Shown: piece by piece, positions 1-43,537 of the stretch
How the letters are laid out: each line of letters opens with the position of its first letter
How positions within the stretch are numbered: position 1 is the first letter of the stretch
Assembly (NCBI GenBank): GCA_002704225.1
Contig: PAFU01000038.1
Coordinates: 40,865-84,401 of the forward strand
Direction: 5' to 3'
DNA from: Gammaproteobacteria bacterium
GTDB taxonomy: Bacteria > Pseudomonadota > Gammaproteobacteria > Pseudomonadales > Azotimanducaceae
Length of the DNA: 43,537 nucleotides
Notes under the pieces: generated by a model
The model's database searches: none
What the model saw: the letters and a program-made list of their open reading frames with translations, nothing else
What the model was told of the DNA's origin: nothing
Position numbers and translations under genes: made by a program

Positions 1-608
1 GTCAGGTTCTTAACGATACCCTTAACGTCTTGGCCTTCCTGCATGGAAGCCAGCAACTCTTCGCGCTCATGGCTGTTCTCTTCTTCCAGAACCGCACGTC
101 GAGATACCACCACGTTGTTGCGCTTTTGGTCCAGCTTGATCACTTTGAATTCAAGCGGCTTGCCTTCCAGGTGAGCTGTTTCGCGCAGTGGACGAATATC
201 CACCAAGGAACCGGGTAGGAAGGCTCGGATGTCGTTAACGTCAACGGTGAAACCACCCTTGACCTTGCCATTGATGATACCAATGACCACTTCGCCCTGT
301 TCGCTGGCTTCTTCCAGCTTCTCCCAGCTTTCTGCACGGCGTGCTTTTTCGCGGGACAGGCGCGTTTCACCGAAGCCGTCGTCTACCACTTCCATTGCAA
401 CCTTCACTTGGTCACCGATGGTCAGTGTGCAAACGCCTTCTTCGTTGAGAAATTGATTTTTTGGGATAACCCCTTCGGACTTCAGTCCGGCATGAACGAC
501 AACCCAGTCATCGTCAATATCTACCACCGTGCCGGTTACGATGGACCCGGGTGCCATCTCGATGGTGTTTAGGCTTTCTTCAAATAGGTCGGCAAAAGAT
601 TCGCTCAT
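1..608 (-). CDS. rpsA: 30S ribosomal protein S1 (5' part, runs off window)
   Basis: Encodes the N-terminal ~202 residues of ribosomal protein S1, the mRNA-binding protein that helps load structured or weak-SD messages on the 30S subunit. The start [13 protein letters not shown] is typical of proteobacterial S1. The visible part covers the first two OB-fold S1 domains (about residues 19-85 and 105-170), with [11 protein letters not shown] and GGFTVDV segments. The rest lies outside the window, so no truncation is implied. The ATG at 608 has no convincing Shine-Dalgarno in the preceding 15 bases (the message reads GACGAACACT before the ATG), as is known for autoregulated rpsA genes of enterobacteria. 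It lies downstream of cmk, the common arrangement, with 174 bases between them. Confidence 0.97.
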
Positions 609-682
609 AGTGTTCGTCAGCCGAGGAAGCTCAGTGCAGTTACGCGAGCCTACCGTACGGCGGAACTCTCCGTTGGTTAGTT

Positions 683-711
683 AACATGAATGCAGAAGGG
701 TTAGGTTCCAA
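683..711 (-). promoter_or_regulatory. Possible sigma-70 promoter for rpsA
   Basis: On the minus strand a TTGGAA (706-711) is followed after 17 bases by CATGTT (683-688), about 75 bases upstream of the rpsA start. The -10 match is weak (3 of 6). It is offered only because the cmk-rpsA gap is long and rpsA usually has its own promoter. Confidence 0.25.
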
Positions 712-729
712 GCCGGGAATGCGGCGCGA

Positions 730-769
730 CGGTCACGCTTTACCAAGGACGAACCTTGCGCTGTGACCG
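730..769 (-). other. Strong hairpin between cmk and rpsA
   Basis: An inverted repeat with outer arms CGGTCAC/GTGACCG (7 bp) and inner arms CAAGG/CCTTG (5 bp) around a TTCGT loop; two extra G-C pairs can form in the internal loop. It begins about 14 bases after the cmk stop. No T-run follows on the minus strand, so it does not look like a standard intrinsic terminator. It may be an RNA processing or leader structure upstream of rpsA. Confidence 0.5.
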
Positions 770-782
770 CAACAACACTCCG

Positions 783-1460
783 TTACTCAACCTTGCTCGA
801 AATCTGCGTCATTACCGTCGCCACTACCTCGTCGATTGTCATCTCGGTACTGTCGATAATGAGCGCGTCATCCGCCGGCTTGAGCGGCGCGACTACACGT
901 TCTCTATCCCGAGCATCACGTTCTTGGATCTGCTCGAGAAGGGCGCGCAAATTAACACCCAAACCGTTGTTTTTCAACTGGTTATAGCGGCGTTCCGCAC
1001 GTGCTTCCGCCGAAGCGTCGAGAAAAATTTTCACCGGTGCATCGGTGAACACCACAGTGCCCATATCACGCCCGTCCGCAACCAACCCCGGGGCCCGCCG
1101 AAAACCTTGCTGTAGCGCAAAAATTGCATCCCTTACCGGTGGCAGAGCCGCCACTTGAGACGCGTTATTGCCCGCCTCTTCGGTACGAATGGCATCGGTC
1201 AAATTCGCTCCATTTACACGCACTTGACCGTCATCGAAGACAATATCTAACCCTTCGCTCATCTCAACGAGCGCTTGAGCATCATCCAGAGCAATGCCAT
1301 CCGCCACGCCAGCGACTGCGATGATGCGATACAGCGCACCGCTGTCCAGTAAGTGCCAACCCAAGGCGTTTGCAATGGCGCTGGCCACGGTGCCTTTGCC
1401 TGCACCGCCGGGGCCGTCGATTGTGACGACTGGGACGGCCATTTGCTCAGGGTACCTCAT
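783..1460 (-). CDS. cmk: Cytidylate kinase
   Basis: Phosphorylates CMP and dCMP with ATP to the diphosphates, a cytoplasmic step of pyrimidine nucleotide salvage. The Walker A loop GPGGAGKGT is at residues 16-24; VADGRDMGTVVF and the FLDASAEARAERR lid-like segment follow, as in bacterial CMP kinases. The length (225 aa) is normal. An alternative start at the ATG at 1442 (MAVPVVTIDGP) fits the family equally well; neither start has a clear SD. The start lies 12 bases after the tyrA stop. In Pseudomonas I recall aroA (often fused to tyrA) between tyrA and cmk; here it is absent. Confidence 0.95.
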   Translation of the reverse strand: MRYPEQMAVPVVTIDGPGGAGKGTVASAIANALGWHLLDSGALYRIIAVAGVADGIALDDAQALVEMSEGLDIVFDDGQVRVNGANLTDAIRTEEAGNNASQVAALPPVRDAIFALQQGFRRAPGLVADGRDMGTVVFTDAPVKIFLDASAEARAERRYNQLKNNGLGVNLRALLEQIQERDARDRERVVAPLKPADDALIIDSTEMTIDEVVATVMTQISSKVE

Positions 1461-1472
1461 CGTTCTGGCAGG

Positions 1473-2306
1473 CTATGGCGCGCTGGGATCTGCGGCTTGG
1501 CGCTTTTGCGCCGCCGCCTCGATCAATGCCAAACCTCGGCTTTGATCGCCGCTCTCTATGGCATCGGACAGCGCACGGAGATTGTTGGAATAATCGTCCA
1601 ATGCTTGGGATAACGCCTCGTGATTGAGTTGCATGATACGCCACCATAAATCCGGGTTGGCTGCTGCTATGCGCGTGAAATCGCGGAAGCCGCCGCCGGT
1701 CAGTGGCAGATGCTGGTCTGTCACCTGGCCCATGAATGCAAAGGCGAGCAAATGCGGCAGGTGGCTGGTGACCGCCAATGCCGCGTCATGTTCGTCGGGA
1801 CTCATTCGGACGACGGAAGCACCCACAGCTTCCCAAAAACTGGCACAGGTTTGCTCCGCCACCGACGCCGTCGTCGCCAATGGCGTCAACACCACGGTGC
1901 AACCGTCGAATAAGTCGCCGTCAGCCGCTTGGGGACCGCTTCTTTCTGATCCGCTGATGGGATGACAGGGAACAAAGTGTGACGCTGTGCTCTGGGTGAC
2001 CTCGACCGCTTTGACAATAGGGCCTTTGACGCTGCCCACATCGAATATGGGGGCAGCATGATCGGCAAGCGTTATCACCCACGGGGCAACCAAATCACTG
2101 GGCACGCACAGGGCGATCAGGTCTGCGTCCGCGGGCACCTCTGAGACCACCGTGTCCACTACCCCGTTTTTCACCGCCCACAATGCAGAGTCTGCATTTG
2201 GCTCAATACCGACGATGCGCTCGACCAGGCCTCGCTCCTTGGCGGCCTTACCAATGGAGCCACCGATCAAGCCCACACCAACGATGGCTAGCGTGCCGAG
2301 CTTCAC
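1473..2306 (-). CDS. tyrA: Prephenate dehydrogenase (TyrA), without fused AroA
   Basis: Oxidative decarboxylation of prephenate to 4-hydroxyphenylpyruvate in tyrosine synthesis (some family members act on arogenate). The N-terminal NAD-binding GVGLIGGS motif is at residues 10-17, and the catalytic-type histidine lies in CHPISGSE near H115. The C-terminal helical domain contains the conserved GGGFRDFTRIA. At 277 aa it has the length of a free-standing dehydrogenase with no ACT domain. The start is GTG at 2306, two bases past the hisC stop, indicating tight coupling in serC-pheA-hisC-tyrA-cmk. In pseudomonads this protein is usually continuous with or followed by EPSP synthase, which is not present here. 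Confidence 0.93.
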   Translation of the reverse strand: MKLGTLAIVGVGLIGGSIGKAAKERGLVERIVGIEPNADSALWAVKNGVVDTVVSEVPADADLIALCVPSDLVAPWVITLADHAAPIFDVGSVKGPIVKAVEVTQSTASHFVPCHPISGSERSGPQAADGDLFDGCTVVLTPLATTASVAEQTCASFWEAVGASVVRMSPDEHDAALAVTSHLPHLLAFAFMGQVTDQHLPLTGGGFRDFTRIAAANPDLWWRIMQLNHEALSQALDDYSNNLRALSDAIESGDQSRGLALIEAAAQKRQAADPSAP

Positions 2307-2308
2307 GA

Positions 2309-3436
2309 TCAGGACTCGGCCTGAGGGGTCGACTTTGGCCGGGCGTGGGAGCCAACCTTGGCTAACACGGATAGAAATCGCTCGTTCTCTGATTCGAGAC
2401 CAATGCTGACCCGCACATGATTGGGCAGACCGTATTCCGCAATAGCGCGAACAATGACACCCTCTTGCAGCATGCGTTGAAACAAATCGTGACCGGGCTC
2501 TGCGCTGTCGAAAGCCACAAAATTACCGGCAGACGGAATGAAGTCATAACCCAGACGGGTTAAACCCTCAGTCATCTGCACCATTCCCGCAAGATTTAGC
2601 GCCACGCTTTCGTTTACGTAGTCGTCGTCTTCCAGTGCGGCCAAGGACGCTGCCATGGCCAAACTGTTGACGTTGAACGGCTGTCGGGCACGATTCAACA
2701 GGTCGGCAAAGGCCGGGCTTGAAGCCCCGTAACCAAAGCGGACTGCCGCTAGGCCGTACACTTTGGAGAAGGTTCGAGTCACGATCAAATTGGGAAACTG
2801 GGCCAACAACGTGGCACCATTGAGATGATCGTCGTCTTCCACATATTCCAAGTAGGCCTCGTCTAGTACCACCCACACATGCTCAGGCACCGCCTGCAAG
2901 AACGGCAGCAATTCACTGCCCGGTGTGCGGGTACCGGTGGGATTATTGGGGTTTGCAATAAAAATCAGCCGAGTGGCGTCTGTTACCGCTTCCAGCATAC
3001 CAGCCAGATCCGCACCATAGTTTTTGGCTGGAACGGTAACCAAATCACCGCCGCAACAGGTCACAGCAAGCCGATAAACCACAAAACTGTGTTCGGCAAT
3101 AATCGCCTGAGCGCCAGGCTCGAGCACCACACGAGCAATCAGATCTAACACATCGTTAGACCCGTTACCCAAGGTGAGTTGGTTTGCATCGACACCGATT
3201 TTTTCCGACAAGCGTGCCTTCAACGCAAAGCCACCGCCATCCGGGTAGCGGGACAGTTCAGTCGCCGCTTCAGCAATAGCCTGCTGCACTTTCGCACCGG
3301 GGCCTCTGGGGTTTTCGTTACTGGCAAGCTTAACGATGTCGTTAATACCCAGCTCCCGTGCTACTTCGTCTACGGGCTTGCCGGGTTTGTAGGGACTGAG
3401 TCCTGCAATACGAGGATTAATGGATTGGTTTTGCAT
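2309..3436 (-). CDS. hisC: Histidinol-phosphate/aromatic aminotransferase
   Basis: PLP-dependent fold-type I aminotransferase. In this operon position (HisC2 of Pseudomonas) it is likely to transaminate aromatic 2-oxo acids and/or histidinol phosphate. The lysine of TFSKVYGLA (K225 from this start) is the PLP Schiff-base residue; SNENPRGP, NPNNPTGT and DEAYLEY are family signatures. The ATG at 3436 is chosen because AGGAG lies five bases upstream; a GTG at 3442 would overlap that SD. The start lies just downstream of the pheA stop. The length of 375 aa is normal. Confidence 0.94.
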   Translation of the reverse strand: MQNQSINPRIAGLSPYKPGKPVDEVARELGINDIVKLASNENPRGPGAKVQQAIAEAATELSRYPDGGGFALKARLSEKIGVDANQLTLGNGSNDVLDLIARVVLEPGAQAIIAEHSFVVYRLAVTCCGGDLVTVPAKNYGADLAGMLEAVTDATRLIFIANPNNPTGTRTPGSELLPFLQAVPEHVWVVLDEAYLEYVEDDDHLNGATLLAQFPNLIVTRTFSKVYGLAAVRFGYGASSPAFADLLNRARQPFNVNSLAMAASLAALEDDDYVNESVALNLAGMVQMTEGLTRLGYDFIPSAGNFVAFDSAEPGHDLFQRMLQEGVIVRAIAEYGLPNHVRVSIGLESENERFLSVLAKVGSHARPKSTPQAES

Positions 3437-3438
3437 TG

Positions 3439-4551
3439 TCACTCCTGCCCGCTTGCTTTCGGATAAGAACCCAACACCCGCACTTCTAGGGCAATATCCT
3501 TAACGTCTTTCAGAGCGGCATCGGCTTCGGCCTGGGATTCGTGCCCATCAAAATCAATGAAAAAGACATAGGACCAATCGCCGGACCTGGCCGGTCGTGT
3601 CTCAATGCGCGTTAGGCCAATCTGGTTGGCTTGAAACGGCGACAGCACCCGCAACAGGGCGCCCGGCTCGTTTTTCACCGATACCAATATCGACGTTTTG
3701 TCGTCACCACTCGGGCCAACGTATTGCCGTCCCAGTACCAAAAACCGCGTTTTGTTGTGTGGATTGTCTTCTATGCGTGTGGCCAATACCCGAAGATCGT
3801 AGCGATCCGCAGCCATCTCACCAGCGACGGCCAGCAAACTGGGGTCTGCGGCCGCTTGCTTGGCCGCTTCTGCATTGCTGGCCACCGCCGTTCGCGGCAC
3901 CCCCGGATAATGCTGATCGAGCCACGCACGACACTGCGCCAAGCTTTGCGCATGAGATACGATTTTGCTCACCTGATGATCTGGCGCGGCTTCCTTTGCG
4001 CGCATCAGCGCGTGGTGAATCGGCAGTTCCACCTCGGCGCAAACCCGAGCGTTCGTGTTGAGCAGGCAGTCTAACGTGAGATTGACCATGCCTTCCGTGG
4101 AATTTTCCACAGGCACCACACCGTAATCGCAGACACCAGACTCCACTTCTCTGAAGACTTCATCAATCGACGCCATGGGTAATGTCTGCACAAAGTGTCC
4201 AAACTGCTTCAGCGTAGCGGCTTCGGTATAGGTGCCCTGAGGACCAAAATAAGCAACGCTCATGGGGGTTTCCAACCCCAAGCAGCAGGCCGTTATTTCC
4301 CGAAACAACGTCTCAACATCGGCGTTAGACAACGGCCCGGGATTTTGCTCCGTGAGTCGGCGCAGGATTTGGGCAACCCGTTCGGGCCGATAAAATACCG
4401 TCGCTTCTTGATCCGCCGCCGGCTGTTGCTCCTTGATCTTGCCTACTTCCAGCGCGCATTGGGCACGCTCATTCAGCAAAGTCAGCAGTTGCTCGTCCAG
4501 CGCGTCGATCCGTTCGCGCAAAGGCTTTAACAGGTCATCATCCGCGCTCAT
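3439..4551 (-). CDS. pheA: Bifunctional chorismate mutase/prephenate dehydratase (P-protein)
   Basis: Converts chorismate to prephenate and then to phenylpyruvate for phenylalanine synthesis. The chorismate mutase (AroQ) domain is at about residues 5-90 (LRERIDALDEQLLTLLNERA). The prephenate dehydratase domain at about 97-275 has YFGPQGTYTEAA, VPVENSTEGMV and the NKTRFLVLG segment. The C-terminal ACT domain at about 285-360 has the variant LTRIETRP of the usual ESRP phenylalanine-binding motif. The length of 370 aa is typical. The gene overlaps the serC end by 14 bases and sits directly before hisC. Feedback inhibition by phenylalanine is expected from the ACT domain (family knowledge). Confidence 0.96.
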   Translation of the reverse strand: MSADDDLLKPLRERIDALDEQLLTLLNERAQCALEVGKIKEQQPAADQEATVFYRPERVAQILRRLTEQNPGPLSNADVETLFREITACCLGLETPMSVAYFGPQGTYTEAATLKQFGHFVQTLPMASIDEVFREVESGVCDYGVVPVENSTEGMVNLTLDCLLNTNARVCAEVELPIHHALMRAKEAAPDHQVSKIVSHAQSLAQCRAWLDQHYPGVPRTAVASNAEAAKQAAADPSLLAVAGEMAADRYDLRVLATRIEDNPHNKTRFLVLGRQYVGPSGDDKTSILVSVKNEPGALLRVLSPFQANQIGLTRIETRPARSGDWSYVFFIDFDGHESQAEADAALKDVKDIALEVRVLGSYPKASGQE

Positions 4552-5614
4552 TTTCGAATTCGCTCATGAAAGTTACCAACGCTTGCACCGATTCCAAGGG
4601 AACGGCGTTATAAATACTTGCCCGCATACCGCCTACACTGCGGTGCCCCTTCAAGTTAAACATGCCCCGGGCTTCCGCCTGAGCCAAAAACTCCCCGTCC
4701 AGCGCATCATCCGCCAGGGTAAAGGGTACATTCATTGCGCTTCGATCAGCTTTCGCCACCGGGGAACTGTAAAAATTGCTGCTGTCGATGGCGTGATACA
4801 ACAGGTCGGCTTTTGCCTGATTCTTTTCCGCCATGCCAGCGAGGCCACCGTTGGCTTTCACCCACTGAAAAACCAGCCCAGCCAAGTACCACGAATAAGT
4901 GGGGGGTGTATTCGACATCGAGTCGGCATCCGCCTGTACAGCGTAATCTAGAAACGTGGGCGTGATGGAGCGTGCTGAACCGCACAGGTCCTTGCGGACC
5001 ATGATCACCGTCAGCCCGGCGGGACCAATGTTCTTCTGCGCGCCGGCATAAATCAGACCGAACTGATCAACATTCACCGGACGAGACAAAATATCCGACG
5101 ACATATCAGCGACTAAGGTTGCGTGTTCGGGAAAATCTTTGAACTGCACACCACCAATGGTTTCGTTCGAGCACACATGCAAGAGTTTCGCACCATCGCT
5201 GAGTTGCCAGTCAGCAACGGCCGGTATGTGATCGTAATTGGTTGCACTGCTGGAGGCCGCCACGTTGACGTTGCAATACTTGCCGGCTTCTTTGATCGCT
5301 TTCTTGGACCACGCCCCCGTATCGATGAAGTCGATGGTGTCATCGGCTTGGGTCAAATTCAGTGGAATACCCGCAAATTGTCCCGTGGCCCCGCCCTGCA
5401 AAAACAACACATGGTAGTCATCGGAAACGGCAAACAAATCGCGCAAGTCTTGTTCTGCCTGCGCTGCAATACCGACAAAGGTCTTACTGCGATGGCTCAT
5501 TTCCATCACTGACATGCCGCTACCTTCGTAGTCGAGCATTTCCTCCGACGCTTGGGCCAACACGTCCGTTGGCAACGCTGCCGGGCCTGCAGAAAAATTA
5601 TGGGTTCTTGCCAT
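4538..5614 (-). CDS. serC: Phosphoserine aminotransferase
   Basis: PLP enzyme transferring an amino group to 3-phosphohydroxypyruvate (serine synthesis) and acting in PLP synthesis in the DXP-dependent route, which fits the pdxJ gene elsewhere in this window. The start MARTHNFSAGPAALP is the classic SerC N-terminus, so the ATG at 5614 is preferred over upstream codons; GGAG lies about 11 bases before it. The PLP lysine is K194 in GAQKNIGPAG; HVCSNETIGGVQF is also diagnostic. It is 358 aa. It follows gyrA by 80 bases and overlaps pheA. The serine-pathway partner serA lies at 26115-27308. Confidence 0.96.
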   Translation of the reverse strand: MARTHNFSAGPAALPTDVLAQASEEMLDYEGSGMSVMEMSHRSKTFVGIAAQAEQDLRDLFAVSDDYHVLFLQGGATGQFAGIPLNLTQADDTIDFIDTGAWSKKAIKEAGKYCNVNVAASSSATNYDHIPAVADWQLSDGAKLLHVCSNETIGGVQFKDFPEHATLVADMSSDILSRPVNVDQFGLIYAGAQKNIGPAGLTVIMVRKDLCGSARSITPTFLDYAVQADADSMSNTPPTYSWYLAGLVFQWVKANGGLAGMAEKNQAKADLLYHAIDSSNFYSSPVAKADRSAMNVPFTLADDALDGEFLAQAEARGMFNLKGHRSVGGMRASIYNAVPLESVQALVTFMSEFENERG

Positions 5615-5694
5615 GGGTCTCGATACTCCAGTTATTGGCTCAAATTCGCGCAACGGGCCCAGTCCGGCTCAGCGCCCGGACAAGACCCCTTAGA

Positions 5695-8262
5695 CTAGTC
5701 GTCTCCGTTTTCTTCCGGCGACTCTTCTTGCTCTTCAATACGGCTCACGCTGTTCAGCATTTCTTCATTTCGCAGCTTGATCAGGCGCACGCCTTGGGTG
5801 TTACGACCGAGCACAGAAACTTCGTCACCCTTGGTTCTTACCAAGGTGCCCATATCCGAGATCAACATGAGTTCATCGCCGTCAAACACCTGAATCGCGC
5901 CGACCAATGCACCATTGCGGTCACTGGTTTGCATGGCGATCACGCCTTGGGCACCGCGCCCGCGCAGCGGGAAGTCTTCCAGCGTGGTGCGTTTACCATA
6001 GCCATTTGCACTCGCCGTCAGCAGATAGCCGTCCGCCGCGGGAATGATCAACGAGATCAGTGTATGCCCCGCACCCAGCTTGATACCGCGCACGCCCTTG
6101 GCGCTGCGCCCCATGGCCCGGACATCGGACTCCTTGAAACGCGTGGCTTTGCCAGAGCTTGCACAAAGCAAAATATCGCAGCCCCCATCGGTAATCGCCG
6201 CACCGACTAGGGTGTTATCGTCCTCTAAGTCCAGCGCAATCAGGCCACTGTTTCGTGGCCGGGAGAATTGTTCCAGCGGTGTCTTTTTAACCGTGCCATT
6301 GGCTGTCGCCATGAAAACGAAGTGATCTGACGTGTATTCTTTGATGGGCAGCACGGCGGTAATTCGCTCGCCGCTGTCCAAGGGCAACAAATTGACCATG
6401 GGACGACCCTTGGCTCCTCGGCTGCCTTGCGGTATCGCGAAAACGCGCAGCCAGTACACCTTTCCTACATTGGAAAAACACAGCAAGGTGTCGTGAGAGT
6501 GCGCCACGACCATGTGCTCGACAAAATCTTCGTCTTTAACTGCTGTCGCCGCCTTGCCTCGCCCACCGCGACGTTGGGCTTGGTAGCTGTCGAGAGGCTG
6601 AGTTTTTGCGTAGCCCTGATGAGAAATCGTGACCACCAAGTCCTCTTCGTTGATCAGATCTTCATCCGACAAATCGAGCTGACTGCTCACGATATCGGTA
6701 CGGCGATCGTCGCCATAACTGTCGCGTACTTCCTCTAACTCGCCACGCACGACAGACACGAGCCTTTCGTGGGAGCCCAAAATATCCAGCAGGTCGGCGA
6801 TTTCATCCAGAACGCCCTGGTAATCCTCCATCAGCTTGCCCTGCTCAAGCGCAGTCAAACGATGCAGTCGAATCTCCAGAATCGCCTGAGCTTGTTCCTC
6901 CGTCAGACGGTAACGCTTGTCGACGAAGCCGAAGTCCTCAGACAAGCCTTCTGGGCGGCACGCATCGCTGCCAACGCGGCTCAACAAATCGAACAAAGCT
7001 TCCGCTTCCCAGCGACGCTCCATCAGCGCCACGCGGGCGTCGGCGGCGGAAGGCGAACTTTTAATCAGTTCGATGACGGCATCAATATTCGCCAAGGCCA
7101 CCGCTTGGCCTTCTAAAATATGCCCACGCTGACGAGCGCGACGCAGCAAATACAGGGTTCGCCGCGTGACAACTTCTTGCCTATGCAACAAGAACGCCTC
7201 AAGCATCTCCTTCAGATTGAGCAGTTTTGGCTGTCCTTGCACCAAAGCCACACAGTTGATCCCGAAGACACTTTGCAGCTGGGTCTGCGAGTAGAGGTTA
7301 TTCAAGATCACTTCACCGGATTCACCGCGACGCACTTCGATAACAACCCGCAAACCGTCTTTGTCCGACTCATCCCGCAGCTCACTGATACCTTCAATGC
7401 GCTTTTCTTTCACCAACTCGGCAATCTTCTCAATCAACCGTGCCTTGTTCAGCTGGAACGGGATCTCGGTGATGATGATTTTTTCACGGCCCTTCGCGTC
7501 AGTCTCCACTTCGGCTCTACCCCGCACGTAGATGCGGCCGCGACCGGTGCGATAGGCCTGCACGATACCCGCGCGTCCGTTGATGATGCCGCCGGTAGGG
7601 AAGTCTGGGCCTTGAATATGCTCCATCAGACCATCAATCGTGATGTCTTGATCTTCCAACACCGCCAAACAGGCGTTCACGACTTCGGTGAGGTTATGCG
7701 GCGGAATATTGGTCGCCATACCGACCGCAATACCCGAACTACCGTTAACCAACAGATTGGGCACCCGAGTCGGCAGCACTTCGGGCATCGTCAAGGAATC
7801 GTCGTAGTTGTTAACGAATTCGACGGTATCCTTATCCAAATCCGCGAGCAGTTCTGACGCCATTTTTGCCATACGCACTTCGGTATAACGCATAGCAGCC
7901 GGCGGATCCGCATCAATGGAGCCGAAGTTCCCCTGCCCGTCCACCAGCAAGTAACGCATGGAAAAGTCCTGCGCCATCCGCACTACCGTGTCATAAACCG
8001 CGGTATCGCCATGCGGGTGGTATTTACCGATCACGTCACCGACCACTCGGGCCGACTTTACGTAGGGACGGTTATAGGTGTTATTGAGCTCGTTCATCGC
8101 AAACAACACACGCTTGTGTACGGGCTTCAGACCGTCTCGAACGTCCGGCAAGGCGCGCCCAACGATGACGCTCATGGCGTAATCAAGGTAGGACTGACGT
8201 AATTCGTCTTCGATGTTTACCGGCTGAATATCCTGGGGATCTGGGGGCGTAATTTCTGACAT
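5695..8262 (-). CDS. gyrA: DNA gyrase subunit A
   Basis: Breakage-rejoining subunit of gyrase, which introduces negative supercoils with GyrB. The catalytic tyrosine is Y126 in AAMRYTEVR. The quinolone-determining region reads GDTAVYD, with Thr at the position of E. coli Ser83 and Asp conserved at the Asp87 position; Thr is a natural state in pseudomonads. The GyrA box QRRGGRGK marks the start of the C-terminal beta-pinwheel, so this is gyrase rather than ParC. An acidic tail ends the protein. The ATG at 8262 (MSEITPP) is chosen over a TTG at 8286, although no strong SD is visible for either. It is 855 aa. Confidence 0.97.
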
Positions 8263-8440
8263 AAAAAGCGGGTTTTCGACCAACAAAAGTAATCGTACAT
8301 GCTAACACAACACCATCTGATAAGGGTGATTTGTCTACGGGCCGAAAGGGGTCGAATGAGGCACTGTGATCCCCCTGATTCGGGCTGACGCGCCGACAGG
8401 AAAACGCCGCAACCTCGTCTCTAACACGACGCGGTATCGC

Positions 8441-9118
8441 TCACTCGCCGAGCATCTCCGGGGCTCTTGCATAGGGCAGATGACCCGATTTTATCCACAA
8501 TTTAGCACCCCCGACGCCCGCACGCGCCATCAACGCCTCACCCTCTGGCAGGCGCAGCCATCCGTGTTTGCTCAGTGCGTTATTGGCCACGGCAACGGAA
8601 CCCTCAATGACCAGCATTTCGATGCCGCCCAGGTCTTCCACAACCAACGTCACCCCAGCATCAAGATGGCGATAGGTCACGACTTCTCGCGCGTCTTCAT
8701 GGAGTGTCGCCGTTGCGATGCCATCAACCGGCGCGGCCAATTCGTCGACCATGAGCTTATGGAACTGGTTGCGGTCGTTGGGATCGAACTGCCAGAGTTT
8801 GACAAATATCGTGCAGCCGGTCGCTGATCCCGGCGTGTGCGCAGTGGTTGGCGGATTACGCACATAGGTGCCCGTTGGAAAGTCACCGTACTCATCCTGA
8901 AACACGCCGTCGAGCACGACAAATTCTTCACCACCCGCGTGGGTGTGTGCAGAGAATCGACTGCCCGGTGCGTAGCGTACGATGCTGGTCGCTCTGGCCA
9001 CCTCACCACCGATCCTGTCCAACATGCGCCGATCAACACCCGCCATCGGCGACGGCGTCCAAGCCAACTGTTCTGCATGAACCAGCGCGGTCGAGGAAAA
9101 ATCCGAATTGATTTGCAT
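8441..9118 (-). CDS. ChrR-like cupin protein
   Basis: A 225-residue two-cupin protein resembling the ChrR cupin family (related to the cupin domain of anti-sigma factor ChrR, but without the zinc-binding anti-sigma domain). The first cupin has a metal-binding pattern [14 protein letters not shown] (His, His, Glu) and a later THAH-like TTAHTPGS; the second cupin (about residues 145-220) is more divergent. The ATG at 9118 has GGGAG seven bases upstream. The substrate is unknown. No sigma factor gene is adjacent, so a regulatory role is not supported by context. It is divergently transcribed from the amidohydrolase-like gene at 9286. Confidence 0.8.
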
Positions 9119-9285
9119 GACGCTCTCCCTGTTGATTGGGTACCGGCAAGAACACGATACTAGGGGCAGCGTCGAACATAAGACAATCGGTGACCGAGTA
9201 GCCGTTCACAAAATCCCGTCCGATACTCCAAGCGACGCTCGCTCGCCGCTCTACCACTGGGCGGGCACACCGCTATACTCTGCTG

Positions 9286-10521
9286 ATGACACCTATCGAC
9301 TTACTGATCAATCCCCACAGCATCCTACAAAGCACGCTGCCCGCGGAAGGCGGGCCGCCAGGCGTCAGCGCCCTATCCGGTATGGGACTCGCGATACAGG
9401 AACGCCATATCATCGCCCTTGATACACCGGCAAACCTCAGCGCCCAATATCAACCCCGTGAGACTCTGGATCTGCCCAACCATCTGCTGATCCCCGGACT
9501 GATCAATACCCAATGTCATGCACTGGGCATCGTCTCTCGGGGCCGTGCCGCCCCGTCAGACGTGTTCGCCGCGCCCTTGGCCCTTGAGCCAGACGGCAAC
9601 CCCGAGGCTTTCTCCGGCGATGAGCTGTTCGCTGCCGCGCAATTGGCGTTTACCGAAATGATGCTGGCGGGAACGACCACCTGCGCCGATTTATCGCCGT
9701 TTAGCGAAATTGTCGCAAAGGCCGCGGAAGCGGTGGGCATACACGCCCAAATCAGCGTGCCGGTCACAGACGAAGCCAATGCCTGGGCTGACAGCGCACA
9801 GCAGGGATTGGAGCGAGCACTTGCCCTGCACGATACCTACGCCCGCCATCCTCGCATTGGCATCGCTCTGGGCCTGCCGAACCTGGCACATATCGACCGT
9901 GACACCTTGGTTAAGGTAGCCATGTACGCCGAGGAACTTGGCCTGGCCGTGCAGGTATTGCTACACCCAACCCCGGCACATGCCTTGGCCATTGAGGGAC
10001 GTCATGGCTGCAGTGGTATCGCGCTACTGGAAAACGTCGGGCTACTGGGACCCAACCTACAGGCCGTGCACGTGAACGCACTGGACGACAGCGATGTCGA
10101 GCTGTTGCGGCGTTATCGCGTCGGGCTGGTACGCTGCCATCACCCCTTCGAACACCAAATGCGTCACTGGACGTGGATGAATCGCGAACAGTCCGTCGCC
10201 TTGGGCACCGGTGGTTACGGGCTGAACTACTACGCAGACCCCTTCAAAAGCATTGCCGCCCACGGCGTGTCAGGCCTTTATCACGCCACCCAAGGTGCAG
10301 CCCAAGTGATGGGGCTCGAGGAAAACATTGGTACCCTAGCCGCCGGCAAACTCGCAGATGTGGTCGCCCTAGACCTGCGCGTACTGGACGCACGAATTCA
10401 TGCCGATGCGGTGAGCGTCGATCTACCACAGTTGCTCACGCTCGGACGGGGCAATCAGGCGGTCACCGATGTCTGGGTAGCCGGTGTCAGGCGCGTCAAT
10501 GGCAGGCAACTCGTCGACTGA
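9286..10521 (+). CDS. MtaD-like amidohydrolase with degenerate metal site (probable pseudoenzyme)
   Basis: A 411-aa protein of the TRZ/ATZ amidohydrolase family, aligned by eye with 5'-methylthioadenosine/S-adenosylhomocysteine deaminases (MtaD) along its length: LLIPGLIN, LAGTTTCADL, ENVGLLGP, the GTxG turn and a C-terminal IGTLAAGKLADVVALD. Key residues are changed. The HxH motif is Q76-C-H78; the third metal ligand (His of the HxxE strand) is L225 and the adjacent catalytic Glu is P228; the last ligand Asp of GTDG is G309. H78 and H262 remain. This predicts loss of hydrolase chemistry (inference). Its place between gyrA and ubiG matches the mtaD position in Pseudomonas, without the companion mtnA. 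The reading frame is intact, so it is not a decayed pseudogene. Confidence 0.85.
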   Translation: MTPIDLLINPHSILQSTLPAEGGPPGVSALSGMGLAIQERHIIALDTPANLSAQYQPRETLDLPNHLLIPGLINTQCHALGIVSRGRAAPSDVFAAPLALEPDGNPEAFSGDELFAAAQLAFTEMMLAGTTTCADLSPFSEIVAKAAEAVGIHAQISVPVTDEANAWADSAQQGLERALALHDTYARHPRIGIALGLPNLAHIDRDTLVKVAMYAEELGLAVQVLLHPTPAHALAIEGRHGCSGIALLENVGLLGPNLQAVHVNALDDSDVELLRRYRVGLVRCHHPFEHQMRHWTWMNREQSVALGTGGYGLNYYADPFKSIAAHGVSGLYHATQGAAQVMGLEENIGTLAAGKLADVVALDLRVLDARIHADAVSVDLPQLLTLGRGNQAVTDVWVAGVRRVNGRQLVD

Positions 10522-10555
10522 GAGGACCGAGAAGCCTTCAGACCGTGAGTGCAAG

Positions 10556-11287
10556 CTAACCGCCGCGCAGTTCCTCAGCGTGAAATGGAAAGTCAGAGAC
10601 TGCCAACGCAGCGTCTCGAGCGGCAGAATCTGTTGAAAACTTCCCACGCTGCCCATCAGGTAGGCCCGTCGCTATCTGAGCCATCACCTGATCCCCATAG
10701 GCATCCAACTCGGCACGGCGCGCCTTACCCCCCACAGAGGCCTGCGGGGGAGCCATCGCCGGATGGAATTGGATTTTCACCCCGCGCCTTGGCCCGCCCA
10801 ACAAATCCTCCGCTCCGGTAATACTGATGGGCACGACGCTGGCCTGACTTTGCAGCGCGATGTACGCAAGCCCGGGCCGCGCCGGTCGCAGCAGACTGGC
10901 CCAACTGCCGCCTTCGGGGAAAATACCCAGCACGCCATCTTGCGCCAAGACACTCAACGACTGCTTGAACGTGGATCGACTGAAGCCGCCGCGATACGCA
11001 CGGATGAAACCCCACAGCTGAGGAATCATACGCGCCCACAGCGGAGAGTTTGGCCGGTTGGCACCACCGATAAACTCCACCATGCGAGGACTGGCGTAAA
11101 GCACTAAGGGTGGGTCGACAAAATTGAAATGGTTCGCCGCCAAAATGATCGGGCCGGATGCCGGCACATGTTCAGTGCCGACGACTTCCAGATCGCCGAA
11201 TATACGAATCAACCGGCCGGTTGCCGCCCGCAGCACAGCACGAGCGGCCCGCCTGCGTGGGTATTTCATGTGGTTCTTCGAGCCCAT
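10556..11287 (-). CDS. 1-acyl-sn-glycerol-3-phosphate acyltransferase family protein
   Basis: A PlsC-type lysophospholipid acyltransferase of about 243 aa. The catalytic HX4D box is NHFNFVD (H53-D58 from this start), with a downstream GIFPEGG motif for glycerol-phosphate binding. Likely membrane-associated and acting in phospholipid remodelling or synthesis, though this family also contains acyltransferases with other acceptors. The start is uncertain: ATG 11287 (MGSKNHMKYP) is used; GTG 11293 and ATG 11269 are alternatives and none has a strong SD. It is convergent with the amidohydrolase-like gene (34 bases apart). Confidence 0.85.
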   Translation of the reverse strand: MGSKNHMKYPRRRAARAVLRAATGRLIRIFGDLEVVGTEHVPASGPIILAANHFNFVDPPLVLYASPRMVEFIGGANRPNSPLWARMIPQLWGFIRAYRGGFSRSTFKQSLSVLAQDGVLGIFPEGGSWASLLRPARPGLAYIALQSQASVVPISITGAEDLLGGPRRGVKIQFHPAMAPPQASVGGKARRAELDAYGDQVMAQIATGLPDGQRGKFSTDSAARDAALAVSDFPFHAEELRGG

Positions 11288-11388
11288 CGACACACGCTAA
11301 CGGGGACAGGGCCGAATGGCAAAGCGATATCACCTCAGGGGTCAGGGTGAGCCCGTGCGTGCTTTACCCGTCCTAAGCAGTGGTCGGT

Positions 11389-12132
11389 CTAGACGCTTCC
11401 CAGTCTCAGTCGCTTGACATGGATGGTGGGCGCGCTTGGATGAACCGAAATGCCGACAAAACCCCCGGCTTGATTCAGCGGATGGGTTTCGACATCCAGC
11501 CCCTGCACGTGTTGGATCTCCAGCACGGTATACCGGCGGCGATACAGCCACGTGCGATTTTCAATCGCGGTAAGATCCGGATCGGGAGGCGTCTCTTGCG
11601 TGAACCCATAGAAGTAGAGTGTGAATCCGTAGGGCTCTACTGGCTGCACGCCGAGTGGTGTCATGCCCGCCGCCAGCAGGTCTGGTTCGACGCTCGCAAT
11701 GTCTGCGGTCCGCAAGGTCAGCAAACTGATGTGCGGCCCGCCCCCCAGCAGAGTTTTGTCCACGGACTGACTCGGGCGATCACCCTGAAACCAGTGTTCA
11801 ATCAACTCGACGGTAAAACCTTCTGGATCGGTTACGTGGGCGAGATAGCCCACATCACGGAACTGGTGAGGTACTGAAACCCGGGCACCCCTCGCCACAA
11901 GCTGCTGGTACGCCAGTTCAATGTTGGGCACTGAAACGGCGATTTTCCAATACAGATCCGAGGGTTGAGGCCGGTAGGAAGTTTCAGACTGCACGAACCT
12001 TAGGTTCATCTCGCGGTCACTGTATCCCAGACCGCCGCTGTCTTGGGTCGCCATACCCAAAACACGCCGATAGAACCCGCGCTGGGCATCAGGGCGCAGA
12101 GCCCGAAGCGCGAGAATGTGGAGCTTTGACAT
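11389..12132 (-). CDS. Two-domain VOC (glyoxalase/extradiol dioxygenase-like) protein
   Basis: A 247-aa protein with two vicinal-oxygen-chelate modules. The first (about 1-125) starts LHILALRALRPDAQRGFYRRVLGM and contains the metal-site strand YLAHVTDPEGFTVELIE; the second (about 130-240) starts GPHISLLTLRT. Such proteins include glyoxalases, extradiol dioxygenases and resistance proteins, and the substrate cannot be told from sequence. The ATG at 12132 has AAGG about eight bases upstream, so the upstream in-frame start at 12186 is rejected. It is divergent from ubiG. Confidence 0.8.
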   Translation of the reverse strand: MSKLHILALRALRPDAQRGFYRRVLGMATQDSGGLGYSDREMNLRFVQSETSYRPQPSDLYWKIAVSVPNIELAYQQLVARGARVSVPHQFRDVGYLAHVTDPEGFTVELIEHWFQGDRPSQSVDKTLLGGGPHISLLTLRTADIASVEPDLLAAGMTPLGVQPVEPYGFTLYFYGFTQETPPDPDLTAIENRTWLYRRRYTVLEIQHVQGLDVETHPLNQAGGFVGISVHPSAPTIHVKRLRLGSV

Positions 12133-12438
12133 GTTCGCCTTATGGATCTCAGCTGAAACTGTTAACGTACATGGCGTACCAGCCACTTTCTCGACGCAGC
12201 TACCGATGCTTGATGTCGGTCACACTGCGACTGTGAATCATCGATTAGCCGGCACTCTCTGCACTTACCGAACGTCCGAATGTGGGTGGCCAACCGGCCA
12301 AAACCCTGAGCAACCGACGCATCAATCCAGCACCCTCGGGCCTTCGAAGGTAGACTAGCCGTTGTTAGCCATCGCCTCACTGAGCTTGTAATTTGGACGA
12401 TCAGTGATTTAACTGCGCGGCCTGTAACGGAGACTTTC
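12133..12438. other. Intergenic region between VOC gene and ubiG
   Basis: This 306-base gap holds the divergent promoters of the VOC gene and ubiG. I see no convincing gene. A small hairpin TGGCC-AACC-GGCCA lies at 12287-12300 and a perfect palindrome CCTTCGAAGG at 12341-12350. A weak promoter-like pair TTGTAA, 17 bases, TTAACT precedes ubiG. Nothing else is recognisable. Confidence 0.6.
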
Positions 12439-13152
12439 ATGACCGAGCGCGACAACGTAGATCCAGAAGAGATTGAAAAGTTCAATGAGCTGGCTCATCG
12501 CTGGTGGGACCCCGAAGGCGACTTCAAACCCCTCCACGACATCAATCCGTGCCGTCTGAGCTACATTCAAGACAAAGCCGCCCTAGCCGCTGGCCCAACA
12601 CTGGATGTGGGTTGCGGTGGCGGCATTTTGGCGGAGTCCATTGCACGCTTGGGCCACGACACCACAGGCATCGACATGGCAGAGAAAGCCCTGGGCGTTG
12701 CCAAACTCCACGCCCTCGAAGATGACGTGCCCGTTCGCTACGAAGCCAGCACCGCCGAGCACTATGCGCGGTCAAATGCCGAACACTTTCGCACGGTGAC
12801 CTGTCTGGAAATGTTGGAACACGTGACCGACTTCGGCGAGACCGTCAAAGCCTGTGCCGCCCTAGCCCAGCCCGGCGGTGATTTGTTCTTCTCCACCATC
12901 AACCGCAATCCCAAGGCCTATGTGCTCCTGATCTTGGGTGCGGAATACGTGCTGAACATGCTGCCCCGAGGCACCCACGAATACAGTAAGTTCATCAAAC
13001 CGTCGGAATTGGCCAATGCCATCCGCGCTGCGGGTTTGGAACTGCAGGAAATTCGCGGCATGAGCTATAACCCAGTAACGCGTAAGGCGGCCCTGAACGA
13101 CAACACGTCGGCCAACTACATTGTGCATGCAAAAAAGCCCATCGCCGTCTAA
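12439..13152 (+). CDS. ubiG: Ubiquinone biosynthesis O-methyltransferase
   Basis: SAM-dependent enzyme carrying out both O-methylations of ubiquinone synthesis. The protein begins NVDPEEIEKFNELAHRWWDPEGDFKPLH, diagnostic of UbiG, with SAM motif I LDVGCGGGIL at residues 55-64 and the CLEMLEHV and STINRNPKAY segments. The length of 237 aa matches the E. coli protein (240). GGAG lies eight bases before the ATG. It is followed on the same strand by the yciK-type SDR, as in Pseudomonas, but the phosphatase gene (mupP) that I recall between them is absent. The ubiquinone pathway suggests aerobic respiration. Confidence 0.96.
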   Translation: MTERDNVDPEEIEKFNELAHRWWDPEGDFKPLHDINPCRLSYIQDKAALAAGPTLDVGCGGGILAESIARLGHDTTGIDMAEKALGVAKLHALEDDVPVRYEASTAEHYARSNAEHFRTVTCLEMLEHVTDFGETVKACAALAQPGGDLFFSTINRNPKAYVLLILGAEYVLNMLPRGTHEYSKFIKPSELANAIRAAGLELQEIRGMSYNPVTRKAALNDNTSANYIVHAKKPIAV

Positions 13153-13192
13153 TACACCCTCACCGTCCATCGATCAGCGAATCACACCAACT

Positions 13193-14047
13193 ATGAATCC
13201 ATCACCCGACACCATTGCCGAACACCTAAACCACTATCCAGAGCTTGCGGAGCAGGCCAAAGACTGGAGACATCACTTCGCAACCGATGCGCTGAGCGGC
13301 AAGGTCATATTGATCACCGGTGCCGGCGATGGCCTCGGTGCCGCCACAGCCAAAACCTACGCAAGCTTTGGTGCCACCGTGATACTGCTTGGAAAAACAC
13401 GAGAAAAGCTGGAAGCGGTCAACGATTGGATCAGCAAAAACACATCGACTCAGCCTGTCATCGTGCCCTGTGATCTGGAGACTCTGGATCTGGAGACCGC
13501 GGGCAACTTGGCGGATTCCATTGGCGACGCCTTCGGCACCTTGGACGGCATCGTTCACCATGCCTCGCGTCTGGGGCCGCGAGCACCGCTGGCCCACTAT
13601 CCAAACGATGAGTGGCAGAAGGTAATGCAAATCAATGTGAACGCTGTATTTCTGCTGAATCACGCCCTGTTTAGCCTCTTGGACGCAAGCAATCGGGCCT
13701 GTGTTATTCACACATCGTCCAGCGTTGGACGTGAAGGCCGCGCCTATTGGGGTGCCTATGCGGCATCAAAGTTCGCTCTGGAGGGGCTGAGTCAAGTGTT
13801 GGCAGACGAAACGGAAGTCGCTGGCCGCATCAAGGTGTTCAGCGTCAACCCCGGAGGCACGCGTACCGCCATGCGTCGCGACGCCTATCCACTGGAAGAT
13901 CCCCTCTCACTGCCCACCCCCGAGGCTCGTATGGAGTTGTTTTTACTGTTGCAAAGCCCGGTAGACGAAGGCGGTGAGACGGTGGAATTTGTGACAGGAC
14001 AGCAACTGGATTGCCGGGACTGGCAAGGCAACGTACAGCGCGCTTAA
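13193..14047 (+). CDS. yciK: YciK-type short-chain dehydrogenase/reductase
   Basis: SDR-family oxidoreductase of 284 aa, cytoplasmic, of unknown physiological substrate. The nucleotide-binding motif TGAGDGLG is at 42-49, the catalytic serine lies in HTSSSVG (about 173-179) and YxxxK is Y189-K193. An N-terminal extension of about 35 residues before the Rossmann fold and the NPGGTRTAMRRDA segment are typical of YciK. The usual NAG-like motif after beta-4 reads VHHAS, with His in place of the expected Asn. The start ATG 13193 lies 40 bases after ubiG; an upstream in-frame ATG would overlap ubiG and is rejected. Confidence 0.9.
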   Translation: MNPSPDTIAEHLNHYPELAEQAKDWRHHFATDALSGKVILITGAGDGLGAATAKTYASFGATVILLGKTREKLEAVNDWISKNTSTQPVIVPCDLETLDLETAGNLADSIGDAFGTLDGIVHHASRLGPRAPLAHYPNDEWQKVMQINVNAVFLLNHALFSLLDASNRACVIHTSSSVGREGRAYWGAYAASKFALEGLSQVLADETEVAGRIKVFSVNPGGTRTAMRRDAYPLEDPLSLPTPEARMELFLLLQSPVDEGGETVEFVTGQQLDCRDWQGNVQRA

Positions 14048-14051
14048 GCGG

Positions 14052-14945
14052 CTAGCCTTCCTTAGCTCGGCGTGATTGCTTCTCCAGCTTCGGATAGGGA
14101 ATCAAGCAACTGGTCTTGGCCACTTTGGAACGTTTGACCTTTTGCAGCGATCCCTGGGCTCGGGCCAAACCAAGCATCTTGTAGAGCGCCTTTAAATCAT
14201 CGGTATCCATAGATGCCCAATGGCCTACGGTCAACCACGACGGCAAAATGACGGGCCCGTAGCGCACGCGCTTGAGACGGCTTACCGTACAGCCCGCACT
14301 ATCGAACAAACGCCGCACCTCACGGTTTCGACCCTCCAGCAGTGCCACGTGATACCAGAAATTCGATTCACTGCCGTTGTAAAAACGGATGTCGCTGAAG
14401 CGCATGGTTTCACCTTCGATCTCAACCCCGGCCTTGAGCTGCGCAATTTCATGATCTTCCAGTTTTTTGTTCACGCGCACGGCGTATTCGCGATCCAGAC
14501 CCGTAGACGGGTGCATCATTCGATGCGCCAATGCCCCGTCGTTGGTCACCAACAGCAACCCCGTGGTTTGGATATCCAACCGGCCTACGCTAATCCAGCG
14601 TCCACCCTGCAGACGCGGAAGCTGTTCAAAAATCGTACTGCGCCCTTCCGGATCTCGGCGACTACAGACCAAGCCTGCCGCCTTGTTCAGCACCAGTACC
14701 TGAGGTACCTGCGCACCACCGGTTTCAATGGCTGTACCGTCAACGACGATTTCCTCGGCAGCAGTCACTCGCTGCCCCAAGTGGGCAACCTCGCCATTCA
14801 CCGTGACACGACCGGCAGCGATCAGTTCTTCGATCTGCCGACGCGATCCGCGACCGCTCGCTGCGATGACTTTCTGCAGTTTTTGCGATTCGTCCGACGC
14901 GGGCTTGGACGTACTCTTGGTGTTATCTGGCTGCCTTGGCCTCAT
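14052..14945 (-). CDS. rluB: 23S rRNA pseudouridine(2605) synthase
   Basis: RsuA/RluB-family pseudouridine synthase. An N-terminal S4 RNA-binding domain (about residues 20-70, KLQKVIAASGRGSRRQIEELI) is followed by the catalytic domain with D124 in GRLDIQTTGLLL; NREVRRLFDSAG is also conserved. RluB is preferred over RsuA or RluE because of the scpA-scpB-rluB gene order and the basic C-terminal tail. It is 297 aa. Its ATG overlaps the scpB stop by four bases (ATGA), so translation is probably coupled. It is convergent with yciK, four bases away. Confidence 0.93.
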   Translation of the reverse strand: MRPRQPDNTKSTSKPASDESQKLQKVIAASGRGSRRQIEELIAAGRVTVNGEVAHLGQRVTAAEEIVVDGTAIETGGAQVPQVLVLNKAAGLVCSRRDPEGRSTIFEQLPRLQGGRWISVGRLDIQTTGLLLVTNDGALAHRMMHPSTGLDREYAVRVNKKLEDHEIAQLKAGVEIEGETMRFSDIRFYNGSESNFWYHVALLEGRNREVRRLFDSAGCTVSRLKRVRYGPVILPSWLTVGHWASMDTDDLKALYKMLGLARAQGSLQKVKRSKVAKTSCLIPYPKLEKQSRRAKEG

Positions 14946-15814
14946 GAGTGGGTCTCTGGCTCCGCATCGCCGGTGGCCTCTGTTTGTGAGCTTTCAGCGA
15001 GTAGGTGTTCGGTGGCCAAGGCTTCTTCAGCCGGCGCGTCCATCCCTTCAGCCTCAGAAGCAGCCACCTCGTGAACGACAGTGCCATCGGGGGGGGTTTC
15101 GCCAGACGCTGGATCTGCGGCGGCATCAGACGTTTCTGATGGGGCCGCATCATCGGTCTGCCCGGCGTTGTCGTCGGCCACCAAGGTTGGTTCGATCATC
15201 GCTTTGATTTCTTCCAGCGGCGGCAGCTCTTCAAGCTTGTTCAGATTGAAGTAGTCCAAAAATGCCTTGGTGGTGCCGTACATGGACGGTCGGCCCGGTG
15301 CTTCGCGCTGGCCGACCACTCGAATCCAGTCGCGTTCGAGCAACGTTCGCATAATGTTTTGACTGACGCTGACGCCACGAACTTGCTCAATATCACCCCG
15401 AGTGACCGGCTGTTTATAGGCGACCAAGGCCAGAGTCTCGAGCAGCGCACGGGTATAGCGCGGCGGTTTTTCTTCCCACAAACGGCTAACCCACGGGCTG
15501 AGGTCTTGTCGTGTTTGGTAGCGGTAACCGGAGGACACTTTTTGCAGGGTCACGCCGCGACCGTCACAGGCATCCTGCAGCGTTTCTAGGGCGGTACGTA
15601 TCTGCTTACGCCCCTCTTCTTCGTCCAGCTCACCCAGGGTGAACAGCCGAAACAAGTTGTCGACGGTCAGCGGGCCCTCTGAAGCCAACAAAGCAGCTTC
15701 GATAATTTGGGCAATGGTCTCGGGCGCCATGGCCTGAGCACCTATATTTTGATCGCGCTCTACCTCGGTAGCGGGTGTTGTATTTTTTGCGTCTGGGGCC
15801 TGTTCTTCAGCCAT
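14942..15814 (-). CDS. scpB: Segregation and condensation protein B
   Basis: Subunit of the SMC-ScpAB condensin-like complex that organises the chromosome. Two winged-helix domains lie at about residues 30-190, with LLASEGPLTVDNLFRLF and LALVAYKQPVTRGDIEQVRGV typical of ScpB. A long acidic, Ala/Glu/Asp-rich tail (about 195-290) follows and is probably disordered. The ATG at 15814 shares its first base with the scpA stop and has GGAGAG upstream; an adjacent TTG at 15817 is less likely. Presence of ScpAB implies SMC rather than MukBEF in this organism. Confidence 0.93.
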   Translation of the reverse strand: MAEEQAPDAKNTTPATEVERDQNIGAQAMAPETIAQIIEAALLASEGPLTVDNLFRLFTLGELDEEEGRKQIRTALETLQDACDGRGVTLQKVSSGYRYQTRQDLSPWVSRLWEEKPPRYTRALLETLALVAYKQPVTRGDIEQVRGVSVSQNIMRTLLERDWIRVVGQREAPGRPSMYGTTKAFLDYFNLNKLEELPPLEEIKAMIEPTLVADDNAGQTDDAAPSETSDAAADPASGETPPDGTVVHEVAASEAEGMDAPAEEALATEHLLAESSQTEATGDAEPETHS

Positions 15815-16764
15815 CAAGAGCTCTCCGGTCGTATTTCTTCGTCTGATTCGGTACCTGACGATTCAGCAAATGCCTCTTCCGGGGACGGCCCACCGTACTG
15901 TGCATCCAGGTCAACGTTGTCGCGAATACCCTGTTTGGCGTTTTTTCCGACTCGTACATGAATGGGTGCAAACGGCTCTGCCTGCACAAAATCCACCAAG
16001 GATTCGCGAATCAACTCCATGATGGCGAGAAAGGTCACGACGACGCCCAGCCGACCCTCTTCCGCCAAAAACAATTCATTGAAGCCGATAAACCCTTCGC
16101 CCCGGTTCACACGAGACAAAATGTCACCCATACGTTCGCGCACGGACAGGGGCTCGAACTTCACCTCGTGTTTGGTGAACAGCTCGGCTCGCCGCAGCAC
16201 TTGGGACAGCGACAAAAGCACTTCGCGCAAATCCACATCGGGCTCGCCATGCTGACGCACCAGTTTGGGTTTACTGGCACCGGCAACGAACAGATCTCGT
16301 TCGATGCGAGGCAACGCGTTCAAATCTTCCGCTGCGGTCTTTACCTGCTCGTATTCCTGCAAACGCCGGATCAGTTCCGATCGTGGGTCGTCCTCATCTT
16401 CAAATTCTTCGGGACGTGGCAGAAGCATGCGGGATTTAATTTCAGCCAGCATGGCGGCCATCAGCAAATATTCAGCCGCCAGTTCCAGCTGAAGAGCCTG
16501 CATCAGTTCGATGTAGCTCATGTACTGAGCCGTAATCACCGACACCTGCACCTGCAAAATATCGAGATTCTGACGACGTATCAGGTACAACAACAGATCC
16601 AAGGGCCCTTCGAAGGTTTCAAGAAACACTTCCAACGCTTCCGGTGGAATATAGAGGTCCTTGGGGAGTTGCTGAATTTCCTCGCCGGCCACCAAGGCGA
16701 TGGTTTCTTGATTGATCGCCCGTGCCTCACTGAGTTTGCTCGGCTGAGCCTGGGCGTTATCCAT
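15814..16764 (-). CDS. scpA: Segregation and condensation protein A
   Basis: Kleisin subunit bridging the SMC heads. The N-terminal FEGPLDLLLYLIRRQNLDILQV is the ScpA signature; YLLMAAMLAEIKSRMLLPRP follows. A C-terminal winged helix (VVVTFLAIMELIRESLVDFVQAEPFAPIHV) binds the SMC head. The start is set at ATG 16764 because AGGAAG sits upstream; the longer GTG start (16791) lacks one. It is 316 aa, with a negatively charged tail. It lies 33 bases downstream of trpS on the same strand and overlaps scpB. Confidence 0.93.
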   Translation of the reverse strand: MDNAQAQPSKLSEARAINQETIALVAGEEIQQLPKDLYIPPEALEVFLETFEGPLDLLLYLIRRQNLDILQVQVSVITAQYMSYIELMQALQLELAAEYLLMAAMLAEIKSRMLLPRPEEFEDEDDPRSELIRRLQEYEQVKTAAEDLNALPRIERDLFVAGASKPKLVRQHGEPDVDLREVLLSLSQVLRRAELFTKHEVKFEPLSVRERMGDILSRVNRGEGFIGFNELFLAEEGRLGVVVTFLAIMELIRESLVDFVQAEPFAPIHVRVGKNAKQGIRDNVDLDAQYGGPSPEEAFAESSGTESDEEIRPESS

Positions 16765-16797
16765 ACCGCACTTCCTGACCGTTGATTTCACCGCTCA

Positions 16798-18012
16798 TTA
16801 CCGGCCTCCAATGCCAACCGCAGCCTTCACTTCTTCCATGGTCTCACGTGCAACAGCACGCGCTTTCTCAGAGCCCTCAGCAATCACTGCGTGGACCAGA
16901 TCCGGATCGTCCTCAAATTGCACCGCACGCTGACGAATGATCTCTTGCTCGCTATTGATGGAATCAATCAAGGGTTGCTTGCAGTCAACGCAGCCGATGC
17001 CGGCGGTTTTACACCCCTCTGTGGCCCACTGACGTACGTCGTCATCGCTATAAACTTCATGCAGGGCAAATACCGGACAATTGTCAGGATTACCCGGATC
17101 GTTACGCCGTACTCGGGCTGGGTCTGTCTGCATGGTCCGTATCTTACTTTCCACGGATGCGGGATCTTCCCGCAAACCGATGGTGTTGTTGTAAGACTTC
17201 GACATCTTCTCGCCGTCCAAGCCCGGCATTTTTGACTGCTCCGCCAGCATGGACTGCGGTTCCGGCAAAATGATGCGACCACTGCCTTCCAAGTAACCGA
17301 ACAACCGCTCGGTGTCGCCGATTGACAGATTCTGCTGCTCCGCCAGCAAGGCACGAGCCCGTTCCAGGGCTTCGGCATCACCGCGCTCCTGATACTCTCG
17401 GCGCAGTTCAACGTAGAGACGGGCCGCTTTCTTACCCATCTTCTTCACCGCCGCTTCGGCCTGTTCTTCGAAACCCGGCTCTCGACCATAGACATGATTG
17501 AAGCGTCGGGCGATTTCGCGGGTGAGCTCAACATGAGCCACTTGGTCGGCACCCACCGGCACACGGCCCGCTCGATAGATCAATATGTCTGCAGCCTGCA
17601 GCAGGGGATAACCCAAGAAACCGTAAGTCGCCAAGTCTCGGTCATGGAGTTTCTGCTGTTGGTCCTTATAGGAGGGGACACGCTCCAACCACGCCAATGG
17701 CGCAATCATCGAGAGCATCAAATGAAGCTCAGCATGCTCGGGCACCTTGCTTTGCACGAACACCGTTGCCGCGCCGGGATTCACACCCGCGGCCAGCCAA
17801 TCGACAACCGTTTCGAACGAAAACTGATCGATGGATTCCGAATGTTCGTAGTTGGTGGTCAGGGCATGATAATCCGCTACAAAAAAGAAGCACTCATACT
17901 CATGTTGCAACTGCACCCAATTGTTTAGCACGCCGTGTAAATGGCCTAAATGCAGACGGCCAGTGGGCCGCATCCCCGACACGATGCGTTGATTTGAATC
18001 GTTGCTACTCAA
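16798..18012 (-). CDS. trpS: Tryptophan--tRNA ligase
   Basis: Charges tRNA-Trp. Class I signatures: HLGH at residues 21-24 (RPTGRLHLGHLHG) and KMSKS at 269-273. It belongs to the longer TrpRS type, with an insert of about 70 residues (GREPGFEEQAEAAVKK onward) before KMSKS, as in pseudomonads. The family N-terminus (QRIVSGMRPTG) and an AAGGA eight bases upstream point to the TTG at 18012 as the start; an ATG at 18057 would add 15 untypical residues. It is 404 aa. It is upstream of scpA in the same direction. Confidence 0.93.
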   Translation of the reverse strand: MSSNDSNQRIVSGMRPTGRLHLGHLHGVLNNWVQLQHEYECFFFVADYHALTTNYEHSESIDQFSFETVVDWLAAGVNPGAATVFVQSKVPEHAELHLMLSMIAPLAWLERVPSYKDQQQKLHDRDLATYGFLGYPLLQAADILIYRAGRVPVGADQVAHVELTREIARRFNHVYGREPGFEEQAEAAVKKMGKKAARLYVELRREYQERGDAEALERARALLAEQQNLSIGDTERLFGYLEGSGRIILPEPQSMLAEQSKMPGLDGEKMSKSYNNTIGLREDPASVESKIRTMQTDPARVRRNDPGNPDNCPVFALHEVYSDDDVRQWATEGCKTAGIGCVDCKQPLIDSINSEQEIIRQRAVQFEDDPDLVHAVIAEGSEKARAVARETMEEVKAAVGIGGR

Positions 18013-18107
18013 GCAAAGGTCCTTTTGTTTCTCCGATGCGCCAGTATAGAGACACATGACCTCCGATGGCAGGCATTTCGGGACACGAGTTCGCCTTCAG
18101 ACATCCA

Positions 18108-18728
18108 TTAACGCAGGATGCCCAAGCCCTGTCGGCTAACCTCGGGCTCGTCCCCGGTAAAGTCCACTATCGTCGACGATTCCGTAGCACCTATGCCACA
18201 GTCGAGAATCAGATCTACCCGTTTGGACAGCGCCTGCAGCATGTCTTGCGGGTCCTGCATGGGTCCTTCTTCTTCCGCCACATCGGGCAAACGCAGGGTC
18301 GTCGACAGGAGCGGCTCGCCCATCACTTCTAGCAGCCCTTGCGCCACCGGATGTTCCGGTACCCGCAGACCGATGGTTTTTTTCTTGGCATGCACCAAGC
18401 GTTTGGGCACTTCCTTAGTCGCCTGAAGCACAAAGGTGAAGGGCCCGGGGGTATTCCGCTTCAGGATGCGGTAGGCGCCATTTTCAACTTTGGCATAGCT
18501 ACCCAGTTCGCTGAGATCACGGCAGATCAAGGCGAACTGATGATCCTTGGGCAAACGGCGCAGCGCCACCAGACGCTCCAGCGCGCTCTTGTCGCCAATA
18601 TGGCAGGCCACGGCGTAACTGGTTTCCGTTGGATAAACCACCAACTGTCCCTGTTGTAGGGCTTTTGCTGCCATCTCCATCAAGCGTTTCTGTGGGTGGG
18701 TGGGGTGCACTGCCAAAAGCTGAGTCAT
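18108..18728 (-). CDS. yciO: YciO/YrdC/Sua5-family protein (threonylcarbamoyl-AMP synthase-like)
   Basis: A 206-aa protein with the YrdC-like fold (LVVYPTETSYAVACHIGDKSALERL; TPGPFTFVLQATKEVPKR; KKTIGLRVPEHPVAQGLLE; LSTTLRLP). The pattern KKKTIGLRVP and the Tyr-rather-than-Gly change in PTETSYA point to the YciO branch, which is related to but usually distinct from the TsaC enzyme of t6A synthesis. Its own function is not settled. The ATG at 18728 has AGGA eight bases upstream; longer in-frame starts are rejected. It lies upstream of trpS, 95 bases away. Confidence 0.88.
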   Translation of the reverse strand: MTQLLAVHPTHPQKRLMEMAAKALQQGQLVVYPTETSYAVACHIGDKSALERLVALRRLPKDHQFALICRDLSELGSYAKVENGAYRILKRNTPGPFTFVLQATKEVPKRLVHAKKKTIGLRVPEHPVAQGLLEVMGEPLLSTTLRLPDVAEEEGPMQDPQDMLQALSKRVDLILDCGIGATESSTIVDFTGDEPEVSRQGLGILR

Positions 18729-18863
18729 CGCGTTTTCCTGAATGTCTGGCATCGACCGCGTTGCCGATGCTCCTATGCTACGAACCTGCAATCTTACCTT
18801 AGACTTAGCAAGCACTGGCGAGTGCGTTATCCTGACGTCTCGCCGCTTCCCGCTTTACGAGCT

Positions 18864-18895
18864 TTGACGTCGGAACTTGTGAGCTGCCATACATT
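18864..18895 (+). promoter_or_regulatory. Possible promoter for yciB-pdxJ
   Basis: TTGACG at 18864-18869 is a good -35 match, with CATACA (18 bases on) or TACATT (20 bases on) as weak -10 candidates, ending about 28 bases before the yciB start in the divergent yciO-yciB gap. Confidence 0.3.
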
Positions 18896-18922
18896 TTTAA
18901 GCAACCCAACTACGGTTTTCGC

Positions 18923-19510
18923 ATGCAACAACTTCTCGAATATTTCGCCGTTATCGCCTTTGTTGTGGTCTATTTTCTGACCAAGGACGTATTTTTGGCC
19001 ACCGGTGTGCTACTTGCCGCCGTTGTTGCCCAAGTCGCCTTTTACAAGGTGACCAAGCGGCCGCTGAGCAATGAGTTAAAGATCACGTTCTGGGTCAGTT
19101 TGGTGCTGGGCGGTCTGACACTGCTGTTACGGGATGAAACCTTTATTCAATGGAAGCCCAGCATCGTCAGCTGGGCTATCGCGCTGGGCTTAGCTGGCGC
19201 CCAACTCTTTGCCGGTGTGTCTTTGCTGAAAAAGATGATGGGCGCTGCCCTGACGCTGGAGGACTCGGTCTGGCGCAACCTCACCTACGGCTGGGCAGTC
19301 GGCTTTGCCGCATCCGGCGCCATCAATCTGTGGGTCGTCAATAATTTCTCGATGGACGCGTGGGTGACGTTTAAGTTGTTCGGTCTGATGGGCCTGAACG
19401 TACTGTACGTCTTCCTCATGATGGCCTATCTGGTTGCCATCGGCGCGCTCAAGGAAGACGACACACTGGACGATGCCAACGTTGATTCCGCAAAGGAGAG
19501 CCAGCCATGA
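18923..19510 (+). CDS. yciB: Inner membrane septation protein YciB (IspZ)
   Basis: A polytopic inner membrane protein of 195 aa with about five hydrophobic helices (residues ~7-25, 27-42, 52-68, 78-97, 145-167). The start MQQLLEYFAVIAFVVVYFLTKD and the WKPSIVSWAIA and WVTFKLFG segments are diagnostic of YciB/IspZ, implicated in envelope integrity and septation. A short acidic cytoplasmic tail ends the protein. Its stop overlaps the pdxJ start (ATGA), so the two are translationally coupled. Confidence 0.93.
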   Translation: MQQLLEYFAVIAFVVVYFLTKDVFLATGVLLAAVVAQVAFYKVTKRPLSNELKITFWVSLVLGGLTLLLRDETFIQWKPSIVSWAIALGLAGAQLFAGVSLLKKMMGAALTLEDSVWRNLTYGWAVGFAASGAINLWVVNNFSMDAWVTFKLFGLMGLNVLYVFLMMAYLVAIGALKEDDTLDDANVDSAKESQP

Positions 19511-20274
19511 TTGCGCTCAGCGTCAATCTGAACAAAATGGCCTTGCTGAGAAACTCACGAGACGGCGATCGACCCAGCGTTGTTGACGCCGCACATCAGG
19601 CCATCGCCCAAGGGGCGCTGGGGATCACTGTCCATCCTCGCCCAGACCAACGACACATTCGCCCCGACGATGTGTATGCTCTTGCCGAGCTGCTTACCAA
19701 GGACTACCCCCACATCGAATTCAACATTGAGGGCAATCCATTTGCCGGTGCCACACCTGCCGGCTACCCGGGATTTCGCCACCTAGTCGAAGTCACCAAG
19801 CCTCATCAGGTCACCTTAGTGCCAGACAGCGACGAGCAGCTGACATCAGATCACGGCTGGGATCTGGCTGTGCCGCAACCCGAGCTGCAAACGCAAATCG
19901 ACGCTTACGCAGCCATGGGCTGTCGCGTCAGTCTATTCATGGATCCCGTGGTCGAACAAATGGCAGCAGCGAGCGCCATTGGCGCGCATCGCATCGAGTT
20001 CTACACCGGGCCGTATGCCGAAACCTACTGGGCTCACGGACCGGACGCGCCTCAAACTCAGCAATGTTTCGCTGAGTTTTGTCACGCTGCCGAAGCGGCG
20101 GCAGTTGCCGGTCTTGGGATCAACGCAGGCCATGATCTGGATCAAGAGAACCTACCGCTGTTTGCTACGCTGCCTGGGCTGCAAGAGGTATCCATCGGAC
20201 ACGCGATCATGTGCGAGTCCCTCCAGGACGGTTTTGCGCCAACCATCAATCGCTATGTGGAGATACTGAAATGA
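19507..20274 (+). CDS. pdxJ: Pyridoxine 5'-phosphate synthase
   Basis: Condenses 1-deoxyxylulose 5-phosphate with 3-amino-1-hydroxyacetone 1-phosphate, the last ring-forming step of the DXP-dependent vitamin B6 pathway. Signatures: LSVNLNKMALLRNSR, GITVHPRPDQRHI, FNIEGNP, VTLVPDS, RVSLFMDP, GINAGHDL and VSIGHAI, following the TIM-barrel order. At 255 aa it is a little longer than E. coli PdxJ (243). It overlaps yciB upstream and the cyclophilin gene downstream (ATGA at 20271). It is usually found next to recO/acpS; this position between yciB and a PPIase is less familiar. Confidence 0.95.
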   Translation: MIALSVNLNKMALLRNSRDGDRPSVVDAAHQAIAQGALGITVHPRPDQRHIRPDDVYALAELLTKDYPHIEFNIEGNPFAGATPAGYPGFRHLVEVTKPHQVTLVPDSDEQLTSDHGWDLAVPQPELQTQIDAYAAMGCRVSLFMDPVVEQMAAASAIGAHRIEFYTGPYAETYWAHGPDAPQTQQCFAEFCHAAEAAAVAGLGINAGHDLDQENLPLFATLPGLQEVSIGHAIMCESLQDGFAPTINRYVEILK

Positions 20275-20885
20275 CGACGAGTAAGCCGCGTTTCTTGGCG
20301 GGCCTTATTGCGCTCTTTTGGGCACTTTTACTGATCACACAATCCGTTGCCGCAGCAGACAAAGCGCCCGCGAAACGAACATACACAGAAAACCCACGTG
20401 TTCTGATCGAGACCACACAGGGCAACATTGAGCTTGAACTACTGCCGAAGTTCGCGCCAAAGCATGTGGACAATTTCCTCAACTTGGTAGAGCAGGAATT
20501 TTACCCTGGACTGGTTTTTCATCGGGTGATTCCCGGTTTTATGATCCAAGCCGGCGGTTACGACGCAGACATCAATTACCGTGAACACGAGGACATCACC
20601 GTACCAAACGAATCCTTCAACGGACTGAAGAACAGACGCGGCTCAGTTGCAGCAGCCCGGCGAGACGACCCGGATTCAGCCGATACGCAGTTTTTCATCA
20701 ATGTGGCGAACAACGACTTTCTGGACGCCAAGCCCAATCAGCCTGGCTACACGGTCTTCGGTCGCGTCACTAACGGCTTTGACACCATCGAGCGTATCGA
20801 GCTAACCGATACCCATTTGCGCAAAGGCATGGCCGCAGTACCCGAGAACGCCATCGTCATTTTAGGTGTCAGTGTTCGACCATAA
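20271..20885 (+). CDS. Periplasmic cyclophilin-type peptidyl-prolyl isomerase
   Basis: Cyclophilin PPIase of 204 aa, exported. Residues 1-31 are a signal peptide (basic MTTSKPR, hydrophobic LAGLIALFWALLLITQ, likely cleavage near SVAAA). The catalytic fold has the LVFHRVIPGFMIQAGGY core with the active-site arginine, and DTQFFINVANNDFLD. It resembles PpiA. The ATG overlaps the pdxJ stop (ATGA), supporting this start over longer in-frame options. Substrates are presumably periplasmic or outer-membrane proteins (family inference). Confidence 0.92.
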   Translation: MTTSKPRFLAGLIALFWALLLITQSVAAADKAPAKRTYTENPRVLIETTQGNIELELLPKFAPKHVDNFLNLVEQEFYPGLVFHRVIPGFMIQAGGYDADINYREHEDITVPNESFNGLKNRRGSVAAARRDDPDSADTQFFINVANNDFLDAKPNQPGYTVFGRVTNGFDTIERIELTDTHLRKGMAAVPENAIVILGVSVRP

Positions 20886-20894
20886 TCGCGATAA

Positions 20895-20953
20895 AGCGAC
20901 CACGGGCGTCGCTCCCGCTGCGAATTGATGTAGACTGTCGCCTTTTTTAAGGC
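20895..20953 (+). other. Two small hairpins before the cold-shock-domain gene
   Basis: AGCGAC-7 nt-GTCGCT (20895-20913) lies just after the PPIase stop, and GCCTT-TTTT-AAGGC (20940-20953) lies 12 bases before the next ATG. The first may help end the PPIase message but has no T-run. The second covers the only AAGG-like sequence before the start at 20966 and could modulate translation. Evidence is structural only. Confidence 0.3.
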
Positions 20954-20965
20954 CCCCTTTTAGCC

Positions 20966-21679
20966 ATGCGAACCTTTCTTATCGCCCTAGCCAGCGCATT
21001 ACTGCTGGCCTTTATCGTCATCCAGCTCAACGTTCTTCTTTTTGCCGACGATCAACTGACCACTCAACATCACCTGTCTTTGCTGGTGTTAACGGTCATC
21101 GCCCTGCTTGCCAATGGTCTGTTCAACGCGACGTTGGCATTACGCAATGCTCCCAGCCGAGGCCGTGGCCGTGGTCGCGAACGCAATCGAGACCGACGTA
21201 ACGATCAACGGGGTGACAAGAACAACGGTCGCAACAGTGAAAAAACCGGCGATCGAAACGGATCACGCAGCAAACCAGCTAAGAACTCTGATGGCGAAGG
21301 CCGACGCCGACAAGACCGCAATGACAAGCCTCGAGGCGAGCGACGCGGACCCAAGAGCGCCGAAAGCACCGACGTTCGTGAAGATCGCGAACCCAAGTCT
21401 GCCGAAAGAAGCGCAGAGAAAGAGCGCACCCCAGACCCAATACCCGAGCCAGCCCCAGCCGATGCCGAACGCGGCAGCGTCAAATGGTTCAACCGAACCA
21501 AGGGATACGGGTTTATCGTGAGAGATTCCGGCGAGGAGATTTTCGTCCATCAGCGCTGTGTGGTCCCTCAAGCAGAGGGCCAGCGCGGTATCCTGCGTGA
21601 CGGACAGGCGGTTTCATTCGTCGTCGTCGAACACGACAAAGGCGTTCAAGCCGACCGAGTCACCATCCTGGAAAGCTGA
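20966..21679 (+). CDS. Membrane-anchored cold-shock-domain protein
   Basis: A 237-aa protein with three parts. Two hydrophobic helices (about residues 3-26 and 38-58) form a hairpin anchor. A strongly charged low-complexity linker (about 62-168), rich in Arg, Asp, Lys, Glu and Asn, begins RGRGRGRERNRDRR. A C-terminal cold-shock domain (169-237) contains RNP1-like KGYGFIV (179-185) and RNP2-like IFVHQ (192-196), starting GSVKWFNRTKG. The CSD predicts single-stranded nucleic acid binding, here tethered to the cytoplasmic face of the membrane (inference). Membrane-linked CSD proteins exist in gammaproteobacteria but their role is poorly known to me. One base separates its stop from the argS ATG. 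Confidence 0.85.
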   Translation: MRTFLIALASALLLAFIVIQLNVLLFADDQLTTQHHLSLLVLTVIALLANGLFNATLALRNAPSRGRGRGRERNRDRRNDQRGDKNNGRNSEKTGDRNGSRSKPAKNSDGEGRRRQDRNDKPRGERRGPKSAESTDVREDREPKSAERSAEKERTPDPIPEPAPADAERGSVKWFNRTKGYGFIVRDSGEEIFVHQRCVVPQAEGQRGILRDGQAVSFVVVEHDKGVQADRVTILES

Positions 21680-21680
21680 G

Positions 21681-23387
21681 ATGCACATTCGCTCGTTGCT
21701 CTCTGAGCGTATCGAAGCCGCTTTTGCTCACTTAGGTCTTGAGGGCCAAGCACTGCTGCAGGCGGCAAGCCGCCCGGAATTCGGCGACTATCAAGCCAAT
21801 GGCGTGATGGCTGCGGCCAAACGCGCGGGTCAAAACCCTCGCGAGGTTGCCCAACGGGTTATCGACGCCCTCGACTTGACCGATATCGCCGAAGACTTAT
21901 CCATCGCGGGCCCGGGATTCATCAACATTACCTTGGCTCCGCAGTTTATTGCGCAGGCCAGCACCACACCCAAGCACAGCGCCGAAACGCACTGTGTTGT
22001 GGTGGATTATTCGGGCCCAAATCTGGCCAAGGAAATGCACGTCGGCCATCTACGCAGCACCATCATTGGTGATTGTATTGCGCGGGTACTGGAGACCCTG
22101 GGTCATAAGGTCATCCGGCAGAACCACGTTGGCGATTGGGGTACACAATTCGGCATGCTGCTCACCTTCATGGCAGAACAGGGCGCTGCCTCAGATTCTC
22201 TAGCGGATCTGGAGAACTTTTATCGGGAAGCCAAACAGCGTTTCGATGACGATGACGATTTTCAGGAACGCAGCCGCCGTGCGGTCGTACAGCTGCAGTC
22301 TGGCGACGCCGACATGCTGGTGCAGTGGCAAAAATTTATCGACATCTCCATGTCCCACTGCCAGGGGCTTTATGAGCGTCTGGGTATCGACCTTACGCCT
22401 GCGGATATTGATGGCGAAAGCTCGTATAACGACGACCTAAAAAACACCATCGACCACCTAGCCGAACAAGGATTGTTGACGGAATCCGACGGTGCCCAAT
22501 GTGTCTTTTTAGACGAATTCAAAAGCAAGAAGGGCGAGCCGCAGCCGGTGATTGTGCAGAAGTCTGATGGCGGCTATTTGTATTCCACATCCGATCTTGC
22601 CTGCCTACGCCGCCGGATCGGCGACTTCAAAGCCGACCGAGTGCTCTACTTTGTCGACGCCCGACAGGCCCTGCATTTCAAACAGGTATTTGCCGTGGCC
22701 GCCGCTGCAGGCATCAGCAATTCCGCCGTCGAGTTGGTACATATGCCCTTTGGCACCATGCTCGGCAAAGACAACAAACCGTTCAAAACACGGCAAGGAG
22801 CCTTGGTTAAGCTAGCCGACCTGCTGGACGAGGCGGTGAAACGTGCAGAGCAGCTACTCAAGGACCGGGACGTTCAGGGCAAAAACCCTGACATCGACGA
22901 TGCGGAGTTGGCAACCCTCGCCGAGACCATCGGCATCGGTGCGGTGAAGTACGCAGACCTATCCAAAAACCGCACCAGTGATTACGTCTTTGACTGGGAT
23001 CAGATGCTCAGTTTCGACGGCAATACAGCCCCCTATCTGCTGTACGCCTACTCACGTACCCGCAGTATTTTTAGCCGCGGCGGCATCGACCCCAACACGC
23101 TACCCGAGACTGTGGTCAGTGTGGACGAGCCAGAGCGTCGACTGGCGGTGGCGATCGCCGGATACCAAGACCTGCTCGAACTGGTCGCACAAGAGGGCTA
23201 CCCCCATCAGTTGTGCGCCTATCTCTATGATCTGGCCGGCCGCTTTACGCAATTCTACGAGCAGTGCCCTATTCTCTCGAGTGAGGACGACACTAAGATC
23301 CGCCGCCTCGCACTGACGAAACAAACAGGCGACGTACTTTCTAACGGGTTGCATCTGCTGGGAATCGGCGTCGCCGAACGCATGTAA
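21681..23387 (+). CDS. argS: Arginine--tRNA ligase
   Basis: Class I synthetase charging tRNA-Arg. HVGH at residues 120-123 (NLAKEMHVGHLRSTIIGD) is the HIGH motif; the N-terminal Arg-tRNA recognition domain is at about 1-85; the DALR-type anticodon domain ends in LLGIGVAERM, the usual ArgRS C-terminus. No canonical KMSK is seen, as in many ArgRS. It is 568 aa, close to E. coli's 577. The ATG at 21681 (MHIRSLLSERI) sits one base after the upstream stop, so translation is likely coupled; longer in-frame starts would overlap the CSD gene. Confidence 0.96.
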   Translation: MHIRSLLSERIEAAFAHLGLEGQALLQAASRPEFGDYQANGVMAAAKRAGQNPREVAQRVIDALDLTDIAEDLSIAGPGFINITLAPQFIAQASTTPKHSAETHCVVVDYSGPNLAKEMHVGHLRSTIIGDCIARVLETLGHKVIRQNHVGDWGTQFGMLLTFMAEQGAASDSLADLENFYREAKQRFDDDDDFQERSRRAVVQLQSGDADMLVQWQKFIDISMSHCQGLYERLGIDLTPADIDGESSYNDDLKNTIDHLAEQGLLTESDGAQCVFLDEFKSKKGEPQPVIVQKSDGGYLYSTSDLACLRRRIGDFKADRVLYFVDARQALHFKQVFAVAAAAGISNSAVELVHMPFGTMLGKDNKPFKTRQGALVKLADLLDEAVKRAEQLLKDRDVQGKNPDIDDAELATLAETIGIGAVKYADLSKNRTSDYVFDWDQMLSFDGNTAPYLLYAYSRTRSIFSRGGIDPNTLPETVVSVDEPERRLAVAIAGYQDLLELVAQEGYPHQLCAYLYDLAGRFTQFYEQCPILSSEDDTKIRRLALTKQTGDVLSNGLHLLGIGVAERM

Positions 23388-23448
23388 CCCGGCGACCTCG
23401 TGGCTGCTTCGCGGTAACCGGACAAGTCGAGTCACTCAAGGAGGCTTT

Positions 23449-24297
23449 ATGTCAGGAATGTACCAAACACTCATATCTGCGGATGCACTGGCCGAACGAC
23501 TGATACAAGACGCACCAACACGAGTGTTTGACTGTCGGGCCCGACTGGGCGAACCCGAACGGGGCGCAGCACTGTTTGCTGCGGGCCATATTGCAGGCGC
23601 CCTGCACGCGGATCTGGACATCCAGCTCGCCGACCAGCCCGGCCTGCAAGGGCGACACCCCTTACCGCCCTTCGACACCTGGCTGGCCCAGGCTCGCCGC
23701 TGGGGACTGACCGATGACGAGCAAGTTGTGGTCTACGATGACGCCGGTGGCCAAATGGCCGCACGGGCTTGGTGGATGTTTCGCTGGCTCGGTCACGAGG
23801 CGACCGCGGTCTTGGATGGCGGTTTGGATCAATGGCAGCAACCGTTGGCATCCGGACCCGGACACGAACCGAAGCCCAGCAGCTTTCTGCCGAAGCCACC
23901 GCTGACTCGCCTATGGCAGGTCGATGACGTCGTGGACAATCTGCAGACCGCTACGCATACCTTAGTAGACGCCCGCAGCGAGGTGCGTTTTCGCGGCGAA
24001 CAGGAACCCATCGACCCCATCGCTGGCCATATACCCGGCGCGATGTGTTTGCCTTCCACGGAAAATCTCACTCAGGACAACTGCTTCAAATCAGCCGCCG
24101 ACTTACGCGAACGATTTGCGCATGTAGCGTCGGACAACACCGTCTGCTATTGCGGCTCGGGCGTCACTGCCGCGCACAACGTGTTAGCCATGCGTATTGC
24201 CGGCCTACCGGAAGCCACACTGTATGCAGACTCCTGGAGCGGCTGGATCACGGACCGCACCAGACCGATCGCGCCAAACCCGACCAGTGATACGTGA
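23449..24297 (+). CDS. sseA: 3-mercaptopyruvate sulfurtransferase (two-domain rhodanese)
   Basis: Transfers sulfur from 3-mercaptopyruvate (or thiosulfate) to a thiophilic acceptor. Two rhodanese domains: the inactive N-terminal (about 8-140, FDCRARLGEPERG... AARAWWMFRWLGHEATAVLDGG) and the catalytic C-terminal (about 155-280) with C235 in the loop CGSGVTA, the sequence associated with mercaptopyruvate rather than thiosulfate preference. It is 282 aa. A very strong SD, AAGGAGG, precedes the ATG. It is likely co-transcribed with mnmC (start 11 bases after its stop); both concern sulfur or tRNA wobble chemistry, but a direct link is not shown. Confidence 0.93.
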   Translation: MSGMYQTLISADALAERLIQDAPTRVFDCRARLGEPERGAALFAAGHIAGALHADLDIQLADQPGLQGRHPLPPFDTWLAQARRWGLTDDEQVVVYDDAGGQMAARAWWMFRWLGHEATAVLDGGLDQWQQPLASGPGHEPKPSSFLPKPPLTRLWQVDDVVDNLQTATHTLVDARSEVRFRGEQEPIDPIAGHIPGAMCLPSTENLTQDNCFKSAADLRERFAHVASDNTVCYCGSGVTAAHNVLAMRIAGLPEATLYADSWSGWITDRTRPIAPNPTSDT

Positions 24298-24307
24298 AAG
24301 AATCCGC

Positions 24308-26107
24308 ATGACGCCTCACCGCGAGTACATCGCACCGGCCCAGTTGGACTGGCAAGGCGCACAGCCTGTTTCCACCCAGTTTGACGACATCTATTTCAGC
24401 GCCGACGGCGAGCAAGAAGTGCAGCGCATATTCCTGCAGCCCAGCAAGGTGATTGAGCGAGCATTGGCCACAGAGCGCCCGTGGTTTACCATCGCCGAAC
24501 TCGGCTTTGGCAGCGGCCTAAACTTCAGCGTCAGCGCAGACGAGATACTCGGTAAAACCGACAAGATCCTGCACTTCATCAGTATTGAAGCCCACCCGCT
24601 GACGCCAAACGACTGGCGCAGTGTGGCCGCCCTGCGCCCGCACTCGTCAACGGCTCAGGCCTTGGCTGAATCGCCGCCACCCTTGCTCACCGGATGGCAC
24701 AGGCGATCCATGCATGAGGGGCGTATCCAACTCAGTGTGTTCCACGGTGATGTTGAAGACGGCCTACGCGATTTAGCCGACTTTCAGCAGCAGCCAGTGG
24801 ACGCATGGTTTTTGGACGGTTTTACGCCAGCCAAGAATCCGCTCATGTGGCGAACCCGTGTGCTGGGCGAGGTTGCGCGCTTGAGTCGTCGCGGCACCAC
24901 GGTAGCCACATTTACCTCCGCGGGCCAGATCCGCCGCGACCTCGCTGAACTGGGTTTTGCCATGACCAAGGTCGATCAACGGCCGTTCAAACGTACCAGT
25001 CTGTTAGGTGAATGTGTTCGCGAAGACGCACCCAACGACCGGCCCATGACGCCACCCCGCCGGATCAATGTTCTCGGTGCCGGCATTGCCGGAGCCAGTG
25101 TTGCCCGACAGCTGGCGGAACTGGGTGTAAGGGTTACCGTCTACGACGCTTCAGGCGTCGCCACTGGCGGTTCGAAGATGAGCGTCAGCGCCCTGCACGC
25201 GCGTCTGCTTGGCGACGAAAGCCCCGCAGCCGAATTCCGTGCGCGAGCCTTTCATCACGCCCAATCCGTACACAAGAACTACGAAGCATTTCGCCGCACC
25301 GGGGCACTGCAACTGGCACTCAATGACCAAGAGCTGAAAAAGCTGCAGCGCATTCAAGCGGTGTATCGGCCGAAGGATTCAGGCGATGTCGATAACGACT
25401 GGCTCAGCTATCTCCATTCCGCTGACTTGAACACCGATTCGCAGATCGAAGCCTTGGGTGGTCTGTACTTCAAAGGTGCTGGCCTGGTGGATCTGCCCTC
25501 GCTCTGCCACGCACTGCTGGATCACAGCCACATCGAGCTGGTCGCTGAGGCCAAGAAACCTGAGAAAGACGACGATTGGGTTATCGCATGCGGCACCAAC
25601 AGCCGTGATTTCAGTCTGGGGATACCCTTGGAGATTGGCAGCGTGTGGGGCCAGCTGGACTGGATCAAACCCACGTCAGCGCACTTAACGGTGCCCATCG
25701 TCGGCAACGGCTATGCCATTCCCGATGAAGACGCCTGGGTCGTCGGCAGCAGCTACGAATATCGTCCCTGGGAACCCGCCCATGCCAGCGCGTACAACAT
25801 CAATGCGAACCGTCGCTTTATTGGTGCCGGGGAGGTAACACCCTTGCATCACAAGCGGGCTGCCCGATGTGTCTCAAGCGATCGTGATCCCATCATCGGG
25901 CGCTTGAGCGAAAGGCGTTGGATCAGCACCGCGCACGGATCGCTGGGCACCAGCTCTGCGCCGCTGGCGGCAGCCATTATTGCCAGTGATCTGATGGGAT
26001 GGGTTCCGCCGGTGTCCCGGCGGGTTCTTGCCTGCGTGGAGCCTAGGCGGTTCATCGAGCGTCAGGCGCGACGCGGGGTCAAACGTGTCGGCCCCGAATC
26101 GGACTGA
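24308..26107 (+). CDS. mnmC: Bifunctional tRNA mnm5s2U methyltransferase/FAD oxidoreductase
   Basis: Completes 5-methylaminomethyl(-2-thio)uridine at tRNA wobble position 34. The N-terminal SAM-dependent methyltransferase (MnmC2, about 1-240) has ELGFGSGLNF at 64-73 and WFLDGFTPAKNPLMW. The C-terminal FAD oxidoreductase (MnmC1, from about 250) has the dinucleotide motif GAGIAG at about 257-262 and the WISTAHGSLGTSSAPL motif near the end. At 599 aa it is a little shorter than E. coli MnmC (668) but has both modules. The ATG at 24308 is preferred; an in-frame ATG at 24197 would overlap sseA by 100 bases. Confidence 0.95.
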   Translation: MTPHREYIAPAQLDWQGAQPVSTQFDDIYFSADGEQEVQRIFLQPSKVIERALATERPWFTIAELGFGSGLNFSVSADEILGKTDKILHFISIEAHPLTPNDWRSVAALRPHSSTAQALAESPPPLLTGWHRRSMHEGRIQLSVFHGDVEDGLRDLADFQQQPVDAWFLDGFTPAKNPLMWRTRVLGEVARLSRRGTTVATFTSAGQIRRDLAELGFAMTKVDQRPFKRTSLLGECVREDAPNDRPMTPPRRINVLGAGIAGASVARQLAELGVRVTVYDASGVATGGSKMSVSALHARLLGDESPAAEFRARAFHHAQSVHKNYEAFRRTGALQLALNDQELKKLQRIQAVYRPKDSGDVDNDWLSYLHSADLNTDSQIEALGGLYFKGAGLVDLPSLCHALLDHSHIELVAEAKKPEKDDDWVIACGTNSRDFSLGIPLEIGSVWGQLDWIKPTSAHLTVPIVGNGYAIPDEDAWVVGSSYEYRPWEPAHASAYNINANRRFIGAGEVTPLHHKRAARCVSSDRDPIIGRLSERRWISTAHGSLGTSSAPLAAAIIASDLMGWVPPVSRRVLACVEPRRFIERQARRGVKRVGPESD

Positions 26108-26126
26108 AGGCGTGTTATGCGCCCTT
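26107..26126. terminator. Possible bidirectional hairpin between mnmC and serA
   Basis: AAGGCG-TGTTATG-CGCCCTT spans the seven-base gap and both stop codons of the convergent genes. Six pairs can form with one bulged C. There is no long T-run on either strand, so its strength as a terminator is doubtful. Confidence 0.3.
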
Positions 26127-27308
26127 GATAACCCGCACGTCGATCACGCTTTCGATGTCGCGAATCGCCTGCAGCAAACCTTCGTCTGGTGCTTCAGACA
26201 GATCGATCAGGTTATAGGCCAAATCGTCACGGCTCTTGTTGATCAGGTCGATTACGTTGATGTTGCGCTCGCCCAGTACCGCCGTCATCTGGCCTAACAT
26301 GCCGGGCACGTTGTGGTTGCTGATGGCCACTCGGTAGCCGTCTACGGCTTCAAGGCTCACGGCTGGGAAATTGACCGAATTCACGATGCTGCCGGTCTCC
26401 AAGAACCGCATCAGCTGATTCGCTGCCATCACCGCGCAGTTCTCTTCGGCTTCGTCGGTGCTGGCTCCCAAATGAGGCGTCAGCATCACCCGTGGATGAT
26501 CGATTAAGCCGGGTACCGGGAAGTCAGCGACGTAGCGACCCAAGTGCTCGCTTTCCAGCGAGGCCTTGAGCGCGGCCGCATCCACGATGGGCTGTCGCGC
26601 AAAGTTCAACAACACGCTACCGGGCTTGAACGCCTGCAGCGCTTCGGCATTGATCATGCCCTCGGTGGCGGGAATCTGTGGTACGTGCAGGGTGACGTAG
26701 TCCGCGCGCGCGAAGAGGCTGGGCAGGTTCTGCATACGCTCAACATCAGAGGGCAAACGCCAGGCCGCATCCACCGACAGAGCCGGGTCATAGCCCAACA
26801 CATTCATACCCAAGTCCAAGGCCGCGCGAGCGACCATGGAACCGATCGCGCCGAGACCAACCACCCCGAGGGTTTTACCGATCAGTTCGCGACCTTTAAA
26901 TTTCTTCTTTTCTGCTTCAACCAGCTTGTTGAGTTCCGCTTCGTCACTGACATTGGCCAAGGAACGCACGTATTGAATACCGCCGAAGACGTCTCGAGAC
27001 GCCAACAGCATCGCGGTCAGAACCAGCTCTTTAACCGAGTTAGCGTTCGCTCCGGGCGTATTAAAAACGACGATACCTTCTTGGCTACAGGCCTCTACCG
27101 GAACGTTGTTCACGCCAGCGCCGGCTCGAGCCACGGCTCGCAGTCCTGGGGTCAATTCGTCAACGGAAAGCTTGTGGCTGCGCAGCAGCATGCCATCCGG
27201 GTTCTCTACATCGGGACCAACGGTGTAGTCGCCGGTAGCAAAGCGTTGCAGTCCAACCGGTGCGATCGCGTTATAGGTCTTGATTATGTACGGGTTATTT
27301 TTGTCCAT
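26115..27308 (-). CDS. serA: D-3-phosphoglycerate dehydrogenase (short ACT-domain type)
   Basis: First step of serine synthesis: oxidation of 3-phosphoglycerate. The Rossmann motif GLGAIG is at 151-156, the substrate arginine is R238 in NFARQPIVD, the catalytic His is H279 in PHLGAST, and a C-terminal ACT domain (about 322-397) implies serine control. It is 397 aa, beginning NPYIIKTYNAIAP with RAGAGVNNVPVEACSQEG, the shorter subtype rather than the ~410 aa E. coli type. The Glu usually found between the Arg and His (DVFEEEP-like) is replaced by VADFPVPG; I recall this as a feature of the subtype. No clear SD precedes the ATG. It pairs functionally with serC at 4538-5614. Confidence 0.92.
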   Translation of the reverse strand: MDKNNPYIIKTYNAIAPVGLQRFATGDYTVGPDVENPDGMLLRSHKLSVDELTPGLRAVARAGAGVNNVPVEACSQEGIVVFNTPGANANSVKELVLTAMLLASRDVFGGIQYVRSLANVSDEAELNKLVEAEKKKFKGRELIGKTLGVVGLGAIGSMVARAALDLGMNVLGYDPALSVDAAWRLPSDVERMQNLPSLFARADYVTLHVPQIPATEGMINAEALQAFKPGSVLLNFARQPIVDAAALKASLESEHLGRYVADFPVPGLIDHPRVMLTPHLGASTDEAEENCAVMAANQLMRFLETGSIVNSVNFPAVSLEAVDGYRVAISNHNVPGMLGQMTAVLGERNINVIDLINKSRDDLAYNLIDLSEAPDEGLLQAIRDIESVIDVRVIKGA

Positions 27309-27375
27309 GGGCCGAGCAATTTGTGAGGGAGCGGCACGTTAGGCATGCCCCCGTAAGATGTCAAGGTGAGGCGCG

Positions 27376-28497
27376 TTATGCCGATGACAAACTGTGGATT
27401 TCCGCGACCAGCTGGGCGGTCGCATTCGCCACTCCGTGCTCGGCCATCGCTGCGGCATAGGTCTCACCGTGCTGGGTCAGATTCGACAGCGCGGCGAGCA
27501 TCCGCTCACCGGTCAAATCCGCTTCTTGGACCACCTCACTCCACCCCCGGCCCAACGCATATTCCGCATTGGCCAACTGATCTCCACGAGAGCCCCCAGC
27601 CGGTAAGGGCACCAACAAATTGGGCTTACCCAAAGCCACCCATTCGAAGAGCGCATTGGCACCGGCGCGAGAAATCACCACATCCGCGCAGGACAGCAGA
27701 TCACCCCAGCCGGTATCGACAAACTCAAGCTGCACATAGCCCGGCTGGCTAACGTCCGAAGTCTTGCCGACACCACAGACATGCAGCACAAAGAATCGCT
27801 CTGTCAGCGCATCCAGATTATCCCGGATGATCCGATTCAGACCTTCCGCCCCGAGACTCCCTCCGGTGACCAGCAACACGCGTTGATCTGCATTGATGCC
27901 GTATTGATCTCGCGCTCGGTCTGCCTTTCCCGTCAACAGCGATTCACGCACCGGTGTACCCGTAACCACTTGCCGCCCTTTGAATTCGGAGAAGAAACCT
28001 GAGAACCGTGTGTCACTGAAACTGGTGCAAAGGGTTTTGATAAACGGCAGGCTCAGACGATTGGCCAAACCCGGTGTCAGATCCGATTCGTGGGCCACGA
28101 CCGGAATTCGCAGCAGCCACGCAGCAAAGACAGGGGGCAAGGACACAAAGCCACCCTTGGAGAACAGGACGTCGGGCTTGATACGCAGCAGCAACACCAA
28201 GGACTCCACCACCGCCCAAGCGATACGAAACAAATCGCTCACGTTCTGAACAGAAAAGTAACGTCGAAGCTTGCCTGCCGAAATCCCGTGAAAGATCACG
28301 TGGCGATCACCAAGATAACCTTGCTCCAAACCACTGCGAGTCCCAATAAAGTGCACGGTATGCCCTTGCGCCAACAAGGCATCCGCCACCGGCAGCGCCG
28401 GAATGACGTGGCCCGCACTACCACCACCCGTGATGACAATGGGTTTGACCGTCGTTGATTCGGTCTGAGACGCTGATTGAGGATGGAATTCGCTCAT
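27376..28497 (-). CDS. murG: MurG-like UDP-GlcNAc glycosyltransferase, Firmicute-type
   Basis: GT28-family enzyme predicted to add GlcNAc to lipid I, giving lipid II, at the cytoplasmic membrane face. GGGSAGHVIPAL (24-35) and GGSLGA (212-217) are the nucleotide/lipid-binding glycine loops. However HESDLTPGLANR (136-147) and SRAGANALFEWVALGKPNLL followed by SRGDQ (303-307) match the MurG type I know from Firmicutes, not the HEQN...GLTNR and DDHQ patterns of proteobacterial MurG. It is outside a dcw cluster, between serA and hda. It may be a second MurG or a related transferase. The ATG at 28497 has AAGG six bases upstream; 373 aa. Confidence 0.85.
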   Translation of the reverse strand: MSEFHPQSASQTESTTVKPIVITGGGSAGHVIPALPVADALLAQGHTVHFIGTRSGLEQGYLGDRHVIFHGISAGKLRRYFSVQNVSDLFRIAWAVVESLVLLLRIKPDVLFSKGGFVSLPPVFAAWLLRIPVVAHESDLTPGLANRLSLPFIKTLCTSFSDTRFSGFFSEFKGRQVVTGTPVRESLLTGKADRARDQYGINADQRVLLVTGGSLGAEGLNRIIRDNLDALTERFFVLHVCGVGKTSDVSQPGYVQLEFVDTGWGDLLSCADVVISRAGANALFEWVALGKPNLLVPLPAGGSRGDQLANAEYALGRGWSEVVQEADLTGERMLAALSNLTQHGETYAAAMAEHGVANATAQLVAEIHSLSSA

Positions 28498-28528
28498 GAT
28501 GCCTTTGCTCAGTGTCAGGAAAGTAAAG

Positions 28529-29254
28529 CTAGTAACCCAGTACCGACTTCAATAACGGCACCGTCAGTAACCGCTTGTGTTGCAGCGTGGCCTGATCCAG
28601 CCGTTCAAGGTCAGCCAACAGCTGATCGATACCGCGCGGACCGCGGCGCAGCCAGTATTCCACAACGGCGTCGGTCAAATGATAACCCCGTCCATGGGCC
28701 CGGCGGCGCAAAACCTCGCACTTTTCCTCATCCGTCAGCGGTTGCAGCTGATGATGAGCCAGCGCGCGCAGGCGCGAATTCAAATCCGCCAAACCAAAGT
28801 CCAGCTGTCCAGCGCTTTGCCGGTGTGCGACGAGTATGCGTCTGTGCACCGCGCGATCACTGTCGTGCAGAGCGTTATACAACGCCATCAACACCTCTTC
28901 GGCCTCAGGGTCGTTCTGCAATCCTTCCACATGATCAACCGACACGGTCACCGAGAGGTCCAAGCCTTCACGCATTCGAGCAATCAGATCGTTTGCCAAG
29001 GCCGTAAATCGTTCGGGACTGAGTACACTAGCGTCCAGATAGGCCTGCAAATGTCCGGCTTCCGCAGAGGCCAAACAGCTGGCCTGTAGCAAATGGGATT
29101 TGCCGCAAACGTCTTCACCACAGAGCCAGAGCCCGGAAAATCCCGGGCCAAAAGACGCTAAGGCCTCGCACAGTTCACCATTATCGCCAACAACAAAATT
29201 CGCCAAACTGGGTTGGTGCGGCGCGTCGATGGGTAACACAGCCTGACCGCTCAA
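28529..29254 (-). CDS. hda: DnaA regulatory inactivator Hda (DnaA-like AAA+ protein)
   Basis: Promotes hydrolysis of DnaA-bound ATP together with the DNA-loaded beta clamp, limiting initiation. It is 241 aa with only the AAA+ region of DnaA: Walker A-like GEDVCGKSHLLQ, DHVEGL as a degenerate Walker B/sensor region, and LNSRLRALAHHQLQPL. The Walker A lacks the usual small residues (GEDVCGKS for GREGAGRS). A TTG start at 29254 overlapping the upstream stop is proposed because it keeps QAVLPI, which fits the N-terminal clamp-binding hexapeptide; the next GTG start would lose it. The DUF2066-phosphatidyltransferase-hda order is seen in pseudomonad relatives. Confidence 0.88.
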   Translation of the reverse strand: MSGQAVLPIDAPHQPSLANFVVGDNGELCEALASFGPGFSGLWLCGEDVCGKSHLLQASCLASAEAGHLQAYLDASVLSPERFTALANDLIARMREGLDLSVTVSVDHVEGLQNDPEAEEVLMALYNALHDSDRAVHRRILVAHRQSAGQLDFGLADLNSRLRALAHHQLQPLTDEEKCEVLRRRAHGRGYHLTDAVVEYWLRRGPRGIDQLLADLERLDQATLQHKRLLTVPLLKSVLGY

Positions 29255-29868
29255 GAGTCCGTTTGCTCCGCATTCGCTTTGCCGCTGTCTTCGCTCGCAG
29301 GCACCTGTTCACCGCGCAAACGCCGCCAGGAATGTCGCCCCCACACAAAGAGGTAGTGCGAACCGGAAGCAATACACAGCGCGGCCAGCAGCGGAAAACC
29401 GCTATCTCTCAGCACGGCCAGCAGTTCTGCGCCCAGCTCACCAATGGGCATCTGACTGACCATCAACAGCAGCACCACCAAAATTTGCACCGCAGTGTTG
29501 GTTTTACTGAGCAGACTGGGATTCACTGTCAGATCCCCAAACACGCCGCGATAGACACCCGCTCCGAGCAAAATCAAAATGTCTCGGGTGAGAATCAGCG
29601 CCACCAGCCAGACAGGTATCAGTTCATGCAGGGTGAACACCAGATACATGGCCGCGACCAAAAACTTGTCCGCCAACGGATCCAGCAGCGACCCCAATTC
29701 GGTCTGCCAGCCATAGCGCCGCGCCAGAAAGCCGTCCAACGCATCGGAAAGCCCAGCGACCAACATCAGCCAGAACGCGCTCATCACCTGCTGCTGCCAG
29801 AGCAGCCAAGCGATGGGAATCACCAGCACGATGCGTAACGCACTCAGATAGTTGGGTAGTGCATTCAT
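29251..29868 (-). CDS. CDP-alcohol phosphatidyltransferase family protein (PgsA-like)
   Basis: An integral membrane enzyme that moves a phosphatidyl group from CDP-diacylglycerol to an alcohol. The complete family motif DGx2ARx8Gx3Dx3D is seen in DALDGFLARRYGWQ onward, ending LLDPLAD. Several hydrophobic helices surround it. The N-terminus MNALPNYLSALRIVLVIPIAWLL is like phosphatidylglycerophosphate synthase. The acceptor is probably glycerol 3-phosphate, but whether this is the main PgsA (usually beside uvrC) or a paralogue cannot be told here. The start at ATG 29868 overlaps the DUF2066 stop; 205 aa, with a Ser/Glu/Lys-rich tail. Confidence 0.88.
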   Translation of the reverse strand: MNALPNYLSALRIVLVIPIAWLLWQQQVMSAFWLMLVAGLSDALDGFLARRYGWQTELGSLLDPLADKFLVAAMYLVFTLHELIPVWLVALILTRDILILLGAGVYRGVFGDLTVNPSLLSKTNTAVQILVVLLLMVSQMPIGELGAELLAVLRDSGFPLLAALCIASGSHYLFVWGRHSWRRLRGEQVPASEDSGKANAEQTDS

Positions 29869-31034
29869 GATCGCTCCCGCCACACAAATTCGGGTGCCTT
29901 GATCAGTGCCTCAGGCTCGATGTCCGTTGCTTCTGGCGCTCTCTCAAACCGGCCATCGTCTATGAGCAGGTTGCGTAACTGCTCATCCGTGGCCGCGGTA
30001 TTCACCCGCAGCTTCAGCGTGTTCTGGTACATGCTCAACAGCATCACATCGTCCACAAACTCCAAGGATTGCAGATAGTCGAGCAAGCTTGAATACGCGC
30101 CAATATCATCGATACCAGATACCACCAAATCATGCTGTCGCGGTGAATCGGCAAATACCAGATGCTGGTCCAAAACACCCTGCGCCGCCATGTCGATGCC
30201 GATACTGGCTACGGTGTCGATGTCGACTCCTTGGACAAACCTCGATATGTCCCCGCCTTCTGATCGAACCAACCATTCACCCGTGAAAAACCGTTCCCCG
30301 AGGATCTCCTGCACGCTGAAACGACCGACAAGGTACTGACCTGCGTCATATCGGTCGCTGGCCTGATCCAGTACCTCAGTAAACTTGCCCCACACCACAC
30401 CTGTGCTCACCAGCAGGCTGTCATCCAAATCCATCGCAGGCAGCAATACCGGCAAGCCACGCTGGTGCGCCGCGTAATCCAGAGCACCGCGAATGGAGAC
30501 AGCACCTTGATCCACTACCGACCGGCCATCGGGTTCATCCAACACCATCCAGACTAGGGTGAGCGGGCGTCGGGACCACCACGTGGGGAGTTTCGCGCTG
30601 CGCGCAAGCTGCTTGATCATGGCGGGCTGAAACGTAAAACGCACCGCCAATTCCGTCGCGTCACTCTCCCTGGCGTTATCGATGCGATTCAGACCGTTCG
30701 CACCCGCACCCTTGGGATCAAAGTAAACATACTTGGCGTAGTAGCGCTCGGGATTCCGGAGCGCTTGGGCTATGGACGCGTTGCGCGGAACCGAGACGAG
30801 ACCCGAGACCCGGGAGATCACGCGTAGCAAAGATCGCTGGGCAGCCTGGCGTCGGGTCTGCTCACCTTGATCGGCGACGTACTGATCGACCTCATAGAGG
30901 CGCTGTGTCCTCTGGTCTGAGGGTTCTTGCGCCATCGCCGTGGCCACATTGGCGAGAACAGACCACACAAAAGCCGCGCGGAGCAGGTGGGGCATTAAGC
31001 TGGAAACACGAGGCCAAGTGCGCATGAATGACAT
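29865..31034 (-). CDS. DUF2066 domain exported protein
   Basis: A 389-aa protein of the DUF2066 family, usually upstream of hda in gammaproteobacteria; its function is unknown. The N-terminus has a signal peptide (hydrophobic stretch about residues 16-34, ending ATAMAQ), so it is likely periplasmic. Visible family segments: YEVDQYVADQGEQTRRQAAQRSLLRV, YVYFDPKG, and repeated beta-rich stretches after residue 240 (LVVSGIDDIGAYSSLLDYLQSLEFVDDV). The start is ATG 31034 with GAAGAA upstream; ATG 31025 is possible. It heads a four-gene run DUF2066-phosphatidyltransferase-hda-murG with overlaps at the first two junctions. Confidence 0.85.
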   Translation of the reverse strand: MSFMRTWPRVSSLMPHLLRAAFVWSVLANVATAMAQEPSDQRTQRLYEVDQYVADQGEQTRRQAAQRSLLRVISRVSGLVSVPRNASIAQALRNPERYYAKYVYFDPKGAGANGLNRIDNARESDATELAVRFTFQPAMIKQLARSAKLPTWWSRRPLTLVWMVLDEPDGRSVVDQGAVSIRGALDYAAHQRGLPVLLPAMDLDDSLLVSTGVVWGKFTEVLDQASDRYDAGQYLVGRFSVQEILGERFFTGEWLVRSEGGDISRFVQGVDIDTVASIGIDMAAQGVLDQHLVFADSPRQHDLVVSGIDDIGAYSSLLDYLQSLEFVDDVMLLSMYQNTLKLRVNTAATDEQLRNLLIDDGRFERAPEATDIEPEALIKAPEFVWRERS

Positions 31035-31186
31035 TCATTTCTTCAACGGTTCAGCGGGACAGTGTATCGAAGTTGCTCCGCTTATGAGTGCTTTTGTCCC
31101 ATCAAAATGTGCTCCGCAGTCGGCGCTATCAGCAAAAAGTTACAACCGGCAGTACACTCTGGATTCCTGCAACCCGGAGCAGACTG

Positions 31187-31597
31187 ATGAACATTGATGA
31201 GGGCCTGGCCCAGCGGGTGCGAGAGACCCTGCTGGAATTGGCGGACTTCGCTGACATTAGCGAGCGAAAAATGTTTGGTGCACTGATGACCATGGTCAAC
31301 GGTCATATGACCTGTGGCATTTCCGGCGCCAAATCCAGCAGTAAAATCCGACCCCAGACACACACCGACGCTGCGACCCATTCAGATACGGTCTTGGATT
31401 CTGGGTTGGTGCTGCGCGTGGGAGCCAATCGTTACGAAGAAGCACTGCAGGACCCGCACTGCCGACCCATGGACTTCAGCGGCAAGACCATGACCGGCTT
31501 CGTCTATATCGACTCGCCCGGACTGCAAGAAGACGTCGACTTGCGCCGCTGGCTGGAGTTGAGTCTGAGCTTCGTTCTGGCCCAACCGCCCAAATAG
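31187..31597 (+). CDS. TfoX N-terminal domain protein with an inserted loop
   Basis: A 136-aa protein with the TfoX/Sxy N-terminal fold: ISERKMFGALMTMVNGHMTCGISG, then LVLRVGANRYEEAL, PMDFSGKTMTGFVYID and a C-terminal LSFVLAQPPK. A stretch of about 24 polar residues (48-72, Ser/Thr/His/Asp-rich) sits between two strands that in relatives I know are joined directly. There is no C-terminal TfoX domain, so competence regulation is not implied; many such small proteins have no known role. ATG 31187 has GGAG eight bases upstream. It precedes purM by 87 bases. Confidence 0.82.
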   Translation: MNIDEGLAQRVRETLLELADFADISERKMFGALMTMVNGHMTCGISGAKSSSKIRPQTHTDAATHSDTVLDSGLVLRVGANRYEEALQDPHCRPMDFSGKTMTGFVYIDSPGLQEDVDLRRWLELSLSFVLAQPPK

Positions 31598-31684
31598 TTG
31601 CTCATCCGGCTGGCAGATTTGCCTCTCAGAGTTTGGTCTCAGCCCGCGACCCTGTAAGCTACAGTTTTACTCAACGAGCCGATC

Positions 31685-32752
31685 ATGTCCCAGCCTCCCA
31701 GCGACACCTCTAACAACGACTCAGGCAGCAGCACCGGCCTGACCTATAAGGACGCGGGCGTGGACATCGAAGCGGGCGCGGAACTGGTACAACGCATCGC
31801 ACCTGCGGCCAAGGCCACGCGACGACCGGAAATGTTGAGCGGTCTGGGCGGCTTTGCCGCCATGGCCGAACTGCCTTCCGGTTATGACAACCCGGTATTG
31901 GTTACCGGTACCGACGGCGTCGGCACCAAGCTGAAGTTGGCCATCGACTACAGTCGCCACGATGGCGTCGGTCAAGATCTGGTGGCCATGTGCGTCAACG
32001 ACGTGCTGGTGGTCGGTGCTGAAGCGTTTTTGTTTTTGGATTACTACGCCACAGGCAGGCTCGATGTGGACGTTGCCGAACGGGTCATCAAGGGCATTGC
32101 CCACGGCTGCTCACTGGCAGGCTGTGCCCTAGCGGGGGGCGAAACCGCTGAGATGCCCGGCTTTTATAGCGACGGCGAATATGACCTGGCTGGCTTTTCC
32201 GTCGGTGTTGTTGAAAAAACAAAAATCATCGACGGCAGCAAGGTCAGGGTTGGCGACAAAATCATCGGGCTGGCCAGCTCCGGCCCCCACAGCAATGGCT
32301 ACTCACTGATTAGAAAAGTGCTGGAAACAACCGAACTGGTGCCTGACGAGACCCTGTTGGACGAACTGTTGGCGCCAACACGCATCTACGTCAAACAGGT
32401 GCGCAAAACCCTAGAGACCGTCGACGTCCACGGCATGGTGCACATCACCGGCGGCGGCTTTTACGAAAACATTCCTAGGATTTTCACCACAGACGACGTG
32501 GCTGCGTTAATTGATATCGACAGTTGGCAGCGTCCCAACGTCTTCGCGTGGTTACAGCAGGCGGGCAACATTTCCGAGCAAGAAATGCTCACCACCTTTA
32601 ACTGCGGTATCGGCATGCTGTTGATCGTCAGCCCCGATGACGTCGAGGCTACGCTGGACTCGTTACGCAGTCAGGGTGAAGCGCCGGTAGAAATCGGTGA
32701 GATTGTCTCCCGGGATCACACAGCCCCTGCAGGGCAGATTCTGATCCGTTAA
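31685..32752 (+). CDS. purM: Phosphoribosylformylglycinamidine cyclo-ligase (AIR synthetase)
   Basis: ATP-dependent ring closure of FGAM to AIR in purine synthesis. [12 protein letters not shown] (residues 75-86), [27 protein letters not shown] and [13 protein letters not shown] are the PurM signatures. It is 355 aa, with a short Ser/Asn-rich N-terminal extension before the family start [12 protein letters not shown]. The usual partner purN is not downstream; instead dcd faces it 28 bases away. The nearby DUF2066-hda arm matches the purM neighbourhood in pseudomonads, where purN would also be expected. Confidence 0.96.
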
Positions 32753-32780
32753 GCCCCGGGCCTTTGCCCATCATTGCAGG

Positions 32781-33347
32781 CTAGGTTTTCGGCAAGGTCA
32801 CCCCGGTCTGCCCCTGGTACTTGCCGCCGCGATCTTTGTAGGTGGTCTCGCAACGCTCATCGGATTGAAAAAACAGCATCTGAGCCACCCCTTCGTTGGC
32901 ATAGATCTTTGCCGGAAGCGTGGTGGTATTGGAAAATTCCAACGTGACATGCCCTTCCCACTCCGGCTCGAGGGGTGTGACATTGACGATGATGCCGCAG
33001 CGCGCGTAGGTGGACTTACCCAAGCACACCGTCAGCACGTCTTCTGGAATACGGAAGTACTCTACCGTACTGGCCAAGGCAAACGAGTTGGGCGGAATGA
33101 TGCAGTAGTCACCCTCAACATCCACGAAGCTTCGCTCATCGAAAGCCTTCGGATCCACGGTAGCCGAATGAATGTTCGTGAACACCTTAAACTGGTTGGC
33201 ACAGCGCACATCGTATCCATAGCTCGAGGTGCCATAAGAGATGACCTTGCCACCGCTTGCATTGGTGCGGATTTGGCCTGCCTCGAAGGGCTCAATCATG
33301 CCCTTGGTCGCCTGCTCTACAATCCACCGATCCGACTTGATACTCAT
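32781..33347 (-). CDS. dcd: dCTP deaminase
   Basis: Deaminates dCTP to dUTP, feeding dTMP synthesis. The trimeric beta-fold protein shows the catalytic glutamate E137 in [12 protein letters not shown], and [21 protein letters not shown] and [14 protein letters not shown] at the C-terminus. The length of 188 aa is standard for the Gram-negative enzyme that releases dUTP (then cleaved by Dut). It sits downstream of mrp on the same strand, 61 bases apart, as in Pseudomonas dcd-apbC-metG. Confidence 0.97.
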
Positions 33348-33408
33348 AGTGTCTGCTTACCTTTTACTGTGTTGCTGCGTCATTGATGCGTGTCGAGAGC
33401 GTCACGCC

Positions 33409-34431
33409 TCAGTCATCGACCATGCGAATGGTCGGTGCCGATGCGGCGGTGCTTTTACGCCCCCATAGCTGGGCGGCCATGTTACGGGCCGCGTCTCGAT
33501 ACAGCCCGCTGATTTGAGAATCTGGCTCGACTTTCACTGTCGGCTGACCACCATCGGCCTGCTCACGAATGGACATCGCCAAGGGCAACTTGCCCAGCAA
33601 CGGAACCGACAGTTCCTCCGCCACTCGCTGCCCGCCATCGGCACCAAACAAGTGACTGATGTGGCCACAGTTCGTGCATTCATGAACGCTCATGTTCTCC
33701 AAGATGCCCAGCACCGGAATATCCACTTTGGCAAACATTTCAATGCCTTTCATGGCATCCAGCAAGGCGATGTCTTGGGGTGTGGTCACGATCACAGCAC
33801 CAGATACCGGCGCCTTTTGGGACAGGGTCAACTGAATATCACCCGTGCCGGGAGGCATATCAATAATCAGGTAGTCCAAATCCCCCCACAAGGTCTGACC
33901 CAAAATCTGCTGCAACGCCCCGCTGGCCATCGGCCCACGCCAGACCATGGGGGTTTTGTCGGTGGTCATAAAACTCATGGACATGGCCTTCAGGCCATGG
34001 GCCCGAATCGGCTCGAAGAACTTACCGTCTTTAATATCGGGCCGTCGGCCTTCGGCGACACCCAGCATCATGCCCTGACTGGGGCCGTAGATATCAGCGT
34101 CCAACAGACCCACTTTTGCGCCTTCAGCGTCCAGCGCGAGGGCCAGATTGACCGCTGTGGTGGATTTGCCCACGCCGCCCTTACCACTGCTGACCAAAAT
34201 CAGGTGCTTAACCTGACCAAAGCCAGAACCGCCACCGGCGGAAAAACCCAGCTGCAGGTCAATGTCGTCCACACCCAAAAACTCGGCCAGTTGGGTCGCA
34301 AGCTGTGCCTGCATGCCTGCGGCAGGGTAACCGAGGGTGACCGAAATCTGATTGCCCGAGGTGAGGATACGCGCACCCAGACTGCCCCAAGACTCTCCCA
34401 CATAGGGGTCTACAAAATCCTCTACCTTCAT
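33409..34431 (-). CDS. apbC: Iron-sulfur cluster carrier protein Mrp/ApbC
   Basis: P-loop NTPase that carries and delivers Fe-S clusters. The deviant Walker A SSGKGGVGKST is at 81-91, and CTNCGH (C252, C255) is the cluster-binding CxxC of the dimer. The N-terminal MIP18-like domain (about 1-65) is present (MKVEDFVDPYVGESWGSLGARI). The ATG at 34431 is chosen because the in-frame sequence upstream to 34704 has no Mrp similarity and overlaps the VOC gene's end. It is 340 aa. Fe-S delivery makes functional sense near the rnf operon, but direct linkage is not shown. Confidence 0.94.
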   Translation of the reverse strand: MKVEDFVDPYVGESWGSLGARILTSGNQISVTLGYPAAGMQAQLATQLAEFLGVDDIDLQLGFSAGGGSGFGQVKHLILVSSGKGGVGKSTTAVNLALALDAEGAKVGLLDADIYGPSQGMMLGVAEGRRPDIKDGKFFEPIRAHGLKAMSMSFMTTDKTPMVWRGPMASGALQQILGQTLWGDLDYLIIDMPPGTGDIQLTLSQKAPVSGAVIVTTPQDIALLDAMKGIEMFAKVDIPVLGILENMSVHECTNCGHISHLFGADGGQRVAEELSVPLLGKLPLAMSIREQADGGQPTVKVEPDSQISGLYRDAARNMAAQLWGRKSTAASAPTIRMVDD

Positions 34432-34570
34432 GCCGACGCTGTCCTGTGATTCACCAAGCGCGCTAGTGTAGGACAAAACCCGGTGGAGGGTCTGTGAAAG
34501 CTCAACAGAAAAGGACAATCGGTGCCGGAGGTTTGCGATGTTTAGGGCGCCACCGCACTCTCCCGTGAGG

Positions 34571-35281
34571 TCATACCAAGCGAAACTGAAACCCGCACAG
34601 GTCAAGGATCTCGCCCGCTCGAGCGCGATCCTTGGCACGCAAATCCGCCGACGCCAAGCCGTCTCCCCGACCATCCCTGGCCTGAACGAAGCGTATTTCG
34701 GCATCGTCTAGCGCCATAACGCCCTCACTGACGGACCTACCCACAGCTTTGGCCCAACGCGCGCCCATGGCGTCGGGATCATCCGCCTGAATCTCCACTG
34801 CCACCATGTCGGTTACCACGCTGTCCAGCGAGTGGTACTGCCAGTCAGGACCAGCCCACAGCCAACTTTCCTGCGGCTCCGCCTGATCCAGCGACAAAAT
34901 GGCGCCGCCCACATCCTTAGGGTGTAAGTGAATACCGCGTATGGCAGCACCCTTTTGCTTGATCTCGCCGTCGTGAACCACGCGCATACCCGCGTTCTCT
35001 ACACGGGCCTTATGATGTTCAACGTCGTCGGTTTGCAGCAGAATCATGTAGCCGCCTTCGCCGCCGCGGCGCTCCAGAAAACGGCCTGCGGTGGTACCCG
35101 GCTGCTTGGGTGCAACAACCTCCAACAGCTGATCACCGATGGCATAAAGACCGTGCCGCAGTCCAAAGTGGGCAAGTCCCGGATCGCGATAACAGACCTC
35201 TAAGCCAAGCTGGTCACATATCGCCTGTTCCACCGGGCGCAGCTCAGGGGTCACCAAGGCAATTTGTCGCAGTCGCATCAT
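34571..35281 (-). CDS. VOC-family glyoxalase-like protein
   Basis: A 236-aa protein with a VOC/Glyoxalase-like fold. The first module (about 1-130) has RLRQIALVTPELRPVEQAICDQLGL, QLLEVVAPKQPGTTAGRFLERRGGEGGYMILLQTDD and IRGIHLHPKDVGGAILSLDQ; a partial second module follows. It resembles uncharacterised hydrophobic-ligand VOC proteins; the substrate is unknown. Adjacent start codons ATG 35281 and 35278 are both possible (GAGAAAG upstream). Together with the two following plus-strand genes it occupies the gap between mrp and metG, which are near neighbours in pseudomonads. Confidence 0.8.
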   Translation of the reverse strand: MMRLRQIALVTPELRPVEQAICDQLGLEVCYRDPGLAHFGLRHGLYAIGDQLLEVVAPKQPGTTAGRFLERRGGEGGYMILLQTDDVEHHKARVENAGMRVVHDGEIKQKGAAIRGIHLHPKDVGGAILSLDQAEPQESWLWAGPDWQYHSLDSVVTDMVAVEIQADDPDAMGARWAKAVGRSVSEGVMALDDAEIRFVQARDGRGDGLASADLRAKDRARAGEILDLCGFQFRLV

Positions 35282-35326
35282 GTCTTTCTCAATCCATCCG
35301 ATAAGGGCCACCTGAGTCTATCCAAA

Positions 35327-35356
35327 CGGCCTGTCGGTTTCGATAGAACCAGGCCG
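35327..35356 (-). other. Hairpin in the divergent VOC/LLM promoter region
   Basis: CGGCCT (35327-35332) pairs with AGGCCG (35351-35356), and GGTT (35336-35339) with AACC (35347-35350), leaving a three-base bulge and a seven-base loop. It lies 46-75 bases upstream of the VOC start. It is followed on the minus strand by only three T residues. It may be a leader structure or an operator-like inverted repeat; no regulator is assigned. Confidence 0.35.
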
Positions 35357-35477
35357 CCCAGCACCGGTTGCGCTTCAAGCGGCCCAATGAGGCTAAGCCA
35401 AGCCGATCTGCATTGCCGCTAGCCTTGGCGGTTGTTTTGTCCTTAACTACGAGCGAGGCCATATACGGGGAGGGCTT

Positions 35478-36494
35478 ATGAAGACGGGCATGATGTTGGG
35501 CTTTGAGGATTCCATCAAAACCATGACAGCAATTTCTCGAGAAGCAGAGCGTGCCGGCGTGCATGCGCTGTATACGGTGGATGCCGGGCGCAGCGCTACC
35601 ATCACGGCAGCGGCTGTCATTAACGCCACCGAGCGAGCCCGAGTGGGCACCTACATCGTCAATGCGTTTGCGCGCGAACCGTGGATGACCGGGCTTGAAG
35701 CCCGAGATCTCAATGAAATCAGCGACGGGCGGTTTGTTCTGGGCGTCGGCACCGGCAACCTCCATTTCAACGACCTGTATATGGGCATCGATTCCTCCAA
35801 GGCCAAGGCAAAGATGCAGGATTTCATGGAAATCGTGCGGCTGGTGGTCAGCGGGCAGGCTGCGGAACGGGTACGCTATCAGGGCGATGTGCACCGCATC
35901 CGCTGGCGCGCAACATGGAACCCCACAACGCCGACGCCGCCGGTCTATATGTCAGCCTCTGGGCCCAACATGGTTCGGCTTGCTGGTGCCGTATCCGACG
36001 GTGTGGGCATTGGCATCATGTCCTCAGTGGCATTTGTTCGGGACATTGTTCGCCCCAACGCACGTACCGGGGCAGAACAGGCAGGGCGTGATCCCGATGC
36101 GTTACTCTTTCCCACCGCGGCGACGGTCAGTATCAACAAAGACGAAGACGCCGCACGCACGGCCAGCAAACGCGCCATCTGCAAACTCTATCACCCGATA
36201 CCGCACCCCTATTACGACTCCCAGCTCAGGCAGCTGGGCTTCGCGGAATTTGCCGATCAAGCTACGCAGTTAGTCCCGGCGGGCAGATTGGCCGAAGCCA
36301 TCGATTTGGTGCCCGACGCGGTGGTAGACACCATGACGATCACGGGCACTGTGGCGCAATGTGCCGCACGCATTAAAGAATATGAGGGCGTGGCAGACGA
36401 ATTGATTCTCGCGCGCACAGCCCAGCGCGGCGACACAAATACATTGGCAGACTATGACGACCTATTCGAACTGATTAGCCATTCAGCGGACTGA
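35478..36494 (+). CDS. LLM-class flavin-dependent oxidoreductase
   Basis: A 338-aa TIM-barrel protein of the luciferase-like/F420-dependent reductase superfamily: MKTGMMLGFEDSIKTM at the start, DLNEISDGRFVLGVGTGN, VYMSASGPNMVRLAGAVSDGVGI and a C-terminal ITGTVAQCAARIKEYEGVADELIL. These are the usual motifs for a flavin (FMN or F420) binding oxidoreductase or monooxygenase. A gammaproteobacterium would more often use FMN, but the sequence does not settle it. A strong GGGGAGGG SD precedes the ATG. It is followed by an amidohydrolase-2 gene on the same strand (94 bases), suggesting a small catabolic pair of unknown substrate. Confidence 0.87.
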   Translation: MKTGMMLGFEDSIKTMTAISREAERAGVHALYTVDAGRSATITAAAVINATERARVGTYIVNAFAREPWMTGLEARDLNEISDGRFVLGVGTGNLHFNDLYMGIDSSKAKAKMQDFMEIVRLVVSGQAAERVRYQGDVHRIRWRATWNPTTPTPPVYMSASGPNMVRLAGAVSDGVGIGIMSSVAFVRDIVRPNARTGAEQAGRDPDALLFPTAATVSINKDEDAARTASKRAICKLYHPIPHPYYDSQLRQLGFAEFADQATQLVPAGRLAEAIDLVPDAVVDTMTITGTVAQCAARIKEYEGVADELILARTAQRGDTNTLADYDDLFELISHSAD

Positions 36495-36588
36495 GAGCGT
36501 CGGACCAAGAAAGGACAAACCACGTAAGCGACACGAAAGGCCGTTCGGTTACGACACTCGATGAAATAACCTGTGAGGAGAGCAGCGG

Positions 36589-37602
36589 ATGCCATTAACC
36601 AAGGAAAGTCAGCGCGCGTGGCTGAATCAAAGCCGCGAAGAAATCCTAGACCCCGCGAGAGAAATCATTGACCCACACCACCACCTTTGGCGGCACAGTG
36701 GCCTGCCGGAATACCTGTTGGCCGATCTTTGGGAAGATACGCAGTCCGGGCACAACATCGTAAAGACCGTGTTCATGGAATGCGGGGCGGAATATCGACA
36801 ATCGGGGCCCGGTCACTTGAAAGCTGTTGGCGAAACCGAGTTTGTGCGAGCAGCGGCAGCGGCCAGCGCGGTACCGGGCAAGGCGGAGATCGCAGGCATT
36901 GTGGCTCACGCCGATTTGGACATGGATCAGGGACTGCTGAAAGAAACCCTGCAGGCTCACGAGACCGCCGGCAACGGTTTGTTCAAGGGAATTCGTCATG
37001 GCGGAGCCCACGACCCCGGTAAAAACCTTCGCTGGATGAATGCCACGCCCTATGCAGATCTGTTCAGTCGCGACAGATTCCGGCGCGGTGTCGCCCTGCT
37101 GGGTGATCTCGGCTACAGCTACGATTCGTGGCACTACCACTTTCAAAACGATGCCTTCACCGATTTGGCCATCGCATGCAGCGGCACAACCATCGTCCTA
37201 GACCACTTTGGCACACCCTGTGGTGTGGGCGATTTTGCCGGCGATATGGCCGCCGTATTTGACCAATGGAAGGCGGGTATCAGCCGAATGGCGCAGTGCC
37301 CGAATGTTGTGGTGAAAATCGGTGGCTTGGCCATGCCAGTGAACGGATTCGGCTGGCACAAACAAGACCGACCGCCGACCTCTGATGAGGTTGTGGCCGC
37401 CCATCGAGACTATTACTTGCACACAATCGATGCCTTTGGTCCGTCACGGTGCATGTTCGAAAGCAATTTCCCCGTCGACAAACGGTCGTTGTCTTACGAC
37501 GTGTATTGGAATGCCATGAAGAAAATTGCAGAAGGCTTTTCGGCTGAAGAGCAGCACGCGCTGTTCTACGGCACCGCCGAGCGCATCTATCGGCTCGGCT
37601 AA
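36589..37602 (+). CDS. Amidohydrolase family 2 (metal-dependent hydrolase/lactonase-like)
   Basis: A 337-aa amidohydrolase_2 protein with the start-of-barrel metal motif IIDPHHHLW (H30, H32), LFKGIRHGGAHD, LDHFGTP and CMFESNFPVDKRSLSYD near the end. The active-site pattern is intact, unlike the protein at 9286-10521. Relatives act as lactonases, decarboxylases or hydrolases on organic acids; the substrate here is unknown. GGAGAG lies about eight bases before the ATG. It probably works with the upstream LLM oxidoreductase (ring opening or lactone formation followed by hydrolysis would be a plausible pairing, inference only). Confidence 0.87.
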   Translation: MPLTKESQRAWLNQSREEILDPAREIIDPHHHLWRHSGLPEYLLADLWEDTQSGHNIVKTVFMECGAEYRQSGPGHLKAVGETEFVRAAAAASAVPGKAEIAGIVAHADLDMDQGLLKETLQAHETAGNGLFKGIRHGGAHDPGKNLRWMNATPYADLFSRDRFRRGVALLGDLGYSYDSWHYHFQNDAFTDLAIACSGTTIVLDHFGTPCGVGDFAGDMAAVFDQWKAGISRMAQCPNVVVKIGGLAMPVNGFGWHKQDRPPTSDEVVAAHRDYYLHTIDAFGPSRCMFESNFPVDKRSLSYDVYWNAMKKIAEGFSAEEQHALFYGTAERIYRLG

Positions 37603-37709
37603 ATCCGGGCCGGGCGTGTTTGTTTGCCGGATAGTTACTGCACTTATGGCCCTAGGCGCGGTATATTGCTGCCGCCAATTTACCGACCATAAAACAACTC
37701 AGGCTCAGC

Positions 37710-39734
37710 ATGTCACGTCGCATTTTAGTCACTAGCGCACTGCCCAACGCCAACGGCCCAATCCACTTGGGTCATGTACTGGAGCAGATCCAAACCGATA
37801 TCTGGGTGCGGTTTCAGCGCATGCGCGGCCATCAGGCGATTTACGTTTGCGCCGATGACACCCACGGTACCGCCACCATGATCAAGGCGGAGCAAGAAGG
37901 CGTAACGGCTGAAGCCCTCGTGGAAAGTATGCGGCAACTGCATGTGGCCGACTCTCAGGGTTTCCTGATCAATCACGACAACTATTACTCCACGCACTCG
38001 CCAGAAAATCAGCTGTACGCCGAGTTAATCTACACACGACTGCAGGAAGCTGGACTGATCTTCAACGAACAAGTGGAGCAGCTGTACGACCCGGAAAAAG
38101 GCCTGTTTTTGGCTGACCGCTTTGTCGTGGGCGGCTGCCCACGCTGCAAAACACCCGATCAGTACGGCGACAACTGCGAAGCCTGCGGCGCGACCTACAA
38201 CGCCAACGAGCTGATTGAGCCAAAATCCATTTTTTCCGGGGCCACGCCCGAGCTGCGCGGATCCGACCATTACTTTTTTGATCTGGCCCGCTACACCGAA
38301 TTTCTGAAGACTTGGACACGCGGCGACGCGGTACAGACCGAAATCGCCAACAAACTGTCCGAGTGGCTGGACGACGGACTGCGCGCTTGGGACATCTCTC
38401 GGGATGCTCCCTATTTTGGCTTCACCATTCCCGGCACCACCGACAAGTACTTCTATGTCTGGATGGACGCCCCCATTGGCTACATGGCCAGTTTCCAGAA
38501 CCTGTGCGATCGGCGCGACGACCTGAACTTTGATGATTTCTGGGCACCAGATTCCAGCGCCGAAGTGCATCACTTTATCGGCAAGGACATCGTCAATTTC
38601 CATGCTCTGTTTTGGCCAGCGGTACTGGATGGCGCGAACTTCCGTACGCCAACCAAGGTGCATGCCCACGGCTTTTTGACCGTGGACGGCACCAAGATGT
38701 CCAAGTCTCGCGGCACATTCATTCTCGCCAAAACCTATTTGGAGCATTTGAACCCCGAGTACTTGCGCTACTACTACGCCGCCAAGCTCAATGGCTCTGT
38801 GGACGATCTTGATCTCAATCTGGAAGATTTTGCCGCGCGAGTAAACTCAGATTTGGTCGGCAAGGTGGTCAACATCGCAAGCCGCACCGCGGGCTTTCTT
38901 GTGAAGCAATTTGATGGGGTGCTGGCCGAACACGTCCACGATCCCGAACTGATGAATCAGTTCCACGCACAGGTCGAGCCCATCGCTGCCCTGTTCGAGC
39001 AAGGGGACACCGCCAAGGCCATGCGTGAAATCACGTCGTTAGCAGACGCGGCGAATCAGTACATCGCCAAACACGAACCGTGGAATATGGCTAAGGATCC
39101 GGAACAGCGTGATGCGGTGCAACTGGTGTGCAGCCAGGGCATCAACATGTTCCGCTGTCTGGCCGTTTTCTTAAAACCCGTGCTACCAAGCACAGCGGAA
39201 AAAGCGGAAGCGTTTTTGAATACCCCACCGCTGACTTGGTCCGATGCCGAGGCGCCTCTGCTGGGTCATACCATCAACAAGTTCAAGCCGATGCTGCAAC
39301 GCATCGAGACCTCCCAAATCGAGAAAATGATCGAAGCCTCGAAAGTGCCGGACACTCAGCCAGCCGAGGCACCGGCAGCCAAGGCCGCAGCAGCGACCGG
39401 CGACAGCGACGTCATCGGCATCGACGACTTCATGAAAATACAGCTTAAGGTAGCGCGTATTATCGACGCCCAACCGGTGGAAGGTGCCGACAAACTGCTG
39501 CAACTCACCCTAGACGTTGGCGACCATCAGCGACAGGTATTTTCTGGCATCAAGGCCGCGTACCAAGCCGAAGATCTGGTGAACCGCCTCACCGTCGTGG
39601 TGGCGAATCTGGCGCCACGCAAAATGCGCTTTGGCGTTTCAGAAGGCATGGTGCTCGCTGCCGGTCCCGGAGGTTCCGATATTTTCCTGCTGTCGCCTGA
39701 CAGCGGAGCGGAACCCGGCATGGACGTGAAGTAA
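37710..39734 (+). CDS. metG: Methionine--tRNA ligase
   Basis: Class I synthetase charging initiator and elongator tRNA-Met. HLGH at 19-22, zinc-binding cysteines C143, C146, C156 and C159 (CPRC...CEAC), and KMSKS at 329-333. A C-terminal tRNA-binding OB domain (about 572-674, [25 protein letters not shown]) joined by an Ala/Pro-rich linker gives a full-length dimeric 674-aa enzyme. A TATATT box at about 37661 in the 107-base upstream gap may be a -10 element. It ends 15 bases before rnfA and may be co-transcribed with the rnf genes. Confidence 0.97.
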
Positions 39735-39745
39735 GCGCGGCTTAC
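39731..39745 (+). promoter_or_regulatory. Hairpin over the metG stop and the rnfA ribosome-binding region
   Basis: GTAAGC-GCG-GCTTAC is a perfect six-pair inverted repeat. It includes the metG stop codon and occupies the bases where an rnfA Shine-Dalgarno would lie, ending four bases before the rnfA ATG. No other SD is visible, so rnfA initiation may depend on ribosomes arriving from metG. Confidence 0.45.
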
Positions 39746-39749
39746 GACC

Positions 39750-40328
39750 ATGACCGAACTGGGCCTCATTTTATTTGGCGCACTGCTGGTCAATAATTTT
39801 GTATTGGCCCAGTTTCTGGGTCTGTGCCCGTTCATGGGCATTACCCGCAGCTTCGATACCGCGCTGGCCACCGGACTGGCCACCACCTTCGTCCTCGCAC
39901 TGGCTGCGGTGACCTCTCATACCCTCTATCACTTTTTGCTGGTGCCCCTGCAACTGGCCTACCTGAACATCATCGTGTTCATCATCGTCATCGCCGGCTT
40001 GGTGCAGGTGATCCAGCTCTACCTCAAGGCCACCTCGCCGGTACTGCATCAGGTGCTTGGTGTGTATCTGCCGCTGATCACCTCAAACTGCGCTGTGCTG
40101 GGCGTCACCCTGCTTGCCATCAATCAGGAACTGACCCTGCTCGCCACCTTCGTTTTTGCCGTGGGAGCCGCCGGTGGATTCACCCTCGTGATGGTGCTGT
40201 TTGGAGCCCTGCGCGAACAGCTGGCCCAATCCAGCCTGCCCAATGCCTTTGCCGGCACCCCGATCGCTCTGCTCAGTGCGGGACTGATGAGCCTGGCCTT
40301 CATGGGTTTTCAGGGCATCGGTAGCTGA
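39750..40328 (+). CDS. rnfA: Rnf/Rsx electron transport complex subunit A
   Basis: Integral membrane subunit of the Rnf (Rsx) complex, about six helices, 192 aa. It keeps both half-sites for the intramembrane [2Fe-2S] cluster shared with RnfE: C26 in LGLCPFMGI and C114 in SNCAVLGV. MTELGLILFGALLVNNFVLAQFLG is the family N-terminus. The complex couples electron transfer between NADH and ferredoxin to ion movement in many bacteria, or reduces SoxR in enterobacteria. The stop and the rnfB start overlap (TGATG), as within the rest of the operon. Confidence 0.95.
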   Translation: MTELGLILFGALLVNNFVLAQFLGLCPFMGITRSFDTALATGLATTFVLALAAVTSHTLYHFLLVPLQLAYLNIIVFIIVIAGLVQVIQLYLKATSPVLHQVLGVYLPLITSNCAVLGVTLLAINQELTLLATFVFAVGAAGGFTLVMVLFGALREQLAQSSLPNAFAGTPIALLSAGLMSLAFMGFQGIGS

Positions 40329-41263
40329 TGGTCAGCGCGACGCTTTCCCTGTATTCCGTACCGGCGCTGCTGGTTACCCTGCTGGGATTCTTTGCCCTGA
40401 CTGCCACCTTGCTGCAGCGGCGCATCCCCAAGGACACAAATGCGCTGGCGGACCGCATTGAACGGATGCTGCCGCTGACCCAGTGTGCCCAGTGCGGACA
40501 CCCGGGCTGCCGGCCCTATGCCGAAGCCGTAGCCGCAGGCGAAGCCATTGATCTGTGCCCGCCCGGCGGTGTCGAGCTGATCGCCCAACTCAAAGATCTG
40601 ATGGGTGACGACGCACCACAAACCCATGGCGACATGGCCACGGCACCGCCAATCGTGGTCGCAGTCATCGACGAAGCCGCCTGTATCGGCTGCACCCTCT
40701 GTTTGGATCCCTGCCCGGTAGACGCCATCGTCGGGGCACAAGGGTTTATGCACACGGTTATCGAGCAAGAATGCACCGGCTGCGAATTGTGCATCGCACC
40801 TTGCCCTGTGGACTGCATCAGTCTAGAGACCCAGCCCGCCACGTTAGCACCAGCGCCAACACCTTTGTTGGGCCGAGGCTGCATCAACTGCGGTCAGTGC
40901 ATCGACGCCTGCCCGATCGCCCTGCAACCCGATCAGCTTTTGAAGCTCAGTAACGCCCAAGAATGGGCCGCTGCCGAGGCGTTGGATTTGCAGCGCTGTA
41001 TCGAGTGCGGACTCTGCGACCGCGTGTGCCCCAGCGAGATCAATCTGGCCGCTCGCTTTACCGACGCCAAGCGCACTGCGGCAATGCAAACGGCCGTCGC
41101 CGCGGAGAAGCAGCGCATCAAGACACGCTACACCGCCCATCAGCAGCGGCTGATTGCGGTACAAAGTCAGGCAGACAATCGACGCGCAGACCGCCTGGCC
41201 AAGTTGCGTGCCAAGCGCGCGCCGTCTCACACCACAGAACGTACAGACGGCACAGACTCGTGA
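40328..41263 (+). CDS. rnfB: RnfB fused to the C-terminal ferredoxin domain of RnfC
   Basis: A 311-aa iron-sulfur subunit, far longer than E. coli RsxB (192). Order: membrane anchor (about 5-30); Fe-S domain C53, C56, C61, C77; a two-cluster ferredoxin with C119/122/125/129 and C149/152/155/159; then an extension. The extension has C185/188/191/195 (CINCGQCIDACP) and C224/227/230/234 (CIECGLCDRVCP), joined by LQPDQLLKLSNAQEWAAAEALDL, which follows the RnfC C-terminal pattern of CIRCGRC...CP, a LLPQQLYWF-like stretch and CIECGAC...CPSNI. A Lys/Arg/Ala-rich helical tail, also typical of RnfC, ends it. Five clusters are predicted. No rnfC gene exists between this gene and rnfD, so this is read as a domain fusion with loss of the NADH/FMN head. 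Confidence 0.9.
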   Translation: MVSATLSLYSVPALLVTLLGFFALTATLLQRRIPKDTNALADRIERMLPLTQCAQCGHPGCRPYAEAVAAGEAIDLCPPGGVELIAQLKDLMGDDAPQTHGDMATAPPIVVAVIDEAACIGCTLCLDPCPVDAIVGAQGFMHTVIEQECTGCELCIAPCPVDCISLETQPATLAPAPTPLLGRGCINCGQCIDACPIALQPDQLLKLSNAQEWAAAEALDLQRCIECGLCDRVCPSEINLAARFTDAKRTAAMQTAVAAEKQRIKTRYTAHQQRLIAVQSQADNRRADRLAKLRAKRAPSHTTERTDGTDS

Positions 41264-42204
41264 ATCGCACGACCCGCAAGACCCAACCCACCGGCAACAT
41301 CATGCATCGGGTGTCCCTCGCCCTGCTACCCGGCGCACTGGCCATGGCATGGCAGTACGGCGTTGGCGTGATCTGGAATCTACTGTGGCTGGTGGTGCTT
41401 TGTGCGCTGGTGGAAATCCTTTGCAGCAGCCTGCGTCATGGCGTCGCCAAGGCTCGAAGCCAACGCTTTCAGCTTGACGACGGCACCACACTGCTGGCCG
41501 CCCTGCTCATTGGCATCTGCCTGCCCCCGTCGGTATCGCCGGCCATCTTGTGCGTGGCCGCACTGGCCGCCATTGGTCTGGCAAAGCACGCCTACGGTGG
41601 TCTGGGACAGAATATTTTCAATCCCGCCATGGTGGGTTATGCCGTGATCTTGTTGAGTTTTCCGCTGGCGCTGGCCACATGGCCTACCGCCGCCCCCGAC
41701 GGTTTCACCGGAGCCACACTGCTCAGCGAGTTCCGTTATCGAGGTGGCATCACCGCTGACGAGTTTTTCCTCAATCGCGTTGCCGCTCATCCCAACCTCA
41801 TCAGTGCCGGACTGTTTGGCTTGGGCGGTGTGTGGCTGATTCAGCAAGGCATCGTGCATTGGCGTATTCCGCTGACGGTACTGGCCACCGTTGGCGTTCT
41901 GGCCAGCGTCTTTCATGACCAAGGCAGCTCCGCCAGCCTGGGGTCGGCATGGTTTCATTGGACCACTGGCGGCACCGTGGCCGCAGCGTTTTTCGTTGCC
42001 ACCGATCCGGTCACCCACCCCGCCAGACCCGGTCATCAAATCGCTTTTGCCCTACTGATTGGCTGCCTGCTGTTTTTGATTCGCACTCAGGGCAACCTTC
42101 CCGACGGCATCGCCTTTGCCGTGTTGTTGGCCAATTGCACAACCCCGCTGTTCAACCGCATCCATCGTCAAAAAATTGCCGAGGGGGTCAGCGGCCATGA
42201 GTAA
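41260..42204 (+). CDS. rnfD: Rnf/Rsx electron transport complex subunit D
   Basis: Membrane subunit carrying covalent FMN, 314 aa. The flavinylation threonine is T153 in DGFTGATLL, matching the SGAT-like motif of RnfD. GQNIFNPAMVGYA and ATDPVTHP are family segments, with multiple hydrophobic helices. The start is GTG 41260, overlapping the rnfB stop (GTGA); this is the only sensible start since the longer open frame runs through rnfB. It directly follows rnfB, whereas in E. coli and Pseudomonas rnfC lies between them. Confidence 0.93.
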   Translation: MNRTTRKTQPTGNIMHRVSLALLPGALAMAWQYGVGVIWNLLWLVVLCALVEILCSSLRHGVAKARSQRFQLDDGTTLLAALLIGICLPPSVSPAILCVAALAAIGLAKHAYGGLGQNIFNPAMVGYAVILLSFPLALATWPTAAPDGFTGATLLSEFRYRGGITADEFFLNRVAAHPNLISAGLFGLGGVWLIQQGIVHWRIPLTVLATVGVLASVFHDQGSSASLGSAWFHWTTGGTVAAAFFVATDPVTHPARPGHQIAFALLIGCLLFLIRTQGNLPDGIAFAVLLANCTTPLFNRIHRQKIAEGVSGHE

Positions 42205-42715
42205 CCGATTCACCTCCGCCGCGGCCCTGCTGGTGATCGGCGGGCTGTGCGGACTTGCGCTCACCCAAACGTATGACATCACCCGAGCGCCGGTGGAGGA
42301 AAACCGAATCCGACAGGCCCAAGCCCTGCTCAGCGAGTTGCTCGGAAGCGAAGTGCCCACAGACCTGATGTGGCAAAACGACATCGCCAACGCCTGCGGC
42401 GAATGGCAATTTGCGCGAGGCGCCAGCGTGGGCTACGCCGGACCCATCGAGTATCTTGCCCTGCTGCGACAAGACCGCATCAGACTGCGCGTCACTCGAC
42501 ACCAAGAAACACCGGGCATTGCAGACTTCATCGATCACCGCAAAGATCCGTATCTGCCCAGCCTCGACGACACGTTGCTGTCAGACTGGTCACAACTGGA
42601 CAACATCAGTGGCGCCACCATTACCCACAAGGCCCTGAGAGAAATGGCGGATCAAGCCCGTACCAAACTGACCTATCAGCGCGAGCAAACACACTGTGAG
42701 GCAACCCGTGAGTAA
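42197..42715 (+). CDS. rnfG: Rnf/Rsx electron transport complex subunit G (short form)
   Basis: Membrane-anchored, periplasmic flavoprotein with covalent FMN. One N-terminal helix (about 7-24); the flavin site is T141 in ISGATIT; VTRHQETPGIADFI is the conserved RnfG strand. It is 172 aa, about 30 residues shorter than E. coli RsxG (206), with the loss mainly between the ETPG segment and the SGAT motif. It overlaps the rnfD end by eight bases. The key motif is intact, so function is likely retained. Confidence 0.9.
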   Translation: MSNRFTSAAALLVIGGLCGLALTQTYDITRAPVEENRIRQAQALLSELLGSEVPTDLMWQNDIANACGEWQFARGASVGYAGPIEYLALLRQDRIRLRVTRHQETPGIADFIDHRKDPYLPSLDDTLLSDWSQLDNISGATITHKALREMADQARTKLTYQREQTHCEATRE

Positions 42716-43367
42716 CAGCGATTTCAGCCGCGCGACCATCGCCAACAACCCAGCGTGGGCGCAACTGTTGGGCCTCTGCCCGCTGCTTGCCGTCAGCAAT
42801 ACCGTTGCCAATGCGACGGGACTGGCACTGGCCAGCGCCTTCGTGGTCATCGGCGCCAACACCTCGATCTCGCTGCTGCGGCGCATCATTCCTGACGAGG
42901 CCAGACTGCCCTGTTTCGTGCTGATCATCGCCACCTTCACCACCCTCACGGTTATGGTGCTGGAGGCCTACGCCTTCGACCTGTACAGCCGCATCGCTCT
43001 GTTCGTGCAAATCATCGTCACTAACTGCATGATCTTGGGCCGGGCCGAAGTCTTCGCCTCGCGCCAACCCGTAGGCCGGGCGCTGATGGATGCCCTCGGC
43101 ACCGCGGTCGGTTTCGCCATCGCCCTGCTGGCCTTGGGCGCCGTGCGGGAAATCCTCGGGCAGGGCACACTGATGGCAGACATGGATCTGCTGTTTGGCC
43201 CCGCCGCTGCCACGCTGACCATCGAGGTTTTCGCCACACCACCGCTGGCGCTGGCGGTACTGCCCCCCGGGGCGTTTATTATCGCGGCCCTCATGTTCGC
43301 CCTCGTGCAGAGCTTGACGAGCCACCCCAACCCATCGTCTTCTCACACTGTTTCGGATGCCCAATGA
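42708..43367 (+). CDS. rnfE: Rnf/Rsx electron transport complex subunit E
   Basis: Integral membrane partner of RnfA, 219 aa with about six helices. It supplies the other two cysteines of the shared [2Fe-2S] site: C24 in LGLCPLLAV and C107 in VTNCMILGR. The start is GTG 42708, overlapping the rnfG stop and with GAGG eight bases upstream; a GTG at 42696 is possible. Its stop overlaps the nth start (ATGA). The C-terminal LPPGAFIIAALMFALVQ is the family end, followed by a Ser/Pro tail. Confidence 0.93.
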   Translation: MSNSDFSRATIANNPAWAQLLGLCPLLAVSNTVANATGLALASAFVVIGANTSISLLRRIIPDEARLPCFVLIIATFTTLTVMVLEAYAFDLYSRIALFVQIIVTNCMILGRAEVFASRQPVGRALMDALGTAVGFAIALLALGAVREILGQGTLMADMDLLFGPAAATLTIEVFATPPLALAVLPPGAFIIAALMFALVQSLTSHPNPSSSHTVSDAQ

Positions 43368-43537
43368 ACCCCGCAAAACGTCATGAAATATTTTCTCGCC
43401 TGCGCGATGCCAACCCCAACCCCACCACCGAACTGAACTACAGCTCGCCCTTTGAGCTGTTGATTGCGGTACTGCTCTCGGCCCAAGCCACCGACGTAGG
43501 AGTGAATAAAGCCACCGGCCCTCTGTTCGCCGCCGCC
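43364..43537 (+). CDS. nth: Endonuclease III (5' part, runs off window)
   Basis: The N-terminal 58 residues of the base-excision repair DNA glycosylase/AP lyase that removes oxidised pyrimidines. MNPAKRHEIFSRLRDANPNP and FELLIAVLLSAQATDVGVNKAT match the Nth N-terminus. The ATG overlaps the rnfE stop. Location after rnfE is conserved in many gammaproteobacteria. The catalytic Lys, Asp and Fe-S loop lie beyond the window. Confidence 0.95.
   Translation, partial: MNPAKRHEIFSRLRDANPNPTTELNYSSPFELLIAVLLSAQATDVGVNKATGPLFAAA

Follow-up and report, generated by a model that had tools for sequence, protein, structure and literature searches.

The membrane-bound electron pump Rnf is regarded as a ferredoxin:NAD+ enzyme. 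In the solved complexes, electrons follow a U-shaped path that runs from ferredoxin through RnfB, RnfA/E, RnfG, RnfD and the RnfC clusters to FMN and finally to NAD (PMC9588780, PMC11889175, PMC12174285). The clusters of RnfB and those of RnfC lie at opposite ends of this path, 25 Å apart in Clostridium tetanomorphum and more than 30 Å apart in Acetobacterium woodii (PMC9588780, PMC11889175), and fusing the two subunits does not by itself bring their clusters together. The same papers place the RnfC clusters next to RnfD (PMC9588780, PMC12174285), whose N-terminal arm is buried in RnfC (PMC9588780); the C-terminal helix of RnfC, which is longer in Azotobacter vinelandii (PMC12174285), contacts RnfB (PMC11889175). 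The number of clusters carried by RnfB varies in nature from three to eight (PMC11889175, PMC12174285).

Results

The window (the whole stretch of DNA that was analysed, 43,537 nucleotides) carries an rnf operon in the order rnfA–fusion–rnfD–rnfG–rnfE, compared with A–B–C–D–G–E in the outgroup loci. Its features are as follows.

37710..39734, + strand: metG, the upstream neighbour, named from its ORF and sequence; also found upstream in several relatives
39750..40328, + strand: rnfA (TIGR01943, 240.3 bits, over cut-off)
40328..40825, + strand: RnfB portion (residues 1-166 of the fusion), with a membrane helix, a four-Cys [4Fe-4S] domain (C53-C77) and a two-cluster ferredoxin domain (C119-C159); TIGR01944
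40826..40873, + strand: linker of the fusion, residues 167-182, unconserved in an alignment of fusions
40874..41044, + strand: RnfC ferredoxin module, residues 183-239, with two [4Fe-4S] motifs (C185-C195 and C224-C234); matched by RsxC and by PDB RnfC chains
41045..41263, + strand: helical tail of the RnfC type (residues 240-311) plus the stop codon; RsxC profile match up to position 480 of 556, helix in the model
41260..42204, + strand: rnfD, GTG start (TIGR01946, 242.2 bits, over cut-off)
42197..42715, + strand: rnfG, flavin motif SGATIT (TIGR01947, 48.2 bits, below the cut-off of 102)
42696..43367, + strand: rnfE (NF009070, 243.2 bits, over cut-off; TIGR01948, 209 of 213.4, just below)
43364..43537, + strand: first part of an nth-like ORF (by eye, endonuclease III) that runs beyond the end of the window; compare L212, 1229-1864

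The stop codon of rnfA (40326-40328) shares one base with the start of the fusion (40328), and the stop codon of the fusion (41261-41263) overlaps the GTG start of rnfD (41260) in a four-base overlap, which leaves no room for an rnfC between these genes. No new neighbour gene was seen within the operon. Outside the operon, two ORFs of the window (35478-36494 and 36589-37602) resemble by eye an LLM-class flavin oxidoreductase and an amidohydrolase, respectively. As a test for an Rnf complex, RnfA, RnfD and RnfE (the last on NF009070) of the window score above their profile cut-offs and RnfG below. Both [2Fe-2S] ligand cysteines are there in RnfA (FLGLC and SNC) and in RnfE (LGLC and TNC); RnfD has the flavin motif TGAT, and the SPHxH-type motif of its N-terminal arm is absent.

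The fused ORF (40328-41263, + strand) starts with ATG and encodes 311 amino acids. Read directly, its cysteines fall in the four-Cys domain of RnfB (C53/C56/C61/C77), in the RnfB ferredoxin domain (C119/C122/C125/C129 and C149/C152/C155/C159, plus C163) and in the RnfC-type module (C185/C188/C191/C195 and C224/C227/C230/C234), which gives 1+2+2, that is five, predicted [4Fe-4S] clusters. An earlier, sequence-only reading of this stretch had described a complete RnfB followed by two further cluster motifs (C185-C195 and C224-C234), with five predicted clusters overall; all of the motifs lie where it placed them, and a direct count of the Cys motifs gives the same number. In an NCBIfam scan, rnfB TIGR01944 covers residues 22-172 (193 bits for a cut-off of 68.7), RsxC covers residues 183-296, corresponding to profile positions 367-480 of 556 (82 bits for a cut-off of 345), and rnfC TIGR01945 covers residues 184-250 (68 bits for a cut-off of 245.95). 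The cut-offs of the RnfC/RsxC families are thus not reached, the match being with their C-terminal part only, and neither Complex1_51K nor RnfC_N (the NADH/FMN domain) was found in the fusion protein with Pfam.

The RnfB part is matched by Pfam FeS and Fer4_21, and a PDB sequence search aligns residues 4-173 of the fusion with PDB chain 8ahx_B (E 1.2e-27). The tail is predicted with high confidence to form a single helix (residues 240-297). The model of the whole fusion, in which residues 6-32 form a helix, is of low confidence (mean pLDDT 66, pTM 0.35, with the RnfB ferredoxin domain mostly below 50), so the relative placement of the two modules is unreadable from it. The last RnfB Cys and the first RnfC Cys are separated by 20-49 residues in 62 fusions (median 24). 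All eight RnfC-type Cys are invariant among 18 aligned fusions, and of 64 fused loci, a set that includes one genome twice (L044 and L133), 62 have the complete pattern of 20 Cys; one of the two misses is truncated at a contig end and the other, G086, has two Cys replaced.

Residues 182-311, scanned alone, score 87 bits with RsxC, 70 with rnfC and 53 with archaeal rnfC (rnfC_Methano), the next family scoring 34, and no RnfB profile is found among the best 25 of 40 matches. The PDB sequence search returns the RnfC chains 8ahx_C, 9eri_C and 7zc6_C, which cover the module with E values of 1e-11 to 7e-9. A polyferredoxin of formylmethanofuran dehydrogenase (9sw6_H) totals 51 bits versus 49 for the RnfC chains, a score that is the sum of short stretches, the best of them reaching 26 bits. 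We also modelled residues 182-311 separately (130 residues, mean pLDDT 87.9, from 32 sequences including RnfC modules). A fold search with this model is led by five RnfC chains (9eri, 8rbq, 8rbm, 8ahx and 7zc6; probability 1.00, E 0.0014 to 0.018), which come from three solved Rnf complexes, followed by fumarate reductase subunits (E 0.15). Fused and separate RnfC alike most often have a spacing of 28 residues between the two Cys motifs, and a module tree (few columns, four RnfB rows) splits the RnfC modules from the RnfB ferredoxin domains at 100%. As judged from sequence, the added module and its helical tail are those of RnfC.

The fusion of an RnfC ferredoxin module to RnfB, as proposed by the sequence-only reading, is therefore upheld by the profile ranking, the fold search and the module tree, which agree. 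The alternative that it had raised, a generic ferredoxin extension of RnfB, for example of the betaproteobacterial type, was dropped: when the region (182-311) is searched against RnfC and RnfB profiles the RnfC profiles are the best, three of them ranking first, the module tree sets the RnfB domains apart, and the six betaproteobacterial extensions that we checked are all Cys-free. That reading was thus right on the identity of the module, but it had overlooked the absence of the NADH/FMN domain of RnfC, which shows in the gene content of the operon and, at the level of the genome, in profile searches.

The genome of the window (2.9 Mb in 63 contigs, 97.4% complete, 6.65% contamination) has the fusion as its sole match in a search with the RnfC profile, and no match at all to the Complex1_51K (NuoF/RnfC-type) domain. 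RnfC_N gives two weak matches, both under the cut-off, one of which falls on an accB-like ORF (biotin carrier protein, by eye) and the other in a short locus with no ORF of at least 150 amino acids. A separate RnfC elsewhere in the genome was dropped on the basis of these three profile searches. This is, as far as its sequence can tell, an Rnf operon without the NADH/FMN module, and the absence of this domain alters the biology more than the fusion itself. The second RnfD-family match in the genome is an nqrB-like ORF adjoined by nqrA- and nqrC-like ORFs (contig C27; by eye), so that an NQR probably takes care of NADH oxidation. The genome also encodes an ApbE flavin transferase, away from rnf (G000 contig C33 50517-51356), with no nqr genes near it among the ORFs of at least 160 amino acids in the surrounding 16 kb.

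The family of the window consists of gammaproteobacteria, some of them marine. In this GTDB family, 184 of 206 genomes have a match to the fusion protein, and in at least 100 of the 206, that of the window included, a single alignment begins in the RnfB part and reaches query residue 241 or further. This count of 100, in which seven alignment rows carry an internal stop, is a lower bound among the matches listed, and some fusions align in two pieces. The single-alignment fusions are spread over at least 19 of the 37 genera of the family. The GenBank record QXZU01000203.1 of the K189A clade, from the same genus, also has the fusion, and its proteins are identical to those of G016 in the tree. 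A class-wide draw of 369 genomes gave five others in which a single alignment covers both parts (G357, G237, G279, G254 and G235), belonging to four other families, and two more (G370 and G456) that are fused once their sequence is read; the fusion is present in at least seven genomes of four families outside that of the window.

In 11 genomes searched from fusion-bearing groups, among them that of the window, no RnfC reaches the cut-off. Two genomes of the family (G068 and G082) have both the fusion and a separate RnfC over the cut-off, the latter in a second Rnf cluster. Second clusters of this type (L196 in G041, L197 in G082 and L198 in G068) show the order C–D–G–E–A with an RnfC over the cut-off, and in G041 the cluster is followed by a B-like ORF; all three loci were set aside from the tree.

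The tree was computed from RnfA, RnfB, RnfD and RnfE by a quick search with SH-aLRT, for the 91 of 106 loci with at least three of these genes and a clear architecture. As the loci were fetched mostly for matching the fusion, proportions among them are not population rates. With respect to recurrence and INTERMEDIATES, the fusion label needs at least nine changes on this tree of 91 loci, five of which are forced by starred branches, gains and losses of the fusion being indistinguishable. The related loci range from a full RnfC through a shorter, diverged separate RnfC, a whole fusion, a mini-RnfC and the module fusion to a Cys-free tail. The whole B–C fusion is seen in G075 (L190 1603-3894), where RnfB, an RnfC NADH domain that has diverged, and the ferredoxin module share one 764-residue frame. 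A stand-alone mini-RnfC, made up of the ferredoxin module and tail only, is found in three loci (G049, G080 and Pseudohongiella HyVt-330, the last scoring 123 bits to RsxC); being unfused, it must presumably bind at its old site without the help of a fusion.

Other loci are more reduced. In two genomes of family f136, the five-cluster fusion stands alone between metG and nth (L209 2882-3799 in G235 and L235 3796-4830 in G456); it seems, by eye, to have no membrane helix, and no RnfD match was found in either genome. Three loci of family f155 (L210 in G370, L208 and L233 in G254) have a partial core, with His replacing the first ligand Cys of RnfA, and neither rnfG nor rnfE was seen beside their rnfD and nth. 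In G370, RnfD is without its flavin motif, and an ATPase-like ORF lies between the fusion and rnfD.

Several Pseudomonas loci have an RnfB with a long Cys-free tail (L075, L068, L087, L089, L091, L099, L106, L110, L118 and L121). The tail in L075 (6010-7017, P. frederiksbergensis) matches that of RsxC with an E value of 3.4e-8; no rnfC lies between rnfB and rnfD in this locus, and its RnfA is without both [2Fe-2S] ligand cysteines. The tail in L068 matches RsxC with an E value of 0.0012 and the RsxB profile better, and that in L100 matches the RsxB profile only. An RnfC origin of the Cys-free tails thus appears supported in L075, is weak in L068 and is not seen in L100, and Ala/Arg/Glu-rich helices may match the RsxC tail by composition.

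The ligands of the Rnf core are retained in most of the fused loci. The first ligand Cys of RnfA is found in 59 of 62 (the exceptions being two f155 loci with His and one sequence cut short) and the second in 60 of 62 by pattern, both misses reading ANC and so having Cys there too. RnfE has both of its ligand Cys in all 49 loci; the flavin motif is present in 48 of 53 for RnfG and, with a loose pattern, in 48 of 58 for RnfD. Of the tree rows, 32 retain the NADH domain of RnfC; 17 of these have the RnfD arm motif and the other 15 lack it, as do all 59 rows that lost the domain (a pattern match in L185 was scored absent by hand because it sits before the likely start). Phylogenetically independent pairs for arm loss and NADH-domain loss give two to three for and none against, which is not significant, and the arm is also missing in loci of the window's family with a separate RnfC. 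The arm was therefore rejected as a marker of NADH-domain loss: the trend is in the expected direction, but is neither significant nor specific. Decay of the flavin site before fusion was dropped as well. A narrower pattern suggested loss, and a wider one found the glycine-rich motif of the RnfC flavin site in 13 of the 14 family loci that keep the domain versus 8 of 19 other RnfC, this last figure making the pattern a poor test.

Discussion

In the fused loci, rnfC has, by its sequence, been reduced to its two-cluster module and helical tail and joined to the 3' end of rnfB, the core of RnfA, RnfD, RnfG and RnfE being kept. Our preferred but tentative reading, on which we are close to evenly divided, is that the complex is an Rnf-type redox-driven ion pump without an NADH site, with the RnfC module at RnfD and a soluble carrier instead of NADH. 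The module would still sit at the cytoplasmic side of RnfD and would relay electrons between the riboflavin of RnfD and the cytosol. A canonical RnfC is gripped by way of its NADH domain and the RnfD arm; as both are gone here, the module would be kept in place by being covalently joined to RnfB. Electrons would enter or leave via a soluble carrier (a ferredoxin, a flavodoxin or a reductase) docking on the exposed clusters, and the core, working against the ion gradient or with it, would carry them to the RnfB clusters and on to a second acceptor of low potential. The partial core in f155 and the fusions without RnfD in f136 suggest that the fused clusters can work without RnfD, which counts against this tethering of the module at RnfD.

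A carrier-to-carrier booster without nicotinamide is conceivable, if on the unlikely side: electrons would pass from a soluble ferredoxin, flavodoxin or reductase to the tethered RnfC clusters, through the core to the RnfB clusters and on to an acceptor of lower potential, at the expense of the ion gradient. If this were true, one subunit would form both ends of the electron path.

The sequence-only reading had proposed a continuous wire. We consider it rather unlikely that the module has left RnfD and forms such a wire with RnfB, in which a soluble donor would feed the RnfC clusters, then the RnfB clusters, RnfA/E, RnfG and RnfD, which would hand the electrons on to a different acceptor, for instance quinone, in the manner of NQR. 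The variable number of RnfB clusters and the short linker of the fusions would suit such a wire, and the strongest evidence for it is provided by the five-cluster orphans of f136 (G235 and G456), which have no RnfD. However, the mini-RnfC also occurs unfused, and the quinone exit is unsupported: NqrB uses extra N-terminal helices that RnfD does not have (PMC12174285), and the N-terminus predicted for RnfD in the window is shorter, not longer. Moreover, transfer from quinol to ferredoxin would presumably be too steep for the pump.

The two f136 orphans could also point to a polyferredoxin independent of the pump, anchored in the membrane or soluble, that would store electrons for oxidation-sensing or iron-sulfur enzymes while the remainder of Rnf is being lost. 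The His ligand of RnfA in f155, the RnfD without flavin motif in G370 and the Pseudomonas L075 locus, with its Cys-free RnfB tail and its RnfA without both ligand cysteines, go in the same direction. Yet nearly all of the loci examined in the window's family retain the core ligands, and we find this explanation improbable.

The exposed RnfC clusters need some partner and soluble reductases are common, so that an unlinked flavoprotein docking on the fused clusters might supply the NADH site in trans and restore an ordinary Rnf activity overall. We give this a slim chance, as the profile search found no Complex1_51K (NuoF/RnfC-type) domain in the genome and the operon has no new neighbour. Finally, despite a fragmented assembly (63 contigs, 6.65% contamination), an assembly or annotation artefact, which the sequence-only reading had named as a risk, can practically be dismissed, since the same architecture recurs widely in related genomes, dozens of them separately assembled and named GenBank records among them.

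Returning to the preferred reading of a pump without an NADH site, it would probably work with a different electron partner than standard Rnf. That the NADH module has repeatedly been lost from an otherwise retained complex suggests a pump that can operate uncoupled from NADH. The fused loci would then be natural minimal versions from which to learn where electrons enter and exit, which portion of RnfC is required and what keeps it in the complex. For metabolic models of such bacteria it is relevant that NADH-dependent reduction of ferredoxin cannot be assumed just because a genome carries an rnf operon. Among titles and abstract openings of the open-licence literature, we found neither an RnfB–RnfC fusion nor an Rnf without the RnfC NADH domain, and 'rnfBC', where looked up, was part of gene names or lists.

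Comparison with known systems

The RnfB of A. vinelandii Rnf1 (8ahx chain B) has the same helix, four-Cys and two-cluster domains, which correspond to residues 4-173; the protein of the window differs in continuing into the RnfC ferredoxin module and tail. RnfC/RsxC (8ahx_C, 9eri_C and 7zc6_C) share with the fusion the two-cluster module, the 28-residue spacing and the long helical tail, whereas their N-terminal NADH/FMN part, about 360 profile positions, is missing here, and the module is not a separate subunit. The large RnfB proteins of C. tetanomorphum and A. woodii also have more than three clusters, but their extra ferredoxin segments belong to RnfB itself and a complete RnfC coexists with them (PMC9588780, PMC11889175). 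The Pseudomonas L075 RnfB carries a similar RsxC-like tail, with no rnfC before rnfD, but, unlike the fusion, this tail has neither a ferredoxin module nor any Cys. The NqrA subunit of NQR is likewise an RnfC homologue that no longer handles NADH. NqrA keeps the fold and loses the cofactors (PMC4014512, PMC12174285), whereas the fusion retains the clusters and has no NADH fold any more.
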